Below are positions 1 through 64,000 of a DNA stretch of 64,000 nt, piece after piece; the stretch's first letter is position 1, and the number at the start of each line of letters is the position of its first letter. The stretch is from Thermobrachium celere DSM 8682 (GTDB taxonomy: Bacteria; Bacillota; Clostridia; Clostridiales; Caloramatoraceae). The stretch is taken from the NCBI RefSeq assembly GCF_000430995.1, contig NZ_HF952018.1, forward strand, positions 1,244,449 to 1,308,448. The letters run 5' to 3'. The position numbers were made by a program, and so were the translations under genes. The notes below the pieces were generated by a model. It was given only the letters and a program-made list of their open reading frames with translations, was not told where the DNA came from and did no database searches.

Positions 1-2
1 AT

Positions 3-860
3 AATGCTGATTGGCTATGGAACCTAAATTACATAGAATTTTTAAGAGACATAGGTGTTCATTTTTCAGTCAACAAAATGTTAACTGCAGAATGCTTTAA
101 ACTTAGAATGGAAAAGGGACTATCCTTCCTAGAATTTAACTATATGCTTATGCAAGCATATGACTTCCTAGAATTATTTAAGAGATATGGATGCGTAATG
201 GAACTTGGTGGTAATGATCAATGGTCTAATATACTTGCAGGTGCTGATTTAATTAGAAGAAAAGAAGGAAAACCAGCATATGGTATGACATTTAAACTTT
301 TAACTAACAGCGAAGGAAAGAAAATGGGTAAGACAGAAAAGGGTGCTCTATGGCTTGATCCAAACAAAACATCACCATATGAATTCTATCAATACTGGAG
401 AAATGTAAATGATGCAGACGTTGAGAAATGTCTTGCACTATTAACTTTCCTTCCAATGGATGAAGTAAGAAGATTAGGTGCTCTTAAGGATAAAGAAATA
501 AATGAAGCAAAGAAAATACTTGCATACGAAGTTACAAAACTAGTTCATGGCGAAGAAGAAGCTAAAAAGGCTGAACAAGCTGCAAAGGCTCTTTTCGAAT
601 CAGGTGGCGATTTAAGTAATGCACCTACATTTGAAATGCCTTCTAATTTACTAGGACAAAAGGTTATTGACGTGCTAGTTGAAATTAAGGCAATTCCATC
701 AAAAAGCGAAGGAAGAAGACTTATACAACAAGGTGGACTATATATAAACAACGAAAAAGTTTCAGATATGGACTTTGTTATTGATGAATCTTTATTTAAA
801 AATGGAGAGATGCTTGTAAGAAAAGGCAAAAAGACATTCTATAGAGTAGTTTTAAATTAA
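3..860 (+). CDS. tyrS: tyrosyl-tRNA synthetase, 5' end cut by window edge
   Basis: Charges tRNA(Tyr) with tyrosine in the cytosol. The reading frame is already open at base 3 (N-A-D-W-L-W-N-L), so the ATG at 78 is an internal methionine and the N-terminal Rossmann part with the HIGH motif lies outside the window. About 285 residues remain. Visible class I TyrRS marks are the [10 protein letters not shown] stretch, GGNDQWSNI in the tyrosine pocket, KKMGKT as the KMSKS-type ATP loop, and a C-terminal S4-like RNA-binding domain ([17 protein letters not shown]). Clostridial tyrS genes often carry a T-box leader, but that region is not visible. The gene ends just before a bidirectional terminator that it shares with the convergent amidohydrolase. 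Confidence 0.97.
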
Positions 861-863
861 GAA

Positions 864-905
864 TAAAAAATGGTTCAAAACAGGATTTGTTTTGAACCAT
901 TTTTT
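864..905. terminator. bidirectional Rho-independent terminator
   Basis: A perfect 13-bp stem (870-882 with 888-900) and a 5-base loop. It is flanked by an A-run on the left and a T-run on the right, so it can work for tyrS (+) and for the convergent amidohydrolase (-). Confidence 0.85.
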
Positions 906-908
906 ATT

Positions 909-2495
909 TTACTTTTTATATACAATCTCTCCTCCAATTACAGTCATGTACACTTCAACATCCTTTATCTTTAATGTGTCTATATTGAAAATGTCCTCCT
1001 CAAGAACAACAAAATCAGCATATTTACCCTTCTCTAAAGTTCCATATACATCTTCCATATAATTTGCAAAGGCAGGATTTTTTGTATAACACACAACAGC
1101 TTGATTAACTGTAACCCTTTCTTCAATGTTTAAATTTAATTTATTAACTGCACAGTGTATTCCAAGCATTGGTTCAAATCCTTTAAAAAATGTTCCATCC
1201 TTTTTGGGCATATATTCCGCACCAAAGGGTGTGTCACTATTGAATATGACCATTATACCCCTATCTATAAAAGTTCTGTATCTGTAAGTATCCTTGATTC
1301 TCTTAAAACCTAATCTTGTTAATGTTAAATTACTTTCTAAATTAAATATGGGTTGAAATGATGCAATTAAATTTAATCTTTTAAATCTATCTATATCATC
1401 TTCTTGTATTATCTGTATATGTTCAACTCTATTTCTGACTTTATTATTTGGGTATTTCTCATATACCCTTTCATATATATCCAAAAATTTCTTCATAGCT
1501 AAATCGCCTATTACATGCACAGCTAATGGTATATTGTTTTTAAGTGAATCCTCAATTATACTGTATATCTCTTCATCAGTTAAGTTTTGACATCCCCTAT
1601 TACTAGGATCATCTTCATATGGTTCCATTAAAAGTGCTGTTCTTGATCCAAAACTTCCATCTACAAAATACTTAACTGGCCCCTTTCTCAACTTATCTGT
1701 TTCTTCTAACTTATTAAATTCTTCATACTCCTTTGACCCTCCAAGACTTCCAGCTATTATTCTAACCTTTAGTTTTCCTTCCTTCTGAAGTCTTTTATAG
1801 GTATTATAATATCTTGGATATTGAGTCATAATATCATTTATCATTGTAACTCCATTTTTTATAAGCTCACTATCAACCCTAGAGAGAGCTATTTCATAAT
1901 ATATGTCTGGCATTTTATCCATAATCCTTCCGATTATGTCAAAAACCCACTCTTCATAAAATAATCCAGTTAGACCTTCTTCATCTTTTACAGCTGCTTT
2001 TGAATTTAATGCATTTTCATCTTCCTTTAGGTTTAACACCTCTAATGCCCTAGTGTTAAGTATGAGGGAGTGTCCATCCTGTCTTATTAAACAAACAGGT
2101 TTGTCATTAACTATTCTGTCTATATCAACTCTATGTGGCATTACTCCTCCAAATACTATTTCACTCCAACCTGATCCCATTATCCAAGAATCATTTTCTT
2201 TCGTCCTACTAAAAGAATAGAGCGCATGCTCAAAATCCTCTTTATTTTTAACATTCTTAAAATCCATTTCAACCATACTTCTTGCTGCTTCAATTAAATG
2301 CATATGGCTTTCTATAAAGCCAGGAAAGACTGCTCTATTATTTAAATCAATTACTTCGCAGTCTCTATATTTATCTATTAAGTTTTCATTAGATAGCTCT
2401 ACTATTTTCCCTTCATTAATGTACATAGATGAAAATACGTTTTCTTCATCATCCATGGTATATATCTTTGCATTAGTTATTATTATACCTGACAT
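909..2495 (-). CDS. YtcJ-like metal-dependent amidohydrolase
   Basis: A 528-residue amidohydrolase of the YtcJ/amidohydrolase-3 group, cytosolic enzymes that hydrolyse amide or related bonds in small molecules; the substrate cannot be told from sequence. Metal-site marks are HMH at residues 64-66 after FPGFIES, the VKYFVDGSFGSRTALL segment, HVIGDLA, RVEHIQ, and the late Asp in FNSDTPFG. Length is normal for the family. The frame can be opened at a GTG at 2501, but GGGGGA at 2502-2507 sits 6 bases before the ATG at 2495, which fixes the start there. It is transcribed away from the amine oxidase gene, with about 120 bases between the two. It is a single-gene unit ending in the terminator shared with tyrS. 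Confidence 0.85.
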   Translation of the reverse strand: MSGIIITNAKIYTMDDEENVFSSMYINEGKIVELSNENLIDKYRDCEVIDLNNRAVFPGFIESHMHLIEAARSMVEMDFKNVKNKEDFEHALYSFSRTKENDSWIMGSGWSEIVFGGVMPHRVDIDRIVNDKPVCLIRQDGHSLILNTRALEVLNLKEDENALNSKAAVKDEEGLTGLFYEEWVFDIIGRIMDKMPDIYYEIALSRVDSELIKNGVTMINDIMTQYPRYYNTYKRLQKEGKLKVRIIAGSLGGSKEYEEFNKLEETDKLRKGPVKYFVDGSFGSRTALLMEPYEDDPSNRGCQNLTDEEIYSIIEDSLKNNIPLAVHVIGDLAMKKFLDIYERVYEKYPNNKVRNRVEHIQIIQEDDIDRFKRLNLIASFQPIFNLESNLTLTRLGFKRIKDTYRYRTFIDRGIMVIFNSDTPFGAEYMPKKDGTFFKGFEPMLGIHCAVNKLNLNIEERVTVNQAVVCYTKNPAFANYMEDVYGTLEKGKYADFVVLEEDIFNIDTLKIKDVEVYMTVIGGEIVYKK

Positions 2496-2619
2496 AATCA
2501 CTCCCCCTTACTTATATAGTTCTATACCTAACCACTACTTCCTTTCAACTTAAATTAATTTAACATTTTATTTTAAGTTTGTTCATATAAATTATTAAAA
2601 GCAATAAAGGTGGTTTTTT

Positions 2620-4299
2620 ATGCAACAAACTATTCCTCTTTATACTTCAAATCCAACAGATGAAGAAAGATATCAAACTTTAAAATACTTGCTTAAAAAT
2701 GATAATAGACTAGAAGATTTTAACAATATTATAAACTTAATGTCTCCTCCAGAGGACATTGAAAAAATATGTAGTAAACTTCAAGGTAAAGGCATTAAGG
2801 TCGCAATAATTGGAGCAGGTTTATCTGGTCTTTGCATTAGTTATGAGCTTAACAAAATTGGATGTGACATAACAATTTTTGAAGCTTCAAAACGCATAGG
2901 TGGAAGAGTTTTAACTCACTATTTCAATAAAGAAACTAACCAATATGCAGAATTAGGACCTATGCGTATAGGTATTTCACACGAAACCACATGGCATTAT
3001 ATTAAAAAATTTAAGCTCAAAACACGACCTTTTATAAGCAAAAGCCCATCTTCACTCTTTTATATAAGAGGCAGTTACGCCGTAAATGATCCCAAAGGAA
3101 AAAATATAATGGATAACATTTATCCTCAATTTAAATTAACAAGTCTTGAAAAAAAGCTTCCTCCAAGCAAGTTGATATCACAAATGTACAATAAATATTT
3201 TTATAGCCTAACTGCAAGCGAAAGAAGTGAGCTTATTAAAATTAAAAAAAGTTATTCCCATAAAATTAAAGAGATACAAAACCTATCCCTTAGAAATGCA
3301 TATGAAAACTCCTATCTTTCACAAGATGCCATATCTATGATAAGTTTAATTTCAACTTTAGAAGCAGATTTACTTCATATAAGTCTATTTGAAATTTTAG
3401 GTGAACTTTACACATTAGATTTTGTCTTCAACTATACAATTGAAGGAGGTATGATTAATCTACCTCAAGCCTTCTACAGTAACTTAATTCAATCCGATGG
3501 TCCTGGAAAGATAGAATTTAAATTTGGTCATGTTATAAATTCAATAATAAAATCTCCCTACAGGGATAAGATTATACTTGAAATTGCTGATCTTAATGAA
3601 AAAAATATTCATTATAAGGAGTTTGATTATGTAGTTTGCTGTATACCATTTTCTAGTCTAAGAAGGATTAAAGTAACTCCTCCATTTTCAACAATGAAAA
3701 TGCAGGCAATAAATGAAGTAAACTATGAAACAGCCCAAAAGACCTTTTTCTATCTTAAGGAACGTTTTTGGGAAAAAAATAGTAAAAATGTTATTTTAGG
3801 CACTACCCTTACAGACTTAATAACAATATCCACATTATATGGTTCTGACCATATTGAACCTACTATTAACAATAATCAAATTGAGTATAAAATAAAACCT
3901 AATACCAACTATAAAGAACCTGGTGTTCTTCTTGCCTCCTATAACTGGCATCAAAATGCATTAAGGCTTGGCAGTCAAATAGAAATTCTAAGAATAAAAG
4001 AAATTTCAAACTGTATGGAATTAATTCATAGGCTTCCAGAAAATTATATTGACGATAACTTAATTGATTACTCAACTATACTATGGTCAAATGTTCCTTT
4101 TATATGGGGTGGAGCATGTCTTATGACTCCTGGACAAAAGGACCTATTCTTATACGAATCAACACTACCTGAAATGAATAATAGAGTCTTTTTTGCTGGA
4201 GAACATGTTTCAACAAAACATGCATGGCAACAGGGATCTTTACAATCTGCAATGCAATGTGCTAATGATATAGCTAAATCCATAAGGCAGAGGAGTTAA
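2620..4299 (+). CDS. flavin amine oxidase (monoamine/L-amino-acid oxidase family)
   Basis: A 559-residue FAD-dependent oxidase of the amine oxidase superfamily, expected to oxidise an amine or L-amino acid to the imine. The N-terminal 58 residues precede the Rossmann fold. The dinucleotide motif GAGLSG is at 65-70, the ribose-binding Glu is in IFEAS (about 88), and the GGR motif is at 94-96. The C-terminus has the second FAD motif, VFFAGEHVSTKHAWQQGS. No signal peptide is seen. AAAGGTGG lies 6 bases before the ATG. Substrate is unknown: the long N-terminal segment and the WQQGS ending recall bacterial L-amino-acid (tryptophan-type) oxidases, but this is inference. An O2-using oxidase is unusual for an anaerobe. 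The 3' end forms one arm of a terminator shared with the convergent gene. Confidence 0.85.
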   Translation: MQQTIPLYTSNPTDEERYQTLKYLLKNDNRLEDFNNIINLMSPPEDIEKICSKLQGKGIKVAIIGAGLSGLCISYELNKIGCDITIFEASKRIGGRVLTHYFNKETNQYAELGPMRIGISHETTWHYIKKFKLKTRPFISKSPSSLFYIRGSYAVNDPKGKNIMDNIYPQFKLTSLEKKLPPSKLISQMYNKYFYSLTASERSELIKIKKSYSHKIKEIQNLSLRNAYENSYLSQDAISMISLISTLEADLLHISLFEILGELYTLDFVFNYTIEGGMINLPQAFYSNLIQSDGPGKIEFKFGHVINSIIKSPYRDKIILEIADLNEKNIHYKEFDYVVCCIPFSSLRRIKVTPPFSTMKMQAINEVNYETAQKTFFYLKERFWEKNSKNVILGTTLTDLITISTLYGSDHIEPTINNNQIEYKIKPNTNYKEPGVLLASYNWHQNALRLGSQIEILRIKEISNCMELIHRLPENYIDDNLIDYSTILWSNVPFIWGGACLMTPGQKDLFLYESTLPEMNNRVFFAGEHVSTKHAWQQGSLQSAMQCANDIAKSIRQRS

Positions 4300-4325
4300 T
4301 CCCTGCCTTATGGATTTAGCATTTT
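4273..4325. terminator. bidirectional terminator built into both gene ends
   Basis: A perfect 18-bp stem (4273-4290 with 4303-4320) and a 12-base loop, followed by ATTTTTATT. The left arm encodes the last residues of the amine oxidase and the right arm encodes the last residues of the convergent sulfatase-fold gene. Both stop codons fall in or beside the loop. Confidence 0.85.
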
Positions 4326-6164
4326 TATTAGATCATGTTCAATAATACTATCTGAAGTCTTTAAAATTTTATAAGCTGTCTCAAAGTAATTTAAATATTC
4401 TTCTTTATTTAATTCTTTTCCTGTTCTTCTGTCTATTATTTTATCAACAAAATTTAAATATGCTATTTCATTTGTGATCCATGTACCATTTCTTAAAACG
4501 ACAAATCCTTCATCTGTATTTAAAATATCTCTACCTAGAACATATTTAACCTCTATTCCAAACAAGTTTGCTAATGTTGGATAAAAATCATACTGGCCTG
4601 TAACAGACGTTACATGTCCTTTAAATTCATTATTAGGGAAATGTATCATAGCAACAATTTTTTGTGCTTCTTGCCACTCTATATCAGTGATCTTATCTCT
4701 TCCATATAGAAGCTTACCCATTACGTCCTTTTGATCATAAGGTATTGCATAATGATCACCATAAAATAATACTACCGAATTATCCCATAATCCTTCTTTC
4801 TTTAAAAGTTCTATAAACTCACCTATAGCTTCATCTGTATATTTTGCAGATTTTATATAATCTCCAATTATAGTTCCTTCAAACTCACCAGCATTTATTA
4901 TATTATTTATCTTGTTTTGGTAATCTTTATATGGATAATGGCTGGATAGTGTAATTAAAAAAGTATAAAATGGTTTTTCGTACTTTTTCATCTTTTCAAC
5001 TGCTTGTTTAAAGAAGGACTTATCACTTAAACCTAATCCTTGTGTTTCATCTATTATAAAATTATTTTCATTCTCATATACATCAAAACCTAGACTTTTA
5101 TACATATTTACCCTATTCCAAAATCCAGGTCTATTTGCATGCATTACAGCAGTGAAATAACCAATTTCCTTCATTTTATCTGGAAGTGCTTCAAATTTAT
5201 TCCCTGCATATTGATAATAAACAGCCCCTTCTCTTATAGGTATAAGTGAATTATTTAATAAAAATTCTGCATCAGAAGTCCCACCAAATGCTGTTTGGTA
5301 AAAGCAATTGTCCAAAACTAAACTTTCCTTAGCAAGCTTATTTAAATTTGGTGTTATTTCTTGACCGTTTATTTTTTTATTAAGCAAAAATCCCTGAAAA
5401 GCCTCTAACTGTACAACAATTAAATTTTTACCCTTCATGCTTCCAAAATATTTAACATCTTTAGATAGATTCTTTTGTTCTAAAAATTTATTTATTTCAT
5501 TTATCTCATCTTGTGAAATTTTTTGTTTCTTTAAAACGTTTGAAGTTATATATCTATAAAAATCAAAGGCATGAAAATTAACGCTACCTATTCTTCTCAC
5601 AACATATTTTTTATCATACATTGTTTTTGTAATTCCTGGCTGTTCCTTTTCAAGAGCTTTTACACTTGTAATTGAAAAAATTAAACCTAATGATAAAATA
5701 GATGCAAATTTAACAACTCTCAATGAAAATTTCGGTTTAACATCTGAAAGTAGATGTCTAAACTTTTTATATAAAACATAAATAATTACGATATCTATAA
5801 AAATTAATAGATCATAAGGTTTTAATAGTGCTGTTACACTACTTTTGACTTCAGCTGCTAGTCTAGCCTGTTTTACCAATGCAACTGAAGTTACATCACA
5901 AAAATATCTATTGTATACAACATCAATAAAAATAATTAAACTAATTATAAAATTTGAAATAATAAGTCCCTTTACCCTTTTTGATTGCTTTACAAAACTA
6001 AAAATAGAAGATATCAACAGTGCTGATCCAAAGCATCCAAATACTAAATACTTAATTTTATCATCTAAAAGATTAAGGATATAATTAAATAAAACTAATT
6101 TAGTAAATATAATAAATATAAATGCAAAAATATCAATTTCTCTAAATAAGCTTTTTTTAATCAT
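4308..6164 (-). CDS. LtaS-type membrane phosphoglycerol transferase
   Basis: A 618-residue alkaline-phosphatase/sulfatase-fold membrane enzyme of the lipoteichoic acid synthase family, which moves glycerol phosphate from phosphatidylglycerol onto a glycolipid or polymer outside the cell. The first 170 residues hold about five hydrophobic helices. The extracellular domain has the metal Glu in VVQLEAFQ (E254), the catalytic Thr in FGGTSDAE (T296), SSHYPY, and the metal pair in FYGDHY (D470, H471). This spacing closely follows S. aureus LtaS. The frame opens at an ATG at 6194, but GGAG at 6173-6176 lies 8 bases before the ATG at 6164, which is preferred. The last codons form half of a shared terminator. 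Whether it makes true LTA or another glycerol-phosphate polymer is open. Confidence 0.88.
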   Translation of the reverse strand: MIKKSLFREIDIFAFIFIIFTKLVLFNYILNLLDDKIKYLVFGCFGSALLISSIFSFVKQSKRVKGLIISNFIISLIIFIDVVYNRYFCDVTSVALVKQARLAAEVKSSVTALLKPYDLLIFIDIVIIYVLYKKFRHLLSDVKPKFSLRVVKFASILSLGLIFSITSVKALEKEQPGITKTMYDKKYVVRRIGSVNFHAFDFYRYITSNVLKKQKISQDEINEINKFLEQKNLSKDVKYFGSMKGKNLIVVQLEAFQGFLLNKKINGQEITPNLNKLAKESLVLDNCFYQTAFGGTSDAEFLLNNSLIPIREGAVYYQYAGNKFEALPDKMKEIGYFTAVMHANRPGFWNRVNMYKSLGFDVYENENNFIIDETQGLGLSDKSFFKQAVEKMKKYEKPFYTFLITLSSHYPYKDYQNKINNIINAGEFEGTIIGDYIKSAKYTDEAIGEFIELLKKEGLWDNSVVLFYGDHYAIPYDQKDVMGKLLYGRDKITDIEWQEAQKIVAMIHFPNNEFKGHVTSVTGQYDFYPTLANLFGIEVKYVLGRDILNTDEGFVVLRNGTWITNEIAYLNFVDKIIDRRTGKELNKEEYLNYFETAYKILKTSDSIIEHDLIKMLNP

Positions 6165-6309
6165 GTCATCAACTCCATTTTTAATTTTGTCCATGATATA
6201 CTATAATACTTTTATCCCCATATATAAATAGTTTTTTTCAATATTAATAAAATATTTAAAATCTTAAAGAAAAAAACACCATGTTTTCTAATCATACCAA
6301 AATAATTAA

Positions 6310-6351
6310 CCCAATGAATGGATCAAAAACCTTTGTAATCCATTCATTGGG
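6310..6351. terminator. hairpin terminator after the folate operon
   Basis: A perfect 14-bp stem (6310-6323 with 6338-6351) and a 14-base loop. On the minus strand it is followed by a moderately T-rich stretch. It lies between the folK stop and the LtaS-type gene, so it likely ends the folate operon; the T-tract is not a clean run. Confidence 0.6.
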
Positions 6352-6379
6352 CTGTTATAAAAACATTCTATATTTCATC

Positions 6380-6850
6380 CTAATCCGTGTTAACATTAGC
6401 TAAAGAATTATAAATATCCCTTATACTCTTTTTTAAAACTGGATGTATAAAATCTGGATCTATATCACAAAGAGGCTTTAAAACAAATTCTCTATTTTGC
6501 ATATCTGGATGAGGAACCTTTAAATCTTCTTCATTATAAACTTCATTATTATAGAAGATTATATCTAAATCTATTGTTCTTGGTCCCCACCTTATTATTC
6601 TTTCTCTACCTAATTGTTTTTCTATTGAAAGTAACCTTTCTAAAACTTCCCTACATGAGAGATGCGTTTCTACTAAAATAACTCCATTTATAAAAGGTGG
6701 TTGTTCCTTATATCCATACGGCTCTGTCTCATATATTTTTGATTTTTTTACTATTTTCATTTGATTTTCTTCTAATAATTTGAAGGCCTTATAAACCGTC
6801 TCATACCTATCTCCTATATTGCTGCCAAAGGCTATAAATACCTTATTCAT
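6380..6850 (-). CDS. folK: 2-amino-4-hydroxy-6-hydroxymethyldihydropteridine pyrophosphokinase
   Basis: HPPK transfers pyrophosphate from ATP to 6-hydroxymethyl-7,8-dihydropterin, the step before DHPS in folate synthesis. At 156 residues it has normal length. Family marks are the N-terminal AFGSNIGDR, the central YGYKEQPPFINGV, and WGPRTIDLDIIFY with the metal-binding Asp pair, followed by VPHPDMQNREFVLKPL. It overlaps folP by 4 bases (ATGA type), so the two are translationally coupled, and it is the last gene of the operon that begins with the PTPS-type gene. The product feeds directly into the upstream-encoded FolP. I see no frame damage. Confidence 0.97.
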   Translation of the reverse strand: MNKVFIAFGSNIGDRYETVYKAFKLLEENQMKIVKKSKIYETEPYGYKEQPPFINGVILVETHLSCREVLERLLSIEKQLGRERIIRWGPRTIDLDIIFYNNEVYNEEDLKVPHPDMQNREFVLKPLCDIDPDFIHPVLKKSIRDIYNSLANVNTD

Positions 6851-7683
6851 TTTAATGCCTCCATCATCATTAGGGCTCTTTTATTTTCTAAAACATCATG
6901 AACCCTTATTATATCCACATTCTTCATACTAGCATAACATGTTACAGCTATAGTTCCTTCAAGCCTATCTTCTGGTGGGACATTTCCAAGTGCTATCCCA
7001 ATACTTGACTTTCTTGATACAGCAAGTAAAATAGGTACGTTTAAATCACTAAAATAATCTATGTTTTTTATAAGCTCTATATTGTGTTCATAGGCTTTAC
7101 CAAAACCTATACCAGGATCTAATATTATTTTGTCCTTTGAAATTCCATTTTTTAAAGCATATTCAATTCTTTCAATAAAATAATCTTTTACTTCCTTAAG
7201 TACATTATCATATTGTGGATTTTTTTGCATATCCTTTGGAGTACCCTTAATATGCATTATTATAATAGGTACATTATACTCTTTAACTACATTAACCATA
7301 TCTTTATCAAATGTCATCCCACTAATATCATTTATTATGTCTGCTCCAGCCTCAATTGCTCTTCTAGCAGTCTCCGCTCTATATGTATCAACTGATATAA
7401 GTATATTTTTGTTTTTCTCTCTTATAGCTTCAATTACAGGTACTACTCTTTTTATTTCCTCCTCAACTCCAACTGGCTCAGACCCTGGTCGAGTAGATTC
7501 TCCACCTATATCTATTATGTCAACCCCATTTTTTATCATATCTTCTGCCCTATTTAAAGCCCTTTCTAATTCCATAAACCTTGAACCTTCATAAAAAGAA
7601 TCAGGGGTTGCATTTAGTATCCCCATAATTTTCATCCTGTCAAAGTAATACTTTTCCCCATTTTTCAACGTTATAAATCTCAT
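6847..7683 (-). CDS. folP: dihydropteroate synthase
   Basis: DHPS condenses hydroxymethyldihydropterin pyrophosphate with p-aminobenzoate to dihydropteroate and is the sulfonamide target. The 278-residue TIM barrel shows all classic loops: MGILNATPDSFYEGS, DIIDIGGESTRPGSEPV, ISVDTYRAETAR, IINDISGM, IILDPGIGFGKAYEHN and AVSRKSSIG. Length is standard. It overlaps both neighbours by 4 bases (folE2 upstream, folK downstream), so all three should be made together. There is no fusion to folK or folB as seen in some bacteria. Confidence 0.97.
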   Translation of the reverse strand: MRFITLKNGEKYYFDRMKIMGILNATPDSFYEGSRFMELERALNRAEDMIKNGVDIIDIGGESTRPGSEPVGVEEEIKRVVPVIEAIREKNKNILISVDTYRAETARRAIEAGADIINDISGMTFDKDMVNVVKEYNVPIIIMHIKGTPKDMQKNPQYDNVLKEVKDYFIERIEYALKNGISKDKIILDPGIGFGKAYEHNIELIKNIDYFSDLNVPILLAVSRKSSIGIALGNVPPEDRLEGTIAVTCYASMKNVDIIRVHDVLENKRALMMMEALK

Positions 7684-8450
7684 TCCATCATCCCCTTTTC
7701 AGTATAAGCAAAGGCATTATGATTGTGTATACTTTCTATACTTTCTACACATACACTATACCACTTTATATCCTTATTTGCTTCAAGCCTAACTGCAACT
7801 TCTCTAGCAACATCTTCAACAAATCTAGGATTTAAATAAGCCATCTCTGTAACCCATTTTTCATCCTTTCTCTTTAATAATGAAAATACAGGTGTACTAG
7901 CACTTTCTTCTGCAACCTTAACAATATCCTCTATCCAAATCATCTTATCTGACTTTATTTTTATATCAACAGTTGCCCTTTGATTATGAGCACCAAATTC
8001 ACTTATTTCTTTGGAACATGGGCATAAAGTAGTAACAGGAACTTTTACTTCTAATATAAAATCAAATTCATGGTTTTTAGTTGCCTCAAAGGCACATTGA
8101 ACATCATATGGAGATTCAATTTTGGTTACTGGTGATGGCTTATATATAAAATAATCAAATTCCATCCTACAGTGAGCCACTTGAGCGTCAAGTTTTTCCT
8201 TCAGATCATTTAACATTCCTTCAATGTCCTTAGGTGAAACTGACTTTAATTCCTTTATAACCTCCACAAATCTGCTCATATGAGTGCCTCTTTGAAAATG
8301 TGGAAGATCAACAGATAGAGAAACTGTTGCAATTGTATTTTGCGTTCCATTTTTCTTATCCTTTACAATAACAGGCCACTTTAAATTGTTAATACCTACA
8401 TGCTTTAGTGGTATGTTTCTGTAATCTCTTTCACTTTGTACGTCCTTCAT
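7680..8450 (-). CDS. folE2: GTP cyclohydrolase IB (FolE2)
   Basis: Converts GTP to 7,8-dihydroneopterin triphosphate, the first step of pterin and folate synthesis. At 256 residues it matches the type IB (FolE2, formerly COG1469) family, not classic FolE. Marks are VDLPHFQRGTHMSRF near residue 50, the active-site cysteine loop VTTLCPCSKEIS (Cys 143/145), GAHNQR just after it, and the C-terminal ESIHNHNAFAY. FolE2 enzymes can use metals other than zinc, which fits reports that they serve zinc-poor conditions. The gene starts 3 bases after the PTPS stop and overlaps folP by 4 bases. No separate folE is seen in the window. Confidence 0.96.
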   Translation of the reverse strand: MKDVQSERDYRNIPLKHVGINNLKWPVIVKDKKNGTQNTIATVSLSVDLPHFQRGTHMSRFVEVIKELKSVSPKDIEGMLNDLKEKLDAQVAHCRMEFDYFIYKPSPVTKIESPYDVQCAFEATKNHEFDFILEVKVPVTTLCPCSKEISEFGAHNQRATVDIKIKSDKMIWIEDIVKVAEESASTPVFSLLKRKDEKWVTEMAYLNPRFVEDVAREVAVRLEANKDIKWYSVCVESIESIHNHNAFAYTEKGMME

Positions 8451-8453
8451 AAG

Positions 8454-8807
8454 TTACCCCCTGTACACTATTCCACTTGTTTTTGTTTCCCAAACTTCTA
8501 CTTCATATAATCTGCAATTGTCTCTTTTTAATACATCATACAATGCATTCCAAACATACACTGCTATATTTTCTGCAGTTGGCTGTTCAATTATATCATT
8601 TAAATAAGCATGATCAAATTTATCAATTATTCTCTCTTTAACTATTTTCTTCAACTCTACGAAGTCAAAAACCATTCCTTCATGATCTGGTTCTCCCTCT
8701 AGTTTTACAACTAGTTTATATGTATGACCATGTAATCTTTCACACTTTCCATGATAATGTATCAAATTATGTGCTGCATCAAATTCAAATTCCTTAATAA
8801 GAATCAT
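8454..8807 (-). CDS. PTPS-III-type 6-pyruvoyltetrahydropterin synthase paralog (FolB replacement)
   Basis: A 117-residue tunnelling-fold enzyme of the QueD/PTPS family. The zinc ligands are His13 (FDAAHN) and His26/His28 (LHGHTY). The catalytic loop reads K-C-E-R-L-H-G-H, so Cys22 is followed by Glu23. PTPS paralogs in which a Glu replaces or accompanies the catalytic Cys are the PTPS-III class, shown to cleave dihydroneopterin triphosphate to hydroxymethyldihydropterin and so bypass FolB. The gene opens an operon with folE2, folP and folK and no folB is present, which fits that role better than QueD in queuosine synthesis, though both activities are possible. GGAG lies 7 bases before the ATG, and a strong promoter stands just upstream. 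Confidence 0.85.
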   Translation of the reverse strand: MILIKEFEFDAAHNLIHYHGKCERLHGHTYKLVVKLEGEPDHEGMVFDFVELKKIVKERIIDKFDHAYLNDIIEQPTAENIAVYVWNALYDVLKRDNCRLYEVEVWETKTSGIVYRG

Positions 8808-8839
8808 AACTTCACTCCATTTCTCTTAAGTTTAACTTG

Positions 8840-8868
8840 ATTATAGCATAAAGAATTTAAGTTCACAA
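8840..8868 (-). promoter_or_regulatory. sigma-A type promoter of the folate operon
   Basis: On the minus strand, TTGTGA (8863-8868), a 17-base spacer and TATAAT (8840-8845), about 35 bases before the ATG of the PTPS-type gene. The leader is too short for a folate riboswitch. Confidence 0.8.
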
Positions 8869-8876
8869 TTCAGCAT

Positions 8877-8912
8877 AAAAAAGTCCTCTAAATGTGTATA
8901 GAGGACTTTTTA
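8877..8912 (-). terminator. Rho-independent terminator
   Basis: A 13-bp stem (8878-8890 with 8899-8911) ending in a T-run on the minus strand. It closes the Nudix/amidohydrolase transcript just before the folate promoter. Confidence 0.85.
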
Positions 8913-8935
8913 CACGAATTAAATAGGATTACATA

Positions 8936-10087
8936 CTAGCCAAGTGCTAATTCTCCATCTATATAAACCTTTTCAACCCTTGCTCTCAAATCAAATGGAT
9001 GATGGCTCCATATTACTATATCAGCATCTTTTCCAACACTTAGACTTCCAACACGATCATCAATTCCTAAAATTTTTGCTGGATTTATAGTAAGCATTTC
9101 AAGAACTTTTTGTTCATCAGCACCATATTTTAAAGCCACTCCAGCATGAACATTAGCATGTTCTAGTGGTATTACTGGATGATCACACATAATTGCTGTC
9201 ATTATACCCATATCACTTAATATTTTAACAGACTCATATGTTTTATCCTTTAATTCTAATTTTGTTCTAAATCCAAATAGAGGTCCTATCACAACAGGTA
9301 TGTCGTTTTCTTTTATATAATCTGCAATTTTATAACCTTCTGTTGCATGTTCTAAAACAAGTTTAAACCCAAATTCCTTCGAAATTCTTATCGCAGTTAA
9401 TATATCATCTTTCCTATGACAATGTATTCTAGCAGGTATCTCTCCCTTTAATACCTTCTCCCCTATCTCAAGTTTTATATCTCTATCTAAAAACTCTTTA
9501 TTTTCCTTTTCACACTGCTTCTTTTTATTTATATAATCTTGTACCTTCATAAAATATCCTCTAATCAAAGCTGCTGTACCAAGCCTTGTTGAAGGTGTCT
9601 GATTTTTACCACTATATACCCTTTTTGGATTTTCACCAAGTGCCATTTTAAGACCAGCAGGTTCCTTCAATATCATATTATCAACTATGTTTCCTTTAAG
9701 TTTTAATATAGCTCCCTGTCCACCAATTGGATTTGCACTTCCTGGAAGTATCATGACTGTTGTAACTCCACCTTCTAAAGCTCTATTAATTGCAGCATCA
9801 TCAGGATTAAAGGCATCTATAGCCCTAACATCAGGTGTTAAAGGATTAGAGGCTTCATTTCCATCTTGGTATGATGAACCTACTCCTTCCTCAAATAAAC
9901 CTATGTGGCTATGGGCATCTATAAACCCTGGTAAAACAAACTTACCTTCTGCTTCAACTATTTGGGCTTCATTTTCTATTATATTTTCCTCAATTTTTAT
10001 AATTTTACCATTGTCGATTAATATATCCCCTTTAAAGGGTCCTTTTTCAATTGAATATATCATTCCATTTTTAATTAATATCTTCAA
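8936..10087 (-). CDS. amidohydrolase (imidazolonepropionase-like)
   Basis: A cytosolic metal-dependent amidohydrolase of about 383 residues; the substrate is not evident. Metal-site marks are the N-terminal GFIDAHSHIG, PARIHCHRKDDI, VLEHATEGYK and the late CDHPVIP. The C-terminal beta-sandwich stretch reads VGSLSVGKDADIVIWSHHPFD. PGSANPIGGQG in the first third is typical of a widespread Firmicute clade annotated only as amidohydrolase. The frame opens at a GTG at 10096, but AAGGGG (10096-10101) overlaps that codon. The TTG at 10087 has 8-base spacing and is the likely start. It follows the Nudix gene by about 55 bases and may share its transcript. It is not close to the YtcJ-like protein in this window. 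Confidence 0.82.
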   Translation of the reverse strand: MKILIKNGMIYSIEKGPFKGDILIDNGKIIKIEENIIENEAQIVEAEGKFVLPGFIDAHSHIGLFEEGVGSSYQDGNEASNPLTPDVRAIDAFNPDDAAINRALEGGVTTVMILPGSANPIGGQGAILKLKGNIVDNMILKEPAGLKMALGENPKRVYSGKNQTPSTRLGTAALIRGYFMKVQDYINKKKQCEKENKEFLDRDIKLEIGEKVLKGEIPARIHCHRKDDILTAIRISKEFGFKLVLEHATEGYKIADYIKENDIPVVIGPLFGFRTKLELKDKTYESVKILSDMGIMTAIMCDHPVIPLEHANVHAGVALKYGADEQKVLEMLTINPAKILGIDDRVGSLSVGKDADIVIWSHHPFDLRARVEKVYIDGELALG

Positions 10088-10141
10088 ATTTATCACCCCT
10101 TAAAATTATACATCAAAAACAATTTAGATAATACATAATTT

Positions 10142-10738
10142 TTATACAATTTCCTTTACAAAATTATATATAATTTTAGCTGTAATTCCCCATATTATTT
10201 TATCACCATATTCATAAAAATAAATTGGACTTCTTGCTGTAAGAAGCTTTGGTTTTATTTTAGTAAATTTATGATCATTTTCAAAGTTTGCGTTTATAGT
10301 TGCATAATACATTTCGGGAGGTGTATTTTTAAAAAAATTAATCGGAACAAAAAATAACTCATCTACTTCGTCATAAGATGGTACAAAATCTGTCTTTTTA
10401 ACCAATACTACAAAAACATAAATTATCTTACCATGATAAGTAACCAAGGTATCAAATTGCCCTATATATTCAAAATCATCTTTTTTTAATCCAACCTCTT
10501 CCATAAACTCCCTAAATGCTGCCTCTTTAGGTTCCTCTCCCTCTTCAATCTTTCCTCCAGGTAATGAAACATCTCCAGGCTGAAACTTTAATTTTTTTGA
10601 TCTTACCTCAAACAATACCTTTAACTCATTATCATAAACCAATGGAATTACAACAGAATACCTTTTGAACTCCTCATCTTGACCTATAATTTTAATTTCT
10701 CTATTTTGAAATATTCCTTTTATAGAATTTATATCCAT
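10142..10738 (-). CDS. Nudix hydrolase, CoA-pyrophosphatase (NudL/YeaB) type
   Basis: Splits a nucleoside diphosphate linked to another moiety, probably coenzyme A or a derivative. The 198-residue protein has the Nudix box GGKIEEGEEPKEAAFREFME-EVG with its REXXEE helix, preceded by FQPGDVSLP; RSKKLKFQPGDVSLPGG is the UPF0035 signature linked to CoA diphosphatases. The frame can start at a TTG at 10756, but GGGGAG lies 8 bases before the ATG at 10738 (MDINSIKG), which is preferred. It lies upstream of the amidohydrolase on the same strand. Other Nudix substrates cannot be excluded. Confidence 0.82.
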   Translation of the reverse strand: MDINSIKGIFQNREIKIIGQDEEFKRYSVVIPLVYDNELKVLFEVRSKKLKFQPGDVSLPGGKIEEGEEPKEAAFREFMEEVGLKKDDFEYIGQFDTLVTYHGKIIYVFVVLVKKTDFVPSYDEVDELFFVPINFFKNTPPEMYYATINANFENDHKFTKIKPKLLTARSPIYFYEYGDKIIWGITAKIIYNFVKEIV

Positions 10739-10804
10739 AAAAATTTCTCCCCTCAAATTGGAAAAATAAATGTATAATTCTAGTTTATTTAAGATATAAT
10801 ATTA

Positions 10805-10833
10805 TTGTCAAATATATTCAGAAATGTTATAAT
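10805..10833 (+). promoter_or_regulatory. sigma-A type promoter of the zinc-ribbon gene
   Basis: TTGTCA (10805-10810), a 17-base spacer and TATAAT (10828-10833). Transcription should begin near 10840, exactly at the start of the structured leader. Confidence 0.8.
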
Positions 10834-10840
10834 AATTAAA

Positions 10841-10929
10841 AAGGAGATTTAACCATCAAGACCCCCTATAAATTGATAGGGTTGTGTCTTTGAGTCGTTA
10901 AATCCTATCATTTATAGGAGGTGTGTTCA
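10841..10929 (+). promoter_or_regulatory. structured 5' leader RNA with sequestered ribosome site
   Basis: About 90 bases between the promoter and the ATG fold into nested helices: 10847-10853 with 10897-10903 (7 bp), 10857-10862 with 10886-10892, and 10864-10869 with 10876-10881. A second hairpin, 10904-10908 with 10914-10918, overlaps the ribosome site AGGAGG (10916-10921). Segment 10865-10880 can pair instead with 10904-10918 over about 15 bp with one bulge, so two exclusive folds exist that expose or hide the ribosome site differently. The sequence matches no riboswitch class I can recall. Control by temperature, a protein or a ligand is inference. Confidence 0.6.
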
Positions 10930-11094
10930 ATGGCTGACAAGAACTTAGTTTGCCAAGACTGCGGTAAGGATTTCGTTTTCACTGAAGGCGAACAAAAATT
11001 CTACGCAGAAAAAGGCTTTGAAAACGAACCAAAAAGATGTCCTGACTGCAGAAAGGCAAGAAAACAACAAAAAAGAAATTTTGACAGAAGATAA
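10930..11094 (+). CDS. small zinc-ribbon protein
   Basis: A 54-residue protein with two CxxC pairs (VCQDCG, Cys8/Cys11; RCPDCR, Cys37/Cys40) around FVFTEGEQKFYAEKGF, and a strongly basic tail (RKARKQQKRNFDRR). This is the probable zinc-ribbon (zf-trcl-like) family, which also occurs fused or linked to cold-shock domains. A nucleic-acid or ribosome-associated role is likely but unproven. AGGAGG lies 8 bases before the ATG, inside a hairpin of the leader. It has its own promoter and terminator, so it is a one-gene transcript. Codon use looks like that of a well-expressed gene (lysine, glutamate and cysteine codons are less AT-biased than in neighbours). Confidence 0.9.
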   Translation: MADKNLVCQDCGKDFVFTEGEQKFYAEKGFENEPKRCPDCRKARKQQKRNFDRR

Positions 11095-11118
11095 GGGAGA
11101 GTTAAACTCTCCTTTTTT
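11095..11118 (+). terminator. Rho-independent terminator
   Basis: Stem 11096-11101 with 11107-11112 and a TTAAA loop, then six T. It starts one base after the zinc-ribbon stop codon. Confidence 0.88.
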
Positions 11119-11133
11119 ATTTATCTGTAAATA

Positions 11134-11667
11134 CTATACAATAGGATATTTTTTATATTCATCATCATAAAAATGCCACCATTCACTTTCTATCCTTTTA
11201 AATCCACTCTGTACCATTGCTTTAGCTAAAAGTTCTCTATTTTTAACCGCATTTGCTGAGCAGTCATTATAGTATATACTTGCCTTATATGTAAAATCAT
11301 CAAAGTCTGTAGGCATTTCAACCTCTTCACCATTTAGTTTAACTAAAGTCACATCTACTGCTGCTCCTCTATTGTGAATAGAACCTCTCCATGGTGGAGC
11401 TATAAAATTTTCATCTTTGATTTGATCCCACATGAGTTTTTGAACAGACAGTGGCCTGTAAGCATCCCAAACCTTTAATCTATATCCTAAGTTCATTAAA
11501 AGCTCGTTTGCTTTAATCAATTTTTTAGTTGTGCCATATCTTAATATACATATATTATTTTCGTAAAATCTTTTTTTAAAATAATTTCTATCGGTTGCAT
11601 ATCTAATATCAAATAAAATTTCATTTGTAATTTCAGATACATCTACTAAATCAAAATCATCAAACAT
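11134..11667 (-). CDS. D-Ala-D-Ala dipeptidase, VanX/DdpX family (cytosolic)
   Basis: Peptidase family M15D, cleaving the D-alanyl-D-alanine dipeptide. All VanX catalytic marks are present in the 177 residues: Arg71 in DAYRP, the zinc site SIHNRGAAVD (His98, Asp105), and the general base and third ligand in ESEWWHF (Glu162, His165). There is no signal peptide, so it acts in the cytosol. The frame can open at a GTG at 11676, but the ATG at 11667 fits the AGGGGTGG ribosome site better. It stands alone; there are no vanH, vanA or vanRS genes nearby, so cell-wall recycling or dipeptide catabolism is more likely than glycopeptide resistance. A secreted relative lies at 39071. Confidence 0.9.
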   Translation of the reverse strand: MFDDFDLVDVSEITNEILFDIRYATDRNYFKKRFYENNICILRYGTTKKLIKANELLMNLGYRLKVWDAYRPLSVQKLMWDQIKDENFIAPPWRGSIHNRGAAVDVTLVKLNGEEVEMPTDFDDFTYKASIYYNDCSANAVKNRELLAKAMVQSGFKRIESEWWHFYDDEYKKYPIV

Positions 11668-11736
11668 TAAATCCACCCCTATTTTATTATAAATAATTTA
11701 TAAAATATTGGGAATAATATGTTTTGAGGTGACGTT

Positions 11737-12180
11737 ATGCAAAACAATATGTTAGGGATAGTTTTTTCAATTTTGGCAGGTTTACTTATGAGTATTCAAG
11801 GTGTATTTAACACCAGATGCAGTGAAAAAATAGGACTTTGGGAAACTAATATCATTGTACAGATAACAGGGTTTATTTTTACACTTATTATTTTACTAAT
11901 TGTCGGTAATGGAGATTTTAAAAAAATCACTCAAGTTAATAAACTTTACCTATTGGGTGGTGTGATAGGAGTACTAATAATCTACTTTGTTATGCGTGGT
12001 GTTTCTGAACTTGGACCTACCTATTCTGTATCAACAATACTTATCTCCCAACTAATTACTGCAGCTGTAATTGACTTCTTTGGTTTATTTGGAACTGAAA
12101 AAATTCCTTTTCATTTTACAAAAGTTGTAGGTGTAATTCTAATGGTGGCAGGAATAATAATATTCAAGTTAAAGGGGTAA
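11737..12180 (+). CDS. YdcZ/DUF606-type DMT membrane protein
   Basis: A 147-residue integral membrane protein with five predicted helices (for example GIVFSILAGLLMSIQGVFN and LLGGVIGVLIIYFVMRGVSEL). It matches half of a drug/metabolite transporter: DUF606 proteins are the five-helix relatives of EamA transporters, working as dimers or pairs. The signature GVFNTRCSEKIGLWETN and the C-terminal VVGVILMVAGIIIF fit this family. Substrate is unknown. GAGGTG lies 5 bases before the ATG. It diverges from the VanX-type gene across about 70 bases. A 12-bp hairpin begins inside its last codons. Confidence 0.8.
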   Translation: MQNNMLGIVFSILAGLLMSIQGVFNTRCSEKIGLWETNIIVQITGFIFTLIILLIVGNGDFKKITQVNKLYLLGGVIGVLIIYFVMRGVSELGPTYSVSTILISQLITAAVIDFFGLFGTEKIPFHFTKVVGVILMVAGIIIFKLKG

Positions 12181-12200
12181 TGAATAATTTACCCCTTTAA
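12169..12200 (+). terminator. hairpin, possible terminator
   Basis: A perfect 12-bp stem (12169-12180 with 12189-12200) that includes the stop codon of the membrane protein. The T-tract is short (TTTAATTG), so termination may be partial, leaving some read-through into the nucleotidyltransferase gene. Confidence 0.5.
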
Positions 12201-12253
12201 TTGTAAAAACTAATATATAGACATTATTTTACATTAGTCTGCGAGGTGAATGT

Positions 12254-14698
12254 ATGAAAGCTGTTATCATGGCAGGTGGAGAAGGTACAAGACTTAGACC
12301 TCTTACATGCCACATACCAAAACCAATGGTTCCTATAGCAAACACTCCAGTTATGGAACATATAATAAATCTTTTAAAAAAACACAATATAACTGAAATA
12401 GCTGCAACACTCTATTATATGCCCAATATAATAGTTGATTATTTTCAAGATGGTTCAAAATTAGGTGTTAACCTTAAGTATTTTATAGAAGAAACTCCAC
12501 TTGGTACCGGTGGAAGCGTTTTAAATACTGACAAATTTTTAGATGATACATTTATTGTTATAAGTGGTGATGCCTATACAAATATAGATTTAACCAAAGC
12601 AGTAGAGTACCATAAAGCAAAAAAGTCAAAGGCTACACTTATACTAAAAAAGCAAAACATTCCCATAGAATATGGAATAGTTATTACAGATGAACAAGGA
12701 AAGATAATAAGATTCCTAGAAAAACCCTCTTGGGGTGAAGTTTTTAGCGATACAGTTAATACTGGAATATACATATTAGAACCTGAAGTATTTAATTACT
12801 ATAAAAAAGGTGAAAACTTTGACTTTAGCAAGGATCTATTTCCTAAGCTTCTAAAAGATAATATACCAATGTATGGATATATAACAGATGAATACTGGTG
12901 TGATATAGGTGACATAAATTCTTATAGACAAACCAATTTTGATGTAGTAGAAAACTTTTTATCTGATAAGTATACAAAACTAGATGAAGGTATTTTTGTA
13001 GGAAAAAACACTATAATACCTGAAGGAGTAAATATAAAATCACCCTGCATAATTGGAGATAACACTCATATAGGAGAAGGATGTAGAATAGATGCTTACA
13101 CTATTATAGGTAACAATTGCTATATAGATTCATTCTCTTCAATCAAAAGAACAATAATTTGGGATAATGTTAAAATAGGAAAATCAGTTGAATGTAGAGG
13201 AAGTATTATATGCGATTTTACAAAAATACAAGACTCTGTCCATATTTATGAAGCTACTGTTATAGGCAAGGATACCCTAATTGAAAAAAATTCAACAATA
13301 AAACCAGGTGTAAAAATATGGCCAGACAAATATATTCCTACATCATCAATAGTTAATAGAAATATAATTTGGGGAACTAAACCACAAAGGATAAAATTTA
13401 CTGAAAATGGAATAGAAGGTGAATTTAATATAGAAATTACACCTGAGTCTGCATCTTTAATTGGATCAGCTTTTGCTTCTATTTGTAATAAACATCTTCC
13501 TATCCTTGTATGTACTGATGGTTCCCGTCCTTCAACAGCAATTAAGCAATCAATAATTGCTGGAATTATATCATCTGGAATCAAAGTATTAGACTTAGAA
13601 CATGAACCAATAAATGTTCTAAGATATGGAGTTAGATTCTACAAAGGTAGTGCTGGAATATATATATCATCAAAAAACAATAACAATATTATAAATATTC
13701 AATTCATAAATGAATTAGGTGCAAATATAGATAGAAAAACCGAAAAAAAGCTTGATCAAATATTTATACGTGAAGATTTTCAAAGGTGTAGTTCATATAA
13801 CATTGGAAACATAATAAACATTAATAACTTTTATGAACTATACATTCAAAACAATATAAACAATTTAAAAGACGTAGATCAAATTAAGATAAAATCTCCT
13901 AAGGTGCTTATTGCATCACAAGACGAAAGAGGAGCCCTTATAACTTCTATTCTGCTTGAAACAATAGGTTGTAAAGTTTCTATAGACTATAACATAAATA
14001 ACTTCAACAATATTAACGACTATTTTAAATACTTTTCAGAACAGGTTAAAAATAATTTCCTATTTGGAGCAGTAATTAATAAAGATTGTGAAAGTTTTGT
14101 TTTATTTGATGAGCAAGGCAATATTATATCCCAAGATACCTATAGACTTCTTACAACATTAATATCTATCAAATTAGGTGAACAAAACATAATAGTTCCA
14201 TATACTGCATCATTAACTATTAATAAACTTGCAGATGATTATAACGTAAAAGTAACAAGAACCAAATCTAACCGTGCAGAAACATTAAATCAAATGCTCA
14301 GCAAAACAGATAATCTATCACTTAACCCTCAATATATACTAAACTATGATGCAATACTATCCACTGCTTATTTAACAGCCTTCTTAGTTGAGAACAATGT
14401 AAATTTAAGCAGTATTATAAATAATCTACCTCAATTCTATCTAAAACATCATGAGCTACCTTGTGCTTTTACAGAAAGAGGCAGAATAATAAGGCAATTA
14501 ATTGAACAAAACAATCCAAAAAATATGGAGCTTTATGAAGGAGTAAAATTAGTTTCTGATAAAGGATATGCCATAATATTGCCTGATGACCACAGACCAA
14601 TATTAAAGATATATATTGAAGGCTTTAATCAAGAATTTGCTGAGGAAATCTCAAGTGAAGTTGTTGAAAGACTTAAGAAAATGCTTAAAAACTCCTAA
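12254..14698 (+). CDS. sugar-1-phosphate nucleotidyltransferase fused to a degenerate phosphomannomutase domain
   Basis: An 814-residue three-part protein. Residues 1-235 are an NTP-transferase ([11 protein letters not shown] at 8-18, [34 protein letters not shown]), related to mannose-1-phosphate guanylyltransferase and glucose-1-phosphate uridylyl/thymidylyltransferases. Residues 250-370 form a left-handed hexapeptide-repeat helix. Residues 380-814 match the alpha-D-phosphohexomutase fold, but the catalytic TASHNP loop reads ISSKNNNN (471-478), the DGDGDR metal loop reads NKDCES (about 609-614), and the SGTEP phosphate loop reads DDHRP. The mutase half therefore looks inactive and may sense or scaffold. 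The stop overlaps the frame of the glucan synthase, whose likely GTG start is 17 bases on, so the pair is coupled. Confidence 0.88.
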
Positions 14699-14715
14699 TG
14701 GAAAGGGGCGATAAA

Positions 14716-17700
14716 GTGGCTCTACATCTTAATACCAACCATCCATTTTCAATAAAAGGTGGAACTTTATCTGCAGATGAATTATCAAGGCATGCTATAG
14801 ATATTGCAAAGGAACATAAAGTATCTACTAACTATAACACTATTCTTTTAAACAGACTTAATAATAATTTTGAAAGTATAACAGATATATATAAATTTTT
14901 TCATGAAAAACACAACCAAAACACTCCATTATGTCCTGCTTCAGAATGGCTATTGGATAACTACTACATTATAGAAGAACAACATAAGATTTTATTAAAT
15001 CAATTGGATAAAAGCTTTTTTAAGCAACTTCTATATTTAAAAAATAGTATATTTAAAGATCTACCTAGAATTTTTGCTGTATGTTATGAACTTGTAAGCC
15101 ACAGCGATGGTAGAATTGATAGAGATAATTTAATTAACTTTATTGAATCTTATCAAAAAGTTACTCCACTCACTATGCAGGAACTATGGTCTTTAGAACC
15201 AATGCTTAAAATTTCTTTACTTGAATATATTTCATCTATTTGTCTAAAGATCTACAACATACAAAATATATGGGATAAGGTATTTGAATTTAACAACTTA
15301 ACTACAGATGAAATTATAGATAATGTATCAGAACACCTAAAAAATATGGAGAGTATAGACTACCACTTTTTAGAGAGAGTTTTGATATATACTAAAAAAA
15401 CTTCACAACCTACAGAAAAAATACTTGAAATTATTAATGATAAGCTTTTTGAATACAACATAACAATTGATGAAGTTTTGCATCATGAACATCAAGAACA
15501 AGCAAAACTTCAAATTGCAATAGGCAATGCAATAACAAGTTTGAGATTTGTTATATCGTTGAATTTTGAAGATTTATTTGAAGAGCTTTCTTATGTTGAA
15601 AAAATACTTAGACAAGACCCCTCCGAATTCTATATTAAACAAGATTTTGAATCTAGAAGCTACTATAGACAAAAAATCATGGAAATATCTAAAAAATATA
15701 ATATAGCAGAAACTTATGTTGCAAAGACTGCACTAGAATGTTGTGAAGGAGAAAAGCTCAGTTTAAAACAAAAACACATAGGCTATTATTTAGTAGATGA
15801 AGGAATAGATGAACTATTATCTAGATTAAATGTTAATAAAAAAGTTAAACGACATACTTTATTTACATACTTAATGCCTATATTTTCTTTAACTATACTT
15901 ATATCTTCACTATATTTAAAATTCGCTTATAATATTTCACCTATAGGCCTTGAAAATATTTATATGATTTTAGTTTTAATTTCTGTTTTACCTCCTGCAC
16001 TAAATATATCAATTAATTTAGTTAATAGATTTATATTAAATAACACAAAACCTAGTTTTCTTCCCAAGTTAGATTTTTCAGAAGGAATTCCTTCTGATTG
16101 CAAAACAATTGTAATTGTACCTACTCTTATACCAAATACAAAAAGAGTAAAAGAATTAATTAAAAATCTTGAGATAACATATGTCTCTAACAATAGTGAC
16201 AATATCTATTTCGTCCTTCTTGGAGATTTAAAGGATAGTGATAAAGAAATTGAAGATAATGACAAGGATATTATTGATACCGCAGTTAAACTAATAAATG
16301 AACTTAATGAAAAATATCAAGATAATAAGTTTTACTTCCTATGCAGAAAAAGAGTGTATAATGAATCTCAACAAAGATATATGGGATATGAAAGAAAAAG
16401 AGGTGCAATTTGTGAATTTAACAGACTAATTAGGGGATATAAAGATACAACTTTTAATGTAATAGTCGGAGATATTGAAAAACTATTAGACGCTAAATAT
16501 GTTATTACACTTGATGCAGATACTAAACTTCCGATTAGTACCGCTGCAAAATTAATTGGTACAATAGCCCACCCCCTAAATAGAGCTATCATAGACCATG
16601 ATTTAAAAGTTGTTGTTGAAGGATATGGATTGATACAGCCTAGAATTGGAATTGATATTGAAAGCAGTACTAAATCAAAATTTACAAGAATTTATGCATC
16701 TGAGGGAGGAATTGATACTTATAGTGGTGCTATCTCAGATGTTTATATGGATTTGTTTAAAGAAGGTATCTTCACTGGTAAAGGAATTTATGATGTAGAT
16801 GCCTTCCTTCAAACATTAGATACTGCAATTCCAGACAATACATTATTAAGCCATGACTTAATTGAGGGAAGCTACCTTAGGGTTGGTCTTGCAACTGATA
16901 TAGAATTAATAGATGGATTCCCACAAAAATATAATTCATATATCCAAAGAATGCACAGATGGATCCGTGGTGACTGGCAGACTATAATTTGGTTAAATAG
17001 ATTCATAAAAAATGCATATGGAGAAAAGGTATTAAATCCTATAAACAGTGTGTCTAAATGGAAAATATTTGATAATTTGCGCAGAAGTCTACTACCTATA
17101 AACTACAGTATTTTAGTAATTCTCTCTTTATATTTATTTAATTTAAAATCAATATATCTAATAATGCTTTTGCTTATAGATATTTTCTTGCCCGTTGTAT
17201 TTAACTCAATAGACTACTTCAAACTTAAATATTATAAAGTAAGAAATAGAAGGCTTAATAACAACATTATCTATGGATTTAAAAACATATTCTATCAATC
17301 AATATTAACAGTTATTTTTCTACCACATCTAGCTCATATATCTCTAGATGCTATAACTAAAACCATTTATAGAGTTTATGTATCCCATAAAAATCTTTTA
17401 GAATGGGTTACTGCAGCTGATGTGGAGAAAAATACCAAAAACGATCTTAGAAGTTATGTTAAATTAATGGTTCCATCAGCATCAGTTTTAAGCATATTAG
17501 CCCTATTAAGTATACTTTTAAATAAATATAATTATATTTATGCCCTACCCCTTGTAATAATTTGGATATCTTCACCACTTTGGGCATATAAACTTAGTCA
17601 ACCTGAAATTAAAACACTTTATCAGCCATCAGATGAAGATATTAAACTTATACGTAATATTGCAATAAAAACATGGAAATTCTATGAGGATATATTCAAT

Positions 17701-20700
17701 GAAGAAAATAATTATCTACCTGTAGATAATATTCAAGAAGTACCAACTTTAAAAATTGCTCATAGAACTTCACCAACAAATATAGGCTTTTTAATTCTTT
17801 CCATGTGCTGTGCTGTTGATTTAGGTTACATTACACTAAAAAAATTTGCAGACATGTTAAATAAAACTTTATCTACTATTGAAAAACTTGATAAATGGAA
17901 TGGTCATCTATACAACTGGTATGACACAAGAACCCTTCAAGTACTACACCCTAAATATATATCTACAGTAGATAGTGGAAATTTAGTCGCTTACCTTATG
18001 GTAACATCAAGTACAATTGAAGATTATTTAAACAAAAAACCTATTGAATACAATTTTAAAGATGGTATAAGAGACATACTCTCATACTATGAAATCGACA
18101 ATGAAGTTCCAGACAAAGATGACCTTTTTGAATTAATAAATGAACTAAACCCAAAACTAAATTCTGATAAGACTAAATCTATATTAAATGATTTAAATGA
18201 ATATATTAAAATCTATCCTAATTTAATTAATACAAGTAAACTAGAATTTTTAAATCAAAAAAATGAATATCAAAAACTAAGAACTTTAATAGATGAAATT
18301 AAAGAAACAAAACTTAAAGAACTTCCTTCTCTGTATAGGGAAATATCAAACGAAATAAACAGTTTAAAGAATAAGATAAGTAACATTGAATACGAAATAC
18401 TAAAACTTTTAGATGATGAACTAAACCTCTGCAATCATGAAGCGTCTAATCTAATAAATAAACTTTATAACTTAAAAATTAGATTAGACTCTTTTGTGAA
18501 AAATACCAAATTTGCTCCATTATATGATAAAAAACGTGGTTTATTCTCAATAGGCTTTGATGTAGATAACAACAAACTAACAAATTCGTACTATGATTTA
18601 TTGGCTTCAGAAGCTAGAATAGCAAGCTATCTAGCTGTAATTAATCGAGAAGTTCCAGTAAACCATTGGTTTAAGCTTGGTAGATCACTGTCTGAAGTTG
18701 ATGGTTATTTAAGCTTAGTTTCTTGGACTGGAACTATGTTTGAATATTTTATGCCAGCTATAATAATGAAAAACTATGCACATAGTTTAATTGATGAAAC
18801 CTACAAAACTGTTATAAGAGCTCAAATAAACTACGGAAGAGATAGAAAAGTTCCTTGGGGTACTTCAGAATCAGGTTTTTATGGTTTTGATATACTCCTA
18901 AATTTCCAATACAAAGCCTTTGGTGTTCCAGCTTTAGGTTTAAAACGTGGTCTTTCAAAAGATATGGTTATATCTCCATATTCAACATTACTAGTTCTAC
19001 CCTTCAAACCACGTGTAGCAATTGAAAATATAAAGGAGTTAATAAAGTATAATCTCATTGGTAAATACGGTTTTTATGAAGCTATTGACTTTACCCCAGA
19101 TAGAACACACAAAGATTTAAACTATGGTATTGTTCAAAGCTTCATGGCACACCATCAGGGTATGATTTTAACATCAATAAATAACTATATAAATAGAAAC
19201 ATATTAATTGAAAGATTCCATTCAAACCCAAATGTTATAGCTGGCGAATTCCTACTACAGGAAAAGATACCTGTAAGAACAATAATTACTAAGAATATAA
19301 AAGAAGATATTAGGCCTTTAGAAAAACCTCAATTTATACACGTTGACTTTAGTAAAAAACTTGGTTTACCAAAGGATTTAATACCAAATTGCCATCTAAT
19401 AACAAATGGTGACTTGTCTGCAATGTATACTGACTATGGTTGTAACTATTTAAAATACAAGGATATATACATTAATAGATGGCGTGACAACATAACAGAT
19501 AAAAAATATGGTTCGTTTATTTTTATAAGGGACGTAAATGACAATTTAATATGGTCAAATACACTTGAACCTACTAGCATTTTACCTGAAAAATATGAAG
19601 TTACCTTTAATGACGACAAAATAAAAATATTTAGATCTGACAATAAAATAGAAACAACTACAGAAGTATGTATTAGTGCTGAAGATAACTGTAAAATAGA
19701 AAAACTTGTTATAAGCAACCTAAGTGAATCTGAAAAAACACTTGAAATAACTAGCTATATGGAAATTACTCTATCAAGTTTAATGGCAGATATTGCCCAT
19801 CCAACATTTAATAATCTTTTTATAAGAACAGAGTTTGTTGAAAAATATAACAGTATAATTGCATCACGACGACCTAGAGAACATGGTAAAAAGACTATTT
19901 GGGCATTCCATACTCTATGTACTGAACAATTCTCTGATAATATTGAAATTGAAACTGATAGATACAAATTCATAGGTCGTGGTAATAATCTACTTAATCC
20001 AAAGGCTCTAACCTCACCTTTAACAAACACTACTGGAGCTGTATTAGATCCTATATTCAGTATTAGAAAGAGAATTACATTAAAGCCCAATTCATCAATA
20101 ACACTAGCATATGTAACAGGAATTGCAGAAACTAAAGAACAATGTATAGAACTATGTCAAAAATATTCTGAGTTTTATAATATTGACAGAAGCTTTAGCT
20201 CTGCATATTTAAGAGCTCAAATGGAGGATAAATATCTGTCATTAACTCTAAATGACAAAGAAATATTTTCTAAAATATTAAATCATGTAGTATTTACTAC
20301 CAGCATAAGACGTAAATACAAAGAAAAAATTGAAAATAATATTAAAGGTCAGTCTTCACTTTGGGCATATGGAATTTCAGGAGATATTCCAATAATGTTA
20401 GTTAAGATTAGTAAATCTGATTACATGGATATTGTAGAAACTATGATTAAATGCCATGAATACTATCGAGTTAGAGGATTACTTACTGACCTGGTTATAC
20501 TTGTAAAGGAAGAAGGTGGATATTTACAACCACTTCAATCTCAAATTAGAGACTTAGTACGCTTTAATAATAATCTTGATCAGCTCGATAGATTTGGCGG
20601 TATATTTATAAGAAGTATGAATAATATGCCTTGTGAAGACGTGAACCTATTATATGCTGTAGCAAAAATAGTAATAGATGCTGATCTTGGTAACATACAA

Positions 20701-23199
20701 AAACAACTAAGTATAGAAGAAGAACAATTTGACTTAGTCGAATTAAAAACAACTAATAAAATTTTTGAATATAAAGATGTAGATTTATTTAATGAAAATC
20801 TAGAAATATTTAATGGTTATGGTGGCTTTGCAAAGGGTGGACGTGAGTATATTATAAAATTAATTGATAATATGTTAACTCCTCTACCTTGGATAAATGT
20901 AGTTGCAAATAATAGATTCGGTTTTATTGCTACCGAATCTGGTGGAGGTTACACCTTCTCTGAAAATAGCCGTGAAAATAAATTGACACCTTGGAGTAAT
21001 GACCCAGTAATTGATCATATCTATGAGACAATTTTTATAAGAGATGATGATACTGGAGAATACTTTACAATAACTCCTAGACCTGTAAGACATCAAAGCC
21101 AATATACTATAACATACGGTACAGGTTATGTAAAGTATATTCATCAGCATAATGGTATATTCGGTGAAATTACCTCATTTGTACCTAAAGACGATATGAT
21201 TAAAGTATCACTTTTAAAGATTAAAAATAATAGTAATTCAGTTAGAAGGCTATCTTTATTCTACTATGTAAAGCCTGTCATGGGTGTAACTCCATATTTA
21301 ACAAACCAATATATAGTAAATGAATTTAATGACAATATTAATTCATTCATAATTAAAAATAGCTACAATACTGATTTTCCAAACAGACTAATGTTTATTT
21401 CATCTTCAGAAAAAATAATTAGTTATACTGGAAATTTAAATGAATTCTTAAAAGATGAAAATAAAATTAACTCACCAGAGGGACTAAAATATGAAACATT
21501 AAGCAATACAGTTGGTGCAGGATTAAATCCTTGCTCTGTAGTACAAATAAAATTTGAAATAAAAGAAGATGAAGAAAAGCACGTTTCCCTTCTTATGGGA
21601 AGTTGTCTCAACTTTGAAGATTTAAACAACATAGTTAAAAGATATAGAGATATTAATTTCTGTTATCAAAAGTTAGATGAAGCTACTATGATGTGGCACA
21701 ACCTACTAGATACAATTAAAATTAATACGCCTAATAAACCATTCAACATTTTAATGAACACATGGCTTCTATATCAAACACTATGTTGTAGAATTTGGGC
21801 AAGGTCGGCCTTCTATCAATCAGGTGGTGCATATGGATTTAGAGATCAACTACAAGATGTACTCAGCTTTATAAATATAAAACCTGAAATTGCAAAAACA
21901 CAGATACTACTCCACTGTGCACACCAATTTGTTGAAGGTGACGTTCAACACTGGTGGCATCCAGGTAGTCACGACAAAGGTATAAGAACAAAATTCTCTG
22001 ACGACCTGCTTTGGTTACCATACGTTACCGCTGAGTATATAGTAAAAACAGGAGACTATGACATACTAGATATTGAAGTAAATTACCTTGAAGATGAACC
22101 TTTAGATGAAGAAACTGATGAAAGATATGGTATTCCAAAAACATCAAACATAAAAGGAAGCGTATATGAACACTGTATAAAAGCTATAGATAGAGCTTTA
22201 AAATATGGTGAACATGGAATACCACTTATGGGTTCAGGCGATTGGAACGATGGAATGAATACAGTAGGAAACAAAGGTAAAGGCGAAAGCGTATGGTTAG
22301 GATGGTTCTTAATTGATATACTAAACAGGTTCATACCTATTTGTGAAAAATTAAATGACATTGAAAGAGCCAACATTTACAAAGAACATATGCAAAGGAT
22401 TATAAATTCAATAGAACAAAATGCTTGGGATGGTGAATGGTATAGGCGTGCATATTTTGATGACGGAACACCACTCGGCTCTAGTTTAAACCAAGAATGC
22501 AAGATAGATTCACTTGCTCAGTCTTGGTCCTTAATATCAAATGCTGGTGATAAAGATCGTGCTGTTAAAGCAATGGACGCCGTAGAAAAGTACTTAATAT
22601 CCTATGACGACGGCATAATCAAGTTATTTACACCTGCATTTGATAAAAGCGATTTAAACCCTGGATATATTAAGGGTTATGTTCCAGGTGTACGAGAAAA
22701 TGGTGGTCAATATACCCACGCTGCTACATGGGTAATACTTGCATATACAAAACTGGGTTTAGGAGATAAAGCATTTAAACTATTTGATATGATTAATCCG
22801 ATAAATCACACCAATACCCAACTTGAATGTGCAAAATATAAAGTTGAACCATATGTTATGGCAGCCGATGTATATGCAGTAGAACCTCATGTAGGCCGAG
22901 GTGGTTGGACTTGGTACACTGGTTCCTCTGGTTGGATGTACAAAGTAGGTCTTGAAGGTATATTAGGATTTAACAAACTTCATGACAGGATAATTATAAA
23001 TCCTTGTATACCAAAAACATGGCCAGAATATGATATGGTTTATACGTTAAACGAAACAGTATATAATATTAAAGTCATTAATAAAAACTCAAAATGCACA
23101 GGAGTTGAAAAAATAGAACTAGACGGAAATATATTAAATCAAAATTACATTCCAGTTCTTAATGACAAAAAAACACATAATATTACTGTATACATGTAA
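14716..23199 (+). CDS. cyclic beta-1,2-glucan synthase (NdvB/Cgs type, GT84-GH94)
   Basis: A membrane enzyme of about 2827 residues that builds beta-1,2-glucan from UDP-glucose, cyclises it and trims it. Order: an N-terminal region, two membrane helices (385-442), a GT84 glycosyltransferase with TLDADTKLP (about 595) and QRMHRWIRGDWQ (about 745), several more helices (to about 975), a glycoamylase-like domain (about 990-1500) matching the cyclisation domain recently described as GH189, two beta-sandwich units, and a GH94 phosphorylase-type module with YGFRDQLQD, HWWHPG, GDWNDGMN (about 2510) and WTWYTGSSGWMY. The frame opens at an ATG at 14698 without a ribosome site. AAAGGGG at 14702-14708 lies 7 bases before the GTG at 14716, which is the chosen start. 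The frame is intact, and length matches Brucella/Agrobacterium Cgs. Confidence 0.92.
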   Translation: MALHLNTNHPFSIKGGTLSADELSRHAIDIAKEHKVSTNYNTILLNRLNNNFESITDIYKFFHEKHNQNTPLCPASEWLLDNYYIIEEQHKILLNQLDKSFFKQLLYLKNSIFKDLPRIFAVCYELVSHSDGRIDRDNLINFIESYQKVTPLTMQELWSLEPMLKISLLEYISSICLKIYNIQNIWDKVFEFNNLTTDEIIDNVSEHLKNMESIDYHFLERVLIYTKKTSQPTEKILEIINDKLFEYNITIDEVLHHEHQEQAKLQIAIGNAITSLRFVISLNFEDLFEELSYVEKILRQDPSEFYIKQDFESRSYYRQKIMEISKKYNIAETYVAKTALECCEGEKLSLKQKHIGYYLVDEGIDELLSRLNVNKKVKRHTLFTYLMPIFSLTILISSLYLKFAYNISPIGLENIYMILVLISVLPPALNISINLVNRFILNNTKPSFLPKLDFSEGIPSDCKTIVIVPTLIPNTKRVKELIKNLEITYVSNNSDNIYFVLLGDLKDSDKEIEDNDKDIIDTAVKLINELNEKYQDNKFYFLCRKRVYNESQQRYMGYERKRGAICEFNRLIRGYKDTTFNVIVGDIEKLLDAKYVITLDADTKLPISTAAKLIGTIAHPLNRAIIDHDLKVVVEGYGLIQPRIGIDIESSTKSKFTRIYASEGGIDTYSGAISDVYMDLFKEGIFTGKGIYDVDAFLQTLDTAIPDNTLLSHDLIEGSYLRVGLATDIELIDGFPQKYNSYIQRMHRWIRGDWQTIIWLNRFIKNAYGEKVLNPINSVSKWKIFDNLRRSLLPINYSILVILSLYLFNLKSIYLIMLLLIDIFLPVVFNSIDYFKLKYYKVRNRRLNNNIIYGFKNIFYQSILTVIFLPHLAHISLDAITKTIYRVYVSHKNLLEWVTAADVEKNTKNDLRSYVKLMVPSASVLSILALLSILLNKYNYIYALPLVIIWISSPLWAYKLSQPEIKTLYQPSDEDIKLIRNIAIKTWKFYEDIFNEENNYLPVDNIQEVPTLKIAHRTSPTNIGFLILSMCCAVDLGYITLKKFADMLNKTLSTIEKLDKWNGHLYNWYDTRTLQVLHPKYISTVDSGNLVAYLMVTSSTIEDYLNKKPIEYNFKDGIRDILSYYEIDNEVPDKDDLFELINELNPKLNSDKTKSILNDLNEYIKIYPNLINTSKLEFLNQKNEYQKLRTLIDEIKETKLKELPSLYREISNEINSLKNKISNIEYEILKLLDDELNLCNHEASNLINKLYNLKIRLDSFVKNTKFAPLYDKKRGLFSIGFDVDNNKLTNSYYDLLASEARIASYLAVINREVPVNHWFKLGRSLSEVDGYLSLVSWTGTMFEYFMPAIIMKNYAHSLIDETYKTVIRAQINYGRDRKVPWGTSESGFYGFDILLNFQYKAFGVPALGLKRGLSKDMVISPYSTLLVLPFKPRVAIENIKELIKYNLIGKYGFYEAIDFTPDRTHKDLNYGIVQSFMAHHQGMILTSINNYINRNILIERFHSNPNVIAGEFLLQEKIPVRTIITKNIKEDIRPLEKPQFIHVDFSKKLGLPKDLIPNCHLITNGDLSAMYTDYGCNYLKYKDIYINRWRDNITDKKYGSFIFIRDVNDNLIWSNTLEPTSILPEKYEVTFNDDKIKIFRSDNKIETTTEVCISAEDNCKIEKLVISNLSESEKTLEITSYMEITLSSLMADIAHPTFNNLFIRTEFVEKYNSIIASRRPREHGKKTIWAFHTLCTEQFSDNIEIETDRYKFIGRGNNLLNPKALTSPLTNTTGAVLDPIFSIRKRITLKPNSSITLAYVTGIAETKEQCIELCQKYSEFYNIDRSFSSAYLRAQMEDKYLSLTLNDKEIFSKILNHVVFTTSIRRKYKEKIENNIKGQSSLWAYGISGDIPIMLVKISKSDYMDIVETMIKCHEYYRVRGLLTDLVILVKEEGGYLQPLQSQIRDLVRFNNNLDQLDRFGGIFIRSMNNMPCEDVNLLYAVAKIVIDADLGNIQKQLSIEEEQFDLVELKTTNKIFEYKDVDLFNENLEIFNGYGGFAKGGREYIIKLIDNMLTPLPWINVVANNRFGFIATESGGGYTFSENSRENKLTPWSNDPVIDHIYETIFIRDDDTGEYFTITPRPVRHQSQYTITYGTGYVKYIHQHNGIFGEITSFVPKDDMIKVSLLKIKNNSNSVRRLSLFYYVKPVMGVTPYLTNQYIVNEFNDNINSFIIKNSYNTDFPNRLMFISSSEKIISYTGNLNEFLKDENKINSPEGLKYETLSNTVGAGLNPCSVVQIKFEIKEDEEKHVSLLMGSCLNFEDLNNIVKRYRDINFCYQKLDEATMMWHNLLDTIKINTPNKPFNILMNTWLLYQTLCCRIWARSAFYQSGGAYGFRDQLQDVLSFINIKPEIAKTQILLHCAHQFVEGDVQHWWHPGSHDKGIRTKFSDDLLWLPYVTAEYIVKTGDYDILDIEVNYLEDEPLDEETDERYGIPKTSNIKGSVYEHCIKAIDRALKYGEHGIPLMGSGDWNDGMNTVGNKGKGESVWLGWFLIDILNRFIPICEKLNDIERANIYKEHMQRIINSIEQNAWDGEWYRRAYFDDGTPLGSSLNQECKIDSLAQSWSLISNAGDKDRAVKAMDAVEKYLISYDDGIIKLFTPAFDKSDLNPGYIKGYVPGVRENGGQYTHAATWVILAYTKLGLGDKAFKLFDMINPINHTNTQLECAKYKVEPYVMAADVYAVEPHVGRGGWTWYTGSSGWMYKVGLEGILGFNKLHDRIIINPCIPKTWPEYDMVYTLNETVYNIKVINKNSKCTGVEKIELDGNILNQNYIPVLNDKKTHNITVYM

Positions 23200-23224
23200 G
23201 GGGCATAAGCCCCTTAATTTTTTG
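23197..23224 (+). terminator. Rho-independent terminator
   Basis: An 8-bp GC-rich stem (23197-23204 with 23209-23216) with an ATAA loop and a T-run, overlapping the stop codon of the glucan synthase. Confidence 0.9.
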
Positions 23225-23303
23225 TTAATTAATTCCCCTTGAAATTTATATTAAACATCACTTATACTATTAGAGATTGACTTTTATTAAAGGGGAGAAT
23301 ATT

Positions 23304-23948
23304 ATGTTTTACAAGCAAACCCTCAGCAAGATTAACAAAGGAGGATTTTGGAACATGCTAGTTATCGATGGAGTTGTAGGTGCAGGTAAAACTACTCTAA
23401 TGAACATACTAAAGAATGAAGGATTTATACCCTTTGAAGAGCCAGTTTATAACAATCCTATATTAGAAAAATTCTACTACGATAGACATAGATACAGCTT
23501 CCCTCTACAAATTTTCTTCTTAAATAAAAGATTTAAACACATAAAAGAAGCAAGTTTAATCGAAAATGCTGTAATGGATAGAAGTATATACGGTGATGTT
23601 ATTTTTGCTAAAATGCTAATGGAAAGTGGAGAGATGTCAAAGGAAGAATTTGAATTATACATAGAACTTTTTGAAAATATGATTGAACACTGTCATCCTC
23701 CAAAGCTTATGGTATATCTTGAAATATCAGTAGATGAAGCAATAAGAAGAATAAATCAAAGAGGAAGAGAATATGAAAAGATAGTTGAAAGAGAATATTG
23801 GGAAAGATTAAATAAACACTATCAAGAATATTTTAGTCAATACTCTATTTCACCTATTCTTAAAATAAATGTGGACAACCTTGATTTTGAAAATAACCTA
23901 AGAGATAGAGAATATATTATAAACTTAATAAAAGAAAATTTAAAATAA
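23304..23948 (+). CDS. deoxynucleoside kinase (dGK/dAK family)
   Basis: Phosphorylates a deoxynucleoside with ATP for nucleotide salvage. The P-loop is GVVGAGKTT, the DRS motif lies in VMDRSIYGD, and the lid is in RRINQRGREYEK, as in deoxyguanosine/deoxyadenosine kinases; specificity cannot be set. Three starts compete: a TTG at 23277, an ATG at 23304 with AAAGGGGAG 5 bases before it (214 residues), and an ATG at 23355 with AAAGGAGG 10 bases before it (198 residues, opening MLVIDGVVGAG like most family members). I list 23304, but the last gives the usual family N-terminus. It is a single gene between two terminators. Confidence 0.88.
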   Translation: MFYKQTLSKINKGGFWNMLVIDGVVGAGKTTLMNILKNEGFIPFEEPVYNNPILEKFYYDRHRYSFPLQIFFLNKRFKHIKEASLIENAVMDRSIYGDVIFAKMLMESGEMSKEEFELYIELFENMIEHCHPPKLMVYLEISVDEAIRRINQRGREYEKIVEREYWERLNKHYQEYFSQYSISPILKINVDNLDFENNLRDREYIINLIKENLK

Positions 23949-23972
23949 TGCTTACCCTTTTATATAAAGATT

Positions 23973-24021
23973 AAAAAAGTCCATGAATGGATGCCTTTAT
24001 TAATCCATTATGGACTTTTTT
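23973..24021. terminator. bidirectional terminator hairpin
   Basis: Stem 23973-23983 with 24011-24021, a small internal mismatch, then 23986-23992 with 24003-24009. It is flanked by A6 on the left and T6 on the right, and lies after the kinase gene. Confidence 0.85.
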
Positions 24022-24122
24022 GTTCTAGCTATTGTTTTAATTAAAATTAAACAATACTGTATTATAAACTCAAATGTGTTATAATTTAATTGTTTGTAAT
24101 AATGTTTTTGGGGGGTAATTAG

Positions 24123-24896
24123 ATGTTTTTTGACTGTCATGTTCACTCTACTTTCTCAACAGATTCAAATATGTATATAGAAGATGCTTTAAAATCTGCA
24201 AGAGAAAAAAATTTAGGAATTATAGTTACTGATCATATGGATATAAATTACCCTATAGAAGGTAGTTTTGTTTTTGATTGTAAAAGTTATTTTTTAGAAT
24301 ATGAAAAATATCGTTCAAATAGCTTTTTAATTGGTATTGAATTAGGCCTTAGAGATGATTGCATTGAAGAAAACAGAAATCTAATTGAAAAATACCCATT
24401 TGACTACGTTATAGGATCTATTCATGTAGTAGATGGAATTGATATTTTTCAACCAAGCTTTTATGAAAACAGAGAAAAAAGAGATTCATATTTACACTAT
24501 TTAAACTACATGTATAAATGTATTAAAGAGTGTGACTTCATAGATAGCTTAGGTCACATAAATTATGTAACAAGATATGCTAGATATGAAGATACGGAAC
24601 TTTATTATAATGATTTTAAGGAAATAATAGATGAAATTTTAAAATTAGTTGCTCAACGTGAAAAAGCAATAGAGATAAACACTAGAAGGCTGGAAAATAA
24701 AATAACAGCTAAAAATATGCTGGATGTATTAAAGCGTTTTAAAGAACTTGGTGGAAAATATGTAACTATAGGTTCCGATGCACATAATATAAATTCAATA
24801 GGTACAAATTTCGATATAGCAAAAGAAATTGCTGAATTATCCAATTTAAAAATTGTTTACTTTAAAAATAGAAAAATTAGATATATCAATGATTAA
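24123..24896 (+). CDS. PHP-domain phosphatase, HisJ-like
   Basis: A 257-residue PHP-fold metal phosphoesterase related to histidinol phosphatase HisJ. The metal ligands are visible: DCHVHSTFSTDS at the N-terminus, VTDHMDI, a Glu in GIELGLRDD, GSIHVVDG, DSLGHINYV and the C-terminal IGSDAHNINSIG. There are no his biosynthesis genes nearby, so histidinol phosphate as substrate is only a family guess. GGGGGG lies 7 bases before the ATG, and a TATAAT-like box at about 24080 may serve as promoter. It is followed directly by a terminator hairpin that begins inside the stop codon. Confidence 0.82.
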   Translation: MFFDCHVHSTFSTDSNMYIEDALKSAREKNLGIIVTDHMDINYPIEGSFVFDCKSYFLEYEKYRSNSFLIGIELGLRDDCIEENRNLIEKYPFDYVIGSIHVVDGIDIFQPSFYENREKRDSYLHYLNYMYKCIKECDFIDSLGHINYVTRYARYEDTELYYNDFKEIIDEILKLVAQREKAIEINTRRLENKITAKNMLDVLKRFKELGGKYVTIGSDAHNINSIGTNFDIAKEIAELSNLKIVYFKNRKIRYIND

Positions 24897-24927
24897 CTCA
24901 CCTTATTAAAAGGTGAGTTTGTTTATT
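24895..24927. terminator. hairpin terminator between convergent genes
   Basis: A 10-bp stem (24895-24904 with 24910-24919) followed by TGTTTATTT. It separates the PHP gene (+) from the parA partner gene (-). Confidence 0.75.
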
Positions 24928-25291
24928 TATTAAGCAATGCATCAAATCGAAGTTTAGAACCTACTATTCCTTCAACAATTTTTTCTATAAGTGTAATTTT
25001 TTTATCCCTTGATGTTATTGGTATATTATATTCCTTTGCTATAATTTTTAAATCATTTACACTTAAATTACATGATTTTAAATAGTCTACTGCTGCTTCT
25101 CTTGTTTTTATAAGTTCTAAATTATAACAAACATCAATTATATTATCCTTCTTATTTGATTTTTTCTTTTTTAATTTAGTATATTCAATTCTTAATTTAG
25201 CCTTTCCATTTTTTAAATCCATCAACTGCTCTTCTTCTAAACTGCATAAAAAATCCATTGTTATTTTAAGCAAATTCAAAGTCTCCTTCAT
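24923..25291 (-). CDS. small SAP/Rho-N-like partner of ParA
   Basis: I do not recognise a named family. The 122-residue protein has a lysine-rich middle (TKLKKKKSNKKD) and a C-terminal helix-turn-helix-like stretch (DLKIIAKEYN then KKITLIEKIVEG) that resembles SAP or Rho N-terminal modules, which often bind DNA. It overlaps the end of the parA-like gene by 4 bases, so the two proteins are made together. In plasmid and chromosome partition systems the small gene after parA usually encodes the DNA-binding partner, and that is the inferred role. No ParB-type HTH is visible. Confidence 0.6.
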   Translation of the reverse strand: MKETLNLLKITMDFLCSLEEEQLMDLKNGKAKLRIEYTKLKKKKSNKKDNIIDVCYNLELIKTREAAVDYLKSCNLSVNDLKIIAKEYNIPITSRDKKITLIEKIVEGIVGSKLRFDALLNK

Positions 25292-26190
25292 ACAACCCCC
25301 ACCTTAATTAAAAATTCATTTACAAGTTCAATCCACTCTCTTTTTACTTCTCCATAAATTCCACTATTACAATTATTTAGAACAACAGGTATACCGTATT
25401 CAGGTGAAATTGCATATATTGTTTTATTTTCTCTTATCATTGATTTAAACATATCAATACCACTTCTAATAAGTTCATCTTTAAAAGCTTTTTGAGCAGA
25501 AATCAATTCATTATTCCTAATTGATACCATAGTTGCAACCACACCTAAAAATTTAGGCTCTACTATATCTTCATTTAAATAAGTACAGTAATTATTATAT
25601 ATTTGTACAAGTTCACAAACTCTATTTCTTAATTGATTAATTCCTAATGTAGATAGATAATCCATTTTAGCTGGTATTAAATAATAATCACTTGCTATAA
25701 TAGCATTTTTAGTTACCATTCCAAAACTCGGTGGACAGTCTATGAGTACAATATCATACCTATCTTTTAATTTTTTAAGCTCATTTCTTAAATATGAATA
25801 AGTTTCAACATAATATTTTTTTAATTGCCTTTCAGTTGGCTTTGTTAATTTATTTGAAAATTTTGATGCTAAATCAACATCTAAATCTGTCAAACCTGTA
25901 TGAGAAAAAATAATATCTAAATTATTTATTCTATAAATCAAATCCTCAAAATTTACCATACTGCTTTTATTATCAAGAATTAAATCAAACCAAAATTTTA
26001 TTGTCCTATTTTTAGCAAAATTTGACTTCCACAGATCTACTTTTATAAAAGAAAAAGTTAGATTAGTTTGAGGGTCTAGATCTATTAGTAAAACTCTTTT
26101 ATTTCTATTTGCAATTTCAGCACCTATGTTTGCCGTTAAAGTTGTTTTTCCTACCCCTCCTTTGTTGTTTATAATTGATACAACTTTCAA
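25288..26190 (-). CDS. ParA/Soj-family partition ATPase (orphan)
   Basis: A 300-residue deviant-Walker ATPase. The Walker A box is NNKGGVGKTTLTANIG with the signature lysine, the A' motif is LLIDLDPQTNLT, and Walker B is DIVLIDCPPS. These enzymes form nucleotide-dependent filaments or gradients on DNA to place plasmids, chromosomes or protein complexes. The extended frame begins at a TTG at 26196, but AGGGGGAG (26198-26205) leaves no room for it. The TTG at 26190 has 7-base spacing and is chosen. The next gene overlaps by 4 bases. There is no parB, gid or rep gene nearby, so this is not the chromosomal soj-spo0J locus; it may be a plasmid relic or a protein-positioning system. Confidence 0.85.
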   Translation of the reverse strand: MKVVSIINNKGGVGKTTLTANIGAEIANRNKRVLLIDLDPQTNLTFSFIKVDLWKSNFAKNRTIKFWFDLILDNKSSMVNFEDLIYRINNLDIIFSHTGLTDLDVDLASKFSNKLTKPTERQLKKYYVETYSYLRNELKKLKDRYDIVLIDCPPSFGMVTKNAIIASDYYLIPAKMDYLSTLGINQLRNRVCELVQIYNNYCTYLNEDIVEPKFLGVVATMVSIRNNELISAQKAFKDELIRSGIDMFKSMIRENKTIYAISPEYGIPVVLNNCNSGIYGEVKREWIELVNEFLIKVGVV

Positions 26191-26276
26191 ATTCAAACTC
26201 CCCCTAAAACTTATGTTACACTTCTATTTATATTTTTTTTTAATAATTTTATGTCATTAAAATGTCAAATACATTA

Positions 26277-26347
26277 TTTAAAAACCCCATGTAAGGAGTT
26301 CTAGGCTTTTTCGAAATCAAAAAACCAAAGAAAATCCTTACATGGGG
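26277..26347 (-). terminator. Rho-independent terminator of proS
   Basis: A perfect 13-bp stem (26285-26297 with 26335-26347) around a 37-base loop that contains a weaker inner hairpin. A T-run follows on the minus strand. Confidence 0.8.
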
Positions 26348-26371
26348 AAACTATTAAAGTACTTTCTTAAT

Positions 26372-28081
26372 CTAATACCTATTTGCCTCTTCAATAACTT
26401 CTTTAACTTTATTGTATACATCTTCTACCTTCATCTCTAATGTATCTGGTGAATTTCTAAGCTTAAACTCAACTATGCCATCCTTTATTTTCTTTCCTAC
26501 TGTAATTCTTATTGGAATACCTATTAAATCCGCATCATTAAACTTAACTCCTGCTCTTTCGTCCCTATCATCAATTAAAACATCAATTCCCATACTATTT
26601 AACTTTTCATATATTTCTTCTGCAGTTTTAACCTGTAATTCATCCTTCATAACAACAGGAACAACTATAACTTTAAATGGAGCTATAGACATTGGCCATA
26701 TTATACCTTTCTCATCGTGGTTTTGTTCAATTACTGCTGCCATAGTTCTATTGATACCTATTCCATAACAGCCCATTATTATAGGCTTTTCTTCTCCCTT
26801 TTCATCAATAAAGGTAGCCTTCATCATTTCAGAATATTTTGTTCCTAGCTTAAATATATGTCCAACTTCTATACCTTTATTTATAGTAATTTTCCCTTCA
26901 CACCTTGGACATTTATCATTTTCTGTTACATTTCTAAAATCACCAACTGTACCCGTAAAATCTCTACCATAATTAACATTTATTAAATGATATCCTGTAT
27001 CATTAGCTCCAACTATCATATTAACAATATTTTTTACTTCATAATCTATAAGCAGTTCATCAACCTCTATACCAATTGGGCCAGCAAATCCTACTTCAGC
27101 CCCTGTTGCTTTTTTTACTATTTCTGCATCTGCCATTTCTAAATTTATACATTTTAAATGATTTATAACCTTTGTTTCATTAACATCCCTATCTCCTCTA
27201 ACCATAACTGCAACTACTTTATCATCTGCCTTATAAATTAATGTTTTTGCAAACTTATCAGGAGTTGTATTGAAAAATTTTATTAGTTCTTCTATTGTCC
27301 TTGCGTCTGGAGTTTCAACTTTTTCAATATCTTTAAATTCTTCATTTTTATGTACATCAATATCAAAAGTTAGAGCTGCTTCAATATTTGCAGCATAATC
27401 ACAGCTATCACAAAATACTATTTCTGCCTCTCCAATATCAGATTTAACCATAAATTCCAATGAACCTGTTCCACCCATAGCACCTGTATCTGCTTCTACA
27501 GCTTTAAAATCCAATCCACACCTTTTAAAAATTCTATTATATGCTCTATACATCTTATCAAAAGATTCATCAAGTCCTTCCCAAGTTGCATCAAAACTAT
27601 ATGCATCCTTCATAATAAATTCTCTACTTCTTATAACACCAAATCTTGGTCTTCTTTCATCTCTGTATTTTGTTTGTATTTGGTAAAGGTTAAGAGGCAT
27701 ATCCTTATAAGATTTAATTTCATTTCTAACAATATCTGTAAATATCTCTTCATGAGTTGGACCTAAACAAAACTCTCTTCCATTTCTATCATATAGTTTA
27801 AACATTTCTGGTCCAAATACTTCCCATCTACCTGATTCCTTCCACAATTCTGATGGAAGTAATGCTGAACATAATATCTCTTGAGCACCTTCTCTATTCA
27901 TTTCCTCACGTACTATTTCCTCTATTTTTCTTAAAACTCTAAGACCTAAGGGCAGAAAATTATACACACCTGAAGCTAACTTCTTCATCAAAGCAGCTCT
28001 CAGCATTAATTGATGGCTAGATATCTCTGCCTCTGATGGAACTTCTCTTAATGTAGGCATAAAAAGATTACTTACTCTCAT
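26372..28081 (-). CDS. proS: prolyl-tRNA synthetase, bacterial type
   Basis: Charges tRNA(Pro) with proline and hydrolyses Ala-tRNA(Pro). At 569 residues it is the bacterial form with an editing insertion between class II motifs 2 and 3. Motif 1 lies in the first 70 residues ([19 protein letters not shown]). Motif 2 is [21 protein letters not shown]-like. The INS editing domain spans about 230-390 and includes [12 protein letters not shown] and [14 protein letters not shown]. Motif 3 is [13 protein letters not shown], followed by the anticodon-binding domain. AAAGGAGG precedes the ATG closely. Only 72 bases separate it from the upstream SDR gene, so there is no room for a T-box leader. Confidence 0.97.
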
Positions 28082-28153
28082 TTTTTATCCTCCTTTATAT
28101 TAAAAAGCATTTAATACAAATACAAAAATTAAATTTAATAAATTTGCTCACTT

Positions 28154-28846
28154 CTATTTCCTATCTATTTTGTGCTTTTGTGGTTTCAAAGTTATTTCAT
28201 TTATAACTATACCTTCTCTCTGCATTAAAACAAAATTTATTGCATTTGCAACTTCTTCTGGTGTAATATATGTATCTTCTTCATTACTCTCTTTAAAATT
28301 TGCATTTCTGTAAAAGTTTGTTTTAGTTATATCTGGATGTATAGTTACTACCTTTACCCCATACTTTCTAGTTTCATCAAATAAGCTATTAGCAAAATGA
28401 GTTAGTCCTGCCTTTGTTGCTGAATAGGCACATCCATAAGTGCTTGATTTTTTTGCTGTTATAGATGAAATATTTATAACAAACCCTTTATTTTTCTTCA
28501 AATCCCTAAGCAACTGTTGTGTAAGTACAAGTGGTACCTCTAAATTAGTAATAACCATTTCATGTATTTTTTTAGGATTTAACTCCTCGTGTGGTCCAAA
28601 ATAACCTATTCCAGCATTATTAACCAAAATATGAATTTCATTACTTTTTCTTATTTCCTTAATTATTTCACAAAGCTTATTTATATCCATCAAATCACAT
28701 ATTATAGGTATAAACAATTCATTTTGATAATTTGTTTTAGAAAAGTCCCTACCAAATCCATAAACTTTATAACCATGATTTATCAATACTTTGCTTATCT
28801 CTAAACCTATGCCAGAAGACGCTCCTGTTACTATTGCTGTCTTCAT
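28154..28846 (-). CDS. short-chain dehydrogenase/reductase
   Basis: A 230-residue NAD(P)-dependent oxidoreductase with a Rossmann fold. The cofactor motif is TGASSGIGLEIS at the N-terminus, NNAGIGYFG follows the central strand, the catalytic Ser is in INISSITAKK, and the YxxxK pair is in CAYSATKAGL. Substrate is unknown. The ribosome site AAGGGATG precedes the ATG. The gene starts 12 bases after the spore photoproduct lyase stop and so belongs to the nucleosidase-splB-SDR transcript. Why an SDR travels with DNA repair is unclear. Confidence 0.88.
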   Translation of the reverse strand: MKTAIVTGASSGIGLEISKVLINHGYKVYGFGRDFSKTNYQNELFIPIICDLMDINKLCEIIKEIRKSNEIHILVNNAGIGYFGPHEELNPKKIHEMVITNLEVPLVLTQQLLRDLKKNKGFVINISSITAKKSSTYGCAYSATKAGLTHFANSLFDETRKYGVKVVTIHPDITKTNFYRNANFKESNEEDTYITPEEVANAINFVLMQREGIVINEITLKPQKHKIDRK

Positions 28847-28858
28847 CTTATCATCCCT

Positions 28859-29869
28859 TCATATATAAATTTTTTCTTTATCAACATATTTACTAACTTT
28901 TTTATACACATACATAATCATATCTTCAGATAATGATTGATTGTAACTTGAAACACCACCTTCATTTTCAAAAGGGAAATTTAAAACAACCGAATTTGGT
29001 CTTTGCTTTCTCATTCGTTTTAAATAGTCCTTTGAAACCCTAAAAAGCCCTAAACTTACGTCATAAATTTTGTTTCCTGATATATTCTTGAATACTTTAT
29101 CAATCAAAACTTCATACTGTTCCTTCCAGTTTTCTATATATAAAATTGGATCAAAACAAAGTCTTACCTTCCAACCTTTATCTATTGCACTCCTTATACT
29201 ATTTAATCTGTTTTGTAGGCTTGGTGTATTATGTTCATACTTTTTAATTACTTCATCTGGTGATAAGGTCCATGCAAATATAACATTCTCAATCGAAGTA
29301 ATATCTTTTATTGAATCAAAATTAGCACTTTTTGTTCTTATTTCTATTACTAAATCTTTATGAAATCTTGCAAAATCAATCCACTTTCTTACATAATTAG
29401 TTATTCTCTCAAAGGCTAATAAATCCGTATCATATGATATACATAGATATACAGGATGTTTTTTTAAAAGTTCTTTAACCTCTAAAAAATAATCTTCGAT
29501 ATTTACAAAAATTACAATATTGGCAGATGTATACATACCTTGTAAGTAACAATACTCACAGTCATAAATACAATTCATCATTATTGATGTATAAAAAAAA
29601 TGCTTATTGCCAAAATCTTCACAAACATCTGCGCCCCTATAGATTAAATTATTTTGCTTAACCGCCAGAATCAACTTTGGGCTTTGTTTCTGTAAAACAA
29701 AGTTTTGATTTGATCTGCAAAATATATCTTTATAGTGATCTATTTCAATAATATTTGCATTTTTAAACCTATTTAGAATTTCTTTTGTTAGCTCATAATC
29801 CTTTGCCCTTTTTTCTACATATATATGAGAAAAAGCTCTATTTAACAAGCCTATTTTTGAGGTCTGCAA
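28859..29869 (-). CDS. splB: spore photoproduct lyase (radical SAM)
   Basis: Repairs the UV-made spore photoproduct (5-thyminyl-5,6-dihydrothymine) during germination by direct radical reversal. The [4Fe-4S]/SAM motif C-x3-C-x2-C is CIYDCEYCYLQ. A later Cys in LCISYDTDLLAFE sits where the family's hydrogen-donor cysteine is expected. Length near 340 residues matches SplB. The frame is open from an ATG at 29887, which lies 50 bases inside the upstream gene and lacks a ribosome site. The TTG at 29869 has AAGGGA 9 bases before it and gives an N-terminus closer to known SplB, so I prefer it with moderate certainty. This gene is direct evidence that the organism forms endospores. Confidence 0.85.
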   Translation of the reverse strand: MQTSKIGLLNRAFSHIYVEKRAKDYELTKEILNRFKNANIIEIDHYKDIFCRSNQNFVLQKQSPKLILAVKQNNLIYRGADVCEDFGNKHFFYTSIMMNCIYDCEYCYLQGMYTSANIVIFVNIEDYFLEVKELLKKHPVYLCISYDTDLLAFERITNYVRKWIDFARFHKDLVIEIRTKSANFDSIKDITSIENVIFAWTLSPDEVIKKYEHNTPSLQNRLNSIRSAIDKGWKVRLCFDPILYIENWKEQYEVLIDKVFKNISGNKIYDVSLGLFRVSKDYLKRMRKQRPNSVVLNFPFENEGGVSSYNQSLSEDMIMYVYKKVSKYVDKEKIYI

Positions 29870-30659
29870 AATGCATCTTCCCTTCATTTTTTGATTTACA
29901 TTCTAATTCCAAATATTTCTTTAACACTTCCATTATATCATTATTTACTAATTTGTAGTAAATTAAAAGTTGTTTAAGCTCAAATTTCATTGTAGTAGAC
30001 ATCTTAAGGTTCTCTGCAACCATATTTATTAAGTCTTCTTCGTACTTTGTTAAAATTTCCTTATTTGTAGTTAAACCTCTACCTAGTGTATTTAACCATG
30101 AAATTATACTATCTGCATTTCTTTCAATTATATTAATTATATGTTTATTATCAATAATATCAGGATTTAAATAATCTGAAACTATTTTTAAAAATATTAT
30201 TTGATGTGGTTGAAAAAATAAAGATGCTGCCTGATAAAGTGCAGATGACTCCATGTCAACTAGTTCTGCCTCTACCTCTTCCTCTGCTACTTTTCGTGAA
30301 AATGTTTCTATACTTGCCTCTTTAAACGGATGAGCCAACAACATATCTGGATAATATGTATATTTAGTATCATTATCTAATATTTTGTTACAAATAAAAA
30401 TTTCACCAAATTGAACATTTCGATCTCTGCATCCACAAACTCCTATGTTTATAAATAGATCATTTTCTTTAATATCGTATTTTGATAAAAGATAAGATAC
30501 TGCAACTGCTGATTTTACTTTACCTACACCTGTTATTATCAATAAAACATCTTCATTTTTAAATACTTCAAACTTTGTTATGCTATTATCTCTCTTTAAA
30601 TTCAATTTTTTTATAAATTCTTGTGCCTCTATGTATAACGCAGTTGATATATAAAGCAT
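29838..30659 (-). CDS. nucleoside phosphorylase/MTA-SAH nucleosidase-like protein
   Basis: A 273-residue protein of the PNP/UDP (Pfs-like) superfamily. The N-terminal two thirds show TGVGKVKSAVAVSYLL, FINIGVCGCRD and the ribose-binding ELVDMESSALYQAA, then KIVSDYLNPD. The last 75 residues (after TLGRG) are an extra helical tail not found in standard Pfs. It overlaps splB, the next gene. A nucleosidase next to a radical SAM lyase could clear 5'-deoxyadenosine or S-adenosylhomocysteine, but that is inference. GAGG lies about 8 bases before the ATG, and the transcript may come by read-through past the rlmD terminator. Confidence 0.78.
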   Translation of the reverse strand: MLYISTALYIEAQEFIKKLNLKRDNSITKFEVFKNEDVLLIITGVGKVKSAVAVSYLLSKYDIKENDLFINIGVCGCRDRNVQFGEIFICNKILDNDTKYTYYPDMLLAHPFKEASIETFSRKVAEEEVEAELVDMESSALYQAASLFFQPHQIIFLKIVSDYLNPDIIDNKHIINIIERNADSIISWLNTLGRGLTTNKEILTKYEEDLINMVAENLKMSTTMKFELKQLLIYYKLVNNDIMEVLKKYLELECKSKNEGKMHFADLKNRLVK

Positions 30660-30685
30660 ATAAACTACCTCACCTTTTATAAATT

Positions 30686-30717
30686 TAATAAGGGTTAGAT
30701 ATCTCTAACCCTTATTA
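30686..30717 (-). terminator. hairpin terminator of rlmD
   Basis: A perfect 14-bp stem (30686-30699 with 30704-30717) with a 4-base loop. The minus-strand sequence after it is AATTTATAAAA, a weak T-tract. Confidence 0.65.
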
Positions 30718-30721
30718 TAAT

Positions 30722-32074
30722 CTAAATTTTATTTAAAAGCACAACCGATTCTACATGTGGTGTATGTGGAAACATATCCACTATCTTTAATGCTTTTACT
30801 TCATATCCATTTTCCTTTAGTTGCTTAAGATTTTCAACTAAAGTCTTAGGATTACATGAAACATATATTATTTCCTTTGAAGCAAAATTTATTACGTGTT
30901 TTAATGCTTCAGGTGAAACACCAGGTCTTGGTGGATCAAGTATTATAATATCAGGTTTTTCATTTATGTTTTTTATTACTTCCTTTACATCACCAGCAAT
31001 AAAGGTACAGTTTTCTAGTCCGTTGTATTTTGCATTTTCGTTTGCTGATTTTACAGCCTCTTCAATCAATTCAACTCCAATAACCTTTTTAGCATTTTGA
31101 GCAACTATTTGCCCTATTGTTCCTGTTCCACAATACAAGTCAAATACTATTTTATCTTTCGCATCACTCATAAAATCTCTAACTACTGAATAGAGCTTTT
31201 CAGCTCCTAATGTATTTGTTTGGAAGAATGAAAAAGGTGATATTTTAAACTTTAATCCTAAAAGTTCTTCAACAATATAATCTCTTCCAAACAAAACTTC
31301 AACTTTATCTGATTTAACAGCATCAGATAAACTATCATTTATTGTATGAATAATTCCTACTAGTTCTCCATCATAGACATTATTTTTAAGTATTTCAACA
31401 TATTCACTCAAATCAAACTCTATTTGTGAAGTTGTAACTAAATTTACTAAAATCTCTCCAGTTTTAATTGCTTTTCTTACTACTAAATGTCTTAAATACC
31501 CTTGATGGGAAAGTATATTATAGTGGGGTAACCCTTTAGACTTAAAATATTCTAGTGTTGAATTTACAATTTTTCTAAAATCTTTGTCAACTAAAAGGCA
31601 TGTAGTTGTTGATACAACTGCATTTCTTTTTATAGGAGTATGAAGGCCTAAAGTAAGTTCTCCACCCTTTTCAAAATCTCCAAATGTAAATTCCATTTTA
31701 TTTCTGTATTCAAAAACATTTGGACTTTCCTGTATTCCCTTGTATTCAAAACCTTCAATCCCTGCATCCTTAAATAGCTTTAAAACTTGTTGCTCTTTAA
31801 ATTTTATTTGATTTTTATAGTCTATAAATTGATGTGTACAGCCTCCACATATACCAAAAACAGCACAAGGTGCTTCAATTTTATAATCAACTTCCTCAAG
31901 AACTTCTATTATCTTAGCTTCAACATTTGTTTTTTTCTTAGTTATCTTTGCTAATACCTTTTCTCCAGGTAATCCACCTTTTACTAAAACCTTTTTATTT
32001 TCATAAAAACCTACACCAAATCCAGGAAATTCTGTTTCAACTATATCTAATACTATTTCTTGACCCTTTTTCAT
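30722..32074 (-). CDS. 23S rRNA (uracil-5-)-methyltransferase RlmD/RumA family, copy 1
   Basis: A SAM-dependent m5U methyltransferase of 450 residues. It has an N-terminal TRAM domain (about 1-60), four cysteines for a [4Fe-4S] cluster (APCAVFGICGGC plus a later Cys), a SAM-binding Rossmann domain with FDLYCGTGTIGQ, DPPRPGVSP, and the catalytic loop VSCNPKTL near the C-terminus. The target uridine (747 or 1939 type, or a tRNA) cannot be told. GGAGG precedes the ATG, which lies 24 bases after the phosphodiester glycosidase gene, so the two are co-transcribed. A paralog of 458 residues is at 53366. Confidence 0.9.
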   Translation of the reverse strand: MKKGQEIVLDIVETEFPGFGVGFYENKKVLVKGGLPGEKVLAKITKKKTNVEAKIIEVLEEVDYKIEAPCAVFGICGGCTHQFIDYKNQIKFKEQQVLKLFKDAGIEGFEYKGIQESPNVFEYRNKMEFTFGDFEKGGELTLGLHTPIKRNAVVSTTTCLLVDKDFRKIVNSTLEYFKSKGLPHYNILSHQGYLRHLVVRKAIKTGEILVNLVTTSQIEFDLSEYVEILKNNVYDGELVGIIHTINDSLSDAVKSDKVEVLFGRDYIVEELLGLKFKISPFSFFQTNTLGAEKLYSVVRDFMSDAKDKIVFDLYCGTGTIGQIVAQNAKKVIGVELIEEAVKSANENAKYNGLENCTFIAGDVKEVIKNINEKPDIIILDPPRPGVSPEALKHVINFASKEIIYVSCNPKTLVENLKQLKENGYEVKALKIVDMFPHTPHVESVVLLNKI

Positions 32075-32098
32075 TTGTTACCTCCAATCTTAATTATT

Positions 32099-33232
32099 TT
32101 ATTTTCTTTTCACCAAAAATGCATTTGGAAGAAGTCTTCCGACTTTTGAAGGAGATGAACATTTAGTCATTATTTTTCCATCATATGCCATTATTGACGA
32201 AGAGCCTCCATCACATGCTCCTGCAGTAACAGCTCCATAGGATAAAAGCACATTTGCACAATCCTCCATAGTCGCACCAATGCTATGACCAGGCTGTCTA
32301 CCATCTATAACCAAAAACATAACTACTCCATCTGCCCTTTGACCTATTACAGTTCTTGGCTGTAGTCCCCAACCTGCAGAACCCTTTAATAACTTCTTAC
32401 CTTCACTTATTAATGCAGGGGAAAACTGAGCACCATCACGTATATTATATTTATCCCAATCTTTAATTCCACCTACAATGAGTCTATTTTCTTTATCAAA
32501 AGCTATAGTACCATATACTGGAGTATAATTACCCCATTTTTCACCATTTGAGTAGGTTAAACCTACAATGCTTCCTCCACTTCCATGACCATTTGGATCA
32601 TTAAAACCACTTGCATTAACTCCAAGTACAGCATTATACATTTTTAAATAATCCAAAATAAACCTACCTGAGACTCCTTTTCTATCTGTAACACCAACAA
32701 ATACTCTACCCGGATCATCAATTAATGCTATTCTTCCGTTAAATGTATTCCCTTTTACTTCTGATATAATTATACCCTGTTCAATATCATTTACTACTAT
32801 TTTATTACCTGCATAATCTAAATCTCCAACCTTAAGTCCCTTCTGATTTAATATATCATCATTCGCTTTATTTATATTTTTATCTTCTTCATCATATTTT
32901 ATTTCAGTAACCGCAACAACATCTAAGTTACTTATTTTTTTATTCATAACTCTATCAATTAAAGATTTTGGGAAAAAATAAGTTGCAAGCCACTTATGAT
33001 CTGCTGTGGTCATAGCTGTTTCTATATATATATCCCTCAAAGTTGATATATATGGCAAATCAACAAATACAATACTTGAATATAATAAAGATATGAGCAA
33101 AAATATGGATATAAATATAATTGCTATCTTTTTTCTTCTTTTTCTTCTTTGTTGTTCCCTCCTTTTTCTTCTTTCATTCCTTCTACTTATAACTACCACT
33201 TCTTGCGTATTATTAAGCATTATATCTGACAT
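32099..33232 (-). CDS. membrane-anchored phosphodiester glycosidase (NAGPA domain) protein
   Basis: 377 residues: a highly basic cytosolic stretch (about 18-35), one membrane helix (about 36-57), and an extracellular phosphodiester glycosidase domain of the NAGPA/DUF2233 family. Marks are NASGFNDPNGHGSGGS, RTVIGQRADGVVMFLVIDGRQPGH and ACDGGSSSIMAYDG. This fold removes N-acetylglucosamine-1-phosphodiester caps in eukaryotes and in bacteria is linked to exopolysaccharide or cell-wall glycan processing. The substrate is unknown, though an LtaS-type polymer made in the same cell is a possible target. GAGGGGG lies 5 bases before the ATG, and a TTGAAA-17-TAAAAT promoter lies upstream. Confidence 0.85.
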   Translation of the reverse strand: MSDIMLNNTQEVVVISRRNERRKRREQQRRKRRKKIAIIFISIFLLISLLYSSIVFVDLPYISTLRDIYIETAMTTADHKWLATYFFPKSLIDRVMNKKISNLDVVAVTEIKYDEEDKNINKANDDILNQKGLKVGDLDYAGNKIVVNDIEQGIIISEVKGNTFNGRIALIDDPGRVFVGVTDRKGVSGRFILDYLKMYNAVLGVNASGFNDPNGHGSGGSIVGLTYSNGEKWGNYTPVYGTIAFDKENRLIVGGIKDWDKYNIRDGAQFSPALISEGKKLLKGSAGWGLQPRTVIGQRADGVVMFLVIDGRQPGHSIGATMEDCANVLLSYGAVTAGACDGGSSSIMAYDGKIMTKCSSPSKVGRLLPNAFLVKRK

Positions 33233-33271
33233 AGAAACCCCCTCAAGCTAAAATAAAATTCCACCTTAAAT

Positions 33272-33300
33272 ATTTTATTTTAATAGACTTTGTATTTCAA
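33272..33300 (-). promoter_or_regulatory. promoter of the glycosidase-rlmD transcript
   Basis: On the minus strand, TTGAAA (33295-33300), a 17-base spacer and TAAAAT (33272-33277), about 40 bases before the ATG. Confidence 0.65.
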
Positions 33301-33312
33301 CAGAAAAATAGT

Positions 33313-33333
33313 AAAAACTCACCCTTAGGTGAG
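33313..33333 (-). terminator. Rho-independent terminator
   Basis: Stem 33318-33323 with 33328-33333 and a five-T run on the minus strand, just after the flavoprotein gene. Confidence 0.8.
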
Positions 33334-33338
33334 CTTAA

Positions 33339-33971
33339 TCATCTTATGAAATTAGTATATATCTTTTTTTCTTTTTCTGGAGCTTTAACTTTTTCCTTTC
33401 CATATTGAACTAACTTTAATAAATATGCCATATTCTTACCTAGTATCCTCATTATTTGAACTCCCTCTTCATCTTGTAGAACCTCTCCAGGCTTTGCTCC
33501 ATGTATTACGTTCCAGTAATTACTTGATGGCATAAGCATTTCTGCATAGTTTATGTAATTGTTTAATTGATTAAATGTTGTAACCCCACCAGAACGTCTT
33601 ACAGCAACAACTGATGCTCCAACCTTGTTTCTAAAAAGTCCACCATTTGCAGAGGCAACATAAAATGCTCTATCTAAAAATGCCTTCATTGTTCCTGCTA
33701 TAGATGAAAAATATACAGGTGAACCTAGTATTATTCCGTCTGCCTCCTTCATCTTTTGAATCCACACATTTACTTCATCGTCTATAACACATCTTTCATT
33801 TTTGTTTTTATAACACATTCCACAGGCAATACATCCTCTTATTGGTTTATCTCCAACATGAACTATTTCTACATCTATACCTTCGTTTTGTAATTCTTCT
33901 GCTACTATTTTTATTGCATGATATGTATTACCTTCTTTTTTAGGACTTCCGTTAAATGCAACAACCTTCAT
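33339..33971 (-). CDS. flavodoxin-like NAD(P)H-dependent FMN reductase
   Basis: A 210-residue flavoprotein of the NADPH-dependent FMN reductase/iron-sulfur flavoprotein group. The FMN phosphate loop is FNGSPKKEGNTY at residues 5-16, and GSPVYFSSIAGTMKAFLDR is the second flavin motif. A cysteine cluster (RGCIACGMCYKNKNERC) resembles the compact site of iron-sulfur flavoproteins but with different spacing, so a cluster is possible, not sure. The extended frame starts at a TTG at 33986. GGAGG sits 8 bases before the ATG at 33971, which is chosen. It is single-gene, with a long AT-rich region upstream. Confidence 0.82.
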   Translation of the reverse strand: MKVVAFNGSPKKEGNTYHAIKIVAEELQNEGIDVEIVHVGDKPIRGCIACGMCYKNKNERCVIDDEVNVWIQKMKEADGIILGSPVYFSSIAGTMKAFLDRAFYVASANGGLFRNKVGASVVAVRRSGGVTTFNQLNNYINYAEMLMPSSNYWNVIHGAKPGEVLQDEEGVQIMRILGKNMAYLLKLVQYGKEKVKAPEKEKKIYTNFIR

Positions 33972-34217
33972 TATATCAACCTCCAAAATTTTAACTTTTA
34001 ATGCTTAAAGATAACTGAATACATTTTACAAATCTTGCTTTAATATTTAAGGGCTTGCTTAGCTTAAATATAATTATAATATACATCAATTTAGATTTTT
34101 TTCATAGTGTTTAATTATATTTACACGTATTTAACAATTATTTTTTCAAATTTGTTTTTTAATTGTAAGTACATAGTTTTTATTTGTAATTATATTTTAT
34201 TTTTTTTATAATATGTT
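33972..34217. other. AT-rich intergenic region
   Basis: About 245 bases of very AT-rich sequence upstream of the flavoprotein gene. TATAAT-like boxes occur on the minus strand but no well-spaced -35 partner. No open frame with a ribosome site was seen. The right border is the 34218 repeat. Confidence 0.5.
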
Positions 34218-34250
34218 AAATGTCATATTTCACGTGGGTAGCACTTAAAT
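34218..34250 (+). repeat. dispersed 30-base repeat, copy A
   Basis: Consensus read on this strand: AATGTCA-YATTTCACGTGGG-TRGCACTT. It overlaps the stop codon of the MFS gene. Related copies are at 42624-42658 (opposite strand) and 44758-44795. It differs from copy B at only a few positions. Confidence 0.7.
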
Positions 34251-35516
34251 TGATTCTATTTGCTTTATAAAGAATAAAGATGTTGTTAAAGCTGTTAAAA
34301 CAACAAATGTGCCTAAAAGAAGCAAAGTCATAGGTAAAAGATCCGCCAACGTTCCTCCAAAGAGCATACCAAGAGGTGTCGCTGCCATTGATAAAGTATT
34401 TAGCATTGCTGATACTCTTCCTAAAAATTCGTTTGGAATTTTTCTTTGTATAAAGACACCAAAGGGTATATTCATTATTGAACTAAATACGCCAAGCATT
34501 AATGCAATTACAATAAATATTATAACCAACATACCTGATACTATATATGCTTTTACATAACTACTAACAACTATGTAGGCCACAAAAATTGATAAACAAT
34601 AAACAGCCATACCTATTTTTAAATATCCATTTATCTTGTCCCTTTGAGGTATGCTTGAAATTATTACTGCACCTAATAGAAAACCTACTGATTCTGCTGC
34701 TCCAACATAGGAATACTCTAATGCTGATGTTTTAACTATCTGATTAAAAATATAGGGCAAATAAACTGCAAAAACTGGAACAAGTATAAAGTTAATAAGT
34801 GTTGCTGCTATCATCACAATAAAAACAGGCTTTTGTTTTTTTATATATCTAAATGTATCTAGTAGATCTTTAATAAAATGTTTTTCTTCTTTATTTATCT
34901 TAATTTGATCATTATACTCTATAAACATTTCAGAAATTCCACTTAATATATAGGAAACTGCATTTAATAAAAATATAAATTTAATACCCAAAATTGCATA
35001 AAGTATTCCACCTGCAATAATACCAAAGATGTTTGATAGGCTATTAACAGAACTTGTTAATGAATTTGCTTTAGTTAAATGTTCATCCTCAACTATACTT
35101 GGTACAAGTGAATTTGATGCTGGTACAAAGATTGCACCACATATACTTAGTATAAAAGATGATATATACAAAAACCAAATGGATTCTATTTTAAAAAACA
35201 TCAAAATTCCAATTGTAGCAACTGCAAAACCTCTTATTATATCCATCCAAACCATAAGCTGTTTTCTATTGTATCTGTCAGCAATAACTCCACCAAAGGG
35301 GCTCATTACAACATATATAATGGTTCCAAAGGCCATATAAAAGGACATTTGTGTAGCAGATTTTGTTATAGTAAGTATATACCAACCAATTGCCATATTA
35401 TAAATAACATCACCAAGTTGTGAAACAAGCTTTCCTAAAAATAAAAGCATAAAACTTCTATTTGAAAATATACTATTTATCTTTTTTACATTATTTAACT
35501 CCATTTCCCCATTCAT
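34245..35516 (-). CDS. MFS transporter, macrolide/enterobactin-exporter type
   Basis: A 423-residue, roughly 12-helix major facilitator protein. The motif between helices 2 and 3 is GGVIADRYNRKQLM, and the start FLLGKLVSQLGD-like sequence plus SFYMAFGTIIYVVMSPFGG is typical of the MFS_3/MefA group that exports macrolides or siderophores. Substrate is unproven. AAGGGGG lies 6 bases before the ATG. The stop codon falls inside the 34218 repeat, and no ordinary terminator follows. Confidence 0.85.
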   Translation of the reverse strand: MNGEMELNNVKKINSIFSNRSFMLLFLGKLVSQLGDVIYNMAIGWYILTITKSATQMSFYMAFGTIIYVVMSPFGGVIADRYNRKQLMVWMDIIRGFAVATIGILMFFKIESIWFLYISSFILSICGAIFVPASNSLVPSIVEDEHLTKANSLTSSVNSLSNIFGIIAGGILYAILGIKFIFLLNAVSYILSGISEMFIEYNDQIKINKEEKHFIKDLLDTFRYIKKQKPVFIVMIAATLINFILVPVFAVYLPYIFNQIVKTSALEYSYVGAAESVGFLLGAVIISSIPQRDKINGYLKIGMAVYCLSIFVAYIVVSSYVKAYIVSGMLVIIFIVIALMLGVFSSIMNIPFGVFIQRKIPNEFLGRVSAMLNTLSMAATPLGMLFGGTLADLLPMTLLLLGTFVVLTALTTSLFFIKQIESI

Positions 35517-35835
35517 TACTATCCCCCTTAATCAATACATTATACACTACGAGATTTCTTATTAACTCAAATTTACTTCATTCTTTTTAAACAAAAATAT
35601 TTTTATATGTTTTAAAAGCGTCAATATTTAAATTAACTTTCATATCTGTATTAGGGTTTACTATTGTACTTTTAACTCTAATATTTATCATTTCTTGTCC
35701 CAAAATGTGTCTTTTTAGCTTAAACTTTAATCAACTTATTATTGTATAAAAGTTATATGCATGTTAATGGGTAGGTATTTATATACCTACCCTTTTAAAA
35801 TACCAAAATTAACAACAAATGTAAATAGGAATATG
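35517..35835. other. intergenic region left of the IS element
   Basis: Holds the MFS upstream region, a hairpin at 35769-35792 and one short minus-strand frame at 35587-35730 (47 codons, reading HILGQEMINIRVKS and ending KTYKNIFV) without a ribosome site. That frame could be the tail of a lost gene. I see nothing else. Confidence 0.4.
35769..35797. terminator. hairpin, possible terminator
   Basis: A perfect 10-bp stem (35769-35778 with 35783-35792) with four T on the plus strand. It may have terminated the gene that the IS element has cut. Confidence 0.5.
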
Positions 35836-35911
35836 TGAACTGCACCCTGTCAAGTAGACAGTTGAAAAATGTAAATCTTCTTCAAAGTGTCAATCGTTTG
35901 ATTGACACTTT

Positions 35912-36811
35912 TTATGTATTTATATTGGATAGGTATTTCCTATATTCTAACGGAGACATACAGTTTAATCTTCTTTGGTATCTTTTGTTATTGTAATATT
36001 CGATATAATCTTTAATAGCTAATTTTAATTCCTCAAATGTTTCAAATTTACGTAAGTAATACATTTCAGCCTTAAGTATACCCCAAAAACCTTCCATTGG
36101 AGCATTATCTAAACAGCAACCCACTCGCGACATGCTTTGTTTCATTCCAACCTTATCTAGCTTTTCTCTGAATGCTTTGCTCGTATATTGAAAACCTCTG
36201 TCACTATGAACTAGAGGTTTTGCACCTGGATTTAATTTGATTGCAACATCAAAAGTCTCAAAAACAAGTGCATTGTTATTTGAGTGTCCAATAACATATG
36301 AAACTATACTTCTGTCTCCTAAATCTAATATTGCACTAAGATAAGCCTTTTTACCATTACCATATCTAAGTTCAGTAACATCTGTTAGCCATTTTTCACA
36401 CGTATTCTGTGCTCTAAAGTTTCTGTTTAGTATGTTTTCAGCAGTAATGTCAGGAGTAGATTTAATATAACGATATCTTTTTCTGCGACATACTGACTGT
36501 AAACCCATTAATTTCATCAATCTGTAAATGCGTTTATGATTTACTTTTAAATTATGTTCTCTTCTAATTTTAATAGTTATTTGGCGGTAGCCAAGTATTC
36601 CATCACGTTCTTCATAAGCTTCTTTTATTAATTCAATTAAATTTTCATTTTCAATTTCTCTTTTACTCTTTCTCGTTTTTAACCATTTATAATAGCTACT
36701 ACGATGTATTCCTGCAATTTCACAAAGCTCACTTATGGAAGCTTTACCTTCCTCATTAAACATTTTTATTACAATATAAATGTTTTCATAGCTAACGCTA
36801 TGATTTACCAT
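35912..36811 (-). CDS. IS3-family transposase OrfB (DDE integrase core)
   Basis: A 299-residue catalytic half of the IS150-group transposase. An HTH_21-type region (about 50-110) precedes the rve integrase core, whose DDE triad is Asp144 in WLTDVTEL, Asp204 in VHSDRGFQY and Glu240 in NAPMEGFWG. Everything needed for catalysis is present. It lies in the -1 frame relative to OrfA and overlaps it by 7 bases. It is probably made as an OrfAB fusion by slippage on A7 upstream, or from its own ATG beside GAAAGGGG. Confidence 0.93.
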   Translation of the reverse strand: MVNHSVSYENIYIVIKMFNEEGKASISELCEIAGIHRSSYYKWLKTRKSKREIENENLIELIKEAYEERDGILGYRQITIKIRREHNLKVNHKRIYRLMKLMGLQSVCRRKRYRYIKSTPDITAENILNRNFRAQNTCEKWLTDVTELRYGNGKKAYLSAILDLGDRSIVSYVIGHSNNNALVFETFDVAIKLNPGAKPLVHSDRGFQYTSKAFREKLDKVGMKQSMSRVGCCLDNAPMEGFWGILKAEMYYLRKFETFEELKLAIKDYIEYYNNKRYQRRLNCMSPLEYRKYLSNINT

Positions 36812-37491
36812 CCCCTTTCTAATTCTCGCAATTTTTTTAAGAATTCATTCTCCAATTGTAATCTGCGATTTTGAGCTTCTAATAGCTTCTTTTCTGCTTT
36901 TAATTTTTCTATTTCAGACATTTCATTAATTGACTTTCTCTTACCTCTTTTATCTTGTAAGGCTTCAACTCCACCTTTTTCATACTTTTCAAGCCATCTA
37001 CGAACTTGTTGATATGATACATTGTATTTTTTAGCTGTTTCTTTATAATTATGGTTATGCTCAACACAATATCTAACTATATCTACTTTTTGCTCAAAAG
37101 AAATAGTAGTTTTTTTGGTCATAATAGTTTTTCCCCCTGTCCTTTTTTTAGAGAGTTTAATCCCCTTATGACCATTATACTTCTTAATCCAACTCTGTAA
37201 AACACCATAAGAAGAAATATTATATTTTGAACATATCTCAAATTGAGATAGAGTGCTATTGAAATAATCTTCAACAGCCTTTATTTTTAATTCTGCTGAA
37301 TATTTTTTATTAGAATCTTTAATTATTAACCCTTTTGCTCCTTCTACTTTATATTTCCTTACCCAATTTAAAAATACTTTCTTATTTACACCAATCTCAC
37401 GACATATTTGTTTTGCTGTCTTAATATTATTTAAATATTCTTCAACACTTTTAAGTTTTATATCAAAATCGTATACGCCTTTCTTTCTCAT
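36805..37491 (-). CDS. IS3-family transposase OrfA (helix-turn-helix protein)
   Basis: A 228-residue DNA-binding half of the transposase. It contains three helix-turn-helix-like repeats (TAKQICREIGVNKKVFLNWV, SQFEICSKYNISSYGVLQSW and NYKETAKKYNVSYQQVRRWL) and a C-terminal leucine-rich coiled coil (EIEKLKAEKKLLEAQNRRLQ). This long OrfA is typical of the IS150 group. The frame continues upstream to 37608, past the IS end, but GAGGAG lies 9 bases before the ATG at 37491, which is the start. It binds the terminal repeats and forms the fusion with OrfB. Confidence 0.9.
   Translation of the reverse strand: MRKKGVYDFDIKLKSVEEYLNNIKTAKQICREIGVNKKVFLNWVRKYKVEGAKGLIIKDSNKKYSAELKIKAVEDYFNSTLSQFEICSKYNISSYGVLQSWIKKYNGHKGIKLSKKRTGGKTIMTKKTTISFEQKVDIVRYCVEHNHNYKETAKKYNVSYQQVRRWLEKYEKGGVEALQDKRGKRKSINEMSEIEKLKAEKKLLEAQNRRLQLENEFLKKLRELERGW
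36832..36838 (-). promoter_or_regulatory. programmed -1 frameshift site (A7) of the IS
   Basis: On the minus strand, A-AAA-AAA is in the right phase for slippage (TTA AAA AAA TTG in OrfA). The -1 frame is open from here through the OrfB ATG, giving an OrfAB fusion. A 6-bp hairpin (CATAGC-GTTA-GCTATG) follows about 30 bases on. Confidence 0.65.
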
Positions 37492-37559
37492 AAAAATATA
37501 CTCCTCTCTATGGTAAACAGGTTTTACATTTTTAATCTGTCTACCATAAAGGGAGCATA

Positions 37560-37802
37560 TCAAATAATAAGAGCCCCTATAAAATCTGCTAAAAATCCAA
37601 ATCCCCAAACCTTAAGTATGTTTTGTTTGTAGAAGCTTTTTAAATTAAAACCAGACTCTTTAAGTTTAAAGGCATAAAAACAAGCAAGAATTACAAGCGA
37701 ATCAATAGCATAATTTCCAACTAATGTTATAATTATAAGCGGTGGTAGAAACATCAACATCCATAGTGGAAAAATAATGTTATAAAGCTTTACATTCCTC
37801 AA
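37560..37802 (-). pseudogene. membrane protein gene truncated by the IS element
   Basis: 80 residues remain, with two to three hydrophobic segments (YNIIFPLWMLMFLPPLIIIT and NYAIDSLVILACFYAF) and then ILKVWGFGFLADFIGALII. The stop codon TGA is the first three bases of the IS end, so the protein is cut in a helix and the gene once ran further. I recall a clostridial family of membrane proteins with the same KLYNxIFP...KVWxxGFxADFIG pattern and about twice this length. No continuation is found beyond the other IS end, so the 3' part seems lost. It starts at a TTG with AAAGGGG 7 bases before it. Confidence 0.75.
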
Positions 37803-37902
37803 CCCAATACCCCTTTCATAAATTAATTTTATAATTTTACATTATAATCCATTTTCATATTTAAATAATTAAAAATTGATTAAAATTTCTAAATGCTATT
37901 TA

Positions 37903-38100
37903 TTAAATAATAGCTAATTGGTTACAAAAATTAATACACTTCCTACAATTCCTGCATTTTTCTTCATCTATAACAGCTTTGCCTTCAACTAAGGTAATTG
38001 CATTAAAAGCACAAAATCTAATGCATTGTCCACAACCACAACATAAATTTTTTTCTACCCTTGGTTTAACTGGTTTTCTATAACCTAAAAAGCTATTCAA
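37903..38100 (-). CDS. 2[4Fe-4S] ferredoxin-type protein
   Basis: A 65-residue electron carrier with two cluster motifs: CCGCGQCIRFC and CRNCRKCINFC, each C-x2-C-x2-C with a distal Cys. The N-terminal 18 residues are basic (FLGYRKPVKPRVEK). Its partner enzyme is not obvious; the adjacent upstream gene on this strand encodes the CofE-like protein. AGGGG lies about 9 bases before the ATG. Confidence 0.9.
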   Translation of the reverse strand: MNSFLGYRKPVKPRVEKNLCCGCGQCIRFCAFNAITLVEGKAVIDEEKCRNCRKCINFCNQLAII

Positions 38101-38144
38101 AATATATCACCCCTTAAGCATTGATAACATAATTATACAAAAAT

Positions 38145-38190
38145 AAGCATCCAGTTTTCAAACTATTTTTAATTTTTTTACTGGATGCTT
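38145..38190 (-). terminator. Rho-independent terminator
   Basis: An 11-bp stem (38145-38155 with 38180-38190) with a 24-base AT-rich loop; ATTTTTG follows on the minus strand. It touches the stop codon of the CofE-like gene. Confidence 0.75.
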
Positions 38191-38888
38191 TATTTTATCC
38201 TTCTTATTATGCCAATAGGAGTTGACTGATGTCCTTGTCCTAAGGGGTTGTCCTTTAAAATATTTACAATCTTTCTTTTATTTATATCTTTATGTGAAAC
38301 CCCCAATACCCTTCCTCCTAAATCGTTTATATCAACTATACATACTTTAACTCCTATTCTTTCAGATATTTTTTTTGCTGTTAAATCTGGATCTTTAGGA
38401 CCTAAAACTACATATTCATTAAAGGGAGGAATTGTGCAAGATGTAGGACCATCAATTGAAGAAGCTTTATAACCTGCAATCCTATAAAATACTCCTCTTA
38501 TTTTGAAAATCTTTGTAAATATAGCAGCCAAAAAAGCAGCAATTAATATTCTTATAACCCCACACTCTTTTATAGCAAAATGCATTGTTTCAGGAATAGA
38601 TAGTCCTATTCCATATGGTGACTTATACACAAATTTAGAAAGAAATTTTGCAAGCCTACAGGGTTTAATATCTGACATTTTATATGCTCTTCCCTGTGAA
38701 ATTGCAACACACTTTTCTGAAATAAAAACAATATCATTCTCTTCAATAAGTCCCTTAGTATATTCATAGACAATATCTTCAATTGAATCTCCTATCATAA
38801 CTGTTCTTGTTTTAATTGGAATTCTCACATATACCTCCTCTTCCAGTTCCATTGTTAATTCTTTGTTCTCATTTGCAACAAATTCCAT
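38190..38888 (-). CDS. CofE-like (F420-0:gamma-glutamyl ligase fold) protein
   Basis: A 232-residue protein of the CofE-like family. Marks are VRIPIKTRTVMIGDSIEDIV, IVFISEKCVAISQGRAY, a membrane-like helix (VIRILIAAFLAAIFTKIF), and DGPTSCTIPPFNEYVVLGPKDPD with VCIVDINDLGGRVLG. CofE adds glutamate to coenzyme F420, but no other F420 genes are visible and most clostridia lack F420, so the substrate is unknown. The frame starts at a GTG at 38903. GAGGGGG lies 6 bases before the ATG at 38888, which is chosen. Confidence 0.8.
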   Translation of the reverse strand: MEFVANENKELTMELEEEVYVRIPIKTRTVMIGDSIEDIVYEYTKGLIEENDIVFISEKCVAISQGRAYKMSDIKPCRLAKFLSKFVYKSPYGIGLSIPETMHFAIKECGVIRILIAAFLAAIFTKIFKIRGVFYRIAGYKASSIDGPTSCTIPPFNEYVVLGPKDPDLTAKKISERIGVKVCIVDINDLGGRVLGVSHKDINKRKIVNILKDNPLGQGHQSTPIGIIRRIK

Positions 38889-39070
38889 AAAAATCCCCCT
38901 CACTTTACATCCAAGTTAAATTTTCCTCCCTAAAAATATATTCATCTAGTATTAAATTTCATACATCATTTTTTATTATTGAATTTTAATAGAAAGTTCT
39001 ATATATTTATTTACATCCATAAAAATTTAATATTAAAATAATAATATAGTTTATAAAAGGAGATTAAACT

Positions 39071-39829
39071 ATGAAACGAAAATTCATTTTATTACTTACT
39101 TTAATTTCATTATTCTCTGTTAGTTGTAAGTTAGGCTATAATTTAAACTCAATTAAAAACAATTCTAATAATATTAGTAAAACAAATAATCAAGAAGCCA
39201 GTTTAAATAAGAATAATATAGTTAAAACTATCAATTACAATACATTTAATAAGGCCTCTTCAAAAAATTCAATTAAAAAAGTAAAGGGACTAGTCAATAT
39301 ATTAGATATAGATAGATCAATAGTTGTTGATTTAAAATATGCTACAAAAGACAATTTCACTGGTATAGTTTTATATAAATCTAAAATATGCCTTTTACGT
39401 GAAAGTACCGCAATTAAATTAAAAAATGTAAATACAGAGCTAAAAAAGATGGGATATAGAATTAAAATTTATGATGGATATAGACCTCCAAGCGTACAAA
39501 AAATAATGTGGGAAAAAGCACCAGATAAAAGATACGTGGCAAATCCATATAAAAAAGGTTCTGTACACAGCAAGGGTTGTGCTGTTGATGTTACAATAGT
39601 TGATAAATATGGTAATGAATTAGAAATGCCCTCTAAATTTGATGAATTTAGTATAAAAGCCTCAAGAAAAAACCCTAACATGAGTACTAATGCTAAGAAA
39701 AATCTAGAATTACTAACAAATATAATGTTGAAAAATGGTTTTAAATATATTAATTCTGAATGGTGGCATTTTGAAGATGTTGATAAAGATAAATATGAGA
39801 TAGTAGAAATTGATCCAAGCAAGTTTTAA
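39071..39829 (+). CDS. VanX-family D-Ala-D-Ala dipeptidase lipoprotein
   Basis: 252 residues: a lipoprotein signal (MKRKFILLLTLISLFSVSC, Cys19 as the lipid site), an Asn/Ser/Lys-rich linker (about 20-75), then an M15D peptidase domain. Catalytic marks are GYRPPS, the zinc site SVHSKGCAVD and NSEWWHF. It is about 40% alike by eye to the cytosolic VanX-type protein at 11134 but is anchored outside the membrane, so it would see cell-wall peptides, not cytosolic precursor. AAAAGGAG lies 8 bases before the ATG. It is single-gene, and no resistance genes are nearby. Confidence 0.9.
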   Translation: MKRKFILLLTLISLFSVSCKLGYNLNSIKNNSNNISKTNNQEASLNKNNIVKTINYNTFNKASSKNSIKKVKGLVNILDIDRSIVVDLKYATKDNFTGIVLYKSKICLLRESTAIKLKNVNTELKKMGYRIKIYDGYRPPSVQKIMWEKAPDKRYVANPYKKGSVHSKGCAVDVTIVDKYGNELEMPSKFDEFSIKASRKNPNMSTNAKKNLELLTNIMLKNGFKYINSEWWHFEDVDKDKYEIVEIDPSKF

Positions 39830-39840
39830 TAATTAATATG

Positions 39841-40116
39841 TTACTTATAAATACTCCTTTTAAATCTACTTAATGTTTCGTAGTCAGTATTCTTTATTAT
39901 CTCACATGTTGCAAAGATAATAGGATATAATATTTCTTCAATTGAATTGCTACCTATATCGTAAGAGTTATTTGCAATGATAAATGATGTTAAAAACATA
40001 CCCTCAAGTGCTGCATCACTAATTTCAAAGTCACCATATTTAAGTTTTAAATTAAACATTAGTTGATTAAAAATATCTGAAAATGCTTTTCTAGGAAAAG
40101 ATAAATCAATTATCAT
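39841..40116 (-). CDS. hypothetical protein, 91 residues
   Basis: I do not recognise a family. It is a mostly helical acidic-to-neutral protein (for example ISDAALEGMFLTSFIIANN and EEILYPIIFATCEII) with no signal peptide, metal motif or clear membrane span. GAGGG lies about 8 bases before the ATG, the frame is clean, and codon use is like its neighbours, so it is probably real. It converges with the VanX-type lipoprotein gene, with 11 bases between stops. Confidence 0.6.
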   Translation of the reverse strand: MIIDLSFPRKAFSDIFNQLMFNLKLKYGDFEISDAALEGMFLTSFIIANNSYDIGSNSIEEILYPIIFATCEIIKNTDYETLSRFKRSIYK

Positions 40117-40228
40117 ATTTTATCCCTCTAAAACTTTTTTCTAATTATAATATGCATAAAACTTGTAAAATGTTCATAAAAAATTAATTTAAAATAGATA
40201 TATCATCCTTGAAGAATAGTAAATTTAA

Positions 40229-40273
40229 AAGCCCTATGTAAAGATTTAAAAATTTCATCTTTGCATAGGGCTT
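40229..40273 (-). terminator. Rho-independent terminator of AGCS copy 1
   Basis: Stem 40229-40238 with 40264-40273, extended by 40240-40245 with 40257-40262 after one mismatch. TTTAAATTT follows on the minus strand. Confidence 0.75.
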
Positions 40274-40280
40274 CAATTTA

Positions 40281-41645
40281 TTAATTATCTAAGTATTTTT
40301 TATCATCAACAATTGTTATATTATGTTCATATTCCTTCAACGATTTAACAACTAAACTTGACAATCCTAATAAAGCTATAAGGTTTGGTATAACCATTAT
40401 ACCATTAAACAAATCTGCAAGTTCCCATACTAAAGGAACCTCAAGAGCTGTTCCTAAAGCTATAAATATAACTACAAGAATTCTATAAGGTAAAAGTCCT
40501 TTTTTACCAAATAAGAATTTTACGTTTGCTTCTCCAAAGAAGTACCATCCAATTATTGTTGAAAATGCAAAGAATAATAAAGCTATTGCTACAAAGGTTC
40601 CTCCAAAACTTCCTAAACCTCTTATAAATGCCTCTTGAGTTAATTTAATTCCTGTATATTTAGTTTCAATTGAACCTGTAGTTAAAATAACTAATGCTGT
40701 TAAAGTTAAAATTACAAATGTATCAATAAACACACTTATTATACCTACAACACCTTGTTCTACTGGATGTTTAACCTTGGCAACGGCATGAGCATGTGGA
40801 GTTGAACCCATACCAGCCTCATTTGAGAAAAGTCCTCTTGCTACTCCATATCTTACAGCTTCCTTTACTGTAGCACCTATTATACCACCTGTTGCAGCCT
40901 TTGGATTAAATGCCCCATAAATTATCATTTTAAGTGCAGGAATAAATGAATCAATATTTGATATAACTACAATTAAACTACCAACAATATAAAAAACAGC
41001 CATTATAGGAACAATTTTTTCTGTTATCGAAGCTATTCTTTTAATTCCTCCTATAAATATAAAACCACCTATTATTGCAAGAACTATCCCAACATATATT
41101 GGCTTTATACCAAAGGAATTGCTAAAGGCTGCACCTATTGAATTTGATTGCACCATGTTGCCCATGAAACCTAATGCTAAAATAATAGAGATGGAAAATA
41201 AGTATGCAAGGAAGTTACTTCCTAAACCCTTTTTAATGTAATATGCAGGTCCACCAGTTACTTCATCGTCAACCTTATCTTTATAAATTTGTGCTAAAAC
41301 TGCCTCAGAAAACAATGTACTCATACCAAAAAATGCACTAAGCCACATCCAGAATATTGCTCCCGGTCCACCAGATGCAATTGCAGTTGCAGCACCTGCC
41401 AAATTGCCTGTTCCAACCTGAGCTGCAATAGCTGTGGCTAGTGCCTGAAATGATGTCATACCCTCTTTTCCTGCCTTTTCACCTTTTAATGTTATGTTGC
41501 CAAAAACCCTATTCCATCCGTCTTTAAACCTTCTTATCTGTACCCCTCTTAACAGAACTGTATAATACAATCCTGTTCCACAAAGTAGAAATATTAAGAC
41601 ATAACCCCAGAGGACACTGTTAATACTTTTGACTAGATCCAACAT
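40281..41645 (-). CDS. sodium:alanine/glycine symporter (AGCS family), copy 1
   Basis: A 454-residue sodium-coupled amino-acid carrier with about eleven helices. AGCS marks are MTSFQALATAIAAQVGTGNLAGAA near residue 70-95, GGPGAIFWMWLSAFFGM, GGPAYYIKKGLG, GLFSNEAGMGSTPHAHA and the C-terminal GWYFFGEANVKFLFG. The frame opens at 41663, but GGGGGG lies 6 bases before the ATG at 41645, which is chosen. A TTGAAA-17-TACAAT promoter lies about 40 bases upstream. No glycine riboswitch is seen in the leader. A second, clearly different AGCS gene lies at 43097. Confidence 0.93.
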   Translation of the reverse strand: MLDLVKSINSVLWGYVLIFLLCGTGLYYTVLLRGVQIRRFKDGWNRVFGNITLKGEKAGKEGMTSFQALATAIAAQVGTGNLAGAATAIASGGPGAIFWMWLSAFFGMSTLFSEAVLAQIYKDKVDDEVTGGPAYYIKKGLGSNFLAYLFSISIILALGFMGNMVQSNSIGAAFSNSFGIKPIYVGIVLAIIGGFIFIGGIKRIASITEKIVPIMAVFYIVGSLIVVISNIDSFIPALKMIIYGAFNPKAATGGIIGATVKEAVRYGVARGLFSNEAGMGSTPHAHAVAKVKHPVEQGVVGIISVFIDTFVILTLTALVILTTGSIETKYTGIKLTQEAFIRGLGSFGGTFVAIALLFFAFSTIIGWYFFGEANVKFLFGKKGLLPYRILVVIFIALGTALEVPLVWELADLFNGIMVIPNLIALLGLSSLVVKSLKEYEHNITIVDDKKYLDN

Positions 41646-41685
41646 GTAAATCCCCCCATTCAAACGTTAAATTCCTAACAATTCA

Positions 41686-41714
41686 ATTGTAATATTTTCT
41701 TATTGATTTTTCAA
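41686..41714 (-). promoter_or_regulatory. promoter of AGCS copy 1
   Basis: Minus strand: TTGAAA (41709-41714), a 17-base spacer and TACAAT (41686-41691). Confidence 0.65.
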
Positions 41715-41830
41715 ATTGATAAAAGCTAATTTATTACGATTTTTTATAATTATATTCCATTTACTGATTATTTTGAATTTTTCGTAATTATTTATTAAAT
41801 AATTTGCATTTTAATAAACTTTTTTAAAAA

Positions 41831-41882
41831 AATAAAACACCATCTAGAAAAATTACATTATAATTAATTTTTTCTAGATGGT
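41831..41882 (-). terminator. Rho-independent terminator of the rhomboid gene
   Basis: A perfect 14-bp stem (41839-41852 with 41869-41882). The minus strand continues GTTTTATTTTTTT. Confidence 0.88.
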
Positions 41883-41912
41883 AATAAATAATTCATTAAC
41901 TCTACAATTTAT

Positions 41913-42602
41913 TTAATATCTATAATAAAACCTATTTTTATACCTTTTTCCAATATAAGTTCCAAATAAAAAGCCTCCAATATGTGCCCACCAAGCTATT
42001 CCAAAACCAAATACTGGACCAAACAAAGTTAATATTCCATTTGAAATCTGAGAAACAAACCATAACCCTATATATATAAAGGCAGGTACATTTATAAAAA
42101 AAGGTAGCCACAAAACTAAAAAAAGCGTCTCTATTTTAGCAAAAGGATATAAAATAAAATATATTCCCATCACCCCTGCAATTGCACCTGAAGCCCCTAT
42201 AGTCACTATAGATGAATTAATATTAAATATATAATGTGTAAGTGCAGCTATAAATCCACTTAACAAATAAACTAATAAAAACTTAAAATGCCCAAGCCTA
42301 TCTTCAACATTATCACCAAATAACCAAAGTGCCCACATATTACTAATTAGATGAGTTAAACTTCCATGTAAAAACATACTTGTAAATATCGTAAGTAAAT
42401 TTATCCAAAGATAATTAAAGTCTGTATAAAATATTGATCTTGTAAGTTCAGCTGGTATAAACCCAAAATATTGAATAAATGCACTTGTTATATTCCTAGG
42501 AAGAATCACTTCAAAAACAAATACCGCTATATTAATTAGAATTAGAAGTATCGTTATGAAAGGCTTTTTTCTACTTGGATTTATATCTCTTATAGGTATC
42601 AT
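41913..42602 (-). CDS. rhomboid-family intramembrane serine protease
   Basis: A 229-residue, six-helix membrane protease that cuts proteins within or near their membrane segment. The catalytic Ser139 is in GASGAIAGV and His207 is in WWAHIGGFLFG. The HxxxN support motif is HLISN (84-88) after TSMFLHGSLT. The frame runs back to a GTG at 42638 within the 42624 repeat, but AAGGGAG lies 6 bases before the ATG at 42602, which is the start. Its substrates are unknown. Confidence 0.9.
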   Translation of the reverse strand: MIPIRDINPSRKKPFITILLILINIAVFVFEVILPRNITSAFIQYFGFIPAELTRSIFYTDFNYLWINLLTIFTSMFLHGSLTHLISNMWALWLFGDNVEDRLGHFKFLLVYLLSGFIAALTHYIFNINSSIVTIGASGAIAGVMGIYFILYPFAKIETLFLVLWLPFFINVPAFIYIGLWFVSQISNGILTLFGPVFGFGIAWWAHIGGFLFGTYIGKRYKNRFYYRY

Positions 42603-42623
42603 TTTATTCTCCCTTCCTTTAAC

Positions 42624-42658
42624 TAAAGTGCCACCCACGTGAAATGTGACATTTTACA
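42624..42658 (-). repeat. dispersed 30-base repeat, copy B
   Basis: Read on the minus strand it matches copy A (34218) at nearly every position: AATGTCACATTTCACGTGGG then TGGCACTTTA. It lies just before the rhomboid ribosome site and is inverted relative to copy C at 44758. B and C thus bracket the second AGCS gene. Confidence 0.75.
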
Positions 42659-43057
42659 TTTATTGTTATATATTTTGGATTAATATTCCAAATAAATATA
42701 CATCTAGTATATTACAAAAACCAATTAAAATCAAAATTAAATTTAATAAAATTATAGTCCTCATTTTATATCAAATATGACATGATATGTTTAATATATT
42801 ATACTATAATTATCCTAAATATACTTACATTTTTCCATTATTTTAAGTTCTATAAGCAATATTAAAAATAATGTTTTGCAACACATAAAAAATGTCTTAT
42901 TTAACTTCACTTATATAATAGCTTACCAAAACACAAAGTTTACTTAAACTCTTAAAACTCCCTCTTTAACCAAATATACGTATAAAACAATGTGTAATGC
43001 TCTACCTTTAAATTTATATCTTTTTATTTATAATAAATAAATCTTAACAAAACAAAT
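42659..43057. other. AT-rich intergenic region
   Basis: About 400 bases with no credible frame on either strand, no ribosome site and no recognisable RNA. It holds only low-complexity AT sequence between repeat B and the AGCS terminator. The rhomboid promoter should lie here, but I cannot choose among several weak TATAAT-like boxes. Confidence 0.5.
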
Positions 43058-43081
43058 GGGTAAATGATTACTCATTCACCC
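43058..43081 (-). terminator. hairpin terminator of AGCS copy 2
   Basis: Stem 43058-43067 with 43072-43081 with one mismatch; ATTTGTTTTG follows on the minus strand. Confidence 0.65.
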
Positions 43082-43096
43082 TTTCTTAATTTAAAT

Positions 43097-44623
43097 TTAA
43101 GATCTAAAATCTATGTTATCTAATTTTACTCCACTTTTCTCAATTATATTATTTAATCTTTTTAATTGTACTGGGTAATGTTTTTTAGCTATATCATGCC
43201 ATATATCAGCATTTTTTATTCCGCATCTTTCAGGTATAAACACTGGATCAAGTCCCATCTTCTTTTGTTCTTCATAATCCTTTAATGTAGCTATACCAGG
43301 TTTAGTAAGTAATAATATTGCTATTAAGTTTAACCATGCCATAAGTCCTACACCAATATCAGCAAGGTTCCAAGCAACTTCTGATGAACGAATACTTCCA
43401 AAGAAAGTCATTACAACTAATATAAACTTTACAACCTTTGCTATAGTTTTATAATTTTCATTATGTCTAAATATATAAGCAATATTTGATTCTGTATAAA
43501 CAGCAAAGGAAAGTAGTGTTGTAAATGCAAAGAAGAATAACGCTATCGCAACAAATTTACTTCCATAGCCAGGGATCAATGTATTTATAGCCTCCTGAGT
43601 AAAACCAACACCTACTCCAACCCCAGGAAGATTTTCTACTATAAAACCACCTGCAGGGTTAACAACATTATATTTTCCTGTTGATAAAATCATAATTGCA
43701 GTTGCTGTACATACAAATAGAGTATCTATGTATACTGAAAAAGCCTGTACAAGTCCTTGCTTTGCTGGATGTGATACCCCTGCTGTAGCAGCTGCTTGTG
43801 CACCAGTACCTTGTCCAGCTTCGTTTGAATAACAACCTCTCTTAACTCCCCACATGATTGCACTACCAAATATAGCTCCAAATGTTGCATTTAAATTAAA
43901 GGCTGAACTAAATATTAAACTGAACATAGCTGGTACTTTTTTAATATTAATAACTACTATAATTAAGCTAACTAAAATATATCCTATAGCCATGAAAGGT
44001 ACTGCAAACTCTGCAAATTTAGCAATTCTTTTTATTCCTCCAAAAATAACAAACCCAAATAATAAAGCCACAAATATACCAGTTATAACAGGTTCAATTC
44101 CAAAAGCATTTTTAAAAGAATCGGCTATGTTAAAGGCTTGTACCCCGGGACCAGTAAATCCACAAGCAATTATTACAGCTAGAGCAAATGCAATAGCAAA
44201 TGGCCTACTTTTTAAACCTTTTTCTATGTAATATGCAGGACCACCTCTGTACTCTCCTGCTATTTCTTCCTTCCAAGCTTGTGCTAAAGCTGACTCAATA
44301 TAGGCTGAACTTGCACCAATAAATGCAATTACCCACATCCAAAATATAGCTCCTGGTCCTCCATAATAAATAGCTGTTGCAACTCCAGCAATATTTCCGA
44401 TTCCAACACGTCCACCTAGAGCCATTGCAAATCCTTGGAAAGATGATACGCCTTTCTCGGAATTATCTCCACCTATGAGATGTTTAACCATGTCTTTGAT
44501 AAGTCTTAGCTGAGGAAATTTTAAAATTACTGAGAAATAAACTCCGGTTGCTAAACAAAGAAAGATTAGTGCCTTACTCCATAACAACCCACTAATTAGA
44601 CCCGTTAGTTCTTTAAAATCCAT
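43097..44623 (-). CDS. sodium:alanine/glycine symporter (AGCS family), copy 2
   Basis: A 508-residue AGCS carrier with the same core marks as copy 1 (SSFQGFAMALGGRVGIGNIAG, GGPGAIFWMWVIAFIGAS, GGPAYYIEKGLK, CYSNEAGQGTGAQAAA) but a different, longer C-terminal cytosolic tail (DPVFIPERCGIKNADIWHDI). The Arg-Val in GGRVGIGN instead of AQVGTGN marks a separate subgroup, so it probably prefers another amino acid. GGGGGAG lies 7 bases before the ATG, with a very good promoter 60 bases upstream. It sits between inverted copies B and C of the 30-base repeat. Confidence 0.93.
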   Translation of the reverse strand: MDFKELTGLISGLLWSKALIFLCLATGVYFSVILKFPQLRLIKDMVKHLIGGDNSEKGVSSFQGFAMALGGRVGIGNIAGVATAIYYGGPGAIFWMWVIAFIGASSAYIESALAQAWKEEIAGEYRGGPAYYIEKGLKSRPFAIAFALAVIIACGFTGPGVQAFNIADSFKNAFGIEPVITGIFVALLFGFVIFGGIKRIAKFAEFAVPFMAIGYILVSLIIVVINIKKVPAMFSLIFSSAFNLNATFGAIFGSAIMWGVKRGCYSNEAGQGTGAQAAATAGVSHPAKQGLVQAFSVYIDTLFVCTATAIMILSTGKYNVVNPAGGFIVENLPGVGVGVGFTQEAINTLIPGYGSKFVAIALFFFAFTTLLSFAVYTESNIAYIFRHNENYKTIAKVVKFILVVMTFFGSIRSSEVAWNLADIGVGLMAWLNLIAILLLTKPGIATLKDYEEQKKMGLDPVFIPERCGIKNADIWHDIAKKHYPVQLKRLNNIIEKSGVKLDNIDFRS

Positions 44624-44681
44624 TTACAAACTCCCCCTTCATTTAACATTAGTATAATAAAAATAACAAAATATTACTTTT

Positions 44682-44710
44682 ATTATACATGCATATTCTG
44701 AATTTTTCAA
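44682..44710 (-). promoter_or_regulatory. promoter of AGCS copy 2
   Basis: Minus strand: TTGAAA (44705-44710), a 17-base spacer and TATAAT (44682-44687). Confidence 0.8.
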
Positions 44711-44723
44711 CTATTTTGATTAT

Positions 44724-44785
44724 AAAAAACCCCCAGATGAATTTATCCATTTTATGGATAATGTCACAATTCACCTGGGTGGCAC
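44724..44785 (-). terminator. terminator of the YfcC-type gene, built partly from repeat C
   Basis: Outer stem 44732-44736 with 44775-44779 and 44738-44743 with 44768-44773; inner stem 44743-44750 with 44754-44761. Six T follow on the minus strand. The 5' arm (minus sense) is repeat copy C. Confidence 0.8.
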
Positions 44786-44795
44786 TTTATTTTAG
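44758..44795 (+). repeat. dispersed 30-base repeat, copy C
   Basis: Reads AATGTCACAATTCACCTGGG then TGGCACTTTA, the most diverged copy. Unlike A and B it has a complementary partner on its left and forms a terminator with it. Confidence 0.7.
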
Positions 44796-44856
44796 TATTT
44801 TTAAAATACCTGCCCTAACATTCTAAATTTGTATTAATATCAATTAAACTATCAGA

Positions 44857-46368
44857 TTATCTGACAAATGCTTGTATCAATAACATTATAATTGCAAAAC
44901 CACCTATATATCCCATTAGTCTAATAACGAACTTTAACCATTTATCATATGTAACATCAACAAGTCCTAATGTTGCAAGAATTAAACCTGTTGGTGTTAT
45001 AAATGCAATTAGTCCTTGTCCATATTGATAAGCACTTACAATTATATCTCTTGAAAGTCCAACTGAATCTGCAAGTGGAGCTATAATTGGCATTGATAAA
45101 ACCGCAAGTCCTGATGATGATGGTATAAAAAATCCTAATACTATAAATATAATTAAAATAACAATAACAAACACAACAGGATTCATGCCTTCAACTAATT
45201 TAGATGCAGCATAAAGTATTGTATCAGAAATTAAACCCTTATCTAATATTAAGTTTATACCTCTTGCTACACCTATTATTAAAGCAACTCCAACAAGTTC
45301 AGATGCACCTGAAATAAACTTATTTACAAACTCTTTTTCTTGCATACCTGAGATTAAAGCTATTATTAAGCTGACTGCTAAGAATAATGTTGTCATTTCA
45401 GTAAACCACCAATCTTGACTTGAAACACCCCATATCATAACAACAAAAGCAAGTCCAAATATAATAAGCATAAGCTTTCTTCTTAATGTAAATTCTGGAA
45501 CATCCTTATTATAATAATCTTTTAAGAACTTTTCTTCTATTTCTTGCTTTTGACTATAAATTAAAGACATAGTTGCATCCTTTTTAACTTTATTAGCATA
45601 TTTAACTATATAAACTATTGTAATTATTACTGCTATTAACAGACCTATAAATCTTATTGTTAAACCTTCTGTAAAAGTAATACCTGCAGCATTTGATGCT
45701 ATAACTGAAGCAAAAGGATTTACTGTTGAAAACATTGTACCTATTGAAGAACCCATATATATTGCTGCAATACATACTAACGCATCATATCCTGCAGCTA
45801 TAAATACTGGAATTAGTATTGGATATAACGCTATCGTTTCTTCTGCCATTCCAAAAGTAGTTCACCCTATTGCAATTAATGTAGTAATTATTACAATTAG
45901 CAAAAACTCTTTACCTTTTGTTGCCCTTGATAAACTAGCAATACCTGCCTCAAACGCTCCTGTGCTATTTAGTACACCAATCAATCCACCCATTATAAGT
46001 ACAAAAACAATAATATCAATTGATTCTTGAATTCCCTTTATAGGTGCTTGAAGAAGATCTATTAACCCTTGTGGATTTGACTCAACTCTTTCATATGTTC
46101 TAGGAATAGCTATTGGTTTATAAATACTTCCATCTTCAAACTTTTCTATACCAATTTTTACTCCAAGTTTATTTAAAGTTTCCTGTGTTCCAGGCATTTC
46201 GTTTGTTGTTCCATCTGGTTTTGTTACTACAAAAACTTTCTTTTCACCATCATATTGAAGTTTTGAGAATAACCCTGATGGAACTACATAAGTTAAAATT
46301 GATGCTAAGATTAAAACAATAAATAAAACTGTAAAAGCTGTTGGGAAACTTTTTTTCTTTTTACTCAT
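44857..46368 (-). pseudogene. YfcC-family membrane carrier interrupted by one in-frame TGA
   Basis: A 503-codon frame for a YfcC/arginine-ornithine-like carrier of the ion transporter superfamily: an N-terminal helix (FPTAFTVLFIVLILASILTY), an extracytosolic segment, then many helices. The codon at 45861-45859 is TGA between ...TTLIAIG and TTFGMAEETIALYP. The same frame resumes at once, and I recall the family reading GGTTFGMAEET here, so a GGA glycine codon appears to have become TGA by one change. Both halves are otherwise undamaged, which suggests a recent mutation, read-through or a sequence error. The downstream half could also start at the ATG at 45849 (330 residues). AAGGAGG lies 8 bases before the ATG. 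Confidence 0.82.
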
Positions 46369-46436
46369 TTTTTAGCCCTCCTTAAATGTCAAAAAATGTT
46401 GTATAATTTTAGAAAAATTTGACTTTTTGCAAAACT

Positions 46437-46465
46437 ATTATAACATTTGATATACTTGTTATCAA
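46437..46465 (-). promoter_or_regulatory. promoter of the YfcC-type gene, with an overlapping inverted repeat
   Basis: Minus strand: TTGATA (46460-46465), a 17-base spacer and TATAAT (46437-46442). TTGATA is repeated as TATCAA inside the spacer, an inverted repeat over the -35 region that could be an operator. Confidence 0.75.
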
Positions 46466-46501
46466 TATGTAATTAAAATTTTATAACAGCATAATAATAA
46501 C

Positions 46502-46540
46502 ATAGCATCCACATAGTTTTTTAAACTATGTGGATGCTAT
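46502..46540. terminator. long hairpin terminator
   Basis: A perfect 18-bp stem (46502-46519 with 46523-46540) with a 3-base loop, between the radical SAM gene and the YfcC-type promoter. The T-tract on the minus strand is interrupted (GTTATTATTATG). Confidence 0.75.
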
Positions 46541-46544
46541 TATT

Positions 46545-47669
46545 TTAAAAGAATAACTCTCCTAATCTATATCCAGAAGGTAACTCTTCTTCACTTAAAA
46601 ATTTGAAATTTTCATCCTGTAGTATAGGTAAAAATACGTCGTATGGAATTCTTGAAAATTCACAAGCATAATTGCTTGCTCCAAACCATTTTCCTTCTTT
46701 ACTTCCTAAATTTAATCCTCTAGCAAACTTTGTATAGTTTGAACAGTCATGAACTACTAAATCCCAGTTTTCTTCATCTGCTATCTTCATAAGTTTAAGA
46801 GTAAGCTCTCTACTCCAAATTGGAGATATATAGCCAGCTCTTGATATATACATATTTTCACCATAATAATTGTAAATGTTATTTTCATTTAAATGTAGTT
46901 CTGCACAGTTTATAAAATCAAGCTTTGTATCTAATATAGCTTTCTTTTTCTTTAAAAATGCTTCAAAAAACTCTGGTGTCATTGGAGTTTCAATACCTAC
47001 TCTTTCAATATACTGTTTTGCTATACCAATATTTTCTATTACCTTGTCTGAACAATTAGTTGCACCTAAATTAAAACGTATCTCATTAAGACCTGCTTCA
47101 CCCAATGCTTTTAATGTTTCTTCAGTAGCTAAAGTACCATTTGTGTACATATGCTGATGAATTTTAGCTTCACTAAATTTCTTTATTACAGTATAGTATT
47201 TTTCAATTTCCATAAATGGTTCTAAATAAACATATGCAACACCAGTTGGTTTCTTTTGAATGGAAAGAAGCAAGTCAATATCCCTTTCATAAAATTTAGT
47301 ACCTCCAATTTCCCACAATCCCTCTCCAACTGGAGGCATGTCTTCTATCTGTCCATAGTTATAGCAGAACTTACACTCTAAATTGCATTTGTTTGTTTTT
47401 CTAATAGCTCCCAAACCATCTCCTAATAAACAAGAACGACATCCTTTAGGAAATTTTTCATCATTTCCAACATAATAAGTCCTATTCTCCAATGTTTTTA
47501 AATTTTTTATCTCTGCCATTAATTTAGCATTTCTATGCTCAACTGCTTCTTCAATTTGTGCAAAGGTAGCATAGACAATCTCCTCTTGTTTTGGGCTTAA
47601 CTCCTCATCCTCAGGTAATTGTGCAAAAAACTCAAACCACATAAGAGCATCCTTTTTTGAAATTTTCAT
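46545..47669 (-). CDS. radical SAM protein of unknown function
   Basis: A 374-residue enzyme. The radical SAM cluster motif is C95-x3-C99-x2-C102 in KCNLECKFCYNYG. It is preceded by C77 and C80 in FPKGCRSCLLGDG, which could bind a metal or second cluster, and further cysteines lie at the C-terminal end (VHDCSNYTKF, NYACEFSRIP). The middle has YLEPFMEIEKYY and HMYTNGTLATEETL, typical of the SAM barrel. I do not recognise the reaction. The neighbours (a YfcC-type carrier and an aminotransferase) give no clear hint. GGAGGA lies just before the ATG, and an extended -10 box (TGGTATAAT) is found near 47790. Confidence 0.82.
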   Translation of the reverse strand: MKISKKDALMWFEFFAQLPEDEELSPKQEEIVYATFAQIEEAVEHRNAKLMAEIKNLKTLENRTYYVGNDEKFPKGCRSCLLGDGLGAIRKTNKCNLECKFCYNYGQIEDMPPVGEGLWEIGGTKFYERDIDLLLSIQKKPTGVAYVYLEPFMEIEKYYTVIKKFSEAKIHQHMYTNGTLATEETLKALGEAGLNEIRFNLGATNCSDKVIENIGIAKQYIERVGIETPMTPEFFEAFLKKKKAILDTKLDFINCAELHLNENNIYNYYGENMYISRAGYISPIWSRELTLKLMKIADEENWDLVVHDCSNYTKFARGLNLGSKEGKWFGASNYACEFSRIPYDVFLPILQDENFKFLSEEELPSGYRLGELFF

Positions 47670-47854
47670 CCTATGTCCTCCTCTTTTATAAAACTAGTAA
47701 TTTTACCCACCTTATTCACAAATTTAAACATACAAATTACAGTTAAAAACACATGTATAGTTCTATTTAACTGAAACGTAATATATTATACCACTTACAC
47801 AAACTCAATAAAATACTTTACAACTTTTTAGCTCTAAATTTCCGCTTAAAATTT

Positions 47855-47882
47855 AAGGCAGGTATTCGATAATACCTGCCTT
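47855..47882 (-). terminator. hairpin terminator of the aminotransferase gene
   Basis: A perfect 12-bp stem (47855-47866 with 47871-47882) with a CGAT loop; AAATTTTAAG follows on the minus strand, a weak T-tract. Confidence 0.65.
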
Positions 47883-47900
47883 AGTTTTTAAGATCTATAA

Positions 47901-49217
47901 TTATCTTTGTGCTTCATATTGTCTTAGAAGCTTTACAAATAGTTCTGGAACCTTTGCCATCTTTTCAGGTGATTCTACGAAAGAAATTCTAAATTGTGTA
48001 GTTCCTGGATTGTATTCGCCCTCATCAACATTATAGAAGCCCTTCATTGGAGCCACCAATAGAGTTGTTTCAACTCCATCTATTTCAACTGCACCTTTTT
48101 CTGCACAATAAAGAACAAAATCAATTGAATCAAATCCTGGTTTTACTACATTTCTAACATCTATAACTAAGTATATTGAAGCATCTGGGCTTGAAACAAT
48201 TAAGTTTGGTTCTAACTTTTTAAGTCCGTTATATACTGTCATAATCTGTTCTTTATAATAATTTCTAAGATTTTTGCACCAATCTAGAATTTGTTCCTTT
48301 GATTCATGTGCAAGTGCTCCAAATATGTATTGTCCTAATACATTAGCACAAAGGTTTGCTGTATATTCTGCTACAGCACGATTATTAAATTCAGCATTAT
48401 CAGTTATTAGAGCACCTATTCTTAAACCACAAGCGTTCCACACCTTTGATGCAGTTTCTATACTAATTCTTCTTCCCTCTATTCCAGGAACCTCTTTATC
48501 TGTAACTCCCCATATACTTACTAACCTTGCATCGTCTGTATAATAAAGTTCACGATATGCCTCATCGCTTACCATCCACATATTGTATTTTACGCATAGT
48601 TTTGCAAGTTCAACAAGTGTTTCATAATCATATAGCTGTCCTGTTGGATTGTCGTATGGTATAACAAGAAGTGCTCCTGGATTATACTTCTTTATCATTT
48701 CTTCAATTTTATCAATTTCAGGAAGACTAAATTTTCCATTTTCATCTAGTTTACGTTTAACTGTAACAATCTTTCTTCCTATTCTTTCAGCAAATGAGAT
48801 ATAGTTAGTATATGCTGGATCAATCATTAAAAGAGGTCTTTCATCTGAACCTGCAGGACCACATACCCCTAGTAAAAGTAGTTCCATAGCAGCTGAACCG
48901 CCATCAGTTATTTGAACATAAAGGTTGCTTGTATCAAAACCTTCACATTTTAAGATATTTTTAAAAGCATCTTGACATTCTTTAAAACCAGCAGTAGTTG
49001 AGTATCTTATAACTCCTTGTGCAAATGGGCTTTCTGGTGCATCAAGTGAGAACATTCTCTTCATCATGGCTGGATTTGTAGGAAGAGAAACATTACCGAT
49101 ACCAACATTGATTACCGCTTGAGGTTTAACCTTACGTTCCTCATATTTCATCTGAGCTAATCTAACATCTGATGGTGTCCTAGATTCAAAATGAGCTGAT
49201 AGAATTGGTTTATTCAT
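47901..49217 (-). CDS. PLP-dependent aminotransferase, class I/II
   Basis: A 438-residue fold-type I aminotransferase. Marks are ITDGGSAAMELLLLG, YDNPTGQLYDYE with the substrate-contacting Asn, WMVSDEAYRE with the pyridine Asp, the PLP lysine in ETASKVWNACGLRIG, and the C-terminal Arg in TQFRISFVE. The group is annotated as aspartate/tyrosine/aromatic aminotransferase, but substrate is uncertain. It stands alone on its transcript. The divergent plus-strand neighbour is a free-standing pyruvate kinase C domain, which may or may not be linked. The upstream 295 bases (49218-49512) are AT-rich with no gene. Confidence 0.88.
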   Translation of the reverse strand: MNKPILSAHFESRTPSDVRLAQMKYEERKVKPQAVINVGIGNVSLPTNPAMMKRMFSLDAPESPFAQGVIRYSTTAGFKECQDAFKNILKCEGFDTSNLYVQITDGGSAAMELLLLGVCGPAGSDERPLLMIDPAYTNYISFAERIGRKIVTVKRKLDENGKFSLPEIDKIEEMIKKYNPGALLVIPYDNPTGQLYDYETLVELAKLCVKYNMWMVSDEAYRELYYTDDARLVSIWGVTDKEVPGIEGRRISIETASKVWNACGLRIGALITDNAEFNNRAVAEYTANLCANVLGQYIFGALAHESKEQILDWCKNLRNYYKEQIMTVYNGLKKLEPNLIVSSPDASIYLVIDVRNVVKPGFDSIDFVLYCAEKGAVEIDGVETTLLVAPMKGFYNVDEGEYNPGTTQFRISFVESPEKMAKVPELFVKLLRQYEAQR

Positions 49218-49512
49218 TTTAAAAACTCCCTTCTAAAACTTATAATTATTGCCCAAACGTTAATGTATTCAGTTTTATTTTAATATACAGAAAATTTCAA
49301 ATCAATATAAAATTCTTGATTTATTAACTCAAATAATGAATTTATTTAATAAATGTTAAATCGCATGTCCATTTTTCTAAACAGATGTAAAAAAATCAAA
49401 GGAATGTTATTTTTTAAACTTATTAAGCTAAGATTTTATCACTTATAATTAGTGATACATCTGCCAGTTTATGTTAAAATAATACTTAATAGATAATAGT
49501 GGAGGTGCTAAA

Positions 49513-50058
49513 ATGTATTTCAAGACTGCAGGTAAGCATAATACAAAAGAAACTATAGAACTTGCATTAAAAATAGCAGAAGAAAGAAACATAAATCATA
49601 TTGTCGTTGCTTCATGTTCTGGATATACAGCAAAACTATTATCAGGATGTGGTAAAAATATTGTCGTTGTTACCCATGTTAATGGATTTGAAGAACCTGG
49701 AGTTATGGAAATGGATGATAATACAATAGATGAGCTTAAGGGACTTGGTTTTAAAGTTTATACTGGAACCCATGTATTATCTGGTGCTGAAAGAGGAATA
49801 TCACGAAAATTTGGTGGTATTTACCCTGTTGAAATAATGGCACACACACTTAGAATGTTAGGACAGGGTGTTAAAGTTGCTGTTGAAATTGCTGTAATGG
49901 CTTTAGATGCCGGACTCATTCCATATGGAGAGGATATCATTTCAATAGGAGGTACAGGTGAAGGTGCTGATACTGCAATTATAATAACTCCTTCCCATGC
50001 AGCATCTATTTTTGAAACAAAAATAAAAGAGATTATTTGTAAGCCATATGAGTTTTAG
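49513..50058 (+). CDS. free-standing pyruvate kinase C-terminal (alpha/beta) domain protein
   Basis: A 181-residue protein that matches only the C domain of pyruvate kinase, the part that binds allosteric effectors, without the catalytic barrel. Visible are ETIELALKIAEERNINHIVVASCSGYTAKLL, VVTHVNGFEEPGV and the glycine-rich SIGGTGEGADTAIII. Such single-domain proteins occur across clostridia and archaea with no assigned reaction; a small-molecule sensor or enzyme is possible. GGAGGTG lies before the ATG. A true pyruvate kinase with its own C domain is at 55985, so this is not a replacement. Confidence 0.8.
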   Translation: MYFKTAGKHNTKETIELALKIAEERNINHIVVASCSGYTAKLLSGCGKNIVVVTHVNGFEEPGVMEMDDNTIDELKGLGFKVYTGTHVLSGAERGISRKFGGIYPVEIMAHTLRMLGQGVKVAVEIAVMALDAGLIPYGEDIISIGGTGEGADTAIIITPSHAASIFETKIKEIICKPYEF

Positions 50059-50118
50059 AAAAGTTCATGTTTTATATAAATAATCTATTTGTTTATCTTT
50101 TAACAATTTAAACTACTA

Positions 50119-50160
50119 AAAAGGGTAAGTATTAAACTTAAATACTTACCCTTTTATTAT
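50119..50160. terminator. bidirectional terminator
   Basis: A perfect 15-bp stem (50119-50133 with 50141-50155) whose outer end is A-rich on the left and T-rich on the right. It separates the PK-C gene from the convergent membrane protein gene. Confidence 0.85.
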
Positions 50161-50188
50161 AGTACCTTCAATTGAATAGAATAAAAAA

Positions 50189-50803
50189 TTACTCTTTTAA
50201 ACTTCTCAAATAAGGATAATAAATTTTTTCAGCCTTCGTAATATCCCAATTTAAAATAATCTTATAAAACAACTCATCTATTTCATTGTTATTGGGAGAT
50301 AAATCTAAATTTGATAAAACATCATAGTACACTAAAAATTCATTGTATATATCTTGTTTTGATTTTATTATAATATTTTCTCCCCCACTACCACTTAAAC
50401 TAAATGCTTCACCACCATTGTTAATATAATAGATAACTTTATCTAAAAATCTTTCATAATTATCAAAGGTTAATGCCATTGAGTTTATTCTTAAACGATA
50501 CCTATTAAGTTGTGTATCGTTTATATATTTAAGCTTAGATAGGTTGTCGTTTAATACTCTAACGCTACTATATAAACTCATAAAGTTATAATCTATTTTT
50601 AGTTCATCTTTTTCTAAGTCAACAATTAGATTTTTAGTGTAATCTTTGACTTTGCCCATTTCAGTAAATATAGAATTTTTTAATTGAGATGATATTGTAG
50701 TATAATTGTTAATTTTTAAATTACTGTTTTTAAAAAAGCTAAATAAATATAGAACACATACAATTATTAAAATAGAATATATAAGTTTTTGTTCTTTCTT
50801 CAT
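50189..50803 (-). CDS. hypothetical membrane-anchored protein
   Basis: 204 residues, not recognised. One N-terminal helix (LIYSILIIVCVLYLFSFF, about 7-24) anchors a helical extracellular domain rich in Asn, Lys and Tyr, with a small Gly/Ser patch (SLSGSGGEN). There are no catalytic motifs. The frame opens at 50824, but GGAGG lies 7 bases before the ATG at 50803, which is used. It ends near a terminator shared with the PK-C gene. Confidence 0.65.
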   Translation of the reverse strand: MKKEQKLIYSILIIVCVLYLFSFFKNSNLKINNYTTISSQLKNSIFTEMGKVKDYTKNLIVDLEKDELKIDYNFMSLYSSVRVLNDNLSKLKYINDTQLNRYRLRINSMALTFDNYERFLDKVIYYINNGGEAFSLSGSGGENIIIKSKQDIYNEFLVYYDVLSNLDLSPNNNEIDELFYKIILNWDITKAEKIYYPYLRSLKE

Positions 50804-51025
50804 TAATAATCCTCCAAATACCACATACTTTAAATAATTAGCTTCTCAATCTATTATATTCAAAAATTTCTATTTGTAATAACCATTCATCCAAATTAAT
50901 CCATTACCTATGCCATTTCACATTCTTAAATTTTTATCAAATAAAAGAATAGTACATATCAATCACACTTTCAAAAACCTATGCATAATTTAAAAAAGGA
51001 TATTATTTTTTAAAAGGTGTTGTTT

Positions 51026-52420
51026 ATGGGTGTTGAACTGTTAGGAATGCATTATGTCTACCTAATTTTTATTATTCTTATACTAGGTGTAATGATTCTT
51101 AAAAAAGATACTACCCTCATCTGTATTGTAGGTATCTTTGTACTTGGATTAATGGCTACAAAATCTCTGTCCGCATCAGTTCTCGGAGTATTTAATAGCT
51201 TTATATATGCTATTAATGAACTCCTAGGTACAATACTCATCATTTCAATAATAGTTGGAATGAGTAATGCATTAGTTGAAACTGGTGTTAGCGATGCAAT
51301 GATTCGTCCATTTACAAAATTAATGAAAAACAAAGTTTTAGCATACTGGATAGTAGGTATTCTAATGATGGTAATTTCATGGTTTTTCTGGCCCTCACCT
51401 GCTGTTGCCCTAATTGGTGTAATCCTTTTACCAGCAGCAGTTAAAGCTGGTCTACCTGCCCTTGGAGTTGCTGTAGCTATGAATATTTTTGGACATGGAA
51501 TTGCCCTCTCAAGTGATTTTGTCATTCAAGGAGCTCCAAAACTTACTGCCAGTGGAGCAGGCATTCCAGTTGAAAACGTAATATCAGCAAGTGTACCTCT
51601 AGTTATAATAATGGGATTAACAACAACATTTTCTGCCTTCTATTTTCTTATGAAGGATATAAAAAATGGTTCTTTAAATATTGAAGAAAATATTTATTCA
51701 TTTGAGAATTCAAATACGTCTACAACCAGCACTATAAACCCTATTATTAAAAATATACTAGCTTTTGTTATTCCTTTATTATTTGTATTTGATGTTATTG
51801 CAATGTATGTTAAAAATTTAAGGGGTGGAGATGCAACTGCACTTATTGGTGGAACTGCAGTTTTTGTACTAACAGTTCTCACTATTTTAAATGATCGTAA
51901 AAACAGCTTAAGTAAAATAACCTCCCATCTTATTGAAGGTCTTCAATTTGGCTTTAGAGTGTTTGGGCCTGTTATTCCTATCGCAGCCTTTTTCTATCTT
52001 GGAGATTCAGGAATTACAGCTGTTTTTGGAGAGGTGCTTCCAAAATCATCTAATGGAATAGTTAATGACCTTGGAATAGCCCTTGCCAACACAGTTCCTC
52101 TAAACGCCGCTTTAGGAGCTGGAACATTAAGCATTGTCGGAGCCATAACTGGACTTGATGGTTCTGGCTTTTCTGGAATATCCCTTGTAGGCTCTGTAGC
52201 CAAACTATTTGGAACTGCACTTGGAAGTGGAACAGCTACACTAACAGCCCTAGGACAGATATCTGCAATATGGGTAGGAGGAGGAACATTAATCCCATGG
52301 GCAGTAATCCCAGTTGCTGCTATATGCGGTATAGATCCTATAGAACTTGTAAAGCGAAATATAAAACCAGTTGTAATTGGACTTGTAGTAACAACCATTG
52401 CAGCAATATTTTTCATTTAA
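51026..52420 (+). CDS. polytopic membrane transporter, ion-transporter superfamily
   Basis: A 464-residue membrane protein with about twelve hydrophobic helices and two similar halves, each with a re-entrant-like Gly/Ala/Pro-rich hairpin (for example WPSPAVALIGVILLPAAVKA, and later NTVPLNAALGAGTLSIVGA). This layout fits sodium- or proton-coupled carriers of the ion transporter superfamily; I cannot assign the substrate. The frame opens at a GTG at 51017, but AAAAGGTG lies 6 bases before the ATG at 51026, which is chosen. It is single-gene with its own terminator. Confidence 0.78.
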   Translation: MGVELLGMHYVYLIFIILILGVMILKKDTTLICIVGIFVLGLMATKSLSASVLGVFNSFIYAINELLGTILIISIIVGMSNALVETGVSDAMIRPFTKLMKNKVLAYWIVGILMMVISWFFWPSPAVALIGVILLPAAVKAGLPALGVAVAMNIFGHGIALSSDFVIQGAPKLTASGAGIPVENVISASVPLVIIMGLTTTFSAFYFLMKDIKNGSLNIEENIYSFENSNTSTTSTINPIIKNILAFVIPLLFVFDVIAMYVKNLRGGDATALIGGTAVFVLTVLTILNDRKNSLSKITSHLIEGLQFGFRVFGPVIPIAAFFYLGDSGITAVFGEVLPKSSNGIVNDLGIALANTVPLNAALGAGTLSIVGAITGLDGSGFSGISLVGSVAKLFGTALGSGTATLTALGQISAIWVGGGTLIPWAVIPVAAICGIDPIELVKRNIKPVVIGLVVTTIAAIFFI

Positions 52421-52456
52421 ATACTTTCATTAATGTCACTTTAATATTTTAACTAC

Positions 52457-52492
52457 AATAGCTATAGGCTTTATGTCCTATAGCTATTTTTA
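52457..52492 (+). terminator. Rho-independent terminator
   Basis: A perfect 12-bp stem (52457-52468 with 52477-52488) followed by TTTT. Confidence 0.85.
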
Positions 52493-52774
52493 ATATATTA
52501 TCTGTATAAGTAAAATAAATATTTTTAATATATGACATTTGACAATTTACAGAAAAATGTTAAAATCTTTTTAGAATTTATACTTTATTTAACAAAGGAG
52601 GGTTTTTATGTTAAACAAATTGTAGATAATTTAATTAGTTTACTACATTTAATTACATTTATTCTTAACTTATTTCAAACTTACTAAATATATAAATTAA
52701 TTTTTAAACTACTACTAATGTTAATGATGCAACCGAATATTCAAAAGATAAATATGATAATGGAGGGATTTAAA
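52493..52774. other. intergenic region with a five-codon frame
   Basis: About 280 AT-rich bases before the lipoprotein gene. A strong ribosome site (AAAGGAGG, 52594-52601) leads into ATG-TTA-AAC-AAA-TTG-TAG (52608-52625), only five codons. It may be a leader peptide or the relic of a gene. Nothing else is evident. Confidence 0.45.
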
Positions 52775-53329
52775 ATGAAAAGAATAATGAGTTTAATTTT
52801 ATTATCTTTACTATCTATTACTCTTATTTCTTGTGAACCTACTTCTACTGTAGATAGTAAACCTTCAGCAAATACTCCTACAGCTCAACAAACAAACAAT
52901 AATAGTTCAGAACAAAAACAAGAGGAAAAACAAGAAGAAAAAATATTTAAATTAGGTGAGACTGTCATTGTTGATAATAAGTACGAATTTACTATAAATA
53001 AAGTTTATTTAACTAAAAAGAGAAATGAATTTGCAGATAAACAATATAAAAAAGTTGCTATTATTGAGTACAGTTTCAAAAACACAAATAGTGACGAAGA
53101 TGTTTTAGTTTCTGATATGAATTTTAAAGTTTATGATGAAAGTGGCAATATATTAGATACATATCCCGTTGTAGATATTAGCGATTATCCTAATGCAATT
53201 GCTAAAGGTAAACAAGCTAAGGGAGCAGTTGCCTATGGATTTAATGAGGGTTCAAAATTAGAACTTCATTTCTATCCAAATATATTTGATAATAAATCAT
53301 CTGCTAAGTTTATACTTGATGTAAAATAA
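52775..53329 (+). CDS. DUF4352-type lipoprotein
   Basis: 184 residues: a lipoprotein signal ending SITLISC (Cys20), an Asn/Gln/Glu-rich linker with EEKQEEK repeats, then a beta-sandwich domain resembling DUF4352/telokin-like extracellular domains (KLGETVIVDNKYEFTINKVYL, KVAIIEYSFKNTNSDED, KQAKGAVAYGF). Such domains occur in many secreted Firmicute proteins and have no assigned activity. The frame opens at 52718, but GGAGGG lies before the ATG at 52775, which gives a proper signal peptide. It is followed at once by a GC-rich hairpin terminator. Confidence 0.78.
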   Translation: MKRIMSLILLSLLSITLISCEPTSTVDSKPSANTPTAQQTNNNSSEQKQEEKQEEKIFKLGETVIVDNKYEFTINKVYLTKKRNEFADKQYKKVAIIEYSFKNTNSDEDVLVSDMNFKVYDESGNILDTYPVVDISDYPNAIAKGKQAKGAVAYGFNEGSKLELHFYPNIFDNKSSAKFILDVK

Positions 53330-53333
53330 AAAA

Positions 53334-53357
53334 GGGGGCAAATTGCCCCAAGTTTTA
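53334..53357. terminator. Rho-independent terminator
   Basis: Stem 53335-53339 with 53345-53349 (extendable), preceded by A-runs and followed by AAGTTTTATTTT. It serves the lipoprotein gene and perhaps the convergent methyltransferase. Confidence 0.75.
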
Positions 53358-53365
53358 TTTTAGAG

Positions 53366-54742
53366 CTATTTTTTCTCTATCAAAGCCACACACTCCACAT
53401 GAGCAGTCTGCGGGAACATATCAACTGGCTGAACTTCCTTAGTTTTATAGCCTAACTCATTTAGGATTGCTAAATCCCTTGCAAGTGTTGCAGGATCACA
53501 GGAAACATAAACAATTCTTTTAGGATTACTTTTTGCAATTGCCTCAAGGAGAGTTTTTTCACATCCCTTTCTTGGAGGGTCTACTACAATTACATCTGCA
53601 ACTATTCCTGATTCAATTAATTTTGGTATTTCAGTTTCAGATTCTCCTACAATAAACTCAACATTTTCTACATTATTCTGTCTTGCGTTTTCCCTAGCAT
53701 TTTCTATTGCCTGTGGAACTATTTCAACACCATATACCTTTTTAGCCTTCTTGGCTAAAAATAGTGAAATTGTCCCTGTACCACAATAGGCATCAAAAAC
53801 TACTTCTTCACCCTTAAGACCTGCATATTCTAATGCCTTATTATATAAAACCTCTGTCTGAACTGGATTTACTTGGAAGAATGAAAGGGGTGAAATATTA
53901 AACCTAAACTCCCCTATATAGTCAGTTATATAATCCTGCCCATAAAGTGTTATGCACTCTTCACCTAATATAACATTTGTATCCTTTGGATTTATATTTA
54001 AAACAATACTCTTTATGTTTTCTATATTCTCCTTAATTTTTTCCACAAACTCATTTAAATATGGAACTTGTTTTTTTCTTGAAACAAGTACCACCATCAC
54101 ATCGCCTGTTTTAAATCCTTGTCTTACCATTATGTGCCTTATTATTCCCTCTTTTGTCTGCTCGTTGTAAGGCTTAACCTTATATTCTTTTATCCAATCC
54201 TTAGTAATTTTAATAACCTTGTCTGCTATTTCATCTTGTATGTAGCATGTTTCTATATCTACTATATCATGGGTTCTTGGAGCAAAGAAACCTATTACAA
54301 CCTCTCCATCCTTTTCACCAACAGGTAGCTGTACCTTGTTTCTATATCTATATGGATTTTGCATTCCTAATGTATTATGAATGGTAACTCCCTCTAATTT
54401 ACCTATTCTCTCTATACAATCCTTTACTCTATTTTTCTTAAAGTTAAGCTGTCCCTCATAGGTTAGGTGCTGAATTTGACATCCCCCACATCTTTTATAT
54501 ACAGGACAAATTGGAGTTGTTCTATATTCTGAAGGCTTTATAACCTCTAAAAGCTTACCAAAGCCATAGTTTTTTTGAACCTTTACAACCTTAACCTTTG
54601 TTTCCTCACCCTCTATTGCACCCTCAATAAATAAAGTATAATCTTCAACTCTGCCAACTCCCTCTCCTTGAAACCCCATTCCTGTGATATTAACTATGTA
54701 ATCCTTGTTCTTTTCAACAGGTATATTCTTCAACTTCATCAC
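53366..54742 (-). CDS. 23S rRNA (uracil-5-)-methyltransferase RlmD/RumA family, copy 2
   Basis: A 458-residue m5U methyltransferase with the same plan as the protein at 30722: TRAM domain ([24 protein letters not shown]-like), cluster cysteines [15 protein letters not shown], the SAM motif [21 protein letters not shown] and the catalytic VSCDPATL. Clostridia often carry two or three of these enzymes, which may target different uridines in 23S rRNA or tRNA; this copy's target is unknown. No ribosome site as strong as its neighbours' is seen. The AKR terminator lies just upstream. Confidence 0.9.
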
Positions 54743-54783
54743 CTATCCTTCTAATTTTTGATACCATTACAACATTATACTAT

Positions 54784-54808
54784 AAAAAAAACACACCTTA
54801 AAGGTGTG
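54784..54808 (-). terminator. Rho-independent terminator of the aldo/keto reductase gene
   Basis: Stem 54792-54797 with 54803-54808, then eight T on the minus strand. Confidence 0.85.
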
Positions 54809-54878
54809 AAATGGTGTAGAATTAAGCCCCCGCTAATTTTCTATTTTAATTATTTACAAATAATCTTAATGTTATACA

Positions 54879-55883
54879 TCAAAATCCAAAACTTTCAACT
54901 ACCTCTTTAAGCATCTCTCTTATTTTTAAATTATATGGACATCTTGTTTCACAAATGCCACATCCTAAACAATCAGAAGCATGGCTCTTCATTCCATTGT
55001 ATCTTTCAGTTGCCCACTCTTTTAAGTCATATCTGTCATAATAACCCTTTAGTATAAAGCAAAATGGTATATCTATTCCTTGAGGACAAGGCATACAGTA
55101 TCCACATCTTCTACAGAAGCTGTTAGTGTATTTTTTCTTTATTTCTATACATTTTTTCATCATTTCATCATTAAATTCAATATATGAAGCTGAAATGTTT
55201 TGTTTAACCTGTTCAATACTTTCCATACCAGGTATAACAGTTGATATGTTTTTATTATTTAAAATATATGATATTGCAAGCTCACTATCCTCTAGTGCGC
55301 CACCTGCTAAAGGCTTCATTACAATTATTCCTATATCCCTTTTATTTGCTTCCTTAAATAGTTCTTCTGCTTGATCCTCTACAATGTTATATGGATACAT
55401 TATTGTTTCAAATACATCGTATTCTAGTATCTTTTTTAAAAAATCAAGGCTATGGGAAGTTATACCAATGTGCAGAACTTTTCCCTCTCTTTTAGCATCA
55501 AGAAGTGCCTCAAGTGCTCCATCCTCTGACATTACTTGTTTAAAGGTTTCTTCATCCTTAACATTATGAAGTTGATATAAGTCTATATAATCTGTCTTTA
55601 AATTCTTAAGGCTCCTTTCAATGTCCTCCTTCATTGCATCCTTAGTTCTTGCCATTGATTTTGTTGCAATATAAACTTCTTTTCTTATTCCATAAAGGGC
55701 ATTCCCTATATATTCTTCACTTATTCCATACCCTCTTGCTGTATCAATAAAATTTACTCCATTATCAACTGCAAATCTTATTACATCCTTTGCTTCATTC
55801 TGAGTTATTCTTTGTATTGGAATTCCTCCAAAGCCTACTTCAGATACCATTATATTTGTTTTACCTAATCTTCTTTTCTTCAT
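54879..55883 (-). CDS. aldo/keto reductase with C-terminal [4Fe-4S] domain
   Basis: A 334-residue NAD(P)-linked reductase: a TIM-barrel AKR (about 1-250) with catalytic Asp/Tyr in FIDTARGYG, Lys in YIATKSM and His in LYQLHNV, plus a ferredoxin-like tail with CRRCGYCMPCPQGIDIPFC and CLGCGICETRCPYNL. These Fe-S AKRs are common in anaerobes and may draw electrons from ferredoxin; substrate is unknown. The GGGGG ribosome site is before the ATG. It is transcribed away from a small inverted repeat that copies its own start region (55880-55957). Confidence 0.88.
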   Translation of the reverse strand: MKKRRLGKTNIMVSEVGFGGIPIQRITQNEAKDVIRFAVDNGVNFIDTARGYGISEEYIGNALYGIRKEVYIATKSMARTKDAMKEDIERSLKNLKTDYIDLYQLHNVKDEETFKQVMSEDGALEALLDAKREGKVLHIGITSHSLDFLKKILEYDVFETIMYPYNIVEDQAEELFKEANKRDIGIIVMKPLAGGALEDSELAISYILNNKNISTVIPGMESIEQVKQNISASYIEFNDEMMKKCIEIKKKYTNSFCRRCGYCMPCPQGIDIPFCFILKGYYDRYDLKEWATERYNGMKSHASDCLGCGICETRCPYNLKIREMLKEVVESFGF

Positions 55884-55919
55884 AAGTTTACCCCCTTTAG
55901 GTTTATTATAAATGAAAAT

Positions 55920-55939
55920 AAGCCCTATTAAAAGGGCTT
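55920..55939 (-). terminator. second terminator after pyk
   Basis: A 7-bp stem (55920-55926 with 55933-55939) followed on the minus strand by ATTTTCATTT. Confidence 0.65.
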
Positions 55940-55958
55940 AAGGAGGTAAACTTATGAT

Positions 55959-55983
55959 AAAGTTAGGCCAAAGGCCTAACTTT
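55959..55983 (-). terminator. first terminator after pyk
   Basis: A perfect 11-bp stem (55959-55969 with 55973-55983) with a 3-base loop, at the end of pyk. The two hairpins stand in tandem. Confidence 0.75.
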
Positions 55984-55984
55984 T

Positions 55985-57739
55985 TTACATAACATTAGCT
56001 TTTCCACTGTAAACCATACCATTTCTTGGATCTATAGTAATTAAAGTTCCTGACTTTATAATTTCTGTTGCACCTTCTGCACCAACTATAACAGGAATTC
56101 CTGCGTTGATACATTCAACTGCAACGTGTGATGTAAGTCCACCTTCTTCTGCAACTACACCACTTACTCTATCCATTATAACTGGTAGATGTTCTTTTTC
56201 TATATTTCTAACTACAAGGATATCTCCTTCACTTAATTGCTCTTCTAACTTTGACATATCAGTTACAACACAAGCTGTTCCATATGTTGAATTACCCATT
56301 CCCTTTCCTTTAACAAGAACATCTCCTACTATATGTACCTTCATAAGGTTAGTTGTTCCTGTAAATCCAACTGGAACACCTGCTGCTACAACAACTAAGT
56401 CACCCTTCTTAACATATCCATGGTTTAGTGCTTCTTGAACTGACTTTTCAATTAATTCGTCAGTGTTATCAAACTTTTCAGTTACAACTGGATATACACC
56501 CCATGATACAGCAAGCTTTCTTGCTACTTCTTCATATGGAGTTACTGCAATGATTGGGCACTTTGGTCTATACTTTGAAACCATCTTTGCTGTACTTCCT
56601 GATTGTGTTGCAGTAATTACAGCTGAAGCACTAAGTTCAGTTGCTGCTGTAACAGTTGCAAGGCTTATAGCATCTGGTACTGAATTCTTGTGGTATGCTC
56701 TTCTCTTTTCAAGAATTGCTTGATAGTTTAGAGCACTTTCTGCCTTTTCTGCTATTCTTGCCATTGTTGTAATTGCTTCTATTGGATACTTACCATTTGC
56801 AGTTTCACCACTTAGCATTATAGCATCTGTTCCATCGAATATAGCATTTGCAACGTCGCTTGCTTCTGCTCTTGTTGGTCTTGGATTTCTAATCATTGAA
56901 TCAAGCATTTGAGTTGCAGTTATAACTGGTTTTCCTGCTTTATTACACTTTTCAATTATCATCTTTTGAACTAGTGGAACTTCTTCTGTTGGAATTTCAA
57001 CACCAAGGTCTCCTCTTGCTACCATTATACCGTCTGATAGCTTAATAATTTCATCTATGTTGTCAACACCTTCTTGGTTTTCTATCTTTGATATTATTAG
57101 TATTCCTTCTCCACCATTCTTTTCAAGTACCTTTCTTATTGCTATAACGTCTTGAGGCTTTCTTACGAATGATGCTGCTACTATATCTATTCCTTGCTCA
57201 ATACCAAACTTAAGGTCTGCTATATCCTTTTCAGTTAATGCTGGAAGGTTTATTTTAACATTTGGTACGTTAACTCCCTTGTAGTTGCTAACTGGTCCAC
57301 TGTTTTGAACTATACAGTGAATATCTTGCTCTTCTATCTTTTCAACCTTAAGTCCTACAAGACCATCATCTATAAGTATTGTGTCTCCAGGTTTTACGTC
57401 TTCATGTAGTTTATCGTATGAAACTGAACAGATTGTATTATCTCCTTCAACTTGTCTTGTTGTTATTATGAATTTTTGACCTTCAACAAGCTCAACCTTT
57501 TTATCTTTAAATGTACCTGTTCTTATTTCTGGTCCCTTTGTATCAAGTAGTATTGCAACAGGCTTATTTAATTCCTTTCTTAATTTTTTAATTGTTGCAA
57601 TTCTTGCCCCATGTTCTTCATGGGAACCATGTGAAAAGTTAAGTCTTGCAACATTCATACCACTTTCAATAAGTTTTCTTAATACCTCTTCACTTTCACT
57701 TGCAGGTCCAATAGTACATACTATCTTTGTCTTTCTCAT
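55985..57739 (-). CDS. pyk: pyruvate kinase with C-terminal PEP-utiliser domain
   Basis: Converts phosphoenolpyruvate and ADP to pyruvate and ATP, the last step of glycolysis. The 584-residue protein holds the catalytic barrel (KIVCTIGPASES, RLNFSHGSHEEH, DTKGPEIRTG, MVARGDLGVEIP, TATQMLDSMI), the effector C domain, and an extra C-terminal PEP-utiliser mobile domain with GGLTSHVAVE, as in Bacillus and clostridial long pyruvate kinases. The function of that last domain is unsettled. It starts 17 bases after pfkA and is in the same operon. The product enters fermentation. Confidence 0.97.
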   Translation of the reverse strand: MRKTKIVCTIGPASESEEVLRKLIESGMNVARLNFSHGSHEEHGARIATIKKLRKELNKPVAILLDTKGPEIRTGTFKDKKVELVEGQKFIITTRQVEGDNTICSVSYDKLHEDVKPGDTILIDDGLVGLKVEKIEEQDIHCIVQNSGPVSNYKGVNVPNVKINLPALTEKDIADLKFGIEQGIDIVAASFVRKPQDVIAIRKVLEKNGGEGILIISKIENQEGVDNIDEIIKLSDGIMVARGDLGVEIPTEEVPLVQKMIIEKCNKAGKPVITATQMLDSMIRNPRPTRAEASDVANAIFDGTDAIMLSGETANGKYPIEAITTMARIAEKAESALNYQAILEKRRAYHKNSVPDAISLATVTAATELSASAVITATQSGSTAKMVSKYRPKCPIIAVTPYEEVARKLAVSWGVYPVVTEKFDNTDELIEKSVQEALNHGYVKKGDLVVVAAGVPVGFTGTTNLMKVHIVGDVLVKGKGMGNSTYGTACVVTDMSKLEEQLSEGDILVVRNIEKEHLPVIMDRVSGVVAEEGGLTSHVAVECINAGIPVIVGAEGATEIIKSGTLITIDPRNGMVYSGKANVM

Positions 57740-57756
57740 AATTTCACTCCTTTAAA

Positions 57757-58848
<1,092 letters not shown>

Positions 58849-59042
58849 TTAATATGTACCTTGTCCAATTTTATTATTCAGGATAAACTTTTAATTTGTA
58901 ATAAAGTTTCTTAATTTTTTGCAACTTTTAAAACACTATCATTCAATTGTACATATAAGCTAACAAATTAATTTTAAAAAATTTGTCAAATAAAATCAAT
59001 ATAAAAATCGTTAATTTTTTTTATTCATTTTATTGAAAATAA

Positions 59043-59075
59043 ATAGGGACAAATTAAATTTTATATTGTCCCTAT
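59043..59075 (-). terminator. Rho-independent terminator of dnaE
   Basis: A perfect 10-bp stem (59043-59052 with 59066-59075); TTATTTTC follows on the minus strand. Confidence 0.75.
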
Positions 59076-59092
59076 CCTTTTGTCAAAACAAA

Positions 59093-62000
59093 TCAAGAAA
59101 TTTTAACATTTTCTAACCCTATTTGGCTAGTTAATTCGTTTATGAGCTCATCCGATATAGAAACCCAATATTCCCTTGATGCCTGAAATACCTTTTTAGA
59201 ATTACTTAAAACAACATATATAGGATTATTACCTGCGTGCTTTTTAAATATAGGCTTTAGTTCTTCTATATCTTTACGCCAGCCTTCCTCATCTAATCTT
59301 ATATATAGTTTGTTTATTTTTATTTCTGAACTTCTTAATGGCTCAATCTCATCAGCGATTATCTTTGGTTGTTCATCTTCTTTAATACTTATTCTTCCCT
59401 TAATCAATACAATATTATCCTCAAAAATTTGTTTATTTACTTTTTGATATATCTTTGGGAAAACTAATACTTCTATGCTACTATAAAGATCTTGAATTGT
59501 TATAAAGGCCATCATTTCATTATTTCTTGTTGCCTTTATATTTACAGCATTTATTATACCTGCCACTGAAACTTTTTCTCCATCCTTTACTTTGTGTTCA
59601 ATTGCCATCTCATTTTCTTCTATACTTACAATATCAGATATTTTTGTTGTTGCGAAAAGCTCCATCTCTTTTCTATATTCATCAAGTGGATGTCCACTTA
59701 TATAAAGTCCCATCATCTCCTTCTCCATTGCAAGAAGATGTTTTTTATCAAATTCTTTTATATCTTCATATTCCTCTTTTATTGTATTTTGACTTTGTTC
59801 ATTTAGACCAAATAGGGACATTTGCCCCTCTAATGTCTTTCTTTTTTCATTTGCAACAGCATCCATTATTCTTTCATAGGAAGCCATAAGCTGTGATCTT
59901 CTAATTTTTAAAGAGTCAAAAGCTCCAGCTTTAATCATACTTTCTACAGCTTTTTTGTTAACTTCAGATAGGTTAACTTTATAACAGAAATCTACAAAGC
60001 CTGTAAAGATACCTTTTTTAAGTCTTGCTTCTTTTATAGCCTCAACTGCTCCTCTACCAACATTCTTTATGGCTCCAAGTCCAAATCTAATTTTATTTCC
60101 AATCACAGTAAAAGAATAGTCACTTTCATTTATATCCGGCGGTAATACTTCTATACCCATTTTTTTGCAGGCTTGAATATAAAATGCTACTTTATCATTA
60201 TTTCCAACCACACTTGTAATAAGTGCAGTCATAAACTCAACTGGATAGTATTTCTTTAAATAAGCAGTTTGATATGCAACAACTGCATAGGCTGCTGCAT
60301 GGGATTTATTGAAGGCGTAACTTGCAAAATCTATCATAAGGTCAAAAATTTTATTTGCAACCTCTTCACTTACTCCATTTCTAATTGCACCTTTAACGAT
60401 TATATTTCCATTTTCATCATCAAGACCATATATGAAATTTTGTCTTTCCTTTAGCATAACATCATGCTTTTTCTTTGCCATAGCACGTCGTACAAGGTCC
60501 GATCTTCCTAAAGAATATCCAGCAATATCCCTTACTATCTGCATTACCTGTTCTTGATAAACCATACAGCCATAAGTTACTTCTAATATAGGTTTTAACT
60601 TTTCATCTAGGTATTCTATTTTATCTGGGTTATTTTTATTTTTAATATATGTTGGTATCTGATCCATTGGACCAGGTCTATATAAAGATATACCAGCTAT
60701 TATATCTTCTAATGAGTTTGGTTTAAGTTCCTTCATAAAGTTAGTCATACCTGTTGATTCAAGCTGGAATATCCCTTCAGTATTACCTTGGCTTATAAGT
60801 TCAAAAACTTCCCTATCATCATAGGTTAATTTATCTAAATCAATTTCTACTCCTCTATTCCTTTTAACTAAATCAATTGTATCCCTTATAACTGTTAGCG
60901 TTCTAAGCCCTAAAAAGTCCATCTTTAAAAGGCCAAGTTCTTCAAGTATTGTCATTGGGAATTGAGTTACAACAGCCTCATCATTTTTAGCAAGAGGTAC
61001 AAATTCAACAAGAGGAGCTGAAGCTATAACAACACCTGCTGCATGCGTTGATGAATGCCTTGGAAGTCCCTCTAAAGATTTTGATATATCTATTAAATGT
61101 CTTATTCTATCATTGCTCTCATATTCGGCCTTAAGCTCTGGATTCATCTCAAGAGCTCTATCTATTGTTATATTAAGTTCCATTGGTATCATTTTTGCAA
61201 TTCTATCTACTTCAGCATAAGGATAATTTAATGCTCTTCCAACATCTCTTATAACAGCCCTTGCTGCCATTGTACCAAAGGTTATAATTTGTGCTACCCT
61301 GTCCTGTCCATATTTTTTTACAACGTAATCTATAACCTCCTGCCTTCTTTCATAACAAAAGTCAGAATCTATATCTGGCATGCTTACTCTTTCAGGATTT
61401 AAAAATCTCTCAAATAGAAGGTTATATTTTATAGGATCTATTTTTGTTATACCTAATGTATATGCAACTATAGAACCTGCTGCTGAACCTCTTCCTGGGC
61501 CTGTTATTATGTTATTATCCCTTGCAAACTTTATAAAGTCCCAAACTATAAGAAAATAATCAACATACCCCATTTTTTCAATTATTGAAAGCTCATACTC
61601 TAATCTATCTATTATGTCTTGAGTTACATTTTCATATCTTTCATAAAGTCCTTCAAAGCACAGTTTTCTTAGATATTCATTTGAAGGAATGCCATCTGGT
61701 GTTTCAAACTTAGGTAATTTTGTTACGTTAAACTCAAATTCAACATTACATTCTTCTGCTATCTTGGTTGTGTTTAATATTGCATCAGGATAATCTTTAA
61801 ATATCTCCTGCATCTCATCAATTGACTTTAAATAAAACTCATCCACCTCAAAACTCATTCTGTCTTCATCGTCAATCGTTTTTCCTGTCTGTATGCAAAG
61901 GAGTATTTCATGGGCTTTAGCATCTTCCCTTTCAACATAATGAACATCATTTGTTGCAACAAGAGGTATTCCTGTTTCTTTTGAAAGTTTTAAAAGTAAC

Positions 62001-62563
62001 TCATTTACCTTTGCTTGTTCGTCTAAACCATGGTTTTGAAGCTCTAAGTAGAAATTCCCATGTCCAAATATTTCGTTATATAATAGTGCCTTATTCTTTG
62101 CCTCTTCATATTCTCCCTTTAAAAGTAAAGCTTGCACTTCTCCACCTAAACAAGCACTTAATGCAATCAAATCCTTTGAGTTTTCCTTTAAAAGTTCGTA
62201 ATCTGCCCTTGGTTTATAATAAAATCCCTCTATAAAGGCTTTAGATACAATTTTCATTAAATTTTTATATCCTTCATTGCTCTTTGCAAGCAAAACTAAG
62301 TGGTAATTTTCTGCATCTATACTTCCTTCTTTTTTAAATCTGCCCCTTGGTGCAACATAAACTTCACAACCTATAATAGGCTTTATATTATTTTCTTTAC
62401 ACTTTTTATAAAACTCAATTACTCCATACATGCTCCCATGATCAGTTATGGCAAGGGCACTCATATTAAGTTCCCTTGCCTTTTTTACAAGTTTATCTAT
62501 TTTGGCTGAACCATCTAGTAAACTGTATTCTGTATGGACATGTAGGTGAACAAAGTTTGACAT
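59093..62563 (-). CDS. dnaE: DNA polymerase III alpha subunit, DnaE type
   Basis: A replicative family C polymerase of 1156 residues. An N-terminal PHP domain (HLHVHTEYSLLDGSAKI, ITDHGSMYGV) is followed by the polymerase core with the catalytic Asp pair in MPDIDSDFCYERR and GPGRGSAAGS, a helix-hairpin-helix region, and a C-terminal OB fold (VSVAGIINAVNIKATRN). There is no exonuclease insert, so this is DnaE, not PolC; in Firmicutes it extends primers together with PolC. GGAGG lies 5 bases before the ATG at 62563; an ATG at 62575 lacks a site. The upstream frame overlaps ytoI, so the two are coupled. Confidence 0.97.
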   Translation of the reverse strand: MSNFVHLHVHTEYSLLDGSAKIDKLVKKARELNMSALAITDHGSMYGVIEFYKKCKENNIKPIIGCEVYVAPRGRFKKEGSIDAENYHLVLLAKSNEGYKNLMKIVSKAFIEGFYYKPRADYELLKENSKDLIALSACLGGEVQALLLKGEYEEAKNKALLYNEIFGHGNFYLELQNHGLDEQAKVNELLLKLSKETGIPLVATNDVHYVEREDAKAHEILLCIQTGKTIDDEDRMSFEVDEFYLKSIDEMQEIFKDYPDAILNTTKIAEECNVEFEFNVTKLPKFETPDGIPSNEYLRKLCFEGLYERYENVTQDIIDRLEYELSIIEKMGYVDYFLIVWDFIKFARDNNIITGPGRGSAAGSIVAYTLGITKIDPIKYNLLFERFLNPERVSMPDIDSDFCYERRQEVIDYVVKKYGQDRVAQIITFGTMAARAVIRDVGRALNYPYAEVDRIAKMIPMELNITIDRALEMNPELKAEYESNDRIRHLIDISKSLEGLPRHSSTHAAGVVIASAPLVEFVPLAKNDEAVVTQFPMTILEELGLLKMDFLGLRTLTVIRDTIDLVKRNRGVEIDLDKLTYDDREVFELISQGNTEGIFQLESTGMTNFMKELKPNSLEDIIAGISLYRPGPMDQIPTYIKNKNNPDKIEYLDEKLKPILEVTYGCMVYQEQVMQIVRDIAGYSLGRSDLVRRAMAKKKHDVMLKERQNFIYGLDDENGNIIVKGAIRNGVSEEVANKIFDLMIDFASYAFNKSHAAAYAVVAYQTAYLKKYYPVEFMTALITSVVGNNDKVAFYIQACKKMGIEVLPPDINESDYSFTVIGNKIRFGLGAIKNVGRGAVEAIKEARLKKGIFTGFVDFCYKVNLSEVNKKAVESMIKAGAFDSLKIRRSQLMASYERIMDAVANEKRKTLEGQMSLFGLNEQSQNTIKEEYEDIKEFDKKHLLAMEKEMMGLYISGHPLDEYRKEMELFATTKISDIVSIEENEMAIEHKVKDGEKVSVAGIINAVNIKATRNNEMMAFITIQDLYSSIEVLVFPKIYQKVNKQIFEDNIVLIKGRISIKEDEQPKIIADEIEPLRSSEIKINKLYIRLDEEGWRKDIEELKPIFKKHAGNNPIYVVLSNSKKVFQASREYWVSISDELINELTSQIGLENVKIS

Positions 62564-62574
62564 AGCAACCTCCA

Positions 62575-63885
62575 TTAGTTTTTCTTAAGTATTTTTGCAC
62601 TTAGGATAGCTTTACCTACAAGTTCCTTTTCATTTTCATTATACATCTCTATCTCAACTTTTGAATAATGTCTTCCCATATCAATTATTGTTGTGTTTAT
62701 TGTAACAACTGTATCTACTTGAACTGGCTTTACATAAAATACTGAAAAAGAGTCAACAACTACATTTAAGTGATTTCTTTGCCTTAGAGCAATTGTACCA
62801 ACAGTTGACATTACAAGCGTTAATGCATTCCAGCTTGCAGTTCCTATTGGATTTAACATTTCAGGCATAATCTTGCCAGTAAATTTCATGCCCTTTTCGG
62901 TATTAATACATGTAAAGTTTTTAAGTACTAAATCATCAATAGTTTGTCCTACTTGAGGCTGTCTATTTATATATTGAAGTGCTTTAATTACATCATGCCT
63001 ACTTACTACACCAACCAGTTGCTTATTTTCAATAACAGGTATAAGTTCAATTCCTTCCCATACAATAATATGAGCAACATAAGCAACTGAGGTTTTTGGA
63101 GTTACTGTTATAGGATCCTTTGTCATATACTTTGTAACAAGTTCATCGTCGTTTGCCTCAAGCTTTAAATCTTTGATTGTAATTATACCAACAACTTTAT
63201 TATACTCATCAAGTACAGGAAACTTGCCATGCTTTGTAACCTGCATCTTTTCTTTTAATTCCTTTATTGTATTATTTACTCTAACATATGAAACCTCTGT
63301 TTTCATAATATCTTCAACTAATATTATATCCTTTTTAATTAAGTTTTCTGATATTGCTTTATTTATCATAGATGCTGTTGTAAAGGTATCATATGTTGAG
63401 GAAATTATAGGCAATCCCTTTTTATTTGCAAGCTGTTTTATTTCATCAGAACATGTAAACCCCCCAGTGATTAATACAGCACAATCTTTTTCTAATGCTA
63501 ATTTTTGGGCTTCTTCTCTATTACCTACAATAAGCAGGTTTCCAGGAGATATATATTTTCTCATAACATCAAGTGTCATCGCACCTATTACAAACTTATT
63601 TAATGTTTTATGAAGTCCATCTTTTCCACCAAGTACAGAACCTTCTACTATATTTACTACTTCTGCATATGTTAGATTCTCTATATTTTTCTTTTCAACC
63701 TTCTCAATTCTAACTGTTCCAACTCTAGGAATTGTACTGACTATTCCTAGTGTTTCTGCATCTTTTATTGCTCTGTATGCTGTACCATCACTAACATCTA
63801 GTGCATTAGCAATAGATCTTACTGAAATTTTTGTTCCCACTTTTAGGCTTTGTATATATTTAATAATCTCTTCATGTTTTGACAT
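62575..63885 (-). CDS. ytoI: YtoI-like HTH/DRTGG/CBS/hotdog protein
   Basis: A 436-residue four-domain protein: winged helix-turn-helix (about 1-60), DRTGG domain (about 70-185), two CBS motifs (about 190-310, KHGKFPVLDEYNKVVGIITI and WEGIELIPVIENKQLVGVVS), and a C-terminal thioesterase-fold hotdog domain (about 315-436). B. subtilis YtoI has the same order and length. CBS pairs bind adenine nucleotides and hotdog domains bind acyl-CoA, so it may tie metabolite levels to transcription, but no target is known. Its stop codon region overlaps the dnaE frame, so it shares a transcript with the replicative polymerase. Promoter TTGATA-17-TATAAT lies immediately before the ribosome site. Confidence 0.88.
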   Translation of the reverse strand: MSKHEEIIKYIQSLKVGTKISVRSIANALDVSDGTAYRAIKDAETLGIVSTIPRVGTVRIEKVEKKNIENLTYAEVVNIVEGSVLGGKDGLHKTLNKFVIGAMTLDVMRKYISPGNLLIVGNREEAQKLALEKDCAVLITGGFTCSDEIKQLANKKGLPIISSTYDTFTTASMINKAISENLIKKDIILVEDIMKTEVSYVRVNNTIKELKEKMQVTKHGKFPVLDEYNKVVGIITIKDLKLEANDDELVTKYMTKDPITVTPKTSVAYVAHIIVWEGIELIPVIENKQLVGVVSRHDVIKALQYINRQPQVGQTIDDLVLKNFTCINTEKGMKFTGKIMPEMLNPIGTASWNALTLVMSTVGTIALRQRNHLNVVVDSFSVFYVKPVQVDTVVTINTTIIDMGRHYSKVEIEMYNENEKELVGKAILSAKILKKN

Positions 63886-63899
63886 AATTCCACTCCCTA

Positions 63900-63928
63900 A
63901 TTATAATGTCTTAAAATAATTATATCAA
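63900..63928 (-). promoter_or_regulatory. promoter of ytoI-dnaE
   Basis: Minus strand: TTGATA (63923-63928), a 17-base spacer and TATAAT (63900-63905). The -10 box ends only 14 bases before the ATG, so the start point would leave a leader of about 8 bases. Confidence 0.7.
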
Positions 63929-63954
63929 AAAAAGGGCTATAGAAGTAGCCCTTT
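63927..63954 (-). terminator. Rho-independent terminator of the upstream (whiA-like) gene
   Basis: A 9-bp stem (63931-63939 with 63946-63954) and seven T on the minus strand. The stop codon of the upstream gene is inside the stem. Confidence 0.85.
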
Positions 63955-64000
63955 AAGAGTCTTTTAACTCTTCAGCAATTTTTTCTATTTTTCTAAGTCT
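63953..64000 (-). CDS. C-terminal end of a WhiA-like protein (cut by window edge)
   Basis: Only the last 15 codons are visible, reading RLRKIEKIAEELKDS and a TAA stop. This closely resembles the end of WhiA (…VNHRLRKIE-IAEEL…), a homing-endonuclease-fold DNA-binding protein that in Firmicutes lies upstream of the dnaE-pfkA-pyk region and links to cell division. The stretch is short, so the call rests on that motif and on gene order. Confidence 0.55.
   Translation of the reverse strand, partial: RLRKIEKIAEELKDS

What the first reader, a model, noticed from the sequence alone, without database searches (positions are those of the whole stretch)
10841..10929. Undescribed two-state leader RNA in front of a 54-residue zinc-ribbon gene
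A strong promoter places the transcript start at the first base of a compact structure: three nested helices, then a small hairpin covering the AGGAGG. Segment 10865-10880 can instead pair with 10904-10918 over about 15 bp. Either fold changes access to the ribosome site. The gene has its own promoter, leader and terminator, the layout of an autoregulated or environment-sensing RNA. The family is linked to cold-shock proteins, so a thermosensor or binding of the zinc-ribbon protein to its own leader is a reasonable guess.
Basis: partly seen in the sequence, partly recalled or inferred. Interest (0 to 1): 0.65.

Follow-up and report, generated by a model that had tools for sequence, protein, structure and literature searches.

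The report
Two-state RNA leader, zinc-protein gene
The mRNA of a tiny, highly conserved clostridial zinc protein begins with a conserved RNA that can fold in two mutually exclusive ways, one leaving the ribosome-binding site free and one burying it, so it is very probably an undescribed on/off control of translation, although what flips it is unknown.

Summary
The two folds are at the stated coordinates and are conserved far beyond this genome (Caloramator relatives). In leaders of homologous zf_Tbcl (PF13451) genes, the anti-ribosome-site segment and the ribosome-site region co-evolve: own duplex mean -19.1 versus -12.8 kcal/mol when swapped between species, and 88 of 100 leaders beat shuffles. 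The competing nested hairpin also covaries (170 both-side-changed cells versus 63 in shuffles). A covariance model finds the leader in 98 of 194 genomes of the order; 128 of 130 inspected hits lie at a zf_Tbcl gene. No Rfam family matches the clostridial leaders tested. It is a new family of cis-acting translational leader. The trigger is not shown. Predicted folding shows no temperature crossing: the site stays sequestered from 20 to 70 degrees, so a simple equilibrium thermometer is unlikely. Context points to the cold-shock/RNA-folding/ribosome area: DEAD-box helicase genes within 1.5 kb in 27 of 168 loci, cold-shock and hibernation-factor genes in a few, and raiA RNA directly upstream of distant homologs. 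Candidates are co-transcriptional (cspA-like) folding, autoregulation by the zinc protein, or an unknown ligand.

The parts
10805..10833 (+). promoter: TTGTCA, 17 nt, TATAAT (extended -10); start of transcript about 10840-10841
   Evidence: 11 of 12 consensus matches; consensus match only, no mapped start
10846..10853 (+). P1 5' arm GATTTAAC
   Evidence: GATTTAA about 95% conserved per base in 102 leaders
10856..10862 (+). P2 5' arm TCAAGAC
   Evidence: fold; P2 pairs change on both sides in relatives
10864..10881 (+). apical hairpin CCCTAT-AAATTG-ATAGGG of state A; contains the switching segment 10865-10880
10865..10880 (+). switching (anti-Shine-Dalgarno) segment, pairs with 10904-10918 in state B
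10886..10893 (+). P2 3' arm GTCTTTGA
10897..10904 (+). P1 3' arm GTTAAATC
10904..10921 (+). ribosome-site segment CCTATCATTTATAGGAGG (AGGAGG at 10916-10921), target of the switching segment
10930..11094 (+). 54-aa zf_Tbcl (PF13451) zinc protein gene
11093..11115 (+). intrinsic terminator (10-bp stem, T-rich tail)

Best explanation
A cis-acting bistable 5' leader controls translation of the zinc protein. State A is a nested hairpin (P1 GATTTAAC/GTTAAATC, P2, apical hairpin) that is complete before the ribosome site is transcribed and leaves that site free or nearly free (ON). In state B the apical segment of that hairpin pairs with the ribosome-site region over about 15-25 bp and buries the Shine-Dalgarno sequence (OFF). 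B is predicted to be the more stable, so the RNA should start ON and relax to OFF unless something holds A or opens B. Shown here: both folds, their conservation and covariation, and near-exclusive linkage to zf_Tbcl genes. Inferred: the ON/OFF assignment, the order of folding, and translational control. Guessed: the trigger. I think most likely a cold-shock or translation-stress condition acting through co-transcriptional folding and RNA chaperones/helicases, as for E. coli cspA mRNA (about 0.35); next, binding of the zinc protein itself (about 0.3).
For: Anti-SD pairing beats 95% of shuffles in 88 of 100 homolog leaders, with quite different sequences. Own switching segment and own ribosome site fit better than swapped partners: residual -6.3 kcal/mol against permutation sd 0.34 (84 non-redundant leaders). 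State A: 83% of cells paired versus 37-49% when slid, 170 both-side-changed cells versus 63 shuffled (the alignment was fitted to this structure); hairpin arms fit their own partner better, -10.6 versus -7.6 (38 leaders). CM hits in 98 of 194 genomes of the order, 128 of 130 inspected at zf_Tbcl genes. Conserved in Cloacimonadota and a Fischerbacteria genome. The paralog in the same genome (89% identical protein) has a different leader sequence with the same layout. Context: DEAD-box helicase genes within 1.5 kb in 27 of 168 loci.
Against: No expression or probing data. B is predicted more stable than A by 6-8 kcal/mol in the window leader at 20-65 degrees, so a strictly equilibrium RNA would be permanently OFF; a trigger or kinetic trapping must be assumed. 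Paralogs of cold-adapted species with other leaders (L080, L096, L104) and L045 and L028 show no anti-SD signal. The P1 sequence is more conserved than pairing alone needs, which a purely structural switch does not explain. The DEAD-box count is not corrected for relatedness of the species.
Confidence: 0.7

Rival explanations
1. Autoregulation: the zinc protein binds its own leader (P1/P2 or the ribosome-site helix) and stabilises the OFF or disrupts the ON fold, as ribosomal proteins do with their leaders.
For: Leader found almost only at zf_Tbcl genes (128 of 130); P1 GATTTAA/TTAAATC conserved in sequence beyond pairing; protein small with a basic C-terminal tail and two CxxC pairs.
Against: The paralog with 89% identical protein has a leader without GATTTAA; distant homologs use raiA RNA or unrelated leaders; RNA binding by the family is unknown; no PDB fold match.
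Confidence: 0.3
2. Temperature-responsive leader of cspA type: at low temperature the co-transcriptional ON fold persists, at growth temperature it relaxes to the OFF fold.
For: Gene neighbourhood with DEAD-box helicases, and csp and hpf in L265/L268; E. coli cspA mRNA likewise has a translated cold form and an occluded 37-degree form (PMC9947658).
Against: No crossing of the two states at equilibrium in the model; the opening cost of the ribosome site falls with temperature on average (6.7 at 5 to 3.6 kcal/mol at 65 degrees, 183 leaders), the direction of a heat rather than a cold sensor. Leaders are present in thermophiles and psychrophiles alike.
Confidence: 0.3
3. Riboswitch for an unknown small molecule or ion (for example zinc) recognised by P1 and the internal loops.
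For: Strong sequence conservation of P1 across phyla; possible pseudoknot of P1 with the anti-SD helix: in 42 of 62 leaders the helix loses no more than 3 kcal/mol if P1 stays intact.
Against: Internal loops are poorly conserved; one gene family only, whereas metabolite riboswitches usually serve several genes of a pathway; no Rfam match.
Confidence: 0.1
4. Not a switch: a 5' hairpin for mRNA stability plus a constitutive brake on translation.
For: State B dominates in prediction; the 5' end lies in or close to P1.
Against: Covariation of the two mutually exclusive helices at the same time is hard to explain if only one is used.
Confidence: 0.15

Closest known systems
E. coli cspA mRNA thermosensor (Rfam RF01766)
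   Same: two alternative folds of the mRNA, one with the SD sequence accessible, one with it occluded; gene context with cold-shock functions
   Different: no sequence or model match; 90-nt leader outside the coding region; no predicted temperature crossing
raiA RNA / ModT (RF03072)
   Same: stands directly upstream of zf_Tbcl genes in distant Bacillota (six loci); the same genome holds one elsewhere
   Different: about 200-nt trans-acting ncRNA with a pseudoknot core; the window leader does not match it; raiA is far more conserved
Autogenous leaders of ribosomal-protein genes
   Same: leader tied to one gene family, hides the ribosome site, short conserved helix
   Different: binding by the product not shown; no known family matches
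Translational riboswitches with anti-SD switching (e.g. preQ1, SAM-II)
   Same: SD sequestered by a segment released by an alternative fold
   Different: no conserved ligand-like core in loops; ligand unknown

Membership tests
RF01766 cspA thermoregulator | match to the covariance model | tested here: not met
   no hit in the window; the only weak hit is over a csp gene in L265
RF01766 cspA thermoregulator | temperature-dependent change between the two folds | tested here: inconclusive
   no equilibrium crossing; kinetics not testable here
RF03072 raiA RNA | match to the covariance model | tested here: not met
   no raiA hit at E up to 5 for 10700-11150, while true raiA scores 198 bits elsewhere in the same genome
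cis-acting SD-sequestering translational leaders (general kind) | two mutually exclusive folds, one covering the SD, conserved by covariation | tested here: met
cis-acting SD-sequestering translational leaders (general kind) | effect on translation | not testable with these tools
   needs a reporter
autogenous (product-binding) leader | found only with one gene family | tested here: met
   128 of 130 inspected CM hits at zf_Tbcl genes
autogenous (product-binding) leader | protein binds leader RNA | not testable with these tools
   no binding data
PF13451 zf_Tbcl (gene) | score above the Pfam gathering cut-off, four cysteines | tested here: met
   91.3 bits versus 24; cysteines invariant in 39 homologs

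The most novel reading that the evidence does not exclude
A previously undescribed, widespread class of bistable mRNA leader (Clostridiales, Cloacimonadota and at least one other phylum) that times or gates production of a conserved zinc protein belonging to a cold-shock/ribosome-hibernation network with DEAD-box helicases and raiA RNA; several unrelated leader RNAs, raiA RNA among them, serve the same gene in different lineages.
Probability: 0.45. Interest if true: 0.75.

Novelty: new member of a known kind. Interest (0 to 1): 0.6.

Why it matters
It is a phylogenetically supported RNA control element absent from Rfam, in front of a gene family that is present in about two thirds of sampled genomes of the phylum (78 of 119) but in none of 14 control model genomes, hence apparently unstudied. 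The two helices make exact, testable predictions. The link of zf_Tbcl to DEAD-box helicases and to raiA RNA gives a lead on what both this protein and raiA RNA may be doing.

Tried and rejected
RNAalifold on the sequence-only alignment predicts no structure, because the two leader types are shifted by sequence alignment; replaced by a hand-structured covariance model and an alignment-free swap test. Column-based pair counting of state B is only moderately above controls, for the same reason. Rfam hits at E up to 5 in the window are chance matches. Extra CM hits in the own genome (C32:768114, C32:1633560) lie inside coding sequence and are rejected. L236 is a chance hit; L232 precedes a prophage gene. 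Equilibrium thermosensor: no crossing. Transcription attenuation: the only terminator-like element in the leader (10864-10881) lacks a real U run. Structure of the protein: AlphaFold mean pLDDT 86 but no PDB match at E 0.001. Literature searches found no paper on this leader or on the protein; one key paper on 224 candidate RNAs was not held.

Full report
WHAT IS THERE. The window is from a Caloramator-like genome (closest relatives). At 10930-11094 lies a 54-codon gene of the PF13451 zf_Tbcl family. It has its own promoter (TTGTCA-17-TATAAT, 10805-10833) and terminator (11093-11115), between a divergent NUDIX-type gene and a convergent dipeptidase-like gene (names from sequence features, not tested). 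State A: P1 10846-10853/10897-10904, P2 10856-10862/10886-10893, apical hairpin 10864-10869/10876-10881. State B: 10865-10880 with 10904-10918, covering the first half of AGGAGG. The MFE fold is state B, -25.7 kcal/mol, z -2.8. With the ribosome site held open, state A is found at -20.8.

IS IT MORE THAN CHANCE. In one sequence the evidence is moderate: the anti-SD duplex has z -4.8, and 3 of 207 other genes of the genome with intergenic upstream regions reach that. Homologs decide. One hundred distinct leaders of zf_Tbcl genes were collected from relatives and from a scan of 84,980 species. In 88 the ribosome-site region is complementary to an upstream segment better than at least 95 of 100 shuffles; the median z is -4.0 against a mean of -0.36 for ordinary genes of this genome. 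The sequences of the pairing segments differ: CCTATAAATTGATAGG/CCTATCATTTATAGG here, CTCCTCAATTTGGG/CCCAAATTTAGGAG in L015-L019, CAACATTCCTCTTTT/AAAAGGAGGAATGTTG in Clostridium, TCCTTTTTTTCGGGAT/ATCCCGAAAAAAACATAGGA in Cloacimonadota.

CO-EVOLUTION. To avoid alignment bias I paired every switching region with every ribosome-site region of 84 non-redundant leaders. Own pairs average -19.1 kcal/mol, swapped pairs -12.8; after removing row and column effects the own-pair excess is -6.3, and none of 10,000 permutations went below -1.5. The arms of state A (P1 left out) show the same in 38 leaders: -10.6 own, -7.6 swapped, excess -3.0 against a permutation minimum of -2.1. On the model-based alignment of 102 leaders, state A has 83% paired cells (37-49% when slid), 15 of 19 pairs with changes on both sides, and 170 such cells against 63 in shuffles; that alignment was fitted to the structure, so it leans towards it. 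State B counted on the same alignment, which was made without knowledge of B, has 74% paired cells (48-62% slid) and a covariation score of 0.224 against 0.190 in shuffles. Both mutually exclusive helices are therefore under selection. P1 is conserved in sequence as well: GATTTAA and TTAAATC about 95% per base, except one position with A-to-G changes that keep a U-G pair.

DISTRIBUTION. A covariance model finds the leader in 98 of 194 genomes of the order, 37 of 49 genera, at E 0.003 or better. Of 130 hits fetched, 126 hold a recognisable zf_Tbcl gene, one ends at a contig end at the start codon, one has a zf_Tbcl gene with masked bases, one precedes a prophage gene (L232) and one is a chance hit. 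In the own genome it is the only credible hit. More distant Bacillota lack it, but 15 of 29 sampled zf_Tbcl genes there (the window gene itself is one of the 29) have some anti-SD complementarity at p 0.05, and six have a full raiA RNA ending about 45 nt before the gene. The paralog in the own genome (C32:343381, 89% identical protein) has a leader of other sequence but the same layout (TTCAACATTCTCCT/AGGAGGAATGTTGAA).

MECHANISM. State A is nested and complete at 10904, 14 nt before the state-B partner is finished, so it should form first. State B is predicted more stable by 6-8 kcal/mol at 20-65 degrees. Over 183 leaders the cost of opening the ribosome site averages 6.7 (5 degrees), 4.9 (37) and 3.6 (65) kcal/mol. 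So the simple reading is ON while nascent, OFF when relaxed, with something that can hold or restore ON. There is no predicted thermal crossing, which speaks against a plain RNA thermometer in either direction, though kinetic trapping in the cold, as in cspA mRNA (PMC9947658), is not excluded. In 42 of 62 leaders the state-B helix keeps within 3 kcal/mol of its best energy without using P1 bases, so P1 may persist in both states and B may be a pseudoknot; in the window leader it costs 6 kcal/mol.

CONTEXT. DEAD-box helicase genes lie within 1.5 kb of zf_Tbcl in 27 of 168 loci, on either side, in several genera (not corrected for relatedness, a few loci may be the same site seen twice). A cold-shock protein gene and the hibernation factor gene hpf stand beside it in L265 and L268, and hpf in L252 and L256. 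DEAD-box helicases and csp genes were among the cold-induced genes of the clostridial species Acetobacterium bakii (PMC6239172). This makes a role in cold or translation stress plausible for the protein, hence for the leader. It is an inference from neighbourhood.

WHAT IS KNOWN. No Rfam 15 family matches the window leader or the leaders of 20 homologous loci. The paper library yielded nothing on this leader, with the limit that most subscription papers are not held. raiA RNA is known mostly next to comFC and raiA genes and acts in trans (PMC11706538, PMC11477304); its place directly before zf_Tbcl was not mentioned in the passages I read.

VERDICT. Observation confirmed; interpretation partly supported: a real, conserved, undescribed two-state leader; thermosensor reading weakened; autoregulation open. 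New family of a known kind.

Noticed in passing
L252, L253, L254, L256, L258, L263 (upstream of zf_Tbcl): raiA RNA (RF03072, 160-180 bits) ends about 45 nt before the zf_Tbcl start codon in distant Bacillota; L255 has a shortened, sub-threshold raiA-like leader (57 bits) and L249 ends with the same ACCAGGTCGGCTAAGC motif.
   Followed up: partly
27 of 168 zf_Tbcl loci, e.g. L002, L048, L065, L069, L109: DEAD-box RNA helicase gene within 1.5 kb of zf_Tbcl; csp and hpf beside it in L265 and L268.
   Followed up: partly
L232 / L246:2130-2230 (G083): Leader-like hit (41 bits, at the start codon) in front of a prophage-located LamG/Ig-like gene instead of a zf_Tbcl gene; chance or a borrowed element.
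   Followed up: partly
window about 37491-37580, minus strand: Very strong inverted repeat (CTCCCTTTATGGTAGACAG / CTGTTTACCATAGAGAGGAG, -36.6 kcal/mol, strongest of 207 genes tested) burying the ribosome site of a 228-aa ORF.
   Followed up: no
G000:C32:169277-169485: The own genome has a full raiA RNA (198 bits), separate from both zf_Tbcl genes.
   Followed up: no
L080, L096, L103, L104 (cold-adapted Clostridium): A separate zf_Tbcl subfamily whose upstream regions share ...AGTGTTAACATAATTAAATTGGAGGCAATTTTATA and show no anti-SD pairing.
   Followed up: no
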